Source: Bryopsis sp. KO-2023 (lineage: Eukaryota; Chlorophyta; Ulvophyceae; Bryopsidales; Bryopsidaceae). Taken from it: a stretch of DNA of 64,000 bases. Positions 1 through 64,000 of this stretch are shown piece after piece (within the stretch, counting starts at the first letter, position 1; each line of letters opens with the position of its first letter). Location of the stretch: positions 5,026,001 to 5,090,000 of the forward strand of contig BSYQ01000007.1 in NCBI GenBank assembly GCA_030272585.1, written 5' to 3'. Under the pieces are notes generated by a model, which did no database searches, was not told where the DNA came from, and saw only the letters and a program-made list of their open reading frames with translations. The translations under genes were made by a program, and so were the position numbers.

Positions 1-1567
1 TCATTAGTTCTATTTCCATAAAGCAGTCTGGTTATCGAAGAACACTGCTTTCCTCCCTTTTCTTGTGAATAAATCGCGTCTTGGTTGACCAGTTCCATTG
101 CACAGTGGTCTTCTCATGGAATGTGCTTCTGCTTTCATTCACCAAAACATCCTGCAAAATTACCCTGGCTCGATGGCATTCTTGATGCAATGCTGGTGTT
201 GGAATCTTGTCAAATTGATTGCAAATGTCCACCAAATGTTCATTTTTTCACCAAAAAACTTCTTTTAGACTGCTTCTTTTGGGCAAAAGAAGTCAAAGTC
301 ACACTCCTCCCATGTCTGTCTTTAAGGGAATCTCAATGTGGCCGACCTCATTGGAAATAATCAGGGTATTGGACCTCATTTGTCCAATATATTATAGGCT
401 AATGGACTACCACCCAGAGAACCAAACAAATTGAACAGAGATGGGGAGGGATAGGAATAGGAAAACAAAACAGAAGGGCTAGGCTGGTGCATTCCAACCG
501 AAACACCTCATAAGATCACCACAATGAATTCTCAGTAAACTTGCAAACTCGATTCTGTTGGAAATTTTAGCTCCATACCAGGTAGCTTTAATAGGTTAAG
601 GTGGTCAGTTGACCCTCCCTTTCCCTATCAAAACCTTGCCACCCAAATACTCAAAGTTTTTTGGAATTATCAGCGTCCAGGCTGAACTTGTGTTGATAAT
701 GTAAGGAGTCAGTGCGAATGAAATGCAATATCATCTATTGGAGTCTTGGGATTATCGGGCAAAAATTATGTCTCATGCATGAGGAAGATTCCAAATGACA
801 ACAGGCATCAAAATCCAAGAAAGACTGCAACAGAATGATTTTAAATTGGTACCCGACCAGTGAGATGAAACTAAACATATGCCATTGACCCCAGCAGACA
901 GATGCGCAATGCGCAGATCCCCCTTGAACAACAATTGCCCAGCCCAGGTCTATGAACATACGGGATTTCCCAAATATGCAAAAAAAAGAAAGAAAGAAAG
1001 AAATGCACATCGCATCAGAGAAAAGAGCTCCACGAACGATGGATGGCAAAAAGTCTCAGCACGTACCCTTGCCTCATATTGTTTATAGATGAGGACAAAA
1101 AACCCAAAAAAAACCACAATACTTCGCTCCACAATATACACTCACCAATCTCTCTTCGCTCAAAGACATAAAACCCACCCAAAAGGATTGGAGCAACCCA
1201 TCTGAGAAACCCCACAACCAAAGATAGCACCCCTACATCTCAAGCCTCGAAATGCTCCCCAACCCAGGCTTGTAATACTTCTCCCCCCCTTGCCCAGTTC
1301 AGGGAAAAGTCCCATCTATGATCCATACATACAATGATACAAAAGAATTTTTCGGATTGAACAAAAAGATACATAAAAACCATAGACAGAAAAAAACATT
1401 AGTCATCACCCCACAGGTTGGATCTTGTTAGCCACCTGTTCTTTCCCCCCCCCCTTTTTTCATAAAGAAAAGCAGCCCGTGCATAAAAACAGCGTAAACA
1501 ACCACAAAGTCAGTGTCCCATTTGTATGAGATCATGCATTTTCAGTAGCTATTTCAATTCTACCCCC
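1..1567. other. No gene recognised; includes 3' flank of DUR3
   Basis: I see no convincing coding exon on either strand here. Short open frames exist but none has recognisable family content or sensible splice sites. The right-hand part (about 1400-1567) must hold the 3' untranslated region of the minus-strand DUR3 gene. A C-run followed by a T-run lies at about 1446-1461. Confidence 0.45.
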
Positions 1568-3829
1568 CTACTCCATCCCCTCCTTCATTTCAACCCCCTC
1601 CTTGAAATTGGCGCCATGTGCAGTGTCATCAACAACTGGAAGGTCAGCTGGAGTCGTCTTGCCAGACACAATGTTGGTCAGGACCTTGCCCAGAGTCTCC
1701 CTTGCTTCCCACAATGGCAAGAAGATGATTGCCACGGAAGCAATGATACCCCAGATGATGGACAGGATCACCCAGAAGGTGAAGTAACCCTTCGAGAAGA
1801 CGCCAGCTGGGAGAGCCAAGAGAGGCCAGAAGATGACCAGCACAGCGGTGGCAAGGCCACCGTATCTAACCGTCCACTTCAGCGCAGCATCCATAGCCTC
1901 AAGGGAGTCTTCTCCCTCCTTAGCCAGGTGGGCATTGGGGTCATCCTCAAGCATGGTGATCTTCTTCGTCTCGCTCCAGTCAGTCACTTCCGGGGAGATC
2001 AGACTGATCACAATGCAGATCACTCCGGAGGAAAGAATGGAAGTCAAGTTGCCCACAAGCATAGGGTAGTTTCCACCCAAGCTGTCCACAGTGACCTCAT
2101 CATACTCCACTTTCGCACGGATGATCCACGCAGCCACACCCAACCACTGGCCGACAACCGCACCAGCAATCGCTCCGTAGCGAGAGCACTTGGACCAGGT
2201 CAGACTGAAGGCAATCGGAATGACAGCAGAACCAATGATCACACCCATCCCAAGGTACACCCAGCCAAGGTTCAACCCGATCTTCTGCAAGATGATGGCC
2301 AGAACTCCCATGAATAGACCCCAGACAACACAGACGATTCGGGAAACATTGATGATGTCCTTTCCGGTGGCGTTGGGCTTCATGTACGTTCTAAAAACGT
2401 CATAGGAAAACAGAGACGACACCGCAATCAACTCGGCAGATCCAGTGGATGTGACAGCCATGAACAACATGACCAGAATCAAGAGAGCACCCCCCTTGCC
2501 CATCAAATGGGTGGCTGTGGCTGGCGGCACCAGACCATCACCAGCCTCTCCAGCCGTCAATGGCAAATCGAGAGCAACAGCACCGAGTCCCAAAGAGGTG
2601 GCCAAAGAGAAGGGAACAGCAAACCAGACAGCACCTCCCAACAAGTACCCCTTGTAGGTGGCCGATGGCTTAGCGGCAATAGCACTCTGCCAGTAGGATT
2701 GATCGACAAACACAGTTCCGAAGTTTCCGACGATGTTGATGATGCCAAAGATCAAACCTCCCTCGCTCAACATGGTGAGGTACGATCCTTCCTGATTCTT
2801 GCTCACAGGGTGCACCGCCTCCACCTTCTTGAGGTTCTCAAACACCTTCGATGGGCTGCCGAGGTCCTCATGACTGACATAGATCTGGAAGATGAAAATC
2901 AACAGAGCCACGAAGATGATGGTGGTGTGAATGTACGATGCCAAGAAGGTCGCCTTCAGCCCACCCGCTGCCGTGTAGAGAATGACTCCGATGGGAATCA
3001 GGATGGCTGCCAAGTTGATGTTCATCCCGGTGAGGGCGTTCACCACAGCAGCTCCACCAAGCAACAGCATGGCTGTCACGATGATATTAGTCAACAGGCA
3101 GAAAATCAGGAAAACCATGTGGGCAACATCCCCCCATCGCGCCCGGATGATCTCCAAGACGGTGTGGCATGTGGGTGCTTTCCTCTTGACTTCGATGGCC
3201 AAAATCCCGAACAGCAACACCTGGACTGTGGCTCCAGCAGCATACCAGAACGGTCCAGAGACACCATACGTGTACGCCACGTTTGAACTCTGCGGAAGGA
3301 CACACGATAAATTCGAAGTGATTCTTTCGGCCCAAATCGAGAAAATGGGAAGAACACATTTTCAAGGTCGCAGCTGGTGGTCATCTCATTCGCTTGTATG
3401 TTGATCTTTTTGGCTGAGTGTCGTGTGTGAGTCAAGGTCCGCGCATGCGGTCCCGATCAAGGTTATGAACAACAAGCAGCGAAAGAAACACCCACGGCGA
3501 CCTGACGCCCAGTTTACCTGAAGCAACGTCGCCGCCCAAGTCCACTGGGATACGATCACGGAGGCGGTGAGTCCAGTCTTGATCGACCTGCCCGCGGTGT
3601 TGAACTGTTCCGACGTGGCAACGGTGCCGCCGAACTTGTAGTCGACGAAGACGACAATCGTCGTGAAGATGCTGAAGAACAGCCCAAAGCCTAAGACAAC
3701 GGCATAGCCAACCCCCACGCCAAAGATGGCTTCTCCGCCGAAGAAGGAGTCGATCACTTCGCCATCTTTGGGTATGTACTCTTCCAAGTTGAAGATATTT
3801 GTGTTGACGTCGCCATCCGACTTCACCAT
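1568..3829 (-). CDS. DUR3: DUR3-type urea/sodium (proton) symporter, SSS family
   Basis: Plasma-membrane high-affinity urea (polyamine) transporter of the sodium:solute symporter family. Two exons are clear: 3829-3518 and 3289-1568, with a 228-bp GT-AG intron. Joined in phase they give 677 residues, close to the family's usual 690-730. The start is the ATG at 3829; the next residues include an acidic leader and the first membrane segment. Family signatures are strong: [39 protein letters not shown] across the splice junction, then [20 protein letters not shown] and an [13 protein letters not shown] loop, which is the DUR3 order. Many hydrophobic helices follow, and the tail is short and charged (ends [11 protein letters not shown]). 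It stands alone, with no nitrogen-assimilation neighbour in the window. The family call is firm; substrate specificity is inferred from family. Confidence 0.95.
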
Positions 3830-4096
3830 GGTTGCCTACAGGACGAGGGGCTTAGACGGAGTTGGGAGGGTATGAAGGGGGGGAAATAAACAAAGCCTCT
3901 TTGCTGCTCAGCTGTGGTGATACATGGAGCGCGAAGGGTCCATGGATGATGGGCCACTGGGGTGCTGGGGGCCCACTGTCGCGTCAAATTAGTAACGTTT
4001 GCGGTCGAGAGAATCATCTGTTTGTGGTGTTTTGGTTGCACACTACGCTGATCGTCTGTATGGCCGCCTCCCCGTTCAAAAACCGAAAGTCCCTTA

Positions 4097-4537
4097 GGGC
4101 CTGTTCAGATTGAACGAACGAACGCGCAAAACCGCCCACGTGCGGCGACACGTCGGAAATTTTACGTGTTTTCGAACGAACGCGCGAACGAATCTGCATC
4201 CCGTTCGTTCGTGTTTTTTGAACGAACGAACGTGCAAATCTTACGTAATTTGGAACGAACGTGCAAACTCGCAGCCAAACCAAAACAGGGCCCCGTTCGC
4301 GCCACCGCAGACGTTCGTCGCGTCTGGAAGTGCGTCAAGCGGCGGCAAGGCACATCCCGCGCGGCCACCGCGAACTTTCGAGTTGACTCACTTCCTGTTA
4401 ATTACGAAAATGATCGCACAGCACCAAAATTAGCGTCATCACACGTTCGTTCGTGTCGTGTCGTTACTTGATCTGAACACGAACGCGCGTTCGTTCGTTC
4501 GTGAGTAAGCGCCCGTTCGTTCAATCTGAACAGCCCC
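4097..4537. mobile_element. PIF/Harbinger-type (Tourist-like) MITE, 441 bp
   Basis: The ends are inverted repeats. The left end reads GGGCCTGTTCAGATTGAACG and the right end is its complement with one mismatch (GGGGCTGTTCAG on the other strand). Both ends are flanked by the trinucleotide TTA (4094-4096 and 4538-4540), the target-site duplication typical of PIF/Harbinger elements. The inside is rich in CGAACGAACG-type repeats on both strands and has no transposase frame. It lies about 265 bp upstream of the DUR3 start codon, so it may sit in that gene's promoter region. Confidence 0.85.
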
Positions 4538-4540
4538 TTA

Positions 4541-5159
4541 CTGGTCGAGCACTGAGTTGAATGACTGAGAATGAGCAATCTTGGAAAAAAGGAGAGATCT
4601 CCTAGATAGGTTTCAGTCGAGTGTAATTTTTTATCCATGTTTTCGACACTTACGCAACAAGGCCTTCGGGTTCCGTGAGGGGGTTCTCGGAATATATTTC
4701 TATAGTGGAGTGCGTTCGGACGAGTCTGGTACTTGACGCAAGGTAGACTCTTTGGTTGCAACCGTGGAACTACACTCTTCTCCAGCTGCGAGTTGTTTTT
4801 GATCGAGATCCCTTCAGCTGCAAACCTGATTTGCTACATGTAATTAACACTTGTCCTTTCCAAGAAAACATACTTCATATCAACTAGTGTGGAAAAGAAT
4901 AGTAGTCTTGGTTGTGGGAACTTGAAGGGACTTTGGTTGGAACAGGAAGACTTTTCACAATATAAGAATGTGAGTTCGATAATTTCCACAAAGTGATAGC
5001 GATCTGCTCAAAAACTGTTTTACAACCCAACCACAACTAACAACGCACATCCAATCCAACTACTATCTGCTCGTGGAAGTGCATTGGAAAAATGCAGATC
5101 TGAAAAAAAAAAAAAAAAAAAAAAAGGGGAGAGGATTTGGTCGCGTGCGTGGGAGTCGT
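4541..5159. other. Spacer between MITE and PPR remnant
   Basis: No gene seen. A run of about 22 A lies at roughly 5103-5125. On the minus strand this follows the last recognisable PPR-gene sequence and could be the trace of a poly-T tract or of a processed copy, but I cannot decide between them. Confidence 0.4.
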
Positions 5160-5225
5160 GGGAGCACCTGAGGGGAGATATCCCATCGGCGGCGTCGCCA
5201 GCTAGCCTCCAGGGCCGACTCCAGA

Positions 5226-5691
5226 CAGAGATAGGACTTGGGCCAAAATTCTGGTCCGGCTACGGTCCGGTCCGGTTACGGTCGAGTTACGGTTCCGTAT
5301 TACGGCCGTAACTCCGTACCGTAACCGGAGTAATATGTTGTTTTTACGGTACGGAACAGGTACGGTATAGCTACGGTAGCCCCTAAATCATCGTGAAGTA
5401 GTGTGGTTCAGTGCTAAAGCGTTAGGCTGTAGTCTGTAAGGTCGTGGGTTCGAATCCCCCTGGGTTCCTTTGGGTTCTCGGGACCCTGCGGGGGTTACTA
5501 TTTACGGTTTACGGTTGGTACGGTGGTTACGGTCGGTACGGTCCGGTACCGGAGCAGTACGGAGTGGTACGGTGGTCCGGTTCCGAGCACGAAAACCACT
5601 CCGGTCCGGACCGTAACTACCGTAACCGTAAGTGACCGGAGTGGGGTTACGGTACGGTTTACGGTACCGTAACCGGAAAGTCCTATCTCTG
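5226..5691 (+). mobile_element. hAT-type MITE with tRNA-like core, copy 1 (466 bp)
   Basis: The 14-bp terminal inverted repeats are perfect: CAGAGATAGGACTT at the left and its complement at the right. They are flanked by an identical 8-bp duplication ACTCCAGA (5218-5225 and 5692-5699). An 8-bp duplication with CAGNG-type ends is the hallmark of the hAT superfamily. The interior is made of degenerate CGGTAC/CGTAAC hexamers around a tRNA-like segment. There is no protein-coding frame, so it is non-autonomous. A second copy in inverted orientation lies at 32976-33440. Confidence 0.93.
5397..5470 (+). other. tRNA-like segment (A and B boxes) inside hAT MITE copy 1
   Basis: The segment has a D-arm/A-box-like stretch (TGGTTCAGTGCTAAAGC) and a perfect B-box T-loop (GGTTCGAATCC) at tRNA-like spacing. 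A T-arm of GTGGG/CCCCC can form with one mismatch, and a D stem of about three pairs is possible. The anticodon stem is poor and I find no seven-pair acceptor stem. I therefore read it as a tRNA-derived RNA polymerase III promoter-like relic and not a functional tRNA gene. It is retained in copy 2. Confidence 0.7.
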
Positions 5692-5804
5692 ACTCCAGAG
5701 TTTCTCTTTCCGCTTGGATTCCAGCGCTGATGCTATCTTCAAAAAGGGACAACGCAATGTCAAATTTGGCGTTTTGGACCACTAGTAAAAAAACGGCCAA
5801 AATA

Positions 5805-6235
5805 CACGGTTTTTTAAGTACTGAAACTACACGGTTTGCTAGGGTTTCGTGTCCCAGGAGCATACACGTTTTGGGAAAGAAAACACGGTTTTTGAGTGTG
5901 CCATGGCAACATACACAGTTTGTGACGTCCGGAACGCTCGCATACACGATTTTGAAAACCGTGTATGTGCATACACGATTTGGGAAAGAAAACACGGTTT
6001 TTGAGTGTGCCATGGCAACATACACGGTTTGTGACGTCCGGAACGCTCGCATACACGATTTTGAAAACTGTGTATCTGCATACACGATTTGGGAAAGAAA
6101 ACACGGTTTTTGAGTGTGCCATGGCAACATACACGGTTTTGAAAACCGTGTATGTGCATACACGATTTGGGAAAGAAAACACGGTTTTTGTAGTGCGACA
6201 TCGAAACATACACGGTTTCACATATCGTACGAAGA
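5805..6235 (+). repeat. Left subterminal array of the CACTA element
   Basis: Many copies of TACACGGTTT or TACACGATTT lie here in both orientations, organised as about three units of roughly 110 bp. Each unit contains the constant block GAGTGTGCCATGGCAAC. Open frames across this array encode only repetitive peptide and are not genes. Confidence 0.9.
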
Positions 6236-6464
6236 GCAATTTCATTGCGATGGAATTATGAAATAATGTACAAAAATACTCACAATTCACAAATTTGTCA
6301 TATTTTGAAACCACCAGGAGTCGGACCTGCAAGCCCCCCATCTGGGGATAATTTCCATATCAATTTATTTACATTAATTAAATTTAATCAAAAAATAATA
6401 ATAATAATAAAAAAAAAATTGAAAAAAATCAAAATGGAATCCACAAAAAAAACTGGAAACTGGG

Positions 6465-7016
6465 TCCCAAAACTTGGATGGCCACTTTGCATGCGATGTA
6501 GGTGTTGACCATCACTTTCATCTGGATTTGCTTCGAGATGTGGTTTTCGTCTTTTTTGGTGCCTCCGAAATGTCGGAGGTTGTACCATTGGACTAGGGCT
6601 CCATGGAAGTAAGCCTGCAAACCACGAAAAGCAAACAAGTCTCAAGAATTTCCAGGCATCCTTCCGAAAGGAAAAAAATGACTGCTTGACAAGCAGGAGA
6701 AAAAGGAACCCACCTGGACAAAACAGATATATATATGTCTGTATATATATGCCGTGGTGTTCATTGGTGATTTCATACCTGCATGAGAGGTCTGACCAGG
6801 CTGATTTGGACGGCTGCCCAAACAAGGAACACAGCAATTCGAAGCTTTTGCAAGGAATCATTCGATAGCTCGTAAATTTCCACCAGGGGGTCCAGCCAAA
6901 GAATGCAGCAGGCTACCACCAACAGCATTTGGCCCTGTACCAGTGTTTTCGGCCCCAAACTGAAGGAAAGATGCTCCTTTAGCTGTTCGGGGGGAAAGAG
7001 CATCAGCTGATGGCAC
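6465..7016 (-). pseudogene. Captured TMEM161-like membrane protein gene fragment (two exons)
   Basis: Two minus-strand exons lie inside the CACTA element: about 7016-6779 and 6614 to about 6465. They are separated by a GT-AG intron (donor after CTCATGCAG, acceptor TTTGCAG). The spliced product runs through ILWLDPLVEIYELSND, LQKLRIAVFLVWAAVQISLV, RPLMQ then AYFHGALVQW, and SKQIQMKVMVNTYIACKVAI. The order matches TMEM161A/B: a membrane segment with a LW.(K/D)P motif, then a (L/M)QAY linker, then a basic stretch leading into another membrane segment. This is recalled similarity and was not searched. The N- and C-terminal parts are not recognisable, so it is a partial capture. Confidence 0.55.
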
Positions 7017-8764
7017 CTGCGAAATTGCCGTTCTTGATTTCTTCGGAATTTACATCGTAGCGATCGACTAAAATTCAAACTTGCCCCAGTGACCTTGCAG
7101 TTTTCTTGAGTTGGCATCGATGTGACCTTGAGAATTGTTTTTTCAACAGTGAACAAAATGAAGGTGATACAAAATAATAAAAGTCTTGGCTTTCAGTGGA
7201 TTTTTTTTTTTGGGGGGGGGGGGGGAGGGTGAGGAAAAACAATTTACCTGATGACAAAAAAAACAACAATAAACTGAAGGCCCGAAATCGCTTCTTAGAG
7301 TTTTGCAGCCTCAATGTAAAACATTTCAAATATAATAATTGTAACGATTATAAAACACATAACAAAAATAATAACAAGAATTACACATGCTTACATAATG
7401 TCAAAGTTTCATCAAGAAAACCAACAGAGGTCCGCATTTTGCACAAATATACGAGTGTATTACATACAGTCGTATATACAGTCGTGTTGGTCTTGTTTTC
7501 CCGGGAAAAAAACACTGCTTGGATTAACTAAAACTTCAGTTTCTGTACCTGGACTGCATGCTCTTCTCTTGTTGCAATCTTGACTACGGCTGATCCACAG
7601 CTCCTGGCGCTGTCGTAGCTGGGGGAAAGACCACATGGTTGCTTCAGATTTCAAGGATGAACATTTGAAGGAAATCATACACACACTGGTTGGACACAGC
7701 CATGTCAAAATTCTGTTTCTCTGGGCTTCATCCATGACTTACTTCAACAAAACAAATGTTGATGCATGTATGGGGATTCCTGCCCCACCAGAAAAGTGAC
7801 AAATATTGATTTCCAGTGACAAGTGGACAAGTTGCAAAAATCAACAGCCAGGCAGGGTCATTCCAAGGAGATTTCACTTGAAACACTTGAAAGATCTAAG
7901 CCCCTTTCAAATTTCTGCACAAGACCAATATGTGTTCACTGGGGTTGCTCACTTTATTCTTTGGAGTAGTTGCTCACCTGTCGAGCAGATCCAGCCGTTC
8001 AATATTGGCAGAAATGCACAGCAACAAACGGATTCTAGGGACAAGGGAAAGTTGCAAGCATTTGTCAATGTAAGCACCTGTCAGAATAAAAACTCACTGC
8101 CAAAAACTCGAAAGAAACAAAAAAGATCTCGCCAGCCCCACTGACCTGCATCAGTTCGAACCTTCAATTGACATCACTTTGGAGGAGTGGAGTCCTTCCT
8201 GTAAGCCAGACCACAAGATTGATTTTGCATCATACATTGCATGTACACATATTTTCTCGGTAGTTTAAAATTTTCAAGTCTCCTCTTTTTTCCCCTTGAG
8301 GTCATAGGTATTGGGTAATGGTAAAGCTAAGGCGAGTACAGGAGTACAGCAGTGAAGGGGGGTTTGAGCCCCCTGTAGATCCAGTCTCAGGTCACGACAA
8401 CGTTCTGATAGAGCATGGCATACCGCCTATTCATAAGGGTTTTCGCGCTGCGCTGCACCTCCGGTTCTGTCGGAAACTGGACTCTTGAAAGACGGCTCCC
8501 ACGTCACCGACTTCCGCGAAAAGCACGTTGGTCTTCAGAGAATCCATGTTCCAGGCGGGCTGACCCAGCTCGCCTCCCCGCATTAACAAGAGCGCTTCGT
8601 TCATGGCGGTCTCAGAACTGGACGTATATCTGTATGCGTGCTGCGCACAGCCTGCGCGTTCAACTCGGCCGCCGCACACCAAAAAGAAACGAATTTTTAC
8701 AAGTGAAATGTTCAACAAGACATCGTAAATCCACAGCAAAACTTGTCATGCACTCACCCTTCTC
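7017..8764. other. Internal CACTA sequence of unknown content
   Basis: This holds a G-run after T-run at about 7200-7226, an AT-rich stretch, and a GC-richer block at about 8410-8740. That block has an uninterrupted minus-strand frame (8739-8431, 102 codons) that looks exon-like in composition, but I do not recognise it. It could be another captured exon or the 5' part of the same cargo gene. A GC hairpin (GGGGGGTTTGAGCCCCC) lies at about 8356-8372. Confidence 0.4.
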
Positions 8765-9235
8765 TTCTGCATACACAGTTTCACATACACAGTTTTAAGA
8801 ACGACAAAGAATACACGATGCTGCATACACGATTTTCTATCCGGATACACGGTTTCTGACGACCTTGCATACACACTTTCTTAAGATACACGGTTTTTTC
8901 AAGAGATACACGGTTTTTCCCGAATATACACGGTTTCGAAGTGCACATACACGATTTTCTATCCGGATACACGGTTTCCGACGACCTTGCATACACACTT
9001 TCTTAAGATACACGGTTTTTTCAAGAGATACACGGTTTTTCCCGAATATACACGGTTTCGAAGTGCACATACACGATTTTCTATCCGGATACACGGTTTC
9101 CGACGACCTTGCATACACACTTTCTTAAGATACACGGTTTTTTCAAGAGATACACGGTTTTTCCCGAATATACACGGTTTCGAAGTGCACATACACGATT
9201 TCGAAAGGATACACGATTTTGAAACCGTGTATATT
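8765..9235 (+). repeat. Right subterminal array of the CACTA element (122-bp units)
   Basis: Near-identical units of 122 bp repeat about three times. The constant block GACGACCTTGCATACACAC starts near 8857, 8979 and 9101. Each unit carries several TACACGGTTT copies. The unit differs from the left array but shares the short motif, which is what a shared transposase-binding motif would look like. Confidence 0.9.
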
Positions 9236-9560
9236 GGCCGTTTTTTTACTAGTGGACGCACACAGGCACGAAAGTATTGTACACAGAAGCGTGGGGCTTG
9301 CAAGTGGCGTCCTCTGCCGCCGCTGACTTTATTTCCTGGTAATACCCGATTGCCGAGTCGCATTGCGACGCGCCGCAGCAAACAGATATAATGGCCCCGT
9401 AGAGGAAAACGTTTGGTCGAAGGGAACGCAGAGACATGGCATGGAAAATGGCTCGATGGCTTTTTTCCACGATGCCGTCCGACCACACATCATAATCAAC
9501 ATGGTGAACGCAGGTTCCCTTATCGGAAACTCAGCGACCTCAATGATGCGCCCCACTTCA

Positions 9561-12500
9561 CCGGATTCTTCTCCCTTCTCAATATTGTCAGCCCCCCCCC
9601 CTTTTGAAATTTCCTTCCAAACTCATTGGAAGGTTGGGGGCGTAGCAGTGAGTACTGATCAGAGTTGGGAAAAAAAGCAAACTGTTCCTCCCGTACATTC
9701 ATCGTTTTTTTTGCATTTGTTGTCTTCCAGAAAAAAAAAAAAGGACCCCTCCTCTCACTGGCACTACAATGTCGACAATTGCATGCTTCTTCTTTTTTTC
9801 CCTCCGCCAAACCAACCACTTCGGTTACCCCACATAAAGAAGTGTGTTTCTTCTCCGTTCAAAAAAATAGGACAAGTGGAAAACCAGGGGTGAACATAAT
9901 ACAAATGGAACCATCGATTGATGCCAACATGTCCCGAACGATACCCCCCCCCCTTTTTCATTGAACATATGAATTTCGGTAAGAAGCATTGCCAATTCAG
10001 CAAGAATCTAGTGCCCACACGCGATCTCGATAAGTAACCTGCATATTACCCAAAGAAACAAGACGACCAGCTGTCAGCTGATTGAACCAAGGCTACATGT
10101 ATATTTGTTGTTGTTGTTTTTTCTGTTGCATCCACTGGAACCCCTTCCAGAGGCACTGAAACCACTTTCAAAAACCCCGGTTTCGTTCGAAAGAATGCAA
10201 TCTAGGAAAATCAGAAGGACGAACATCAAAAAAACACAGAATTTAAACACATCAACAAAGCTCTGTTTTTTCTTTCTTTTCTTTTTTTTCCTTCCGCAGT
10301 AGTTGTTGAACTGATTGTCACATTTCCTGCAGCGTGAAAATGATTTCCTATGTTTTAGAACCAAGAAGGAAAGAAATGCTGCCCACCCACCCCAATAATA
10401 CTAACGCCCTCTGCATGACGACATTTAATGAACCCCCAACCCCTTCCTCAGTCAATCAAATTATTCTTGGATGCTCAAAATGTGAAAGGGAAAAAAGCAT
10501 GTATGAAAGAATGAAGTCTGCTGCCCTTCATTTTTTTTTTCTTTTTGCCTCTGTTGGGGGGATTGTTTGGGGGGCGGCTTCGGAATGTTTCGAACTTTAT
10601 TACACAAGTCCGAATGTTTCGAACTCAAGCGAATTTGGGCCACACCTTTGGCAGTTTCCGCGTCTTGGCCAAGGCCGACTCCCGTGCGTCCAGGGCGTGC
10701 GCACCGCTGGAGTGTACAATGTACACTGTACATACCCAAAAAAAAAAAGGATGAGTTTCTAAGTCACATCATGAGGGAAAAAAACGTGCTCGACGAAAAC
10801 TGAAATGTGAAGGAGAGAGAAATTAAAAATCAACTAACCGGGCACTAATCGGGTCAAAACATATTTTCGATCATGACGTTGATCCGCCAGAGTGGGTGGC
10901 CCCCACTCTGGCACGACACTTGGCAACCATGACGACAACGATGGTGCAACCAAGGTCGTCCCCCGGTTGATCCCGGGGGGTCTCGTCAACCGATCAGGAT
11001 TCGCCCACCATGGGAATTTCGGCATTTTGATCGTCGATGGGGTAGCTAACTACCTCATTGACATCGCTAATGCTGGTGGTTTGATCATTTCCCAAATAAT
11101 TTTTACTTCTTTTTTCTCCGTGCCACTCGCACACGAATCGACCAACTCATACGAAAAACCAAAACAACCCTTTCCTCATGGTGACGTATCTGCCTTGTGC
11201 AGAGCAGTCAAAACCTTGCGTCTGACCACCGGGAACACTCAGCCCACTGTTACAAACACCGTTCTGACCGCCATCACCCTGTGGCTTGGAATCCCCCACT
11301 CTGATCTCAAAATTCCTCAGCCTCTCAGAGCACCACTCTTTTCTGCTGGTCACCAAGACCACCCGTAGTAAAGCCAGTTTCATTAGGGTAGTACCCAACA
11401 CTGTTCTTGAAGAAAACAAATTCTTCTGCGATCTTGTCTATGGCTGCTCCGACAGCGTCCATATAAAATGCTCCCCTCCACCCTCTAAAAAACCATATTC
11501 ATAGCATTTCCCAGAACAAATTCATAGTATTTTTCATGGAAATTATTTTGCTGCTCAAGTATTTGTGTGTGTTTCGGTTCCTATCCGCGGTTCTTTACTT
11601 TACTTTTTCATTCTAATTTAACACCCTTTCTCAAAACTAATAATGCCCTTTTTAAACTACTAATGCAAAGTTTCGCCTGAACTAGCTGGCAATGGCACCA
11701 ACGATTGAATAAGCCCCACAAATAAAACACCCCATCGACTACTCTTCTCCACCGCACTCACCATTGAATCAATTGAAATTAGCAAAAGGACAAAAGAAAA
11801 AAAGACAGGGAAGTTCCTCCACCCACATCTCAAAATCCACATACAAGAAGTTTACATCGTTGTCCAAGCTTCTGCACCCTTCCCCTTAAAAAAAAAAAAA
11901 GAAAAAAGAAATAAAATAATCCTCTTTTCGCAGAGATGCCAGCAGTTTTCACCATTCCCCCTCCAAAAGCAACAAGAAGCAGAAGAAAAGAGGGGCCAGA
12001 AAAAAAGCTCCCTGAAAAGTGATTCAAAAATTGAATTTAAAAAAACAAGAAAAAAAATTGAATAAAAACGGTGAAAGCAAACAAACAAAAGATGTAACAG
12101 ATCCAAAACAAAAAGAGAGAAAAAAAAAACGAACAAAAAAAAAGAGGAGCAAATTTGGAACCCCTTGACTTCTGTCCTTTTCCTCCAAAAAGATAAAATT
12201 ATTCATATCCGCAGCCCCCCCCTTCCAAATTGTTCGTCATAGATTCTATATCCATTAGTCATTCTTGATTAACCCCCCCCCCTTTTCCCAAAAGAAAATT
12301 CATTTCCCTAACTCTTGAAAATCCATTTCCCTAACTCTATCGCCTTGCAGTTCCTCCCCTTACGCTTAAAAACATCTCCTCTCCGCCCCCCCCAACCCAA
12401 ACTCATTTTTCTTCCAAATCGTAGTATTTGTCCGACCTCTCGCCACCCGCATTGCAGCCAGAGCAAGTTAAAAATAACCACCATTACCCCAAAAAATGAA

Positions 12501-13709
12501 GAAACAAATGAGTAAATGAAAAAAAGCAGGCATCTTGTACTCTTTTTCCCCTTTTTTTCATCACTCTCCCGATTTCAGACAAACCCCTAACTCATTCAAG
12601 CACAGCAGATCCCCATCGTCTCCCCCCCCCCACCTTTTGGTTTCGAAATCTTTGCAAAAACATGAATCCATCCAGATATGTAAGGAGGTATATTAGTCAT
12701 ATCATCTCAAGCCTTTCTGAATAATAATAATAAAAGACAGAAAAAAACCCCACCACCTCATGCGAAAAACCTCCAAATCTTCGTTTCGATATTTCTTTTA
12801 ATAGCTGTCCGTAGCATTTCCAACTTATCCCCCCCCCGTTTTTTTTTTAAATCCAATATCAACACAGTTTTTCAATTCAATCAAATAGGGAGGTCCCTAT
12901 TCACATCACATACATACATATATAACATATATATGTATATATATTGGAATGCAGGATGCCCCTTATAGATCTTATCAGCATTCTTTTTATCCCTTTTTTT
13001 AACTTGCGGAGGACTTTCAATTGTATCAAGACCAATTGTGTCTTTTTGCCAACCACACCCTTCCATAATCAGGGCAAATAAAAACAGCAAAACTAAAAAA
13101 AAAAAGGAAAAAAAACAAAAAAAAACACGTTATCTTGAAATTGTTTTGAAAAACAGTCCTACTTTTCCCCCCCCACCCCTTTCCAGCGAAAAAATACTGG
13201 AGCCCATAAAATCTAGAATTCTCTGTGTGTTATTGTTCATTTTTCACCAGCAGCATGATTATTTTCTTTTCTCTTTCTTTTTCAGAAACACTATCCTGAC
13301 CCTGGAATTTTTCTTTTTCTCTTTCCTGTTTTTTTTTCTTCCTTTTATCGATCGGGTCCGGACCTTATTGCCACTCATAACAATTCTTTTGATCACAATT
13401 GAAGTAAACGGTGAAGGAAAAAAAGTGACAAAAAATATATATATAGATATATATTCTTTTTTTGAAAAACATCGATACCTTTCCCCCTTTCTGCTAAATT
13501 CAAAAACAAAAACATACTGCCCCTCTGCCTTCCTCAATTTTTTTTTTTTCTTCACCATAAACCTTACAAAGAAAAAGAAGGAAAAAAAAAACACTCCGCT
13601 CTACTTTTCTTATCAATTCGTTCCCTCCCCAAAGAAAGAAAGAAAGGAAAAAAAAACAACAGCCACCTTCTGCTGTTTTTACATATCACTAATCTTTGCT
13701 TCGCTTTTT
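9561..13709. other. Intergenic, low-complexity rich, no gene recognised
   Basis: Runs of C, A and T are frequent, with an AT dinucleotide tract at about 12903-12945. A plus-strand frame of 158 codons at 10892-11368 is of normal complexity but has no motif I recognise. A palindrome (GTGTACAATGTACAC) lies near 10713. The 17-mer TTTATTACACAAGTCCG at about 10596 recurs near 40142. Confidence 0.4.
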
Positions 13710-16700
13710 TTAGCGTCTGACATGGACGTTGAGTGCATCCAGAAACTGACGAAGGCTAGTCTCTGAGCTATCCCGATTGGATCTGTGAATCATTTCATCC
13801 ACAGCTCGAACGAAAGCCTCGTGAGCTTTCACTTGGGATGCCCTTCGGCTGGGTCTGCGGCCGAGGCTCTCCAAAGACGCCAAAATAGACTCCGGAGGCT
13901 CATTTGATTCAGGGGAAGTTGCCCCAGCATCGCTGAATCGATTCGAATGAGCTCCAGCCCATACTGCCCGGAAAATATCAGATGGGTTCCGCTCCGGCTG
14001 ATTTCCGTCTGCTGAACACATCACAGAGGTGAGTGGTCGATTTTGTATATGGATTGTTTTACCCCAAAAAAGGCGGCTTCTGAAAAAGGAAAACCACAGT
14101 CATTTTGTAGGAATCAAAATAACATGGATAACAAATCAATAATCCTAATATGAAGGGACGTGCATTGATCCAATCTTGATTTTCCCTCGCAACATCAAAT
14201 AAGCAATGTTCGACAGATTTTCAATGGAAGACATCGGCTCACCTGCAAGGGACGGGTCGAAACGAATCCTCAAATACCTGTGGCTGCTGGACTCCCCATC
14301 ATCGTGAACGCAAGTACTGTCTTGATCCAGCTTCATGCTCTCCAAGTGCTTATCCACATTTCTGTTTGCAGCGTGTTCAAATTTCGTGGACATACCTGGT
14401 AAATCAGCATTCCAGAAAGCACTTTTTTCAGATCCTTTTCAAATGAAATTTTCAGTTTTGGCATAAGTCGGCAGTTGAGATCAACTTTCTGAGTTTAGCA
14501 TAAGATGATTCGCATTCATCTGCAAATTTCGTTCACTCAGCAAACACTTTTTTCTGGAAACAGGGCTGGTGACTGTGTTCTTCTTGCATAAACGGATTCT
14601 TGCTCTCTGGGGCTTTCGAGAAATTGATTCTGGCAAAGTGGTTTTTCAATTTTTACTTGTTAAGTCTGCAGCAATCTCCTTGAACGAGGGGCGGCTGGCT
14701 GGATCTTGGGCCCAGCATCTGCATATCAACTCCGTCAGGATGTGGGGTATGTAGAGTGGAATTTTCGGTCTGCCCTCGTTTATCACCATGGTGCGAATGT
14801 CTTTACAGAGCATATCATTGTAGGGCACTTTCTGAGAAACCAGGGTCCACAGCGTGATTCCAAAACTGTACACATCGGCCTTGAGCGATAGATCCCCATC
14901 TTTCAGCATTTCAGGGGGCGTGACTGCCATATCGCTGAAGCTGTTGGTTTTCATAGATGGCAAATGAGCGGGCATCTTCCTGCTCCAAGCGAAATTCCCC
15001 ACCTGAACACCCACAAAAAAAACACAAATGTATCTATGTTTATATATGTGAAGCTTCTCCCTCCCCCCCTCTCCCCTCCTGGCCGAGCTGTTTTGATAAA
15101 AAGGACGTTGGCTGAACCCACTCCAAAATTGACTTCCAGAACAAAAAGGGTTTGAGCAAGACAACCATAAGCATATATATATATGTATACCTTGCAAGTG
15201 AATCCCCTCTCATCGCTTTCGTCCAATTTCAGCAGGATGTTTCTGGGATGCAGAGCGGCATGCACCACATTCTGTTCATGCATGTGTTCCATCGCTCGCG
15301 CAACATCCAGCATGCACATCAACGCCAGCTTCAAATCCAGCTTGGAGCCCCCCACATCGTCCACCTCCACGAACATCCCCTTCGACATGGCATTCTGCAG
15401 GTTCCCCACATCGCAGAACTCCATCACGATAAAAGTGCTGTAGTTCAAGGAGGGGGTGCTGGAGAGCAGCGATGGGCAAGACGACGAAGCGGTGTCAGAG
15501 TCCCTCTTTTCACCTGCACCGTTTCCATTAAAAAATGCCCCGCTGAAAACGGTTTTCACGATGTTGGGGTGGGACATCCTCCGATTGATTCGGACTTCTC
15601 TGGGCGTCTTGGAGGCACCCTCCAAACTCCCCGCTTGTTCGGTCACTCGAACAGCTACAGTGTACCCCAGGTAGGTCCCCTTATGCACCCTGCTGGTGGA
15701 TCCTTTGCCCAACAGCCACTCCATGTCGAGAGTCAGCCCATCATCTGGGGCAAAAGCTAAAGGAGGATTTATGTGTCGAGGCGTCGAATCCTCGTGCGCT
15801 TCAATGTCAGGTGTTTCCATCATCTGCATGTCTTCCTCGATGCTCATGTTCAGAGATGACCGGGGGCTCGTCTGGGCTGGTGGGTTACGATTTCGCTTCC
15901 CACGATTCCATTTGACTATCGTGACCACCAAAATAAACACCACCACCAATGCAAGCATCCCTGTAATGGCTGAGACCACCGTGACGGAGATCGACCTGTT
16001 TCCCCCCTTCTCCTCCTCAGTTTCTGCTGTTCTCTCGCAACCGGAGGTGGCTTCGTTCATCCCCCCCTCGACAAGTGCTTGCATTCCCTCCCCACACACC
16101 ACCACCGTGTTGCAAGCCTTTATTCCAGTCGGCACCTCGTTGCTCGAATTCCAAAACAGCTCCGCCAGTTCATCCATGCTCTTGCCATCCTTGCATTCTC
16201 TTCCCCCAACGAATGCATGTCTGAATTTCAGCCTCCCCCCCTCCTTGGTGTCTGCGAAATCAAGCTGGAAACCAACCCCATAGTCTGACCCGGCGTGTGT
16301 GGATATCTGGTCTTGCAGGACGGCCAGCTCCTCCAGAATGAGCTCCACCCCAGCTGGAACCTCTATAACATTCTCCGCCCCGCCAAAATCCAAAACTGGC
16401 ATTTCCTTAGAACCATCTATTGGAGTCCCTGGAAACCACACCACCAATCGAGGGTGAAAATCTAATGATGGTTGGATTTGTTTGCATTAAAAAAAAAGTG
16501 TAGTATGGGGGTCCTTCTTGGCATGAATGCTGCAACAAAAGGAATGTGGAGGCGATTTTGTTTAGATTTTGGCCGATATGAACAAAGAAGAAATCTCAAG
16601 GAACAAAATAGAGGGCTTGTGGGAGGGAAAAAATAAAATATACCCTATTTTGTTTGTTGATTCCCCCTGCAACAAACCCAAAAATACATAGTAAGGAAAG

Positions 16701-17015
16701 ATGTCCAGTTTTCGCGTTGGAGCTACCTCTGATGATTAAATCTTGCGTCAACTGTAGTTTTTTGTCCTGGGGCCACTCCTCTGGGGAACAAGTCACATTT
16801 CCAGCCACTTGAATTGTGGAAATGGACTTCGATTTCGGTGTCAAAACGACGATCAATTGCCTGCAGTCCAACACGATCGCCACCACCTCTTTTTGCCCAT
16901 CCCCTGGAACCCCTCGTCCCTCCGATAGGGGCAATGAAAACAAAAGCAAAAAGAGGCCTCTGCAGGCGATTGAAATTGCGAGTCGAGGGCGCTGGACCCT
17001 ATGCTTCCTGTAAAT
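13710..17015 (-). CDS. Receptor-like pseudokinase (TKL-type fold, transmembrane)
   Basis: Visible exons: about 17015-16727, 16461-15191, 15002-14657, then probably about 14395-14145 and about 14020-13710. A hydrophobic leader (GLFLLLFSLPLSEG) precedes an extracellular part with Cys residues. One membrane helix follows (VVSAITGMLALVVVFILVVT) and then KWNRGKRNRN. The kinase-like domain starts at LLGKGSTSRVHKG. All three catalytic residues are replaced: VAIK is VAVRV, HRDLKxxN is HAALHPRN, and DFG is NFA (in VGNFAWSR, read across a splice junction). PPE, DVYSFG and the C-lobe CWAQDPASRPSF remain. A stop at 14646 could end the protein; a GTAAAA donor at 14656 would extend it into a Ser/Asp-rich tail with a stop at 13710. 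The first exon and start codon are unresolved. The likely role is scaffold or allosteric signalling; the ligand is unknown. Confidence 0.8.
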
Positions 17016-17027
17016 TCATGTGACAGT

Positions 17028-17107
17028 CAATGGTCTCAATTTGATGGTCTCAATTCGATGGTATCAATTTGATGGTATCAATGTGATGGTATCAATTAGA
17101 TGGTCTC
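17028..17107 (+). repeat. Minisatellite, about five 15-16 bp units
   Basis: Five imperfect tandem copies of GATGGTATCAATTT and variants lie just upstream of the first visible exon of the pseudokinase gene. Confidence 0.85.
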
Positions 17108-17109
17108 AT

Positions 17110-19113
17110 GTATGCACCGAAGAGGGGTGGAAGTCCTTAAGGTGCAGTTCAATGGATTATTCATGATCAGGAAATTGGTAATGGATTATTAGGGGTAGGA
17201 ATGCTCCAGTAAATTGTGGATTTTTTTTAAGGATGTGTGTCTCATGTGAGAGTGGGAAAAGACGAAAATTCTTCATGTCGACAGATGTCCGGATGGATCG
17301 CGAAATTTCAATCGAATTGAAAAACTTCGCCTGTGTTGTGCGCTGAAGATATTTTGGAATTTGCAACATTCAGAACTGAGCGCCGGTCCGACTGGCGGCG
17401 CGTGGGATTTTCGTCGATGTATCAGTACTCGTCTGATCCAACAGTCTATTTATGTTGCAACATACAGCGAGACGCATCGATGAGGAAAGTAGAGCGACAG
17501 CCTTTCCCGCACCATTCGATACAGAAAACCCCACAACAGAGTTGAGCGAGACGTTTCGTAGCCAACGCTCACGCGGTCGCCGCTTTACCAGCGATCCTGC
17601 AGAAAGCTTTCTGTCCTAAATGCTGCAGAACTGCTGAGAACAGCAACGAAAAAATATCTCCGCACACGTGCACGTGGTGCCAAACTGATAAACGCCCAAC
17701 TCACCCAGAGGGCGACCGTTTGTGCAAAAGCCCCACTGGCGCGTCAGCAGACCGGCCGCTCGTCGTTGTGGCCATGGGCGCATCCATCAGCGCATGCGAA
17801 GCGTCTCGGAGGGAAAGCCCTGAACAATCAGCATAGACCTTTTTGCGCTCTCCACGCACGTCCAACCCGTTCTGCCCCCCAACCCGACCCCATCAGCTTT
17901 CTTTGTTATCTTGTGGTTCTCTCGTTTCCACCCCAACATCATCCATACGCTGTTATATCGTTTGTGTGGCGCAGTAGCTGTCTGTGTCGTGAGGCTGGTG
18001 GCGTTCGCCCGCCAGCATTTCGATCCACTAATTCTTTTGCCAGAATCTGCCGCATGGCTGACATCAAGGACCGGCCTCCAAACACAGGATGCAGCTTTCG
18101 CGGGGGGGACACCCCCCAGCACCTGGCCAAAACAACACTTCTGTGAATTCACAGAAGTAACGCACCACCACCAGGTGGATCAACAACACAGCCTCCCCTC
18201 CGCTCTACCAGCGCAGTACAGAACCTCTAGAATTCGTGTACATTAGCGATTCGCTTACCAAATCGACCACATGAGCGTTACAAGAAAACGGAGAGCAGTG
18301 GGAAAACGCTCCAAATAAAAAAAGCGTGTCACTTGGGATGTCCGAGTACTGCTTCGAACAACAGTCGACCAGTCTTGTCCGAACCTTTTCCTTTCTCAAG
18401 CAATCCTCAGAATCCCACTCAGACAAGGTACGTCAAGAAGGAGCCATCGCGCGTCGTCGTTGGGCTCGAAAAAAATCTGTTGGCGCCTCGCTTGAGAAAA
18501 TTCTCATAGACTGAACGAACTCGGGAAAAGGCTTGCTGTTGTATCGGCAGCGATCGCTTCCGAGAGGGGATTCGAAAGGAGAGCATCTGAAGAAAGGAAT
18601 GGGAGGGTAGGTCTTGATTTCACGGTTGAACTCGACGACAGAATCTTAGTAAGCGAATAGAGTCGGTTCTGGGTCGCCCCCCCCGCTCCCCTCTCCGCGA
18701 CACATAACATATAACGTGCGGCGTCGACGGATAAAAATTCTTCCGCAAGATTGTTTCGGTTGGCGGACGTAACTGATGTTTTAAGAAATTTCTTCGTGGC
18801 TGCTTTCGACACGAACTATTTATTTAGTTTTATCTGTTTATTTATTTTTTTCCCAGCTCCCTGAACTATGTTCGAAAAAACTAACAAAAAAGATAATTAA
18901 TATATTTATTGGTCCTAGATGAATAAATATTAAATGTTTGAAAATAAAATAAAGCAATCGATTTTGATTTTGATTTTCAATTCCATTTTTTGTTTCTTCA
19001 GAATCAAGGTAAAATATAAAACAAAAAAGTATATAAGTATTCTTGTGTTTTCCTTTTTCTTGGTGGGGCCCTTCTGCAGATTCTCCCATTGTGCATGGAA
19101 ATATCGCTTGTAA
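17110..19113. other. Intergenic between divergent pseudokinase and armadillo genes
   Basis: No gene is recognised. The stretch has GC-richer patches with open frames on both strands (for example 17766-18152) but no family content. A splice-acceptor-like CTTCTGCAG ends at 19079, just before the armadillo start, so the plus-strand gene may have an upstream non-coding exon here. Confidence 0.4.
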
Positions 19114-21449
19114 ATGGTTTTGGACACGGGCCTGGAAAAAAGCGCAATGTCAGAATCCCATTTCGAAAAACCTGAGTCTTTGATAAAGCACCTCAAAGAG
19201 TCCCGAGAAGTGAGCCGGAGCTTGCGGGCAGCAACCAAAGTCACAGAATTAGCCAGAAATGAGGCCACCAGGAAATCCATGATAAAAGCCGGGGCCATAC
19301 CCGCATTGATAAAGCTGCTCCGATCGCCCTCCAGGGATTTGAGAATCACGTCGTCCCATGCACTGTGTAATATCGCAATAAGCAAATCGGCACATCAAGA
19401 AATACTGAGAAATGGGGGCATCCCCCTCCTGATTCAAAGCATGCTTACGGGTCAGCCTGACGAAGTCAGTGCTGGGGGATTTGCGTTGGCAAATTTAGCG
19501 AGAGTCTCACAGCTGGCCAGCTCGATTCTGGACGATGCCGGGGGAGTGGGCATCCTGACAGGATTGCTGAAAGCATGGGATCATTCACATGCGAGGGAGG
19601 CTTGCGGGGATTTGCTGCTGAAGCTTTCGTTGAATTCGGGCATAGAAGACAAGATCGCCAGCAATGGGGGAGTGGAGGCTTTGGCAAAGCTGTTGAGCGA
19701 CGAGGATGTCAGACTCGGCTCCAAGGAAAAAGCCCTGGGTGCCCTGTACAACGTCTGCTCGACCAACAGGGAATTTTGCAGTCGGGCCGCCGATGCTGGA
19801 GCCATTCCGGCAGTGGTTTATATTCTCAGGAAGGGCTCAGCGAATGGAAAATTTTCCGGGCTGCTGATGACCAAGACTTTCACTGTGAATGAATTTGAGC
19901 AAGAAGTGTATCAAGCTGGGGGTGTGGAGGCGGTTGCCAAGCTGCTGGACGCCGATCTGAGTAGCCTCCAGCATGCTGAGCCCGTGAATTTTAGGCAAGT
20001 GTCAGAATCTGTTGCTGGAGATACATCTTTATTGCGATGACTAATTCAACGCAGTGCCACCGGGAACCGTTTTAAAATCAAATCAAGGGCTGAAGGATGT
20101 TGGTTTTAATCCAACAAAGTCCGTCACACTTTATTGGGGGATCCACTTTGCAAATGACTGACATGGATGAGTGATACAGTGTTGTTTGTGATGTTGACTA
20201 ATAGAATAGCGTGGCTCAACTTTTTCCCCAACTGTGTCGTTCCGAGTTCTATGAAAACATCATGCACGATTTTTACAGGAAGGAGGTGGCGAAAACGCTG
20301 TATGAACTGAGCGTCGGTAGGGAGGACATAAAGGAGAGAATCACTGAAGCTGGGGTCGTTCCAACGCTGGTGGCATTGTTGGATTCGGGTGGAAATCACT
20401 TGAGGAGCGCAGCGCTGAAAGTACTGTATGGACTTGCCGTCAACAACAAAGCGAAGGTAACACATCCCGTTGCACAGCATCACATCGCATTACATATCAT
20501 CACGTCACGTTACACAGCATTACATCACGTTACACGTTACATCGGTCAGACCAATAATCAACCAAACCATTAGATGATGGACTATGTGTCATGAAGACGG
20601 ATATATTTACCAAGACTATACATCGGAGGATTCTTGATCCACTGTTCACATTGCCTGATAGATTTTTTTATTTTTATTTTTTCGTATGTGTATGTCTTCA
20701 ATACCTAACATGTCTTGCTTGTTGTTACTCAGTCCGCAATCGTTCAAGCTGGGGCGGCTCCGAGGCTAGTTGCTCTGCTGAGAAAGAATGGCCGAGACTC
20801 CGAATTCGCTGCAACGGCCATCAGAAACCTCGTCTTCGACAATGACAGAACGGCTGCAATGCTGGTGAAAGATGGAGCGGTGGGGGCTCTGTTGGTGGTG
20901 GTGCAGAGGAGCTCCAGCCTTGATGCTAGAAAACAAGCCCTTGCAGCCATGGTAAATCTGTCCAATGAACCTGGAAGCAAAGGACCTGAAACGATCTGCA
21001 AGACAAGCGCTGTGGAGGTTTTTGCTCAAGTAGGTGTCCATTGAAGTTCTTTCACGCTGTTCGAATCGTTAGATTTTTGAGGCACCCAGGGCAAAAGCAT
21101 CTTACCTGGACAGGTTCATGTGATATCAGGTGGCTTTTTTTCCACTTTGATGGTTAATGCATTTGTTTATTGTCGGTAAAAGTGCAATGTTATTGAATGT
21201 TGTGGGTTGCAGGAGGTGATGCGATTTTCTAGCAGTCGGAAAGAGGACGAATTTCAGTGGGCTGCGTGGTGCGCTGTGGTGCTGCATAATCTGATGGAAT
21301 ACGATGAGTGCTTACCTTGGGTGTACCAGGCTCTGTGCAACAGGGTGTCCCTCTCTCCGATGAAAAACAAGCTGAAAGACATGGACAAAACGGCCTTCAA
21401 ACAATGGATGGCCGAGTTGGCGGCTGAGTCTGATCTCGATTACTTGTGA
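19114..21449 (+). CDS. Armadillo-repeat protein
   Basis: Four exons: 19114 to about 19983, about 20279-20456, 20733-21029 and 21213-21449. Two in-frame ATGs (19114 and 19147) are possible starts. Armadillo repeats fill the protein, with typical wording such as AGAIPALIKLLRSPSRDLR, HALCNIAISKSAHQEILRNG, AGGFALANLARVS, NGGVEALAKLLSDED, KALGALYNVCSTN, AGVVPTLVALLDSGGNHLRS, AGAAPRLVALLRKNGRD and AATAIRNLVFDNDRT. The exon 1/2 junction is ambiguous: donors after CCC or CAA both work if the acceptor is GGAAG/GAGGTG. The C-terminus (WAAWCAVVLHNLMEYDE) departs from the repeat pattern. Such proteins are protein-binding scaffolds; I cannot name the partner or a specific subfamily. Confidence 0.85.
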
Positions 21450-24182
21450 TCATCCCCCTCTTCTCCCAACAAAAAAAAATGAAAATGAAAAAAAGAGTGA
21501 GAGGGAAAAAAGAGTGAGAGGGAAAAAAAGAGTGAGAGGGAAAAAAGAGTGAGAGGAAAAAAAAAGAGAGGGAACAGGAAGGAGGAAACCAAAGGAAAAA
21601 AAAACAAAAAAGAAGAAGAAGAAAAAGAAAAAAAACGATCGAGTCGTCTCAACAGTGATGTATCCAATTGTGGATGTTTTTTTTTTTTGCTTTTTTTTTT
21701 TGGGCTGCGATATCTGTTATCTGTTTTCCTGTTTCTATTTCCTTTCAGATTCTGTGGTGGGGGAAATGCTTTGCACAAAGATGATCTGGGTTTAAAAAAA
21801 AAAAAAAGAGTGTGAGAGAGAGAAAGAGAGTGAGAGGGAACAGAATTATGTCAGACATCGAACCATTCAGGAACTTCCTTCTGTGTTTTTTTCTGTTATG
21901 CCTTTTTTTCTTTTGGAGGGGGGGTCGAATCAAAGGGATTGGCAGTAAAAAATAGGGGAAAAAAAGAAAAGACCTTTTTGTTTTCGGCAATGAACCAACA
22001 CATTCAGGTTCGTTTGAACTGCATAAAAATGTAGATGAATTGATAGTACTGCTGGGAAAAAAACCTAAAAAAGCATAAAACAAGGAAAAAAAGAAAGAAA
22101 AGGAAAAGACAAGCACTGGGCTGGATGGGAAATCCTTTTCCCCCAATTTTTTTGAAACACTCGGCTGTGTTTTTTTAAATTGGGGGAACCCTTATCGCGT
22201 AGGTGAACAACGCATCCTCTTTTTTTATTTTTATTTTCAATGATGGGTATTTTTTTTTTTTTGCTCATAATATATTCCAGCATATGTATTCGCATCAACC
22301 ATAGTCTTTTGGAAGAACCAGGAAACCCCTGGAAGAAAACGAAAGAGGGGGTTCGAGGGAGGGAGGGCTGTACGCAGGGTAAAAAAAAATATATAATTAC
22401 CAAAAAAAAAATCAAGCAAGAAAAACAAGGACTCTCGGGTGGAATTGGCATCGCATTGCGATTTTTGTTCGTTTTGCAAATGGGTTTTGTAGCGGAGGAG
22501 GAGAATGGGGCGGGGGGGGGGGGTTGGAAAAAAAAAGAAAAAAAAGAGTGACATATGAAGGGAAAAAAGGAATCAAGAGGCTTGAGTCATCCCAGTCTGT
22601 TTTGTTATGAATAATGGAGAGTTATCTGCGCTATCTATATATCCTATCTATATGTCTATTTTTATAATGTACATACATCATACATATATAGGCACACACG
22701 TACACACACATATATATCTATATATAAAAAGCATTGATGTACAGCCCAATATCCTGTATCCTGCTTTGTTTCGTTTTCTCTCTGCATAATACAATTCCTT
22801 TTTTTTTTGGCTATTTTTTCCTCCTTGAAAAAAATATCATCTTTTTTTTTTCTGTTTTTGAGCAGTGGGGACACGGTTCGAAAAAAAAAAAAAAAAAGAA
22901 GAAGAAGAAACAGCAGTGGGATTGGGTCAAGATGATAAAGAAGGAAAAAAAAAGAAAAATCGATGTATATATATGTACACATATATGTATATATATTGAA
23001 AAATAAAATAATTTGCTGGTACATTCCTTTTCTTTTTTTTTAACTTTGGGAGGGGGAAGGGGCAGGATTTGAGGGGTAGTTCTTTTCGGATCAAAAGAGG
23101 TTTGGGATTTGGTAATGGGGTTTTCTGGTTTTGTCAATGGAGATGCTGGTTTTTGGCCCCCATGTCAATGATGGATTTCGGACAGGGCTTCTTTTCCTCG
23201 CATGCTGTGTATAAAGACAAAGGCAAATGAGTTGGAAGTGGAGCATGAATGCTCTTGTGTATTATCGAAATGGATCCATCTGACGCCGCAACAAAAAAAG
23301 AACAAGTTATGTCAAAAAGAGCACCAGCGGCGCAAATGATTCGCTCAATTTTTTTTGTTTTAAAACACCATGGAATTCTTCAAGGAAATTTTCCCTGAGA
23401 AACTTCTCAGCCTGTAGAAGCCCTTTTAAAGGAAAAAAAAAGAAAAGAAGCCCTGTTTTATGCTCTTCTTGCTGCTTTTTGTGAATGTGGGGTGTGAACT
23501 GTGTTGGAATTGTCCACAGATCGGCTGCCTCAATGTGATTTCTTTCTATTTTTTTGCAGGATTTTCAGTGGCTTTCCCCCACCATGCACCGATCATTCGA
23601 CCTGATATTATTTCTTGGATGAACGACTCCACATGCTCTTCTGTCGTTTTCGACTTGAAAAACTCCTGCACCAAAAATAGCAATCGAATAAATAATTAAT
23701 AATCACAACAAAGAGTAAAGATTCTGTGAAGGCGTTTTATTCACCCTACAAACAAACGATATAAAAACTATTGGAGGGTTTCCTCTTGCTTCTGCTTTCT
23801 GTGGCGGTCGCCATCCATGCGAATTTCATAGTTCCACACTCCAGTCATTCGAAACGGATATTACAGAATAAGAATCGAGATAAAACCGTCTCGCGTTCCT
23901 CAGAATTCATATCGGTTTGACGCTCAAACAAACAATACGCCGAATTGGTTTACGCTTGTTTGTGGCGGCGAGATGTCGAAATCGTCGCATGGTGAGTTTG
24001 CGTAACAGTGCAACCGTTTCAGGCGTTGAACGCAGACGTCGTGAACGCGGAAAGTGCTGCCTCAACTTGGTCCATTCATTTTTCTTTTTACCGTATTTTG
24101 CCTTCGCTTGCACAGCTCAGGGCCATCAACAGAGTTCAATTACTCATTTTCCGTCCAATCTATCTCGTAAAATGGAAAGAAT
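21450..24182. other. Intergenic, simple-repeat rich
   Basis: A tandem GAGTGAGAGGGAAAAAA repeat lies at about 21495-21560. TA/CA microsatellite tracts lie near 22630-22730 and 22965-22998, with many A and T homopolymers. An exon-like stretch with a preceding TTTTTTGCAG acceptor lies at 23560-23690 but has no recognisable content. The 5' end of ALG12 should lie at the right edge. Confidence 0.4.
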
Positions 24183-24288
24183 GTGGCATGCATCATGCAA
24201 ATTTTTGCAATTGAAACAGAAACATCCCGGATCCTTCCTTCTGTATTGTACTTTTTCATTACCCTTTTTTCTTTTTTGGCCGATTCAG

Positions 24289-27200
24289 GATGGACGAGTG
24301 CCCTGTTGGGAGTGGTAGTGTTACTTCATCTGGCCTTGGCGCCATTTACGAAAGTGGAGGAGAGTTTCAACGTGCAAGCAACGCATGACTTGATGTTTCA
24401 TAAGTTGGACATCGACAGTTATGATCACAAAGAATTTCCTGGGGTCGTTCCCAGGACTTTCCTTGGTGAGATAAACACACCGTTTTTTTCATTTTTCATT
24501 TTTCATTCTTGTTTCGGTTCAACATAATGCAGCACTCCCCAAAAAAAGACTTCAATAAATTTCTTAGAAAAACAAAAGTGTATGGTTTGGCGCTGTAAAA
24601 CAAAGGATAATGAAAGAATGCAACAGGAAGTTGAAATGCCATTTGCAGCCTCAAATGGCAGTTGAGGCTGCATTTGTTTTTGAAATTATTCCTTTTCAAA
24701 ATAGTATTAAAAAAAATAATTTTTTTGTGAGAGTGAGAGTCGCCGAGACATATATTTCTGCTTCAGGTGCGATTTTCGTTTCGGTCCTTTCCTTCCCAGC
24801 AGCGAAAATTGCCATCGATTATTTTGGTCTCACCAAAATGGTGGGACTGTACGTTGCTAGAGCATGTCTGGTGAGTTTGCTTTTCCTATCTTGAAAAGCT
24901 ATTTTCTTTTTTATTTCTAAAAGAATGGCTTCCCGTTTATTTTCCCCCCGAAGGTGAAACCGATTTATCTCCAAGGGTAAAATCCATCAAACAAATGAAA
25001 AAAAAAAATGTAAAAAAAAAAGAAAAACACATTCACCGCACATTCACCCACCCTTTTTTTTATTAATGGGGTCGGATCGATTTCCTTGATTATGACCGTG
25101 TTTTTTTTTCAAAAATCATGTGAAGGGACTCATCTCTGTGTGGAGTTTTTCCCACATCGCGAGTGCCACCGAAAGGCACCTGGGCCCGATCGTCAGCAAC
25201 ACTTTTTTGATTTTGACGATGCTCCAATTTCACTTGCCTTTCTACATGTCCCGATTCCTCCCCAACACTTTCGCACTGATTCTTTGCAATATCGCCATCG
25301 GCTTTTGGGTGGTGAGGGACCGACCAGAAACTGTGGTGGCCTTGTTGGTTGCTTCCTCGGTGAGTGCGAATCTTTTTTTGTCGAAAAAATGTGTGTTGGG
25401 ATATCAACACACAAATCCTTTCACCTTTCTTTTTCAATTATTTTGTTGAAAAAGACAAAAGTTTTTCAACAAATTTTCCAAGCAGTGGGGCGTTACATGA
25501 GCGACTCAGGCACACCACTGTTTTTGTCAAATAATGCAGCACCGCTTTGAAATCGTCCACACCAAGATTATTTGTTTCCATCTATATATATATATAGATA
25601 TTAATACTTATTATTAATTCTTTTTTATTTGGCATCGGCAGGTGTGTTTTCGATGCGATACCGTTTTGCTGTTGATTTGCATCAGCATCCATTTGGTGGC
25701 GTCGGACCAGCTGTCTTTAGGAAGTTTAATCAAGGTCGGCATTCTTTCGGGCATAGCTTGCCTTTCCATCACCGTTTTGATCGACAGCTGGTTTTGGGGG
25801 CGATGGGTTTGGCCTGAAGGGGAGGTCTTCTACTTCAACACGATTTTAAACAAGTGAGCCCACCATCGGAAAAAAACAACAAACATTTGTCTCAATTAAA
25901 GTGCGCTAGAAGATGTTTTTTTGAGAATCAACACACCGCCAGAACGGTTATATCTCCGAAACCATACCCGTAATTTCAACCGATGATATTCGCATTTGGA
26001 AAACTGTGGTGGTGGTTTTTTGGGTTGTTTTTTTTTCGTTCCGAATTTTTTTACAACGGGTTTTCGCTAGAAATAGCACATTACCACGTTGCACCAGAAA
26101 GCCATGCATGTATTTTAGTTTTTATTTTTGTTTTTTCTAATCTTGTCCAAATCAATGGTAGGAGCAAGGAATGGGGGGTGATGCCGTTCTCTTGGTATTG
26201 GACCTCTGCTTTGCCTCGAGGATTGCTGACTGCGTACCCTTTGGCACTGAGCGGTGCATTCACGGAGAGACGTGTTCGATCCGTTATATTGGTTGCCCTT
26301 GCCTATGTGCTGCTCTACTCCAACCTCGGCCACAAGGAGGTGAGTTCCATCAACGAAAAACCATTCATCGCGATTTCAATGAGGCCTCATTTGTTGAAAG
26401 CGTAGCGGTGCCGTTCATGTATGTTGCTCAGACATGCAATTGGATTTTTCCTCCCCTAGCAAAAAAAACCCGAAAATAAGGCAAACTTTCTGCAACCTAC
26501 TGGACCGTGTTTTGACATCGTTTTTTTAAAGAAGAATATCGGCCATGATTATTGTTTTTCGAAGGTTCGCTTCCTGTTCCCAGTTCTTCCATTGTTCAAC
26601 ATCGCTGCCTCGACGGCTTTCACACGAATCCTCATCAACCGGAAAAAGAGCATGCGAAAATTCATCACCTGTTGCCTTTCCATGCTTTCCATCGCGATCA
26701 TGGCTGGGGCTTCCGGAGCGATGTTGTGGGCATCCATTCACAACTACCCGGGAGGGACCGCTCTACAGCGGCTGCATGAAATCGAGGGATATTCCAACGT
26801 GTTTGTGGAGCCCCCCATGAAGAATGGGAGTGCTCCCTTTGTTCACATCGATACGTTTCCAGCCATGACTGGGGTTACCAGGTTTGGCGAGCTCGGCCAT
26901 CCATGGAGGTACTCCAAGGTAGGCGCTCCTCCCTCGAAACCATAACTCACAGGGTTTTGTGAAATTTCCAAGATTGTATTTCTCTAAGTAACCAATAACA
27001 TCATCCGGCAGTTCATCCAACTTTTTAAATCCACCAATGTATATTTCTTATCTTTGACTTGAAAAAAACTCGGAAAGAACCACAATTTTCAAATCATGAA
27101 TAATTCTTGTAGCAGAAATTTTTTATTTCCTGGATGCACGTCAAGAAGTTATTTTTATTTTTTTGGACAAAATCGTGGATGTTCGGTTAAGCGAAAGATG

Positions 27201-27897
27201 TTGAAAATCGAGTATCTTTTTGCTTTGTTTTTATTTGGGTTTTCTCTGTGTCTTTTGTTTTTTTCATCGACAGGCGGAAGGGCTCACTCTTCCGAGAATG
27301 AAATCTTTCACTCATCTGCTGTCGGTGCAAGAACGAGTTCCTGGGTGGGTGGCTTGGGAGGGAGGGAACGCTCTGAATCTTTGCAGGAGTTTGACAACAT
27401 CAGTTTCTGGTGTAAAATGTCCAAGAATCCAAGAATTCACCCTTGCACAACCACCACACACTGTGTGCACTTTTCACTGGATTTGACTTAAAATTCTTTT
27501 ATTCACAGATGTGTTGTTCCTGGGAAGAAAATCGTCTGAAAGCAAAAACTTGAAAAAGAAAACGATGATTTAGCATTCATCGAAAAAATTAGAAAAACCA
27601 TGAGTGCTGATGGCACCAATGTGTTTTAACCATAAGTTACTTCGTATCCATGCTTTTTTTTTTACAGCGAGATGTGGTCTCCACTTCCCATGGATTTTAA
27701 TATGAAAATACAACCCATGGGAATATATCTTTTCCTCGTTTCCTTGCAGATTCGTCAGAGTTGGTGATGTCGAGGGATTTGCTGGGTTCAAATTCAGACG
27801 CAACCGGAAAAATATAATGGAGAGCGTCATGGTGGGCGAAGTGCCGATAGAAGTCCTCAAGTCTAACCAAGTTTTCATTTTCAAAAGACACAAGTAA
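24289..27897 (+). CDS. ALG12: ALG12 dolichyl-P-mannose:Man7GlcNAc2-PP-dolichol alpha-1,6-mannosyltransferase
   Basis: ER-membrane GT-C glycosyltransferase adding the eighth mannose to the lipid-linked N-glycan precursor. Exons: 24289-24465, 24767-24870, 25126-25359, 25642-25853, 26162-26339, 26565-26918, 27274-27409 and 27750-27897, all with GT/AG borders. Family motifs appear in order: [92 protein letters not shown] and [13 protein letters not shown], ending [10 protein letters not shown]. The catalytic region keeps KVEES(F) near the N-terminus. The very N-terminus is unresolved; it may start upstream of 24289 in the same frame (ATGs near 24183-24195) or in another exon. The junction of the last two exons is off by one base as drawn, so the donor near 27409 may be wrong or a small exon is missed. 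Confidence 0.93.
24637..24672 (+). other. Bistable hairpin in ALG12 intron
   Basis: Two overlapping perfect stems share sequence. TGCCATTTG pairs with CAAATGGCA (loop CAGCCT). TGCAGCCTCAA pairs with TTGAGGCTGCA (loop ATGGCAG). Only one can form at a time. A function is not evident. Confidence 0.6.
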
Positions 27898-28491
27898 AGT
27901 ACAATACCTTACTTTTTTTTTTAGTTTGAGTTTTAGGCAAGAGAAGTGCAAGAGGGGGAAAAGGGGGGGGTGGGGGGGAGCTGCCAGACTGACCCTCGTA
28001 GCGACTTGAAAAAGCGACTTAAAATTTTTTTGTCAAAAATTTATGTGGATGTTGACACCGATGCTTGAGAGTTGGTGGATGTTCTGAAAAACAACACTGG
28101 TATTTTTTTGTTTTCTGGGGGAAAAAAATTTCTAACATTGAAGATGTGTTGGAAGCCATCAAGCATTCGTTACAAAGCAACCATCATACATTGATAGATG
28201 CCGACACCAAGCAGGAGAACACTCCCTCATCCCATTGAAAACCAAGTGCCCAAAAATTGAATCTCTAAGAGAAAACCACTTGGGACATCGCCCAATGTTC
28301 GCTTGCCGATCTCACCACCACTTCCCCCACCCAACAGAAAAAAATCCGATTGAACAAAAAAACTGAAAACATGTACAGGTACCTATTCGGCAATAAATTC
28401 CAAAAAAGAAAAAAAAAACTCGCTGGAACACAAAGCCCTATCTGGAGGAGACAGAATCGAAAAAACAATGATGCATGTCCACAGCCGAAAA

Positions 28492-29983
28492 TCATTCCGT
28501 TGGGATCTTCCAGTTCACCCAGGGGGAGGTTTCGTACGAGGTGCCGATAAAATCGAGCGGGAATCCCAAGTCGAATTTCGCCACCTCGTTGAGACTCTCT
28601 ATGTGTTCTGGGGTGAGAGTGAATTCCATGGCTTTCAAATTGTCCTCCAAATGCGACATTTTTCTCAAACCCAGGATGGGGGAAGTGATCCCTGGCTGCT
28701 GGAGCTCCCAATTAAGGACGACTTGAGTCGGCGATCGGCCGATCTCCTCCCCGATTTTGGTGACTTCATCGTTGATGGCGTAATCTCTGTCTGACATTTT
28801 GATACCTTGCCTTCCGTTACCGTCCGTATGCTCAGTTCCGTCTTGCTGGAATCTGCATGGCCCAAAAAAAAATAATTAAAAAAAATATATACTTTCTATG
28901 TACTCATGTCTTCTATGAGATCCAGCCCCCCTCCTCCATCGGGGGAGAACTCTCAAGAAGAAGCTTCAAGCAAGTTTTCTGGATTGCTAAAAAGAGAAAC
29001 ATCAAACCCCCCAAGAAAAAGATAGATTTTGTCTAATAAACCAATCAGCGAAACACATCTGCCCATAAATTTTCCAGACCCAACAACCATCAAACGACCC
29101 AAGAAAAAGATCAATGAAAAAACGAGGTCTTTCGATCCTGTCAAAGAACCGATCAGCGAAACACACCTGCCCGTGTATTTTCCAGCCCCGAGAACGGACC
29201 AAGGCGTAATCCCCAGTCCGAGTTTCATGCACATTGGGATGATCTCCCTTTCGATGCTTCTGTCTCCGATGTTATGTCTGCCTTGGTAGGCGATGAACGG
29301 AGACCATCCAAAGTGCTCCGCAATGGTGTTGCATCGGGCAACCTCCCAGGCAGGTGTTCCAGAAATTCCGAGGTACATCACCTTACCGCTCCTCACCAAA
29401 TCGTCCAGACCACGCATGATCTCGATTTCAGGAGTGGAGTAGTCCCAGAAGTGAACTGCAAAAACCCGGATCCACACACTTAATTCTCACTCATTGTCAC
29501 TCCTTTCTCACATTCCCTCACTTTTCCTCACTTTTTTTCGTGGAAATCTCGACATCCGCTCCTCACAAAAATGCTCAATACAAATCATGCTCAATCATGC
29601 TTTCTCTTTCCATCCCTCGATTTCCATCAAAATTTTAATTTAATTTTAATTTTAATTTTTTTTGTTGGAAAAATTTTATAAAAATTGTTTCTCCTTGCTT
29701 TGACAAATGACATCCACCACCCACCGTAATACAAATCGATGTAGCTGGTTTGCAGTCTTTCCAAGGACTTCTCCAAAGCATGGAACATGTTTTTCCTGTG
29801 ATTTCCGCAGAAATTGACGTTTCCGATGGGACTGGGCAGCGAGTACTTCGAGGCAATCACCAACTCATCCCTCCCCCCTCTCTTCTTGATGAACTGACCG
29901 AGCCACTCTTCTGTTTCGCCCTCTTGGTACTTGTTCGCAGTGTCGATGAAATTGCCTGCACGAAGGGGGTCAAGGCAAAGTAA

Positions 29984-30014
<31 letters not shown>

Positions 30015-30731
30015 ATAGATCATGCGATCGCCCAAAAAAAGGGGGAGTGGATCCAACTCCGGGAACTCCCTCGGGATTTGAGACCGCGCTCGCCCAAGAC
30101 GGTTTATCAGGAGCTCCTGCAATTAATCTCAGAGTGGATTGCAACGCGCTGGCGCGCTCAGTGGCGTACTACGGAGAAAGGACGATTGCTTTGGCAGTTG
30201 CGCGATGCCCCTTACGTGGATCGTGATACCTCGTGGCGATGGAATTACACGAGACAACAATTAGCAAGGGCAGCCCAGGTCGCAACGGGACATGGGAACT
30301 TTCCAGTGTACAACAACAGGGTTTGGGGTGAGGCCCCGGACTGTTGGTTCTGTGCGCATCGGGACAGAGTGGTGTTGGGATCTAGGAACCATTTACTATG
30401 GGATTGTCCGGGGCTCGAGGATTGCAGGCGGGATAGTATCGCGGTGGTTCAACTTTTTTCATCGGAACCCCTGATTTGGCAGGAGGGGATGTTTGCTTCG
30501 GAAATTGGGTTAAGGGTACTAGTGGAATTCTGTGTTCGTATGTACAATTTACGCGCTGACTCGGAAGAAGGGTGATTTTTTACTCTAGCAGGTTGTTTTT
30601 GGGAGTAAATTCGGGACAGGGGTAGTATAGACAATTATTATTAGAGTGGAGGGCCCATATCACTCATCTGTATAGTGGACGGGCTCCATGGGGCGGTTTG
30701 CCTCGATGTAACACATTTGAAAAAAAAAAAA

Positions 30732-30762
<31 letters not shown>

Positions 30763-31228
30763 ACTATTTCGTGTTTCAAGGTTCATAAATTTGGTGGCTG
30801 TGAAAAGAAAAAAAAAATCCACAGGGAAAATACTCTGCTGAACCTCGAATCGCAGAGAGATCAAGCATTATCTTGAGAGCCTGGTTCATTGCAAGATCAA
30901 GAAACACATGTATGACAGATGGAAGACATGTCCTTTCCATGCTGCATCTAGATTTTTTTTATCTTCATGAAATTAACCAAGCATTCCACCAAGTGTAGAA
31001 CAGAAATTGCATCTGTGGGGGTTGTAGTGCATGCCCGTCAAAAATTCAACTTTTTGAGACAAGGTGATTAAACCTAACCGGTCAAAAGGGCTCGTTTCTT
31101 TCGCAGTAAGGGAAAAAAAAGCGCCCCTCACCTCCTTCCGACACATATCGATTAAACATAGCTTCGGCGTCTTCACGCTGACACTGCCCCATCAGCTTTT
31201 CCCACCTGGTTCCGAACGTCATCGTCCC
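28492..31228 (-). CDS. Aldo/keto reductase, aryl-alcohol dehydrogenase-like
   Basis: NADPH-dependent oxidoreductase with a TIM-barrel fold, probably cytosolic. Exons: 31228-31132, 29955-29725, 29455-29167 and 28852-28492. Their summed length (978 nt) is divisible by three and all junctions keep phase. Family motifs: GTMTFGTRWEKLMGQC, NFIDTANKYQEGETEEWLG, LVIASKYS, DLYYVHFWDYSTPEIEIM, KVMYLGISGTPAWEV, FIAYQGRHNI, IIPMCMKLGLGITPWSVLG and SPTQVVLNW. The catalytic tetrad is visible as D and Y in IDTANKY, K in ASKYS and H in VHFWD. Wording is close to fungal aryl-alcohol dehydrogenases. The first ATG in view is at 31222; related proteins have about 20 more residues, so an upstream exon behind the acceptor at 31229 is likely. 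The first visible intron holds a LINE remnant. The gene is convergent with ALG12. Confidence 0.9.
28985..29190 (-). repeat. Duplicated exon-intron border inside AKR intron
   Basis: The end of the third visible AKR exon plus the start of the following intron (CTGGAAAATACACGGGCAG then GTGTGTTTCGCTGATCGG) is repeated further into the intron as a diverged copy. In that copy the donor GT has become AT (GGGCAG then ATGTGTTTCGC). The second unit also repeats the CTTTTTCTTGGG..GTTTGATG tail. Confidence 0.75.
30017..30762 (+). mobile_element. 5'-truncated LINE (non-LTR retrotransposon) in an AKR intron
   Basis: A plus-strand frame at 30078-30575 has the C-terminal wording of LINE ORF2 proteins: QLARAAQVATGHGNFPVYN, then a zinc-knuckle-like CWFCAHRD....NHLLWDCPGL (CX2CX12HX4C). 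It ends in an A-run followed by about eight AAAT units (30721-30763). A similar AAAT tract lies just to its left (29981-30016). The reverse transcriptase and endonuclease are absent, so it is a dead 5'-truncated copy, antisense to the host gene. Confidence 0.75.
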
Positions 31229-31239
31229 CTGAACCAACC

Positions 31240-32837
31240 GAATCAAAGCAGAAAAAAAGAGTGAAGGGGGTGTGATACAAACCAGAAAACGCTACGTTCT
31301 AGGGGTTCGTTCAACGCTTATACGCTTATTCTCTTGTCAGCAACGCGCACGCGCACCAGACAAAGGGGTGAAACGCGCAGCCCTGAGCGGCCCAGAGTTT
31401 TGTAATCTTCCAGGGACGTCAGTGGCGTGGACTCCACCATCGCTGCCAGCTCGACACGCTACTCAAAACAAGGGATCGGAGGCCAAGGAAAACGGAGGCA
31501 GAGTTTCAATGCCCCTCAACCCAAGGAAATGCGAATAACCTGAGGTGAAACCATCGAAACGGAGATAACGCACATTCTGTGTGTTTGGATGAGACTCATG
31601 CCAGCAAGGCAATCCAGAGCCGTTCTCCCTCAAGTTAGTGTGACCTGTGATGAGTGGCTGGAGCAAGGCGGTTTTGCGTGTCTGACATCACCTTCCTTTT
31701 CCAAAAAAGAACCAACCAAATGTAGAAAAATTTGAACCTGATTCCCTGCATGTCAAGCTTTGAATTGGAATGGTGCCGTTCTTGGAGGTGGAGCTTTCCT
31801 CGCTCAGAAACTGATTGGGTATCGGTCGTCATTGAATTTCGATTTCTTGGATCCCAGGTGAAGCTTGATGACCGGAAGGATCCATCTTTTGTTGATGTAA
31901 TTGAGGATGGTGGAGCCCATGTCAATGAAGGGAAGTCTGGAATGATGAGCATGCTGGAGCAAAACATCAAGGAGTTGTCCGACAAGAAGCAGGGCGGTTG
32001 TTGGACGCATAAACAAGTGTTGTTTCTGGAAAACAAAGTCTTCCGCAAAAAACGTCTTAAAACAAAAAGACAACTCGAACTCTCGTTCACAGCATTTCCT
32101 TCCCGACTGACTCAACTCTAACTCTGTCTGTCCACTGACTCATACCTTGTACTTCTAACGTGAACCCAGATGTCACGGAAATACCTCTCCACTCCCGTCA
32201 AGTCAGATCGATCGATACAAATCCTCTCCCTGAGGTTTTATCATGATGTGACCTTCATTAGGAAGTGTCACCTGTTGTGAGTATTAGTTGATGTGTTGTC
32301 CCTATGTCTGTCTACCCGAACTTGTATTTATTCAGGTCCAACACAAGGCAATTTCCTTTTTGTGACATTTTGTTTGTGAATTTAAATAAGATCTCATCAA
32401 GTAAAAAAACGAGGCAAGTGTAAAAAAATCATTACTTCTTTACATTTTATATATATATGCGTTCATGAAACCGTAAAAATACACGAAATGCAAGTATAAA
32501 CTATAAAAATGCACGAGATATATATAAATATGCATGGGATCCGGGAAAATGCAAGGATATTAAAAACAAGGGAAAGTATCTATCTACATAGATTGAACGC
32601 TTCAATGTTCAACTGACAAGGATGGATGTGTCTTCGTGCTGTTTTTTTTAAAACGTCTTTTCACCCATTATTCCTCTTTTTTTGGTGTCAGAATTTTGAG
32701 ACCCAAGACCTGAAAGAGATGGGAACAGGCCAAGGAAATGGAAGAGAACGAAAACAAAAGTTCTGCAGACCAGCCCCCCAAACAATCTTGCATGGATAGT
32801 CAGCCAGTGGTAAGTACAAATGAAAAGAAAAAGACAT
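31240..32837. other. Upstream flank of AKR, no gene recognised
   Basis: A plus-strand frame at 31732-32121 has an acidic, normal-complexity middle (VDVIEDGGAHVNEGKSGMM) but no recognisable domain or clear splice partners. The missing first AKR exon should lie in this stretch on the minus strand; I could not identify it. Confidence 0.35.
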
Positions 32838-32839
32838 TA

Positions 32840-33542
32840 GGGATGTTGCGCAAAAATACGTAGCTCCCAATTTACGCAGCCACGTCACGTACGACAGCGT
32901 AGTTTCGCGGAAATTTTCACTGATGCTGACAAGGATCCGTTGTTAAACGGAGTCCTGTTTGAAAAGAGTCAAAATCAGAGATAGGACTTTACGGTTACGG
33001 TCACCGTAACCGGACCGTAACCACCGTAACCGGACCGTAACCGGAGTACAATTTTCGTCAGAAAATCGTACTTTTACGGCCGTAACCGTAGCACCGTACC
33101 ACTCCGTACCGCTCCGTACCGGACCGTAACGACCGTAACGGCCGTAACAACCGTAAACCGTAGAAAGTGACCCCCGCAGGGTCCCGCGATTCCAAAGGAA
33201 CCCAGGGGGATTCGAACCCGCGACCCTACTGACTGCAGCCTAACGCTTTAGCACTGAACCACGCTACTTCACGGTGATTTAGGGCCTACCGTAGTTATAC
33301 CGTACCTGTTCCGTACCGTAAAAACAACATATTACTCCGGTTACGGTACGGAGTTACGGCCGTAGTACGGTGACCGTAACCCGACCGTAACCGGACCGGA
33401 CCGGAGTCGGACCAAAAATTTGGCCCAAGTCCTATCTCTGGTCAAAATACGTACGTAGAAAACCTGCATTTCCGCGAAATTACGCTGTCGTACGTGACGT
33501 GGCTGCGTAAATTGGGAGCTACGTAGTTTTGCGCAACATCCC
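32840..33542. mobile_element. TA-flanked MITE with long inverted ends, host of a nested element
   Basis: The terminal inverted repeats are about 76 bp with two or three mismatches. They start GGGATGTTGCGCAAAA on the left and end with the complement on the right. TA flanks both ends (32838-32839 and 33543-33544), suggesting a Tc1/mariner (Stowaway-like) duplication. Without the nested hAT MITE and its duplication the element would be about 230 bp. No coding capacity. Confidence 0.88.
32976..33440 (-). mobile_element. hAT-type MITE with tRNA-like core, copy 2 (465 bp, nested)
   Basis: It has the same CAGAGATAGGACTT inverted ends as copy 1 and a different 8-bp duplication, GTCAAAAT, at 32968-32975 and 33441-33448. 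The sequence is a close match to the reverse complement of copy 1 along its whole length. It sits inside the TA-flanked MITE, so it arrived later. The tRNA-like segment lies at about 33206-33281 on the minus strand. Confidence 0.93.
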
Positions 33543-33544
33543 TA

Positions 33545-35330
33545 TTTCATAGACCTTGCAGAAGCATTTCAGTGGTGGAGTGCTTGGAAAGAGTGACATG
33601 CAAACTCAACATTGTCCTGCTTGGTAAATAAAAGCTCAAGATTTTTTGGGGGGGTTGATGCAACATTTCTTGCTGGAGAATACAAATAGCACATAGAAAA
33701 CAGGCTGAGCTATACATTAGAGACCCTCATTTATTTTCATTTATTCAAACAATTCGGGAATTGGACAATTAGTGAGCCTTGTTTCACCCACTGGGTGTCA
33801 GAAAATTATGTAATGTTGGGCACTTGGTGAAGCCTTTCCTCCCATCCTCTTCTTTCCCCCCAGCGGTCCAACCCCCATACTAGACCTATTCTTCAGGAAA
33901 ATGTAAGAACACGGAGGAAAGGGCAAATGTTGCTCTTATCACGGAATAATAAGCCGTCATGTTGTCGATGTCAAAAGACAGGATGAGCGTGGGGCTGTCC
34001 CTGCGCACACCAATTTTCGATATTCTCGATACTGGACAATGGAGCCTTTGTGAGTGCTGTTCATACATGCACAAAAGGCTATGGAAAATCATTCGTTATT
34101 TGTGTGTCTGTCATTTAGGTTTGTTCTTGGCATCGATTTGATGATTTTCCAGAACACATCAAATCGGACCTTTCGATGGACAGATTGTCGCAAGGCCTTC
34201 AGAAAGATGAGCTTGCCATGGAAAAACACTCGTGCAAAGGTTGCTTGGGCTTGGCTGAAGCGAAACATGCAGATGTCGAGGACTCAGTGACAGCCCTCCG
34301 AAATTCAATCAGAACCATTGGGAGGATTGCCTACATTGCACGGAGTCCACAAACGGCTGCCCCTGTTGGTTAGTCCGGGCAATGGTCGAATTCCACATCG
34401 TTTGAGCCGCCGATGTTCCAAGTGGAGGGAAAAGGGGAAGCAGAATTGCTCCCTATGGAGTGACGACTCTGTGACTTCGCCCGCCTGGCACTGCAGTCCT
34501 CGAGCAGCACGACCCACAGCTGTGGGACAATTTCCTCCACCCGAAATCCTGCATCAGTGTCCCCGCACCACCGCAGACTGCCTCCATCTTCCCTGTGAAA
34601 CATTCTGGACATGACACGGGTGGATCTAGAGTGGGTGGTGTGGCTAGGTGGAGGTAAATTTTGATTGGATGTAGTGTTGCATTAGTGGGTGATGTGGTGG
34701 AGCAATCTCTTTTCTTACTCCCCCATAACACCTGGACTGCAAAGAAAGGGGGAAATTTGTGTGTGACGGGATCTGGGACTCAAATTGTTGGTTACCCTGT
34801 CATGGTGGTCAGCACACATTCGACCTGTTCTTAGCCTGATTGCCCAGTTTGCAACTCTCAGCTTGCCCTTCAATGGGAAGAACCGGTGCCGACCTGTACA
34901 ATGCAATCAACCAGCTTCTCGATGGACCATCGAAACCAAACTCATCCTATTCTGTTTGTCATTTTGGAACATTGTTGCGAAACGTCAGTCTTGGGTAGAC
35001 ACAAAACAACTTTTCTACACTTCACATCTCCCCACCAGAAAAACAAAATCCGCTTTCTGGCTGTCCAAATTTCTCCATGGTTTCCCTCAATTGCGCTGCT
35101 AACCATTTCTCTTACTACCTCAAGTCTAAACCCACATCTGGAACGTTATCTCCCTACGAAAACTCCCCGAAAAATGGATGTCCAGAACAACAAAAACCTC
35201 GCAAAAAGAACTATCGTACCCCCATATTTCTTCATAAGCGTCGCTTCAATTTCCCCCAATTCCCCCTGCAATGCCTGAAATCAGAACCCCCCCCCAAAAA
35301 AAAATAAAATAAAAATCAATTATCTAGCGA
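33545..35330. other. Unassigned region with one exon-like frame
   Basis: The plus-strand stretch 34152-34371 has an acceptor-like TTTTCCAG before it and a GTTAGT after it. It would encode a charged helical segment (MDRLSQGLQKDELAMEKHSC, then AEAKHADVEDSV). I do not recognise it and see no clear partner exons. The rest shows nothing I can support. Confidence 0.3.
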
Positions 35331-35378
35331 CTTCTCACCATAACTACCAGCTTCTGACTTCTCAACATAACTACCAGC

Positions 35379-35620
35379 TCCTGGTGAACGAAGGACACTT
35401 CAGAATCGCACGCCTCCGCATCGATGTCTGGATTGGCCGCCATCAGTCGTTTCAAAATTCCGTTCATTTTCGCAGCGTCCGGCCCACTAAATCCAGACCT
35501 GAACACAGGCAGGTCGAAATCCCCTTCCTTATCGGTGTCGGTGTTTTCTTTCGAATGTTCCAGCTCCAGCTCCTGGTGAACGAAGGACACTTCAGAATCG
35601 CACGCCTCCGCATCGATGGG
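35379..35620 (-). repeat. Duplicated coding-like segment, 192-bp spacing
   Basis: A 49-50 bp block occurs twice (about 35379-35428 and 35571-35620). On the minus strand both copies are in the same frame and encode IDAEACDSEVSFVHQEL. They frame an acidic stretch (HSKENTDTDKEGDFDLP) and GPDAAKMNGILKRLMAANPD. It looks like an in-frame duplication within an exon of an unrecognised gene or pseudogene. Confidence 0.55.
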
Positions 35621-35969
35621 ACGTGCGATCCAAAGAGCTATTTGGTACTTTACGCAGTAAATGAGGTTAGTTTCCTTGGCGGATTGGACAGGGTGGGAAA
35701 ATTAGTCTGCTGGTCCTCTTGTGGACCTTACCAGGTCATTTTTTTTTCTAACACCTAGCCAAGTTCTAAGGGAGAGAGGGAAGCGCTGTGGGAGATTTGA
35801 GGAATGGGTTAGAATGTCGGAAGTGGTTTTCTGATGGGGTTCAAACAATCACTTTCAGCAAAACGAAAATGCTGTGTGTTTCTGGGGTTTGGGATCCAGT
35901 GGGTGAGCACATGCTTTCTGCTCATTGTGTGCAAGTTCCCTCACTATCTTACACACCACCCCCACACTA

Positions 35970-38900
35970 TCAATATCCGTAACCCATACACACATGCTTC
36001 ACTTCTAAAAATTCCTCCAGACCCTCTCGTCCCTGTTCTCTACCAATTCCCGACTGCTTCATTCCACCAAAAGGAGCCGCTGGGCTGTGAAATGCGATGT
36101 CGTTGACCGCAACGATTCCGCTCTCCAATTTCTTGGCCACTCTCCATGCCCGCCCCAGATCTTTCGTGTAGAAATATGCTGCCAGGCCATACTCGGTTGC
36201 ATTCGCCAGGCCGATTGCCTCCTCCTCTGTCTCAAATTTGACCACCGGGATCAGAGGTCCAAAGGTTTCTTCCTGGCAACACAGCCTGCAAAAAGCCACA
36301 CATCCAAACTTCAAGTCAACACCCCCCTCCGATCAATAAGTGCACCCCCCCCCCCAAAAAAAAAACACATCCCACTCCAATGTTGGTTGGAATTATCATT
36401 GTGATGGGTGACGTTTGAGGATAGTTTGGTGTGTGTTCTTCAGAAAACGATTGTGTGATTTGCTCACATGTCAATGCTGGCGTCTCTCAACAGGGTTGGC
36501 TCGAAGAAATTTCCACTGCTGGCACCCTCAAAATCAGGTCTCTTGCCTCCAGCAGTGCACGTGCCCCCTTTAGCCAACCCATCAGCGACATGCGATTCCA
36601 CCTTTCATAAAAAAAAACCCACACACACAACCCTCCTTGTTCAGCAAACACTGTACATCCGTCTTCTCACGCTGCACAATCGAACCAATCCTGCTGCAAA
36701 CTCCATGCTGTGATTTTTCTTCATTCTCAACCACCAAGAGGGATTTTTTTGTTCAGAAGAACTTCACCAGCATTGATATTCTCCAGGACCTCGAAAAAAA
36801 AAAAACACGGATCATTCGCAGTCCGATTCCCCTCCCCCCACCCCAAAAACAAGAAAAAAAAAGGTAAGCAACCCAAGATATATTCATATATCTATAAATA
36901 TCTATCTGTATATTCATGTTGGGCTACCTTTTCCAGAGCTTGCGCTGAGATCAGAGGACCGAGGGTCACCCCTGAGTCGAAACCATTGCCCACATTTGCT
37001 TGGTTTACATGTTCTGTGGCCGCCTTCACGAATTCATCATAGATACCACTCTGCAGGAGAACACATGATTTCCCTGTCCCTTCTATGTCACAGCCTAACC
37101 AAAAAACAACTATGGCAACAACGATAATAGCTTCAGGCAGGGTTTTCAGTGTTCAACACCCATGCATAAGATGATCCTATGTTTCGCACAATCCAGGGAC
37201 AAAAAAACCAAAAAAACCATATGCAAGATGCTTGAGGTTCTCAAGGGGGTTGATGGCCTGGAAGGGTTCATTGGCGTATTCAAATCACACAGTCAAACTG
37301 AGAAAAGCTGGAAGTTCTGGACTCTTTTTTTAGCCTCACTTGCACAAGAAGTCTGTTCGCTCGTGTGCAAGCTTGACCAGCGTTCCTGAGAGCAGAAGCC
37401 ACAGCATGTTTGGCAGCCAACGGCAAGTCAGCATCGTCGAAGACAATGAAGGGCGCGTTTCCACCCAGTTCCATGGACACTCGCTTCACTGTTTTCCCTG
37501 CTTCCTGGGCTAAATACTTGCCCACCCCCGTGGAGCCAGTGAATGTTATGTGGCGAACATCAGCAGAGTCCAACAGAGCCCTACCTGAACCAAGGGATTG
37601 AAAAACCAGATCTGCACTTCCGAAACGTATGCTTGGAAAATTTTCCACACAACTAAAAGGCCTTCAGAAGTATGTGTGCTTTTCATGAAGAGCATACGAT
37701 TTTCCAACAAGAAGTTTGGTTTTCTGTGCATTAGCCAGGGGAGGATTTTACCAATAGCTTTGAAATCTCCGCAAACAACACTGAGGACTCCTTTGGGGAG
37801 CCCGGCACGATCGGCAAGCTCTGCCAATGCTATGGCAGACAGAGGGGTCAATTCTGCTGGCTTCAAAACCACCTGAAAGAAATTCCACTTCAATTAAAAT
37901 ATGAATCTTCACGACTTGAACTGTGGGCAGCCCCCATGATAGAGGTCCAGAACCTCAAATGTTCAAAGGGGGGCTCTGCCAGCCATGTTTATAGCTACTG
38001 CATAGCATCCACACTTCCTTAACTCAACAGAGCTCTGTTCACATTTGGCAGCCTCGGAACAGCAATCATGCACACACAGGTTTGAAAGATGGATTGTCCA
38101 TCCGTTCCTGAAGATGTGTTTCTGTGAGGCATCGTTTGAAACAGAACTCAATCTCACCGGACATCCTGCTGCCAGCACAGGGGCAACTTTCCGCATTATC
38201 ATGTTCGCAGGGAAATTCCAAGGTGTAATGGCCCCCACCACCCCCACTGGTTGCTTGAGCGTGATCATTTGCTTGGTCGGGCTCGGCGAATTCAATATCT
38301 CGCCCCCGATGCGAGTGCATTCCTCAGCCATCCATTCGATTGTCGCCAGCCTGCAGCAAAACCCCGCCACCAAAAAAAAAAAAAGGTCGCTGCTGTGGTG
38401 ACCTTTTCCCAAAGATGCATGCAAACTCATGACTGCAAGAAGAGGTGAGCTCACCCTGCTTGGAGTTCGGCCTTGGAATCTTGCAGGGGCTTTCCAGCTT
38501 CTGCAGTAATGATCGTGGCTAAGTCGTCCAGGGACTCCACAATCAGCTGATGCCACCTGGTAAATGAAGAAAACAAAGGGGCACCTCACAATGACGATCG
38601 ATTTTGGCCGGTTTCCCGAAACCACCAAAAAGGGTTGCATCGAATTCGCATGCCCTTCGATCTTGCATGAGGTTTTTTTTCGACGCGCCTAGTGTGGATT
38701 TCTCTTTTTCTTCCTAGATTTGAGGTGGGGGTGGGAAAAAAAAGGGGAAAGATCTGTTTTGTACCTTTTCAGAAATGCTGATCGCTCAGAAGCAAGAGTT
38801 TCAGCCCAAGATGTTCTAACACTCACAGCAGCAGAAATGGCGGCATTGGTGGTTTCCGCTCCAACGCTTGCGATGCTGGCCACAGATTCCCCAGTACTAG

Positions 38901-39717
38901 GATTAAAAACCTGGAAAAGACACATTGTACAATGTGGTGAAACTCTGATTAATACAAACTGGCTGCTGTCGACCCCCCCCCCCAAAAAAAAATTGCAGCT
39001 GACAGACCGATCGGTCCAATCAGTTTGCAGACGAATAAATACAATATTATCTCCTAAGTTGAACATCGGCCCCCACTGCTCCTCCTTTTGTAGCTGTGGC
39101 AAGAGTTCAGATGTACGTCAAACGTCAAAACTGTCTTTCGCAGCATTGGCTTTATGAAAGGATACTTTTACCAGTGGATTCACGAACTATGAAGGACAGC
39201 TGCAATGTTTTCAGAAAGCAAGAGACTTCAGGGGTGTGAGTTTCTGGAATTTTGTTTTTCTCGAAAGCATCTGCCAATGCACAACACATGAAACAATATG
39301 TGCAGACTATTGGCCATGAGCCAAGGCTTGAATGACATTTTCTTTCGGGTTTTATGGCTGTAGCACTACTGTTGGGCATGTTCATCCATTTTTTGCTGTC
39401 ACAGTGACGAATGCCAGAAACGCTCGCAGTAAGAGGCGTCAGTTAAAAGCGTCAGGACGTCTTTCCCCCTCTCCTTTTTTTCCGTCAGTCGCGTTCCGCT
39501 GGTAGCCCACCTCGAAATTGGATCCGTCTGGAGATCCCACTCGCTCTCCTCCCACTAAACAGGAATCGTGGATCAAGGCGGGGTCGTGGAGTTTGTCCAG
39601 CAGATCTTTAGATACGCCACTCATCGCTGTGCTCCGCCGATGCACGTACGTCCTTCCCAGAAGTGAACCGCGATGCACGAGGAAAGGGAGAGCTCGACAC
39701 GAAGCGGCGGCGGCCAT
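35970..39717 (-). CDS. SSADH: Succinate-semialdehyde dehydrogenase (ALDH5), mitochondrial
   Basis: NAD(P)-dependent oxidation of succinic semialdehyde to succinate in the GABA shunt. Nine exons: 39717-39511, 38910-38765, 38556-38455, 38350-38158, 37872-37752, 37584-37340, 37050-36928, 36601-36468 and 36285-35970. They total exactly 529 codons with phase kept at every GT-AG junction. The N-terminus ([20 protein letters not shown]) is basic and Ser/Arg-rich, a plausible mitochondrial presequence. Motifs: [60 protein letters not shown], the catalytic Glu in [16 protein letters not shown], the nucleophile in [27 protein letters not shown] and [15 protein letters not shown]. The nucleophilic Cys is present, but the partner Cys two residues later, a redox switch in human SSADH, is Arg (CTR and not CxC). 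Confidence 0.95.
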
Positions 39718-39845
39718 ATCCAGAACTCGGAGTTAACGTTTTTCGAAGCCCTGTCCGTTTATCGTGTAGAACTACGAGGTGCAGTTGGTCACGGTAATGC
39801 AAAGAATGTGTGGTGAAAATGTGACCTTGAGACGGTAAAATTGGA

Positions 39846-40139
39846 ATGATGGATGTTCACCGATTTCTTCGTTGGGGTCTATCTATTGAGGACGAATTCC
39901 ACCATATCTTTGTTTGCCCATCCTTGATATCAGTTCGAAACAGATTTTTGGACCTAGTTCAACATCGTTCGCTTACTTCTCTTTTTATAGGGGCAGACCA
40001 ATTTCGGGTAGCTCGTTTTCTTTTTGAGTACAGCGACATCGTTGGTACCTTCTTTCTCTTTGAGTTCATTTGTTTTTTTGGGATGATATCCTTGGTTAAT
40101 TCTTCTTGGAATGTTTTTTTTTGTATCCACTTGCAATAG
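39846..40139 (+). pseudogene. LINE ORF2 C-terminal fragment
   Basis: The frame contains RWGLSIEDEFHHIFVCPSLI, which matches the GL.IED..HH..F.CP wording at the zinc-knuckle end of plant-type LINE ORF2 proteins. The preceding Cys pair is missing and the upstream frame is closed, so it is a degraded fragment. It lies next to the nested LTR elements but outside their duplications. Confidence 0.45.
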
Positions 40140-40365
40140 AGGCTTTATTACACAAGTCCGTATCTACAAACAATGATTGTTATTCAAAAAAGAAAGAACG
40201 ATTGGGAATGATCATCAGAAATATGAAATGGTCACGTGATTCGTATGATCCTCTCCCCAGGGGACCGGATTTAGTCCCGTCCTTAGAGAAAATACGGTAT
40301 GTTCCGAAATCTGATATCAGCACTCATGTCTTTTACTTGATAGTGATACAAGCCACAGTAGCTTT

Positions 40366-40574
40366 TGTTGATTGTACGCGATCGAATTAGTGGATCGCAT
40401 ATGGCGTTTCGCATACCTGACAGAAACTAGGGGAACATATAAGGAAAGACCGTGATACTTCGGATAACTTTTTCGTGTAAAAACGATTGGTTCAATGCGT
40501 GTTTCCTAGACTTTCGTAAGAAGTCGGGTCGAACTGTCCCCGACTGAGTCTCAACCAAGGAACACCATTCAACA
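40366..40574 (+). repeat. Left (5') LTR of the outer element
   Basis: 209 bp, TG...CA ends; I see no difference from the right copy. GCTTT precedes it. Confidence 0.92.
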
Positions 40575-40599
40575 TGGTTTCGGAGCCGAAGTGACGCTT

Positions 40600-40835
40600 T
40601 GTTACAAAAACCTCCCCGAACCCTCCCTCGAAGCCTCCTTAACCCATCAAACCCCCACTCATTGATGGGACCCTTGACTAATGTCATTAGGGCGAGGCAC
40701 CAGGGTTCTTGAGCTATAGGATCTCCTATTGGGATCCTATGGACCTTAAGCTCTGACTAGGCTATCACTAGTGCCCATAGCTAGTCTGTAGCTCTAGCTA
40801 GTGCTTACTAGACATCTCGGTGATCACTTGTAACA
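40600..40835 (-). repeat. 3' LTR of the chromovirus
   Basis: 236 bp, reads identically to 46205-46440. Confidence 0.95.
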
Positions 40836-40981
40836 GTGCCCCCTCCTTAGATGTGAAGCCGCCTCGGGTTCACTAGGAATCAAATGCATGATAGGCATCA
40901 TACAAATGATAGTGTCTAGTAGTTACACTATTTTAAGAGAGGAGATCATCATCATCCAGTGGCCAACTGTGATATGATGTC

Positions 40982-42715
40982 TCAAACCTTCGCTTGTGAT
41001 CTCCTTCGGATCGTGCGAGGTGGTACAATCGATTGTGCTTGAGATTGGTGAAACTCGTCAACCAATTCTCGCGCGTGCACGACATTCTGTTCCGGTTCCC
41101 ATGAGTTGTGCTCATGACCGTATCCAACCCATTTCACTAGGAATTCTGTGTAGCATTTCTTGCCCCTACGTCGCTCTCTGCGATCAAGAATGCGCTCAAC
41201 CTCCCATTCCAAGTCACCTTCAATCTCGATAGGTGGCGGGGGTTGCACAGTTCCTTTAGCCCAATATGGCTTCAAGAGTGAAGCATGGAACACCGGATGT
41301 ATGGGCAAAGTATCAGGAAGCTTTATTTTGAAAGCAACCTCATTTATTTGACGCTCGATAGGGAAAGGTCCTACCCATTTCGGCGTTAATTTCCGCGATC
41401 CTGGATGCTTTAACCTTAAGTTCCTTGCATCAAGGAGAACAAGGTCTCCAACCTTGATCTCTACAGGAGCCCGGTGACGATCAGCTTGAGCTTTATAGCG
41501 TTGCTGAGCCGCCTGAAGGCGTTTCTTTGCCTCAACAATCCCTTCTCGGATTTCACTCGTCATTTTCTGAACTTCTGGTACAGCGACCTGCTTTAGTCCT
41601 TTTCTAGGGATCTGAGCAGTCAATGCTGTCCATGGATCTTTTCCATAGTTCAGGAAGAAGGGTGTTTCTCCAGTTGCTTCTGATCTTGAGTTATTTATTG
41701 CAAACTCAACAACCGGTAATAAATCAGCCCAATTTCTTTGGGAAGGCCCCACAAAGTGGCGAAGAGTATCTTGCATCACTTTGTTCATCGCTTCGGTTTG
41801 CCCATCTGTTTCTGGATGATAAGCCGAAGAAAGGGCTTGACTGATTTCCCATTTATCACACAACTCCCTAAAGAAGTGTGAGACAAATCTTGGATCTCTA
41901 TCTGTGACCAATTTCTTTGGCATGCCATGAGCTTTGAAAACATGGTTCACAAAGAGATTTGCTGCTTCAGCTGCACCACAATCCGTTCGAGTTGCAGCGA
42001 GATGTACCATTTTGGTTAACATGTCCACAAAGACAAGGATTGCATCATAACCTGCTCCACTAGATGATGGGAGGTGAGTGACAAAATCCATCGAAACATT
42101 TTCCCATTGTGCATTCGGAATAGACAAGGGTTTTAGGGGACCTTGAGGCTTTCTTCGCCTACCCTTGTGCCTTTGGCATGAATCACATCCTTGCACATAT
42201 GATCTGATATGGTCCTCCATCTGAGGCCACCAGAAATGTCTCTTGATTTTCCGTAAAGTCTTAGCCACACCAAAGTGTCCACTATAGACTGTACTATGGC
42301 AATCATGGATTATATCCTGTCTCAATGTTCCAAAATTTGGTACAGCCAGCACATTACCATTCCACCAGTAACCATCTTGATATTGTAACACCTGGGCAGC
42401 TTCCAGTGTGTCATACCAAGGGTCCTTAGTGTACCCTTCAGTCAACCTATCTATCAACTGGGTATAATAACCCTGAGGCGGAGATGGGTCCACAGAGTCC
42501 CGCCGGCTAGAAACCAAGCCACGTGATCTCCCGGTCTCGCATAATACTCCAATAGATGGTGAGCAAGACGGTATCCGCGACAAGGGATCAGCCACGTTTA
42601 CCCGTCCCGGTCTATACTCCCATTCAAATTGGAATTCATGGAGTAATGCTAACCAGCGAACCTGCCGTCGATTCAAGGTCGATTGGGAATGGAAAAATGT
42701 GTTTGGAGTCCAAAC
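40982..42715 (-). CDS. Chromovirus RNase H end-integrase-chromodomain, part 2
   Basis: This is the continuation of pol, one frame back from part 1. The two frames overlap around 42673-42715. It has no ATG at its beginning, so it depends on frameshifting or was separated by a mutation. Counting from the TTG-encoded residue at 42676: RNase H/linker end (RRQVRWLALLHEF), integrase HHCC finger (H124, H134, C164, C167), catalytic D197, D259 and E295 with exact DX35E spacing, a GPF-type motif (KWVGPFPIERQ, about 434), and a C-terminal chromodomain (about 490-543, FLVKWVGYGHEHNSWEPEQN). The chromodomain places it among chromoviruses, which are thought to target histone-marked chromatin. Confidence 0.92.
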   Translation of the reverse strand, partial: VWTPNTFFHSQSTLNRRQVRWLALLHEFQFEWEYRPGRVNVADPLSRIPSCSPSIGVLCETGRSRGLVSSRRDSVDPSPPQGYYTQLIDRLTEGYTKDPWYDTLEAAQVLQYQDGYWWNGNVLAVPNFGTLRQDIIHDCHSTVYSGHFGVAKTLRKIKRHFWWPQMEDHIRSYVQGCDSCQRHKGRRRKPQGPLKPLSIPNAQWENVSMDFVTHLPSSSGAGYDAILVFVDMLTKMVHLAATRTDCGAAEAANLFVNHVFKAHGMPKKLVTDRDPRFVSHFFRELCDKWEISQALSSAYHPETDGQTEAMNKVMQDTLRHFVGPSQRNWADLLPVVEFAINNSRSEATGETPFFLNYGKDPWTALTAQIPRKGLKQVAVPEVQKMTSEIREGIVEAKKRLQAAQQRYKAQADRHRAPVEIKVGDLVLLDARNLRLKHPGSRKLTPKWVGPFPIERQINEVAFKIKLPDTLPIHPVFHASLLKPYWAKGTVQPPPPIEIEGDLEWEVERILDRRERRRGKKCYTEFLVKWVGYGHEHNSWEPEQNVVHARELVDEFHQSQAQSIVPPRTIRRRSQAKV

Positions 42716-45700
42716 TTTGGACTATGGTCTGTGATTACTTTGAATTTGCTATCAGCCAAGTAGCATCTCCATAGTTGAAGTGCATAAACTGTAGCATACA
42801 TTTCTTGATCACTTGTAGACCAATTCAGTTGTGGGCCGGTAAGCTTTCTACTCTCATATGCAATGGGATGTCCCTCTTGAAGGAGAACTGCCCCTATTGC
42901 ATTGTTAGAAGCATCCGTAATTACTTCAAAGGGTTTGGTAAAATCCGGCATAGCCAAGCAAGGTGCTTCTGTTAATGCCTTCTTCACCCCCTCAAAAGCG
43001 GCCTCACAAGCTGGAGTCCAATCCCATGTCTGTTGCTTTTTAAGCAAATCAGTGAGAGGTGATGCCAAAGAAGAATAACCCTGGACGAACTTACGAAAAT
43101 AATTGGCAAGCCCGAGGAACGATCTCAAATCGTGTACCCCTTGTGGACGAGGCCATTCTCGTCCTTTATTCGTTTTTCGAGGGTCTACAGAGATACCTTT
43201 GCGACCTACAATGAAGCCAAGGTAATGTAACTCTGTTTTGTTAAAGTCACATTTGGACTTCTTAAGGAACAATTTATGTTCTCTTAATCTTTGCATCACG
43301 GCTCGTACATGGGCCACATGTTCCTCTGGTGTTTTTGAGTAAATCAAAATGTCATCAAGGTAAATCAAGACATATTTGCCTATCATTCCTTGAAACACAT
43401 GATTCATCAGTGTTTGAAACACTGCCGGAGCGTTCGTTAATCCCATTGGGAGAACCCGGTACTCAAATAATCCAAAAGGCGTTTTAAAGGCGGTTTTGGG
43501 GATGTCTTCCTCTTTGACTCTCATTTGCCAATAACCGGCTCTGAGGTCAAGAGATGTGAAGCATCTCGCGCCTTGTAACTGATCAAGAAGGTCATCAATC
43601 CGCGGGATCGGGAACTGATTCTTGATAGTTACTTTATTTAAACCCCTATAGTCAATGCACATCCGGAAACCTCCATCCTTTTTAGGAACAAAGAGGACCG
43701 GAGCGCCCCATGGACTAGCACTCGGCTGAATTAATTTTTTGGATAAGAGTTCGGACAACTGGTCCTCTATCTCTTTCCTTTCAGCAGGGGTGTATCTAAA
43801 TAAGGGTCTATTGACCGGACGCGTTCCCTCGACCAAAGGGATATCCGCTGCCACTGCCCTTTCAGGAGGATATTCCGCCAAACCAGAAATAAACAAATCA
43901 TCAAAGTCCTTCAAAAGAGCTTCCATTTGCTCCTCTGGAACTTTGTCTGATTCACTCGTTTCATCCGCCAATTTCAGATGGGATGATATCTCTTCCATCT
44001 CACGAACTACCAACAAAATAGGTTTTATTGAAGTATCTTTCAACTTCCTTTTCACCTGTGGTATCGAGAGTAGAGATGCAACCTGTTTTTGGGGAATATC
44101 TTTACCCGTAGCTTTGGGTAATAATCCCTGACGAAGCAATATTCGTTGATGGGATGAAGTCGTTAAAGCGCACTTCTTTTCAAAGAAGTCTAAAACCGCT
44201 TTACGCTTCTGCAACCACGTATCACCAAGTATAATATCAAACCGATCTAGAAGATCCAACACCAAACAATCAAGCTTCTCTCGATAGCCTTGAATTTTCA
44301 GTGTGATCTTTGTCTCTCCCATTATATCAATATTATCCCCATTTGCCAACTCAGCCTGTGATCCAACGGTAGCTCGATAAGCTATCCCATTTTGTTCACA
44401 AAACTGTTTGGACAGGAAGGCTAATCCTTTAGCTCCTGAGTCCAAAAGACAATGTGCTGGGATTCCACTCAAGAGGCCCTCAAAATGCATTGCAAGCTTA
44501 TCTTGCATGAGAAGCTCTGTTGCTTCCTCTGGCATTTTGGGTACGGGTGGATCATAGAACACATTCACGGGCCAAGGAATGCCAGGAAGTCTTTTCCGAC
44601 TTTTCCCCTTTTTGGCTGTGAATAAAACTGTTCCCTTCTTGTATTGTGCAATCAATCTCATTGAGGTCAAGGCTGGATGCAACTCTTTAGACATTGCTGG
44701 AACAAGAATGCAACAAGAAGTATCATGGGGAGATCTCTTCTTTGTGAGAAGATAGTGATCGAGATATTTGTTGATATCCTTGAAAGGAGGATTCAACCAC
44801 ACATGCTGTCCACCTAAATCTCTTTCCAGAAATTCAGAAGGTGTGCAAAATGTATTACATAAGGCACTGTTCACATCCGAACACCCATCCAACGTAAATA
44901 CGCGGCCTGAAAGTGTCTCAAGACGTTGGAACTCCGCCCTTGTAATTCCTTGGTGAGAATCTTCTCTCTCATCCCTAAATTCCACAGAAGATTTCATTTC
45001 TTCACTTTTTTGACTTCTGGTCAAGATTGGTGCAAGAAAAGCATCACAATCAATGTCCATTGGGTCAATTGTGGAATGTGGATTCAGATTCTTCTGATCT
45101 CTCAATTGTGTCCACTCAAGTGGGACTTCACAAGAACTGAGGTTCACCTTTTTCGACTGACCACACTTATGGCCTCTTGCCCATGGTTCCCCACAGAACC
45201 AACATAAGCCAGCTTTCTTGCGAGCCTCCCTCTCACTCTCGGTCAACCGTACCACCGGTCTTCGTGAGGGCTGAGTGCCACTTTGAGCTTTAAGCCTTGG
45301 TTGCTTAGGCTGATGCCTCTTCTTACTTCCTTTGGCTGGATCTGAGAAGGTAGTTTCCATACCTCTCTTTTTAGCCTTCCGGTCCGTAGTTTTCAACGGA
45401 AAACGAGCATCGTGACCCGGGGCTTTAGCCAGCACATACGTTCGCAAGGCTGAGTAGCTTCTCCATTCCCGACCAAGTGTATCAGTCTCCACTTGTTTGC
45501 ACAAGTGTGGATGGAGACCCCTCAGAAGGATCCAACACTTGGTAGTGTCGTCCATTGGCTCTTTTCGCATTGCTAAGTGAGCATCCACAAAGCGTACGAA
45601 GCCAGGAGTATCGACCTTCTGGTCAATATGATCCTTGCAGGAAGTAAGGGCATTATTTATGGAGTAATCTGTGGCAAGATCTCCAAATGTGCCATCTTCC

Positions 45701-46098
45701 AGGACTTGGCAGAATTTTTCCCAAGATAAAGACCCGTCCTCGAGTTCTTCCTTGGGTACCCTGGCCAATAAATGTCGGCGGGGTTTTGATCCGAGGAAAG
45801 TAGGTGCAATCACTCCCCACTCCTCTCTTGGGACTTTTGCTGCCCTGAAGTACATGGCTAACTCCAAACGGAATTCTGGCCACGGGACTTTGCCCTGGTA
45901 CTTTTCAGGTTTATCAGCAGTCACTCTTCTGGTTTTGCCCAGGCTAGCATCTTTCTCTTCTTTGGTCACTTCAGACCTGAGAGTGCTAGGGGACTGTGGT
46001 CCCTCTGTTCTTTCACTTGGAGAGTCCTCATTGACTTCATCCAGAACAGACCCTTCTTCTAAGGCAAGTACCTCTTGTTCTTCTTGACTCATGGTCAC
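42673..46098 (-). CDS. Chromovirus Gag-methyltransferase-like-protease-RT-RNase H polyprotein, part 1
   Basis: 1,141 codons from the ATG at 46098. Domains in order: acidic N-terminus and Gag (about 60-240); a basic stretch; zinc knuckle CWFCGEPWARGHKC (299-312); a phage Dam-like adenine-methyltransferase-like domain (about 393-520) with FTLDGCSDVNSALC and VWLNPPF (NPPF at 436-439); aspartic protease (LLDSGA at 551-556, ILGDTWL near 623); reverse transcriptase (FRMCIDYRGLNKV, LIYLDDILIY with YLDD at 913-916); start of RNase H (ITDASNNAIGAVLLQEG, Asp 1062). The frame closes at 42673 inside RNase H and the rest of pol is in the -1 frame. The methyltransferase-like block is the feature that sets it apart from ordinary chromoviruses. 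Confidence 0.92.
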   Translation of the reverse strand: MTMSQEEQEVLALEEGSVLDEVNEDSPSERTEGPQSPSTLRSEVTKEEKDASLGKTRRVTADKPEKYQGKVPWPEFRLELAMYFRAAKVPREEWGVIAPTFLGSKPRRHLLARVPKEELEDGSLSWEKFCQVLEDGTFGDLATDYSINNALTSCKDHIDQKVDTPGFVRFVDAHLAMRKEPMDDTTKCWILLRGLHPHLCKQVETDTLGREWRSYSALRTYVLAKAPGHDARFPLKTTDRKAKKRGMETTFSDPAKGSKKRHQPKQPRLKAQSGTQPSRRPVVRLTESEREARKKAGLCWFCGEPWARGHKCGQSKKVNLSSCEVPLEWTQLRDQKNLNPHSTIDPMDIDCDAFLAPILTRSQKSEEMKSSVEFRDEREDSHQGITRAEFQRLETLSGRVFTLDGCSDVNSALCNTFCTPSEFLERDLGGQHVWLNPPFKDINKYLDHYLLTKKRSPHDTSCCILVPAMSKELHPALTSMRLIAQYKKGTVLFTAKKGKSRKRLPGIPWPVNVFYDPPVPKMPEEATELLMQDKLAMHFEGLLSGIPAHCLLDSGAKGLAFLSKQFCEQNGIAYRATVGSQAELANGDNIDIMGETKITLKIQGYREKLDCLVLDLLDRFDIILGDTWLQKRKAVLDFFEKKCALTTSSHQRILLRQGLLPKATGKDIPQKQVASLLSIPQVKRKLKDTSIKPILLVVREMEEISSHLKLADETSESDKVPEEQMEALLKDFDDLFISGLAEYPPERAVAADIPLVEGTRPVNRPLFRYTPAERKEIEDQLSELLSKKLIQPSASPWGAPVLFVPKKDGGFRMCIDYRGLNKVTIKNQFPIPRIDDLLDQLQGARCFTSLDLRAGYWQMRVKEEDIPKTAFKTPFGLFEYRVLPMGLTNAPAVFQTLMNHVFQGMIGKYVLIYLDDILIYSKTPEEHVAHVRAVMQRLREHKLFLKKSKCDFNKTELHYLGFIVGRKGISVDPRKTNKGREWPRPQGVHDLRSFLGLANYFRKFVQGYSSLASPLTDLLKKQQTWDWTPACEAAFEGVKKALTEAPCLAMPDFTKPFEVITDASNNAIGAVLLQEGHPIAYESRKLTGPQLNWSTSDQEMYATVYALQLWRCYLADSKFKVITDHSPKFGLQTHFSIPNRP

Positions 46099-46204
46099 TT
46101 TTTATTTTGGTTTCTTTTAGACTCCTGTTTTGTCCAATTCCGAGTTGTTATGGCGTACTTATGCGTCAAAACGTGACGCGCTCTCTTCCTGCTCCGAAAC
46201 CAAC

Positions 46205-46440
46205 TGTTACAAAAACCTCCCCGAACCCTCCCTCGAAGCCTCCTTAACCCATCAAACCCCCACTCATTGATGGGACCCTTGACTAATGTCATTAGGGCGA
46301 GGCACCAGGGTTCTTGAGCTATAGGATCTCCTATTGGGATCCTATGGACCTTAAGCTCTGACTAGGCTATCACTAGTGCCCATAGCTAGTCTGTAGCTCT
46401 AGCTAGTGCTTACTAGACATCTCGGTGATCACTTGTAACA
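46205..46440 (-). repeat. 5' LTR of the chromovirus
   Basis: 236 bp. Promoter for the minus-strand transcript would be here; no TATA motif stands out. Confidence 0.95.
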
Positions 46441-46792
46441 CGCTTCCTGGGCGATCGTCCCTGTGACCAGCGTGAGCAACATGTCGACAACAATCCCAGG
46501 AGCGAGTCCAAGTCGAGCCTTTGCGCTTGAAGTTCGACCTCACCCCCGACGTTTCCTATTTCTGGAAGGACGTCCACAGTGGACGAGAGTCGCTCGGCTG
46601 AGGACGGAAGCAGTAAGACCTGGAGTAACAATGGACGTGAGCGCGCGCGCGTCACATCGGCAGTTTTCTACTGAAACGACACCTGACCAGTCATGGGCTG
46701 CACAGGACAGACCCCTGTCCTGTGCATCGCACAGGACAGGGTTCTGTGCAGGTTCTGTGCACCCTGTGCTGTCCTGTCCTGTGCAGCGGAAT

Positions 46793-47064
46793 TGCACAGG
46801 CCAGGACAGAACAGACTGTCTGTTCTGTGCACAGGGTCAGACCTGTGCTGCACAGGTGCACAGACCTGCACAGCACAGCACAGAACTGCACAGAATCTGC
46901 ACAGAACTGCACAGAATCTGCACAGATTTTGCACAGAATCTGCACAGAACTGCACAGAAACTGCACAGACCCTGTCTGTGCTGTGCTGTACAGGTCTGTG
47001 CACCTCTGCAGCACAGGTCTGACCCTGTGCACAGAACAGACAGTCTGTTCTGTCCTGTCCTGTG
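46793..47064 (+). repeat. Long hairpin in the outer LTR element
   Basis: Arms of about 88 bp at roughly 46793-46883 and 46976-47064 are nearly perfect reverse complements (about three mismatches noted). They are separated by about 90 bp of repeated CTGCACAGAA/CTGCACAGAATCTG. The arms themselves are built from CTGTGCACAG and GTCCTGTGC words. Transcribed, this would be a strong stem-loop. Confidence 0.85.
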
Positions 47065-47534
47065 CACAGAGGTCTCAGCCCATGTCTGCACCTGACACCA
47101 AAAGAGTCGACCAGATATCACAGTCCCCGCCAGAGAAGAGCGTGGGACGTCAAGAGTGATGCGACTGGGCGGGTGGGCGTTGGGAGTTTGAAAACTGACC
47201 GACAGAGACGTTTTTTGACGACCTGGAATCGACGTATCAACGTAGTCGTGGCCTGAGCGACGCAGGACAAAAAAGTCAGGTTTGGGGTCGAGAGTGGAGT
47301 GAAATTATGATGCGGTACAATGTGGGTTTATTTTTTCCATGCATGGATTTATGGGGTCCTTGTTTTTGGAATGGTCCATCATTGTGTTTTGCGACCTTTT
47401 TGGTTTTTTCTGAAGTTATCACGTGGGAACCGTGAGCGTTGGGAGTTTTTTTGGATTTCGATTATTTTTTTCCTTTCGGGGCTTTCAGGTTTTTTTTTCT
47501 TTCGGAGTTCTACAGTTCCAGGTGGGTGGGCCCA

Positions 47535-47743
47535 TGTTGATTGTACGCGATCGAATTAGTGGATCGCATATGGCGTTTCGCATACCTGACAGAAACTAGG
47601 GGAACATATAAGGAAAGACCGTGATACTTCGGATAACTTTTTCGTGTAAAAACGATTGGTTCAATGCGTGTTTCCTAGACTTTCGTAAGAAGTCGGGTCG
47701 AACTGTCCCCGACTGAGTCTCAACCAAGGAACACCATTCAACA
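47535..47743 (+). repeat. Right (3') LTR of the outer element
   Basis: 209 bp, same sequence as the left copy. GCTTT follows it. Confidence 0.92.
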
Positions 47744-47748
47744 GCTTT

Positions 47749-50700
47749 CCTGTGGTGGATTTGAGAAAACACCTGTCTCTGAAACTAAGCCAACCTCCCA
47801 ACTGCGATCAATGTACTGAGGCATGCTACATGGTGGGGCGACAACAACCATACTAATTGTGAGCAACACTGAGAGTAAACATTACTGCCATCCAATCAAT
47901 CGAATGCTGCTGTGGCTTTTTATATAGTAGAGGGAGGCACAGTTTTGAAACGGTCAATTTGCCTCTCCAGAATCCTGGATCCGTCCTTGGTTTCCCTGAC
48001 TTGACTCCAATAACCTTACACCAACACCAAACTCATGTCTAAAGCGCCAAATCACTCAACGACCACTGTTCACATATCGATCAAAACACACCGTCATCGG
48101 AAAGCAAAAAATTGACCAAATAAATCAAAAGAAGGAAGGTTTGTTGCCACAGGTCTGGTGCGATCATGAGTAGGAGTGAATTGGGGTGCATGAGCAAAGA
48201 TATAGCGGCGAGGGTAAGAGTTAGAGTGGGGTTCGATGGGAAATGAATGTGTACGTGAAAGCGGGACAGACTGGTAGGCTTTCAGCGGTTGAGGGGGAAA
48301 AAACCGGACTGAAAGGAGACTGCCATCGCCTCTCCAAGGCTGCCTCATACCACCTCGTACCGACCCGATTGCCACAGTGACAAGAGGGCCCTGGTGGCTG
48401 CAGTTTCCCTGTAGATTCACCTGAACAAACAGAAAATCTGCTCGGATGTGTTGTACGATTGATCTTTTCCAATCACACACGTTTAAACACGGCGACTGGC
48501 GCTCGCTCCTCATTTTTCAGACAGCAATATGGTCAATTGCTTCAGCTTTCTTTATTTTCTTTCATCTTCCTTTTTTATCTGTCAGTTGGAGCGGGGACAT
48601 TCAGGCAGGCACTCATTGTGGACGAAACACCCCAAATGGTAGGCCAAATCCTACTTTTCTGCCCTAAATTAGTATTTCTAGGTGAAAACATATTTCACAG
48701 GTCTATTTTTAGCTTTATCGATGCTGTCTCTACAACTGTCTCTGCTAGGACCTCTATGTACTCTGTTTACCTATCTTGTCAATTTTTTTTTTCCTGTCTA
48801 TTTGGCATTTTCTACCCTATTTTTTTCTTCTCTCTCTATTAGGATTTCTATTTTGACCAAGACATTTTCCGCAAATCATTCTCTTCATTTTGGTTTTCTA
48901 TTTTTTTCCAAAATAAAGCAATTTCTTTTTATTTTCTGTCGGCAACTTTGGTGGATATTAAAACAGCCACAACAAAACTTAAAAAAAAATCAATCAATCG
49001 GAACTTGCATTCCCCCGTAAAAAGAAAAGAGATCGTTGCGAAAATAAAAATAAACACTTGAAAAAGGAAACCTTTTGTATCACTTCTCTCTCTACATGCC
49101 TTTTGTTGGTTTTTCTTTTCTTTTCTTTTTCTTTTCTTTTAAAGTCGTCAGTATCTGTTCTCTCTCTCTCTCTCTCTTTCTCTTTTTCCTTCTTTTTTTT
49201 TGGATTGAAATATAAAGCAGCGAAAAAAACCCCAAAGGACCTCCTCCAATTCACCAACATTTTCTTTCTTTTTCTAACCCTTTTTCCCCACCTTCTTTTA
49301 ATTCCAAATCCCCAGTCATACAAATCCGTCCTCTGAAAGAAAATATGCAAAAAAAAATTCACAATCAAAAAAAAAGGAAACAGGCCGGGAAAAAGAAAAC
49401 ATCCAAACAACAGCGAAACAAAATATACACACATACATATCAAGGGTGCAAAATCTGGAACCAAAAAACCAAAAAAAACATGAAAAAATATATGAACATA
49501 GAAAGCCAAAATAAAGGAATTCCTTTCTGTTCCCCTCGCTTGTGCTTTGTTTTTTTGTTTTTTTCCTTTTTTTCCCATTTTTCAATTTCCCTTTTCCACT
49601 GCCACCTGTTCTTTTTTCGAATTGCTTCTCTTCCTCTCTTTTTTTTCCCCCCCTCAATCCATTCTTTCTTCCCTCAGGTCCTGTGTGAAATTTACAATAT
49701 ATATAAGTAGATATATATATATTTTTTCTGAAAACAGAACAGTGGACTTGCTTTGAAGCATGCAAAACACGAGACTCTGAGCTTTTCTTTTTCTTCTTTT
49801 CACTTCTTTTTTTTTCTTCTTCCTTTCTCTGACGTAAATATATATATATATGTAGATTTCTCTCTTTTCCTCTTTTTCCCCACACCAACAAAAAAAAACC
49901 AAACAAACAAAAACCACCAACCATCTCCTGCAAACAATAACAGCACACACAGATGCACATACAAAAAAAAAACGCAACGATTTTTGAATTTTTCCTCTTT
50001 CTCTTTTCACATCCCCCCCCCCCCCCCACCCTTCCCTCCCTCCTTCGTACAAGGATTTTTTTTTTTCAGGTTTTCTTTTGCTTGTTTTTTTCTCTTTTTT
50101 TCCTGGCCATGTATCTTTTGTTGTTCTTTTCCTCCAAACCCCAATAACGGCTTGTTTTTTTTTTCTCTCTTTCCCAACCCTTCCCCCATTCCCTCCCCCC
50201 CATCCTTTCCAAAAAAAAAAAAAAAAAAAATCTTTGCCACGTCCTGCAGTTTGTTCAGTAATCCCAAACACAATGACTTCTCCTTGGGAACTTTCACCAT
50301 AATTTAATCGAAATGACACTAAGCCACCTTCTTTTTCTTTTTTTCTTTCCCACCCCCAATACTATGGCGTTGATGCTCTCCAAAATGATTTCTTTCTTGT
50401 TTTTTTTTTCGCTCAAGTGTTTTCCCCAAGTTGAAAAAACCGCTGCATTCACCCAGTCCATTTCCACCATTTCCACCGATCTCCCCAAACCCCCAATCCT
50501 TGTTATATCGACGATTCCAACCGCACACAACACTGATTTCGTTCGAAATCCTGTGCTGTCCTCCACCCAGTGGTATTCTTTCCAACACAAAAATTAAAAA
50601 AAAAAAAGAAAAAAAAAACTGAAAATTTTGAAAAATTGAAAATGAAACGACGTACACGCACACAAACACAACTCACAAATTCTTTCCGCATTTTCTTTTC

Positions 50701-53535
50701 ATCCATTTTTCTTCTCCCCGATGCTTTTTTTTTTCTTTTTTTTTTCCTTTTTTCATCCCCCTTCTCGATTTCTCTCTCTTTCTCCGGATCCTCCCCTCCT
50801 GCTCATGAAATTTTATATCCACACATGAGATACATTTGAAAATTTCCTGCTGAAATGAAGCAGCTTTTCTTTTTTGGTTTTTCTGGGATTACCCATCAAA
50901 TCCCCTCCCCCCCAAACCCCCCCCAAATATGAAACCACATTGATAAAAGAGAATTCCTTGTCTTTCATGAAAAATCCTGCAAGTGGGTATCTCCCTCCCC
51001 CCCCCCCCCCCACCCAAAACCCCCAAATCCCTTCCTTTTCCTTCTCCCTCCCCTCGAACAAATTAAAAAAAAAAAGAGAAAATGAAAACAAAAAAGTTTA
51101 CCAGTAGTGCAAAAACAGAGATGACGCTGAGAAAATGGAAAAAAAGAAAACCTTCCGGAAAACAAGATTCTCTCCATCTCCATATGGAATATCGACCATT
51201 CCAGCCCATCAATTCTCTCCCCCTTCACAAACCAACATCCATTTCCCGACATCGCGCAGGACACAAAACACACACACACAAAAGGTACCCCAGGTGTAAT
51301 CCCTGGACTTCATCATGCTTGATGGATGAATAGGATGAGTTTTCTCTCCCTGAAAAAAGTTCTCTGAAGGCACAACAGCACATCCTATTACAGATTCGAG
51401 CGTTTTCTTCCCCCACGTCCTCCTAATCCATCCAAATCACTTCCCCTTCCATCCTCCAGGGAAAAAAAAAGGTGCCCAAATCCAATCAGGATGCGAAGCC
51501 TGACCATCATCAACCCAGATACCGACAGTCTGACGCAAAACCAATCCAGAAATTGATCTCTGGTCCAGCACCACCCATCTGGAATGACTCTGTGTGCAAC
51601 TCCAGACCTCCCACCCGAAGATATATAAATCCACATCTCAATTCTTTCCATTGATTTAAAAAAAACACCGATTTTATGTATTTTATGCAACAATCTGCTT
51701 ATCCACCATCTCTGATTAATGCAGATAGATGTGAAATGGGTTGGGTCTCTTTCACTTCGTTTTGAACAAAATACCCCAAAGTCTGTCAGGATTCTTATTT
51801 TTTTTTCTTTTTTTTTTTTGCATACCTAAATACATATTTGTGTGTGTGCGTGTGTGCAACTTGCACTCAAGAATCTATTACCCTTCATTTGATTCTTGAA
51901 ATGCACCACCCGATCACTCTTTTTTTGGGGGGGAATTTGCTTTTTTTTCCTTTCCTTCAAGCTGGTCTCTCTTGACAGCATGCTCATAAAAAAAAAATGA
52001 AAAAAGAAAAGCCATTAAAAAAAACAAACATGAAAGAAAGAAAAAAAAAACATGCACAAATTTTCGTCATACCCGAAACAGATGAATGCAGGCTTTAAAA
52101 GGTAAAAAAAAGATAAGACTAATGCGACCGAAAAAAAGCTTCACCGAATGATTTTTTTTTTTCCCTCCTTGAAGGTCTTTCGTTTCTTCTTCTTCTTTTT
52201 TCTCCCCCCACCCCCCAACTGCCCCAAGCCCTCCCCCCCCCCCCTCTTTTTCTTGATTGAATTCCACTCCTCGATCGGGACCTGCACATTTCTCTTCCTC
52301 CCTCCTTCCGAATGCACACACACACCACACAGAGAAAGCTGACTGATTCCTTTTTTTCCCTTTCAGCCCCCAATCATTCCTCCACAGAATCCAGCATCCA
52401 GTCCCTGTTTTTTTGAGCTTCTGCCAACCACCCTTCCTCATTTAAATCAAGCTTCTTTCCTCCAATTTCTTTTTTTTGTGCCTTTTTCTCTCCATTCATA
52501 GGCTCCTCCATGTGGAAAAAAAATCGATCAGACAACAAACATTTCATCGCAGGAGTAATTATTTTTCGGAAAAACGTTCGCGAGAGGGGAGGAAGAGAAC
52601 TCGACAAACAAATCACAAAAAAAGAAAAGAAAAAGAATTTTAAAAAAGGAGATAAACTGCACTTTGGGGGTGGGGGGCAAAGCAAAGCACATGCCCAAAA
52701 AAAAAGTAAGAAGAGTGAATATACACACACACGTACACTAACTGTTCAGACATCGTTGCACTCGTATAATAAACCTTTTGACCTCAAAACAAGCTTCCGT
52801 TCCTCTCTTGTAACATTTTCTCTTTTTCCCTTTTTTCTTTTTTTTGTTCCCTCTTTCCCTTTTTCCCCATTACCCTCCAAAACCCGCTGCCACCTACCCC
52901 CCCTTTTCCCTCCCCCTTTTCCCCCCCTTCCCTCTTTTTCTGCAAAAAGGGGTGAGACAGGAACGGCATTAAAAGTCGCTCCCGTTTCCGTTTCTTTTTG
53001 TTTGATATTCTTTTTTTCTTTTTTTTTTCTTTCCCTTTTTTCTTTTTTTTTCGGCACTCTCCCCATAAACCCCCAACCTCATAGACAGACTCAAGTTTCT
53101 TGCGCAACACAACAGCCAGGTCCCTTTCACGCCAATTTCCTTTCAAATGTACTTTTATGCCCAGGTCCCCACCATGACTCGCCTCCAGAATCACCACTCA
53201 GGTTCTGTATTCTTTTTTCTTTTTAAAAAAGGTAAAAAAGGAGGGAAGGGGGGGGAGATATATATTTTTTTCTTTGTTCATGACGCCCCGCCAGCCCACA
53301 CGGAACAGACGCCCATTATCTCCCTCCCACCCCCAACCCCCCGATAAGTCTTGCCCCACAATGAGCACACACCCCTACCCACCCTCATTTTTGACAATAC
53401 CAAAACTGGCCAGCAGAATCAACCCTCTCTTTAATTATGTTATCTGCTGGCCAACCCGTTCTTTTTTTAAAACAGCCAATGAAAATTCCTGACACCAAGG
53501 CCGCAAGTGCTATTTTCGGCATGTGGTTTCGTACA
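47749..53535. other. Intergenic, polypyrimidine/polypurine-rich, no gene recognised
   Basis: Most of this 5.8 kb is T/C-rich on the plus strand with runs of A, T, C or G and TATA microsatellites (for example near 49700-49725 and 49835-49855). Open frames here are products of low complexity. A C-run of about 17 lies near 50013-50029 and another near 50997-51010. Confidence 0.5.
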
Positions 53536-53539
53536 GCCT

Positions 53540-54907
53540 TTAGTTCACGGGCCACTCGGGCGGTCTGTTCCACTGCGTTACATTGGAATGGTGATTGTGG
53601 TAGTATGGCTCCCCTGATTCAGGATCTCTGTACATCGTCCAGCCATTAGGCCCTGGGATGGGGTATCCATGGGGAGCATAGAAATCCCGAGGTGCAGTGG
53701 TGGACCCATGGGCTGCAACATGCACTGGTGCTGCTCCCCTGCCTGGCATTGGAGCAAACCCACCATTGGTTGCAGCTGGGCCAGGGCCAGGGCCGGGACC
53801 AGGCCCCGGCCCGGGGCCCGGGCCTGGGCCTGGAGCCGGAGCTGGAGCCGGGGCTTGACCGTAGACTCGATTGTACGGAGGTGCACCGTTCGTGTAGCTG
53901 CTCCCATAGGGGCTGCCACGGTAGTAATCGTCATATATACTCTGGGAAGCCCACAATTAAAAACACACCGGTGTCAAACCGGCTGTTCTACCAGAACAGC
54001 ATCTTTGCACCAAAGTTGGGCATCTTTCAACAATGTACTGGATTCCAAAGTGAAGTTCCCAGAGCATAGGGAGTTTTAGGGTTCCCCACATTCAAAAATT
54101 CAGAGGGAAAGAGTTCTATCCCAACTTGAGGCAAGTTGGGTGCTAGGGGTGGGGTTCTAGGAAAAGTACTTCGTAAAACAGTGAGTCCACTCACTGGTCT
54201 TGCGCTCAATGGCCTGTTATATCCCGCATCGAAAGAAACGCTCCCGTAGCCATAACCTCCTCGCCCACGTCCCCGCTCCTTTTCTCTGCTATCGCGGTCC
54301 CTTGCGTCTTGACTGAATCGACCAGGATTCTTTGGCGGCAGCTTCCTCAACTCGTGATCGCCGTGGGCGAAGTTACACCGCGGACCAAACCGACACTCTC
54401 CCGCTAACCATCTGAGATGGTGAAGAAAGCAAGAATTTCAAAAACCAGAACGAGCCCATCAGTTCGAAAGGGTGTTCGGGGCGAAGAGTGGGCACGGGAC
54501 ACCTCAAGAGACGTGTCCCGATGCGAATACCCTCTTCCTCCCCTCCTCCCACTAAGAATAATTCTCTGCCCAAAATTTCGAACCGTGCGTAAACGTATCG
54601 CGCAAAACAACCAGAACAGTGGCCTCTGCGCACTTGGTCCCCGATAACTCTCTTTTTTTCTTTAATAAACGGAAATTGGAATCTTCCCAAGACTCGCTCC
54701 CCAGGAGCAATTGTCGCGAGAAGGGACGACAATTTCAACCGTTGGCAACCGAGCGTTGTGATGAAGGATTTCGCACCTCATGCACAGCTTTGTCTTTGCG
54801 TTCTCAGCTGTCCCGCGGAACCCTCTCCTCTGAGGCCGCCCATACTGACTGTCACCAGCGAAACTGTCGAAGGATTGACCCCTATCGCTGGGGAAAGCGC
54901 CGTCCAT
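53540..54907 (-). CDS. CCCH zinc-finger and WW-domain protein
   Basis: Three exons (54907-54777, 54411-54195, 53941-53540) join in phase to 249 residues. The CCCH finger spans the first junction: TKLCMRWLAGECRFGPRCNF then AHG, a C-X8-C-X5-C-X3-H pattern typical of RNA-binding fingers. An Arg/Gly/Asp-rich part follows (RDSREKERGRGRGGYGYG), then an Ala-Pro and Gly-Pro repeat stretch encoded by about 53770-53855. A C-terminal WW domain (NGWTMYRDPESGEPYYHNHH, then NVTQWNRPPEW) ends the protein. The combination suggests an RNA-processing factor, with RNA bound by the finger and proline-rich partners by WW. The start is the first in-frame ATG after an upstream stop. I know no exact orthologue name. 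Divergent to the HDAC gene. Confidence 0.85.
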
Positions 54908-55480
54908 AACTTCCGCTGCCGCGTTTTCCAGTTTCGACTCCACCGGCGAGTCCCGCGATCCCTAGCGCTTGCTGCAAAGCAACGATCCTGTCAAGCGATT
55001 TGGAGGCCCAACCCCGAGGCTTGGCTGGTTGGTCGCTCGTAGAGCACTGTTTTTTTTTGTTTGTTTTTTTAAAAGCCCCTAGCTGTCTTGACGAGGGGTA
55101 GCAGGTGACACCCAAAACTGTGTAGACATCGACGGGGGGAACAGAGGTCGGGAAAGCAATGTCGCGATGGAACCAATACGTGAGTGCGGCCGACCACTTT
55201 TTTGTGTCCGACTCTGTCACAACAAACCTCCCGACAATCTTTTCACGTTCTTTTGAAGAATCCTTTTAGGAAAAGAAAAATACATGACGTCATGCGTTTC
55301 TGATAACATCATACGCCGCAGTGCGAAACAGGAGAGACGAAAAAAAAATAAAAAAAATATATATTTCGCTTGGAGAATATAAGGAGTGTTACGATCGAAG
55401 GTGGGCTTTTGAAGGTCAAACGAGAAACGCTGGATATTGAAGTGAACCAGGCCAGCCCACCGCGGAGTGCGGAGCCGGGA

Positions 55481-56578
55481 ATGGCCCCCAGTTGCGAACA
55501 GGATGAGGTGGAGAGTGGGCCCCTCACTTCCCGGTCAACGCCTTTCTCGATGTGCAGCAGGCGTGACGTTGCGCCGCTTCTACCCGAGCATTTCGGGGAT
55601 GTGGTGGAGGCGTGGCCAGACGAAGGAAAGGTTCCTATCGTGTACAATCGAGGCTACAACGTGTCGTTTCTCGGAGTCGAAAAATTGAACGTGTTTGATT
55701 CCCGCAAGTTCGAACGCGTCGTTGGGGCGCTCCAGCGAGAGGGTGTGCTAGACGTAGAAAAGCTGGTGTGTCCATTAGAACCCCCGTTGGAAACGTTCGC
55801 TGACGTGCACACGCCAGAATATCTCGAGGAGCTGGCGACGTCCCGCTGGCGAGTAATCCAGGTGACGGAGCTCCCAGGGTTGATGCTGATTCCCAACTTT
55901 ATTATCCAGTGGCGCATCATGCGCCCGTTGCGTCTCCACGTCGCCGGGACTATTTTGGGAGCGGGTCTGGCGTTGGAGCGGGGGTGGGCCATAAACGTCG
56001 GAGGGGGAATGCACCACGCCAGTCGCGAGCGTGGTGCGGGATGGTGTCCGTACGACGACTTGACTCTCGCCGTGCGGAGAGTGCGCAAGGCGACGGAGGG
56101 AAAAGTTCAGAAAGTGATGATAGTTGATTTGGACGCGCACCAAGGGAACGGTTACCAACGAAACAAGCTGTACTTTGAGGATGAGGATCTCTTCGTGGTC
56201 GACGTCTACAACGGGACGATTTTCCCGCGAGACGAGGAGGCGAAGAAAGCAATCAACGTCGAGCATCAAGTCAAGTGTGGCATCGGCGGGGAGGAATACA
56301 TATCACGCGTGCAGGAGGCGCTGTTCGAGTCGTCGAACAAGTTCGCCCCCGACTTGATCCTCTACAACGCCGGAACGGACGTTTTCGCTGACGACTATAT
56401 CGGACGGATGAAGTTGAGCAAGGCGGACATCATTCAAAGGGACGAACTGGTGTTCGGCTTCGCTTTGCAGAACCGCACTCCGATTTGCATGTTGTTGTCG
56501 GGAGGGTACGGCCCCAAAAATGCTGACGTCATAGCGGCGTCGATTGCGAACTTGATCAAGAAATACGAGCTCAGTTGA
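55481..56578 (+). CDS. Class IV histone deacetylase (HDAC11-like)
   Basis: Zinc-dependent lysine deacetylase; the animal family member also removes long-chain fatty acyl groups. Intronless, 365 residues from the ATG at 55481; human HDAC11 has 347. The frame is open further upstream to about 55370 but without an ATG. Motifs: PIVYNRGYNVSFLGVEKL, ERGWAINVGGGMHHASRERG with the catalytic His pair, MIVDLDAHQGNG with Asp and His zinc ligands, LYNAGTDVFADD with the third ligand Asp, and LLSGGYGP with the transition-state Tyr. All catalytic residues are present, so it should be active. The N-terminal 60 residues are Ser/Glu-rich and not conserved. Convergent with NDUFA12. Confidence 0.95.
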   Translation: MAPSCEQDEVESGPLTSRSTPFSMCSRRDVAPLLPEHFGDVVEAWPDEGKVPIVYNRGYNVSFLGVEKLNVFDSRKFERVVGALQREGVLDVEKLVCPLEPPLETFADVHTPEYLEELATSRWRVIQVTELPGLMLIPNFIIQWRIMRPLRLHVAGTILGAGLALERGWAINVGGGMHHASRERGAGWCPYDDLTLAVRRVRKATEGKVQKVMIVDLDAHQGNGYQRNKLYFEDEDLFVVDVYNGTIFPRDEEAKKAINVEHQVKCGIGGEEYISRVQEALFESSNKFAPDLILYNAGTDVFADDYIGRMKLSKADIIQRDELVFGFALQNRTPICMLLSGGYGPKNADVIAASIANLIKKYELS

Positions 56579-57557
56579 CACCGAGCTGGCGGAAAGGGCT
56601 GGTCCCCAATGTGTTGCGGAACGATGTTTCTTGTGTGAATTTTTGGGTAGCATTGAGGGGATAAGGGGTAGGAAAACTGTGGGATTAAGAAGCTGGACAT
56701 GTGATGGGAGTGGTTTTCTTTTTTTTTGTTTTGTGGGGATGATGGGGTCAGGGAATCTCGCTGTGGGATCCTTGCATGAAGTGTTTTATTAAACAGAGCC
56801 TCGATGTACACAAGTTGGGAATCTAGGGAGGGGTGGTAGTTTGAAATAATGGAAAAAAAATGCTCCCACTTATGCAGCCATCGTTGATTGTGGCGGACTT
56901 TGGAGTTTCGTTTGGTCGGGTTGGTTAATCGAAATTTGTGAAGGTGAGGAAACGGCCCCCCTTCAAAATACTTTTTAGAAAAGTGAATCGATGATGGGCA
57001 GCGAGAATGGCCTACTCCGTTTTTGATTGGATTGCCAAAAAGTGGCCGGTGTAGCAGCAAGTTGAAATTTAGATGTGATGTTTCGACATGAGCAAACCTG
57101 ATCGCAGCCATCTAAATGTTGGTGAGAGGCAAACTTGAGGAAATCCCTCTTATCAGTGTCATGATATGCATCTCACTTTCCCAGACAGAGAAAAGTGTGA
57201 CCCAAACCAACCTCCCCAATTCAGTTTTCCAGGGCACCCTTTGGCATCTCACAATTGGAGCAAGACCTGTTAAGAAATCCTTGCCAGGGGGGGTGGAGTT
57301 CGCTTGGAGGGAAAGCTTTCTAACACCCCTGTTGATTTTTCAGCTGTGAGAAATCTCTTGTTCGCCCATCCACATCAACACAGAGTCCCCTCCATTTTGC
57401 ATGGATTCCAATTACATCCCAAATCCTTTTTCAAGTTCTCCCCCTGATTCCAACCCATCCCCCTTTCACAGAAGCTTGATTCAGGGCTCCCAGTAGAGGG
57501 GGTGGACACAGAGAAAGAGTAAATCACACGATATTCCCCCCCCCTCCCCCCAATATT
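56579..57557. other. Spacer between convergent HDAC11 and NDUFA12
   Basis: No gene seen. It should contain both 3' untranslated regions. Short C-runs lie just before 57557. Confidence 0.5.
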
Positions 57558-58013
57558 TTACGCCTTCCACGCTTCGAACTTTTCCCAGTTTCTCTTATCG
57601 CCCGCTTTGAACCAGCTGCCTTTCGGCAAGTAACGGTCGTCGGACATCGTCGGGTTGGGCACGTGCTTCACCCTGTAGATTGGAAAGTTCGGTGGAACGA
57701 CCGTCGGCGCATCGTCGCTAATAAAGTGCAACCAGCCGTGCCATTCCGCTGGGACCGTCGCTGGAGTGTAGTGGTTGGTGCGCTTTTCCGCATACACCAC
57801 CCATCGGTGACGTCCGTACTGGGTGTTCGTCTTTCGCTCGTAATACTGGTTCCCGAAATCGTCCGAGCCCATCAGAGTGCCTCCGGGTCCATGCGACAGC
57901 ACCGTCTCCGCGAGTTTTCCGTCCAGAAACGAAAACAGCCCGACGCTTTTGAAAAGGTCCCCGAAGCTCGATTTGCCGGTGACCTCTTTCATGTATTTCA
58001 CTATCGCGCTCAT
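57558..58013 (-). CDS. NDUFA12: Mitochondrial complex I subunit NDUFA12 (B17.2)
   Basis: Accessory subunit of NADH:ubiquinone oxidoreductase at the matrix arm. Single exon, 151 residues, the usual family size (about 145-160). Signature wording: HGPGGTLMGSDDFGNQYYER, YGRHRWVVYAEK, ASTVPAEWHGWLH-like text (here ATVPAEWHGWLHF) and a C-terminal YLPKGSW stretch. The ATG at 58013 gives a short basic N-terminus without an obvious cleaved presequence, as in the family. It lies head-to-head with SEC3. Confidence 0.95.
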   Translation of the reverse strand: MSAIVKYMKEVTGKSSFGDLFKSVGLFSFLDGKLAETVLSHGPGGTLMGSDDFGNQYYERKTNTQYGRHRWVVYAEKRTNHYTPATVPAEWHGWLHFISDDAPTVVPPNFPIYRVKHVPNPTMSDDRYLPKGSWFKAGDKRNWEKFEAWKA

Positions 58014-58275
58014 GGTCGCTTCTCAAAACAGAAGGCCGTCAAGGGCCCCCTCTAAAACTCAGATTTCTGCGCGCAATTCCAACCTCTCTCTCTCGAAAGT
58101 CCCGTCTCAGGCGAACCCCTCAAGAAACACGGGTCGTATTCCCACACAAGACTTTCGATGCAGTGGATTACGTAATCGTTGCCTTGATTTAAAAACAGGA
58201 TGCTTTGAACCAGGGGCCGAAGATAAAGCAAAAAACAGCTGTGCAGATAGTTTTCGAAACGATACTGCTCTCACA
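58014..58275. promoter_or_regulatory. Divergent NDUFA12/SEC3 intergenic region
   Basis: Only 262 bp separate the two start codons, which point away from each other, so both promoters must overlap here (or upstream exons exist). No TATA box is obvious. Confidence 0.5.
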
Positions 58276-61200
58276 ATGGAATTCAACAGCAAATTGATGG
58301 AGGATGTGGAGAAAGTGTTTGCTTTGACCGAAGCGAGGGTGGTGGTGGCTTGCCAGGTGTCAGACGCTCGTATTGTCATCAGCTACTCTATTCGCTTTTG
58401 CAAGGCAGCTCACGGTCACAACGATCGAAAATCCTTCTTGATGTTTTCCCTTTGTTTTTTTTTTTCTTTTGGTTCTTTCAGTGCGTATCAAAAAAACCCA
58501 GTCTGAACATCACACTCACACTTTCACTCTATTTTTAGTACATTCTTGTTGGAGTGAATGGAAAGAAAAAGAGTGATGCAAGAGTAACTCTCTTGCAATG
58601 ATTGAAGCGATGACCAGTATCAGAATTGGACATGCAGCCATGTTTTCTTTTTACTTTTTGCATTTTTTTTTTGTCTGGGGGGATGTGTGCGTGAATAAAT
58701 ACAGTTCCCCATACATCGAACTGCATGTTCCAACTAAAGTGAAATATGCCGAGGTGATGAATTAGTCAAATCGGCTGGCACAAGTTTGAGCAAAGCTATT
58801 GATTGTTTTAACATTCCTTGGTGTGCCTTTTCGTTGCAGGTTTTAAAAGAGACACAAGGATTCAGATATTGGAACAAGGTGAATTGAATGTACAGCCAAC
58901 CTTTTCTTTTTTGGATAAGTTATGATCGTCCCTTTGAAAGCAAAAGAAAAAACAGGAAAGCTGGCATATGAAATTCGAAAAAAAATCGAAGTTGGATCGT
59001 TACCAATAGTGCAGCACTTATTGTTCATGTATTGGTTGTGGTTGATTTTTGAAATATTTTTTTTGCCTTCGTATTTTTCTTTTCTAAACGGAAAATCGAA
59101 AAAAAAAAACAAAAAAAAAACAGGCTGGACAAAAGGAGCAGGCCCCCAGGCTTGTCTGTCTGACAGTGAAGCGCTCCAAGACAAGAGGTTTCAAAGGCAC
59201 CCTCCATGTTTGCAAACCGGTCACTGGGGGATCCACCCCCTACGTGGTGAGTACTAATGAACATAGGATTTTTTCTCTTTTGCTTTCTAACCCCACCATC
59301 GATTTCCGGAAAAAATGAACATAGTGAATGCGGTGCTTTAACAGAGAACAAGAAAAGGCAAGATAAGGGGCATTGATACATATTGATGTACATATATATA
59401 TGTATATGCATATATATGAGTTTTTTAAATAAAATGAACTGGGTTCTGTGGATTCTGTAGATTCGGAGTTCTTGGAGTTTGAAGAATTTAATATCCGTGG
59501 AGGCTGCGGTGGCTGAAGCGAATCGACCGGCCGCTCTGACGCTCAATTTTGATAATGACCGAGCCAGGCCCTATGCATTTTACTCGGACAATCAGAGATT
59601 GTGTTTCATCGCCATCCTCAGGGAGGTTTGCAGGTGAACAAAGAAAGAAAAAAAAATCTTCACGGAGGTTTGCCTAGTTTTTTTCTGCTTTTTCACGTGT
59701 ATAGATACATTTGTATGGACTTTTATTTTTTAGTTTTATATGTGTTCAACAAAAGGATCGTTTTTTTTTTTGTTGTTTTTTTTTTTTTTGGGGGGGGGGG
59801 GGTTGGGGGAGGTGAAGCAACCAAATGAGTTTTTTTTTGTTCGTAGGATTCATGAAGATTTTTCCTTGCCGGTACTGGGGATGAACCCCAACATCGTGAC
59901 GGAATGGTGGAACAAGCACAGCTCAGAGGTGATCAGCAATCTTCGGGATTTCGCAGCCGAAATGCTCGAAACTGGATTGGAATCAGAGTCCGAAGGCCGA
60001 TCACCAGGTTCTTTCAGAATAAAAATCTTCAAACGATCGCACAGAAATGCCCTGATTTCAGAAAAAGCACCGGAAGTGTGGCTTCAATCATCCCCCATCA
60101 AAATGGGCTGACAGCACCCCAGTGGGTTTCAGCTCTCGGTTTTTATAGTTAATTTTCTTTCAGTTGCTTTGTTTTTGCCCGCTGTGAATTATATATATTA
60201 AATGATTTAAGTTATGATTTCGAGGGAGGGCTCTGGGATTGAGCGTGTGCATGACTGACATAGGGAGCAGCCCTGCAGCTTTGGTCTCTCCCAAAGAAGA
60301 GCGAGACTTAGGTGCATTGCTGGAAGTTTTCGCACTTGGACTAGGGGATGTCGAAGATTTCGAACAAAGGCTCAATGCTGAGCATGCTGCCCTAGAGGTA
60401 CTCACAAAAAAAAAAGAAATCAAACGTTTGCATTTCCACCAGAACAAGGAAAAAGCTTTCGTGTTTGGCTGTATAGAGATGGAGTCTGACGGCATTGTCC
60501 TTTGTAAGGTTTTGTGGGTGTGAATCAAGGCTGCGAACATCCATGCTATTCTGGAAGGGACCCCTGCTGTGGAAAGGATCATGGGGAGGTTGAAAGCGTC
60601 TATGAATCTCTTAGGTACGCGTGCAGTCTTTTCACTTCCCTCCCCCCCTCCCTGTTCCGTTTTTCCCGACTGTGAGTTCCTGTTCTGTTGGTTTCGGAAT
60701 GGGCAGATGACTTGGACCAAAACTTGCAAGTTTTTGATTTGAAGCTGCGACACATGAGGGAGGACATCGCTGCGATCGAAGCCAGGAACAATATGTTGGA
60801 AATGGAGGCCAGAAACAACGGAAAGCTGCTGACCACTCTGAGGGGGCTGCTCGAACGGCTGAGAATGGAACCGGAAGCAGTCTCAGTTCTCGAAAGTGGA
60901 GGATTCGACAAAGCAAAGTAAGTAGAGAAAATTTCCAAATCAGGACATTTTATCAACCTGCAGCAAAGGGCTCGGATTACACTTCTACCCTATTTGGGAA
61001 GCAGCTTCTTTGGATGAATGGTTGTACAATGGTGGTTATTGCCAACTAATTGTTCGTCAAACTCTTTTTTTTGTGTGTGGAGGGGGTACCCATTCTCCAA
61101 CCCCGCAGCTGGTTGTCTTGCAGTAAGCGGTTTGATCTGACCTTGGCAAATTTGTTCTTTTTTCTGTTTAGTCTTCCCTATGTGTTGGAGGCTGCCTGGT

Positions 61201-64000
61201 GTTTGCACACGACGCTTGAGCAGTTGGATCCTGAATCGGCCACCGGACTCGGTCAAGACTTGCACAACATGAGGGCTGTCAAGGATCAAAAAATGAAACT
61301 GAAACAATTGGGATCGGTGGGTGCGCTCGCATTCTGTTTTCGGGAAAGCATGTAAAATCGTTATTAAAACCATACCATGTATCATATATACACAGAAAAA
61401 CTGAGGGGAAGAAAGCAAGTTTTGGGACGTTTTCGAACGTCAGAATGGAACCATAAACTAAACTTACCTCTTGGACTGAAACGCTGAAATGAAATCTGGT
61501 GATGTTTCTTTTTTTTATATATGTTTATTCCGGGCCATGAGTCGGCCTCCTTTTTGCCAAGGATGATCTGATTTGAGGCCTACTTGTTGTTTTGACCAGA
61601 TTTTCGTAGTGCGAGCGACGGAGCACCTGGACCATTCCTTCAGAAGAACCACGGATGCTGTTCTGAGAACGATGGTGGCTTCCGCAACCGTTGCAGCGGC
61701 TCCACAGCTGGAAAGCATCAACTCCCGCATCAGGGCATGGTGCAACGATTACGCTCCAGTGCTGGAGGTCATGCATGCTTTGCAGCCGGGCTCCTTGAGA
61801 AGTTTTCAAGTGCTGTATTGCCAAACCATGAACTCCATCATCAGGTGTCCAAAAAATAGATCTCAAATCTCACCAAACTTTTGCCTGCACACATATTCTT
61901 TAGTGTGGAAAAGTTGCTTTCCTTTTTTAAAAATGCCCCATGCACTCCTTGCAAACTTCTGGCCATCATTATGCGACAATTGGAATTTCAACAGGACAGA
62001 AACGCAAACGAAATAGCTAAAACGAGCATTACCCGTAATTAGACTTGACAGATGGCATCAATTACAACTTCATTATTTTTTCAATTCTTTTTCTTTTGCC
62101 ATTCAACTCCCAGACGAAGGCTGCATGCATTCACCAGTGGCCTTCGAGCTGCGGTCAAGGTCACCCTGAATCAATCAGGTGGGGATGTGGATATCATTAA
62201 AAAACCGGCTGGGGACGGGACCCCGAAATCGGCTTTCGAATTTGTTCTTGGAAAAAGGGAAGCTGCTGGGGGCAGTCAACCCAGCGAAGAGGATTCTTTG
62301 GATTTCGGTGGCCAAGGGGGGCCCAATTCCTTCAAGGAGGGCGAGAGTCCACAGGGGAGCAACAGGTGTGTGCAAAGGGGTCGAGATTTTACCGAGGTGG
62401 CTGTGGCCTTGCCCTTTGATTTTTTGTGTTTTGAAAAAAAAGTGGTGTTTTGTGGAGGCCGAAAGCTAATGCTCATTGTATGAATCGCCATCTGACAGTC
62501 TGGTTGGTTTGTGATTCATCTATTTTGAGAAGAAACTTCAGAACTCCCATTTTGTTTAATTGGTGCTGTTGTGGACACGACCCTTAGTTTTCTTTTTTTT
62601 TCTATTTTTGGGATCAATCAGGCTGGTCGCAATGGGGGATGTGGTGGAGTTAGGCACCGAACTGCACGAAGCTTATCAAAGTTTGGTGGAATCCGTGGTG
62701 CCCATGTTGCTGGACGAAGCAGCTTTCGCAGCAGATTTTCTGATTTTGTACAAAGGCACCAAAATGGAGGTCCCCAGGGCATCCACCTTGGAAACCACCG
62801 AAGGCGATTCTGCGATGAACAAATCGGGGGTTAGAGGACCCAAGCAAGAATTGACACAAGAAGGAAAAGCAGCACTGGAGTCTTTGCTTGCGGTGATGCC
62901 CCATTGCTTCGCTGTTTTTTTTTTTTTTTCAATTTACTTTAAAGAAAAAAAAGACTGGATCGGTGGGTGATTTTGGAGAGATTTTTCTGTGAAGCAGGGG
63001 GTGGAGAGCGAGTTCTTTTCCCTTGTAGACCTTACAGGGAAATCCGCTCAATTGATGTGCCTTCCAATGCTGGCCACCACCATTCAGTGGATGGATCGAA
63101 TTGCAAACGAGGTGGGGCTGGTGTTGCGTCTTTTCGGATCATTTTCTGAAATTAAAAAAAAATACAGCAAAAAATCTGGGGTTTTCTTGGTTTCTTCCTT
63201 CAGGTTGTGGGCTGGAGGATGTACGGGCTGCTTCAAGATGTGCAGCAAAAAGTGAGGGACAATTTTAACGTATTTATGCAACAACGTGTGGCAGCCATCG
63301 ATCGGTAAGCCAGCACTCCTCGTTTTCCATGTTTTTGCGCTGTTTTCCATTGCATTTTAGTCTTTGTTGTTCCTTTGATGGATTGAATATGCATGGAAAC
63401 AGGTATGAGGGGAGAAGCCGATCGAACGTCAAAAATTTGCATGTCTTGCCCTTCGTAGCCAATTTCGCCGTTTTGGCTCACCGAGTTGAAATGCTTTTGA
63501 CGATCGTGGACGATGGATCCGGTTTGGATCGACAAGAAAGCTTGCCTGCAAAATCAGTGGAACCGGTACAACAACTTTTTTTTTCCCCTCTCATTTCCAA
63601 CCAACTACTAAAAAGATGACGTGCCATAGACTGACTCAGAAGTAAACCACCGTTTTATCCCAATGTCCATATCGTCAGAACAAAAGAATAAAATATGTAT
63701 ATATAGATATATTTATATATATATTCCTTTTTGTGTTGAATATGTTTTCTTGTTTCGAAAAAAAAATGCAGACGAGCCCGTCCTCATCCGGATCCCAGGA
63801 ACTGGCATCCAGCGTCGATCGAGGGGGTCCCGTTCGAAAAGAAGTGGATCTAGCATACATGCGAATCGTGGGCAGCATGTTTGCGACGCTGGAAAGAATC
63901 GCAGCCACCAATCCCAAGCATGGGGATCGACTGAGGCTCGAGAATTATGCATACTTTGAGGAAAGCGCCAGGCCATTGGTTCGCCATGTGCAAGCGCTCC
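58276..64000 (+). CDS. SEC3: Exocyst subunit SEC3/EXOC1 (plant-type), 3' end outside window
   Basis: Tethers secretory vesicles to the plasma membrane as part of the octameric exocyst; the N-terminal domain binds phosphoinositides. Sixteen exons are visible: 58276-58356, 58840-58878, 59124-59246, 59461-59633, 59847-60006, 60262-60397, 60530-60614, 60708-60917, 61172-61316, 61600-61844, 62114-62365, 62622 to about 62892, 62997-63111, 63204-63304, 63403-63564 and 63772 onward. The PH-like Sec3 domain is in exons 2-4 ([20 protein letters not shown]). The coiled part is strongly plant-like: [31 protein letters not shown] and [15 protein letters not shown]. Further on come [16 protein letters not shown] and [20 protein letters not shown], the Sec3 C-terminal region. 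The donor of the exon near 62892 is uncertain. The frame is still open at position 64000. Confidence 0.93.

Follow-up and report, generated by a model that had tools for sequence, protein, structure and literature searches.

A phage-type Dam-like domain between Gag and protease in Ty3 chromoviruses of Bryopsis sp. KO-2023

Introduction

Can a Ty3 chromovirus carry an adenine methyltransferase of phage type and, if so, what would the element gain from it? The question is raised by a polyprotein gene in the window analysed here (the whole stretch of 64,000 nucleotides from Bryopsis sp. KO-2023), in which a sequence-only reading had placed a Dam-like domain at 44539..44922, after the zinc knuckle of Gag and before the protease.

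Methyltransferases have been found in other mobile elements. The available sections of PMC5890265 describe cytosine methyltransferases captured by Gypsy, DIRS and LINE elements, including DNMT3 in Gypsy, as well as adenine methyltransferases in DIRS, and those of PMC3783388 assign the DIRS MT domain to PF05869. A ParB-methyltransferase is reported, in the portion available, from Sola DNA transposons (PMC12477816), MT is mentioned in a figure legend of PMC11673190, the accessible part of PMC12344493 is counted among the prior art, and that of PMC12695648 names no retrotransposon Dam. KnitGypsy-Dnmt3 (de Mendoza 2018, PMC5890265, as described in those sections) is likewise a Ty3/Gypsy element with a captured DNA methyltransferase under purifying selection, although its enzyme is a C5-cytosine DNMT3, structurally unrelated and located within the Pol ORF.

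The DIRS precedent (PMC3783388, PMC5890265, in the sections cited) was missing from the sequence-only reading, whose statements on identity, domain order, tetrad and literature gap are otherwise borne out below. In the open-access literature searched, from which most subscription papers are missing, no adenine methyltransferase is explicitly described for a chromovirus; given this scope, and since some relatives are already annotated by Pfam, the word 'undescribed' must be taken as provisional.

Structure of the element

The features of the copy, all on the minus strand, are the following:

40600..46440, minus: whole Ty3 chromovirus copy, with a CGCTT 5-bp target duplication at both outer sides
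46205..46440, minus: 5' LTR, 236 bp, TGTTAC...GTAACA, 100% identical to the 3' LTR
40600..40835, minus: 3' LTR, 236 bp (comparison of the LTR pair)
42673..46098, minus: first ORF, 1141 aa, with Gag, zinc knuckle, Dam, protease, reverse transcriptase and RNase H
45163..45204, minus: Gag zinc knuckle CWFCGEPWARGHKC, residues 299-312 (motif by eye)
44521..44949, minus: Dam-like methyltransferase domain, residues ~384-526 (PF05869, profile comparison and model, slice 44479-44985)
44881..44898, minus: FTLDGC block, residues 401-406
44782..44793, minus: NPPF tetrad, putatively catalytic, residues 436-439, after a predicted strand
44152..44475, minus: aspartic protease RVP_2, residues 542-649 (Pfam)
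43207..43689, minus: reverse transcriptase RVT_1, residues 804-964 (Pfam)
42718..43020, minus: RNase H (Pfam)
40982..42676, minus: second ORF, 564 aa, in another frame, with integrase zinc finger, integrase core, SH3 and chromodomain
41045..41206, minus: chromodomain (PF00385, E 8.7e-18)

The order protease-RT-RNase H-integrase-C-terminal chromodomain, the LTRs and the 5-bp target duplication are those of a Ty3/Gypsy chromovirus. A DIRS element misread as Ty3 is ruled out, since integrase core, protease and chromodomain are present and the Dam domain precedes the protease. The window copy has no continuous coding frame from RNase H to integrase, as the second ORF lies in a different frame; among at least 150 genome matches, many other copies of this family (A) have open frames of ~1700 aa. 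Directly inside the 5' LTR lies TGGTTTCGGAGC, which looks, in our reading, like a candidate tRNA primer site, and a purine run is located upstream of the 3' LTR.

The interval 44539..44922 corresponds to residues 393-520 of the first ORF, on the minus strand (46098..42673), and its position between zinc knuckle and protease is upheld. The sequence blocks quoted in the sequence-only reading are all present (FTLD and NPPF as listed above, CCILVPAM as part of TSCCILVPAM from residue 460, and LIAQYKKGTVLF from 482), and LPGIPWPVNVFYDPP, from 504, is one more.

Identity of the domain

For the METHYLTRANSFERASE domain, the 169-aa slice 44479-44985 gave 29.4 bits with PF05869 (E 7.6e-7), above the cut-off of 28.1, but the whole 1141-aa ORF gave 25.3 bits (E 1.3e-5), under this curated cut-off, and the phage N-6-adenine-methyltransferase equivalog TIGR01712 gave 22.1 bits, far under its cut-off of 97.05; both of these scores count against the explanation preferred below. 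Whole outside polyproteins fall on either side of the PF05869 cut-off (P0004, 29.1 bits, over; P0006, 20.0, under). It is exceeded in 31 of the 49 own-genome matches and unreached by the other families, B, C1, C2 and D, described below; Pfam returned no match at E up to 1 for the C1, C2 and D domains, and NCBIfam returned none in C1 and an irrelevant one (E 0.061) in D.

The comparison becomes stronger with the alignment of nine relatives' domains (A3), all of which match both PF05869 (best 5.1e-9) and PHROG 111, a DNA methyltransferase family (best 6.9e-12), at E up to 1. Compared by hhalign with nine phage-type Dams, the A3 profile reached 99.2% probability with E 7.8e-20, a value that holds for one comparison between shallow alignments, and none of 200 column shuffles attained its score (121.6 vs 22.9 for the best shuffle). 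The same profile finds, among 5.8 billion proteins, one named 'phage N-6-adenine-methyltransferase' (E 1.7e-7). A PDB sequence search with the slice alone gave a best E of 0.55, to an unrelated entry, and in IMG/VR the window domain had none of ten pattern stretches confirmed; with the relatives' alignment, 22 loci were found there as weak matches (23-34%).

The domain has in common with phage Dam (PF05869/TIGR01712/PHROG 111) an FTLDAC block, NPP[YF] ~30 residues on, an L-P strand and a late G-x-x-F block; it differs in its NPPF, where phage-type proteins have NPPY, and in lying within a polyprotein, and by eye the phage blocks W-[FW]-H and PF-[PS]-S give way to a PWPV..YDPP tail. By sequence comparison, residues ~384-526 are shown to be homologous to phage-type Dam, as the sequence-only reading had suggested. 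A Gag-Pol linker resembling a methyltransferase motif by chance would suit the low PF05869 score of the whole ORF, but it is extremely improbable, being excluded by the profile hits, the 99.2% comparison and the shuffles, and opposed as well by the predicted fold and by conservation across sources.

The AlphaFold model of the slice (pLDDT 79.9, pTM 0.74) places NPPF at model residues 65-68, directly after a strand (61-64) and at the start of a helix (68-84), in agreement with the tetrad proposed from the sequence. A methyltransferase-like fold is shown at the level of the model, which matches solved methyltransferases of class I (Rossmann-like, SAM-dependent) over most of the domain. The best matches are N6-adenosine methyltransferases, and the nearest is the cap-specific RNA methyltransferase PCIF1, an RNA enzyme, which counts against the explanation preferred below.

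Distribution within and outside the genome

A search of the genome (91.1 Mb, 28 contigs) with the domain gave at least 150 scored matches among at least 184 candidates, and grouping by identity yields five families: A, that of the window, B (~66% identical to A), C1, C2 (~76% to C1) and D. When a single member of each of the families B, C1, C2 and D was scanned, the Pfam domains followed one another up to the chromodomain as they do in A, with PF05869 itself seen only in B, below cut-off. A tetrad of the form (D/N/S)PP(Y/F/W) is present in A and B, and is replaced in C1 and C2 (DPGR) and in D (NPGK). Exact 26-base motif patterns, which copies with an altered motif escape and which do not inform on the surrounding frame, count 158 copies: 58 with NPPF (32 A, 26 B), 67 with DPGR (C1 and C2) and 33 with NPGK (D); reversed-pattern controls gave none.

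Some family D copies are evenly spaced, at ~11.9 kb (G000 C6:2583402/2595346/2607288) and ~10.2 kb (C5:5824829/5835071/5845313), and are perhaps tandem duplications including whole elements.

Outside the genome, ORF region 385-530 matched one of 5.8 billion proteins, P0001 (43% identity), which as a query retrieved eight proteins including itself. All eight polyproteins have RT, RNase H, integrase-associated domains and a chromodomain, four list PF05869, and their identity to the window domain is 36-45%. By our grouping, the domain is thus present in five same-genome families as well as in these eight polyproteins. The A3 query retrieved 35 proteins, which in our reading are 26 Ty3-type (P0009-P0034) and nine phage-type (P0035-P0043), three of the latter source-named 'phage N-6-adenine-methyltransferase'; for the short proteins the Ty3 label means similarity and, for P0009, P0033 and P0034, also a listed protease domain. 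The tetrad of the 34 outside Ty3-type proteins is NPP[FY] in 23, NAPF in five and another in six, and the nine phage-type proteins all have NPPY.

P0033 and P0034, both Ty3-type Dam-protease proteins, have NPHT and NMPE in place of the tetrad, changes which represent additional and perhaps independent losses.

Phylogeny and relation to DIRS elements

In a 41-row Dam tree, midpoint-rooted and subject to a long-branch warning for the DIRS rows and P0033, a branch (95/84) separates the Ty3-type domains from those of phages and DIRS elements; the phage rows were selected by score, which favours their near placement, and ten fragments were omitted (P0016, P0018, P0020, P0023, P0027, P0028, P0030, P0031, P0032 and P0034). 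A single clade (100/98) comprises C1, C2 and D; it is placed next to A and inside the NPPF sequences, so that a single loss of the tetrad suffices. The reverse transcriptase tree of 13 elements (A being represented by copy L035) contains the same C/D clade (100/99), and P0001-P0003 are a clade in both (RT 100/100; 41-row Dam tree 99/93). One point speaks against simple congruence of the trees: in the RT tree A is the sister of B (98/98), but the 41-row Dam tree has A nearer C/D (97/80) and a 13-row Dam tree is undecided. These trees show that the Dam domain and the reverse transcriptase have by and large been inherited together.

DIRS-like elements of the same genome also carry a domain of this type. 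In L037-L039, RNase H is followed by a PF05869 match (23.4, 21.0 and 18.5 bits, all below cut-off), RVT_1 is also found in the scanned ORF of L037 and L038, and the ORF after L039 resembles, by eye, a tyrosine recombinase. The chromovirus in the window shares with the DIRS elements of PMC3783388 and PMC5890265, as far as the available sections describe them, a PF05869-type domain in a retrotransposon polyprotein; in DIRS, according to the same sections, the MT follows RNase H, with a tyrosine recombinase and no protease, whereas in Ty3 it precedes the protease, with a DDE integrase and a chromodomain. Read by eye, the DIRS-like tetrad is HPPW in L037 and different again in L038 and L039.

The Ty3 profile scores phage proteins at 37-53 bits and the DIRS-like domains at 7.6, 3.2 and -1.4, and hhalign gives 99.2% for phage-Ty3, 96.2% for phage-DIRS and 47% for Ty3-DIRS. 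Each retrotransposon domain is thus closer to phage Dam than to the other, which favours two captures, with the phage rows chosen by score. Borrowing from a DIRS element of the same genome is disfavoured by profile scores, tree and hhalign, a comparison based on three DIRS-like rows with long branches.

L038 (C4:6185500-6192500) contains identical 786-aa RT-RNase H-MT frames at 964-3321 (+) and 4058-6415 (-), a palindromic DIRS-like arrangement.

Loss of the tetrad and possible function

In C1, C2 and D, DSS replaces the DGC/DAC that follows FTL, and DPGR or NPGK replaces NPPF, while HVW, TS-C-L-P, MRLIAQY-KG--LF and Y-D-P are kept. The C/D profile matches A3 at 100% (E 2.7e-44) and phage-type Dam at 93% (47.5 vs 20.6 for the best of 100 shuffles). 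Nei-Gojobori dN/dS values of the domain are 0.166 for A-B (dS 1.6, near saturation), 0.189 for C1-C2 (dS 0.83), 0.084 for C1-C1b and 0.454 for D-Db (few changes), and are rough given dS of 0.8 to 1.6; RT windows are stricter (0.03-0.11, C1-C2 and A-B) and Gag windows looser (up to 0.27, C1-C2). These substitution rates show purifying selection on the domain, and the values of 0.189 and 0.166 imply that the motif-less form is about as constrained as the NPPF form. Tree and rates indicate that the tetrad disappeared a single time, in one sister lineage (C1, C2 and D), in which the domain is nonetheless conserved and must therefore also serve some NPPF-independent role. The alternative of a co-opted binding module, raised in the sequence-only reading, gains ground in these three families.

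Taking into account these data, the explanation that we prefer, and to which we give an even chance, is that a phage- or bacterium-type Dam was captured by a Ty3 chromovirus lineage, in which NPPF forms would methylate adenine and the domain would have, in addition, an NPPF-independent role. The capture, probably a single one and independent of the DIRS Dam, would have occurred at the Gag/Pol border, between the nucleocapsid zinc knuckle and the protease. Made with Gag-Pol, the Dam domain would be packaged beside the nucleocapsid, and its substrate within the particle would be adenine, at N6, in the nucleic acid of the element itself, most probably in the new cDNA, which may be protected in this way or may receive a mark favouring expression after integration. 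Independently of NPPF, the domain could bind nucleic acid or contribute structurally to the Gag-Pol junction. Adenine methylation is to be expected in the NPPF lineages, A and B; NPP[FY] is found in most outside relatives as well. The host has four MT-A70 loci (grouped from ten exon hits), two cytosine DNMT loci (from six hits) and one PCIF1 locus, which makes it plausible that its nucleic acids carry N6-methyl marks. A recognition-site footprint was looked for by counting GATC and eleven further palindromic tetramers, and their numbers in the element were unremarkable against a Markov expectation.

It has also been considered that the domain is a non-catalytic module everywhere, acting in nucleic-acid binding or as a structural part of Gag-Pol, with the NPPF of A and B as a relic. 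This is unlikely, if far from negligible: C1, C2 and D keep a DPGR/NPGK domain whose selective constraint resembles that in A and B, and they make up 100 of the 158 exact motif copies, so that catalysis is dispensable for spread, which counts against the preferred explanation, and other tetrads are found in six of the 34 outside proteins. However, 28 of those 34 have NPP[FY] or NAPF, a retention across deep divergence (36-45% identity for the eight polyproteins) unlike that of a relic, and FTLD[AG]C and NPPF are altered jointly in C/D. An RNA enzyme, for which the DNA label of PF05869 would be misleading, is a rather unlikely possibility; it would act on N6 of adenosine in element RNA, cap-adjacent as PCIF1 does or internally, and would thereby favour translation or packaging or let the element escape RNA sensing. 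PCIF1/CAPAM is the best solved fold match and shares the NPPF tetrad, but it is a cellular mRNA cap enzyme with a locus of its own in this host. The sequence of the domain is clearly nearer to phage-type Dam than to the host PCIF1 exon, against which, as a single sequence, hhalign gave 6.7% for the Ty3 domain and 24% for phage Dam; PF12237 (PCIF1) had no match at E<=1 in the window slice and reached 15.7 bits in family B, against a cut-off of 31.1. The fold ranking is unable to separate a DNA from an RNA enzyme, because no PF05869 phage enzyme is named among the 50 matches listed; guanine methyltransferases appear in its lower rows.

The NPPF ascribed to PCIF1 corresponds to AGPPYD in the host PCIF1 exon (L040, G000 C1:2009900-2010550), which possibly encodes an altered or inactive cap methyltransferase.

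A further, quite improbable reading is a two-tier system in which active NPPF domains and pseudo-enzyme DPGR/NPGK domains exist side by side in related chromoviruses of one genome, the dead form having become either a partner, paired in mixed particles with an active domain, or a reader that binds methylated nucleic acid, in a manner likened to METTL14 beside METTL3. If true, retrotransposons would have given rise to an adenine-methylation writer with a non-catalytic subunit dedicated to it.

Returning to the captured Dam, a separate acquisition by chromoviruses, seen in several sources and abundantly in one genome, suggests that an element profits repeatedly from methylating, or handling in some other way, its nucleic acid. 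The presence of both NPPF families and motif-less ones in a single genome offers a natural contrast for what a retrotransposon gains from a methyltransferase. The PCIF1-like fold of the Ty3 domain may also be relevant to where PCIF1 came from, as the available part of PMC8868631 reports that PCIF1 has no homologues in prokaryotes.

Surroundings of the element

On either side of the chromovirus lie identical 209-bp direct repeats, TGTTGA...TCAACA (40366-40574 and 47535-47743), and TGGTTTCGGAGC also adjoins the inner side of the left one. Given these flanking repeats and that inner sequence, the chromovirus seems to be nested within a small LTR element, which is probably non-autonomous. The space that separates the 5' LTR from the outer repeat contains a 92-bp inverted repeat (46793-46884 and 46975-47066, 97% complementary, with a gap of 90 nt), the translation of which resembles, by eye, the Cys-rich stretch that ends the L038 ORFs.
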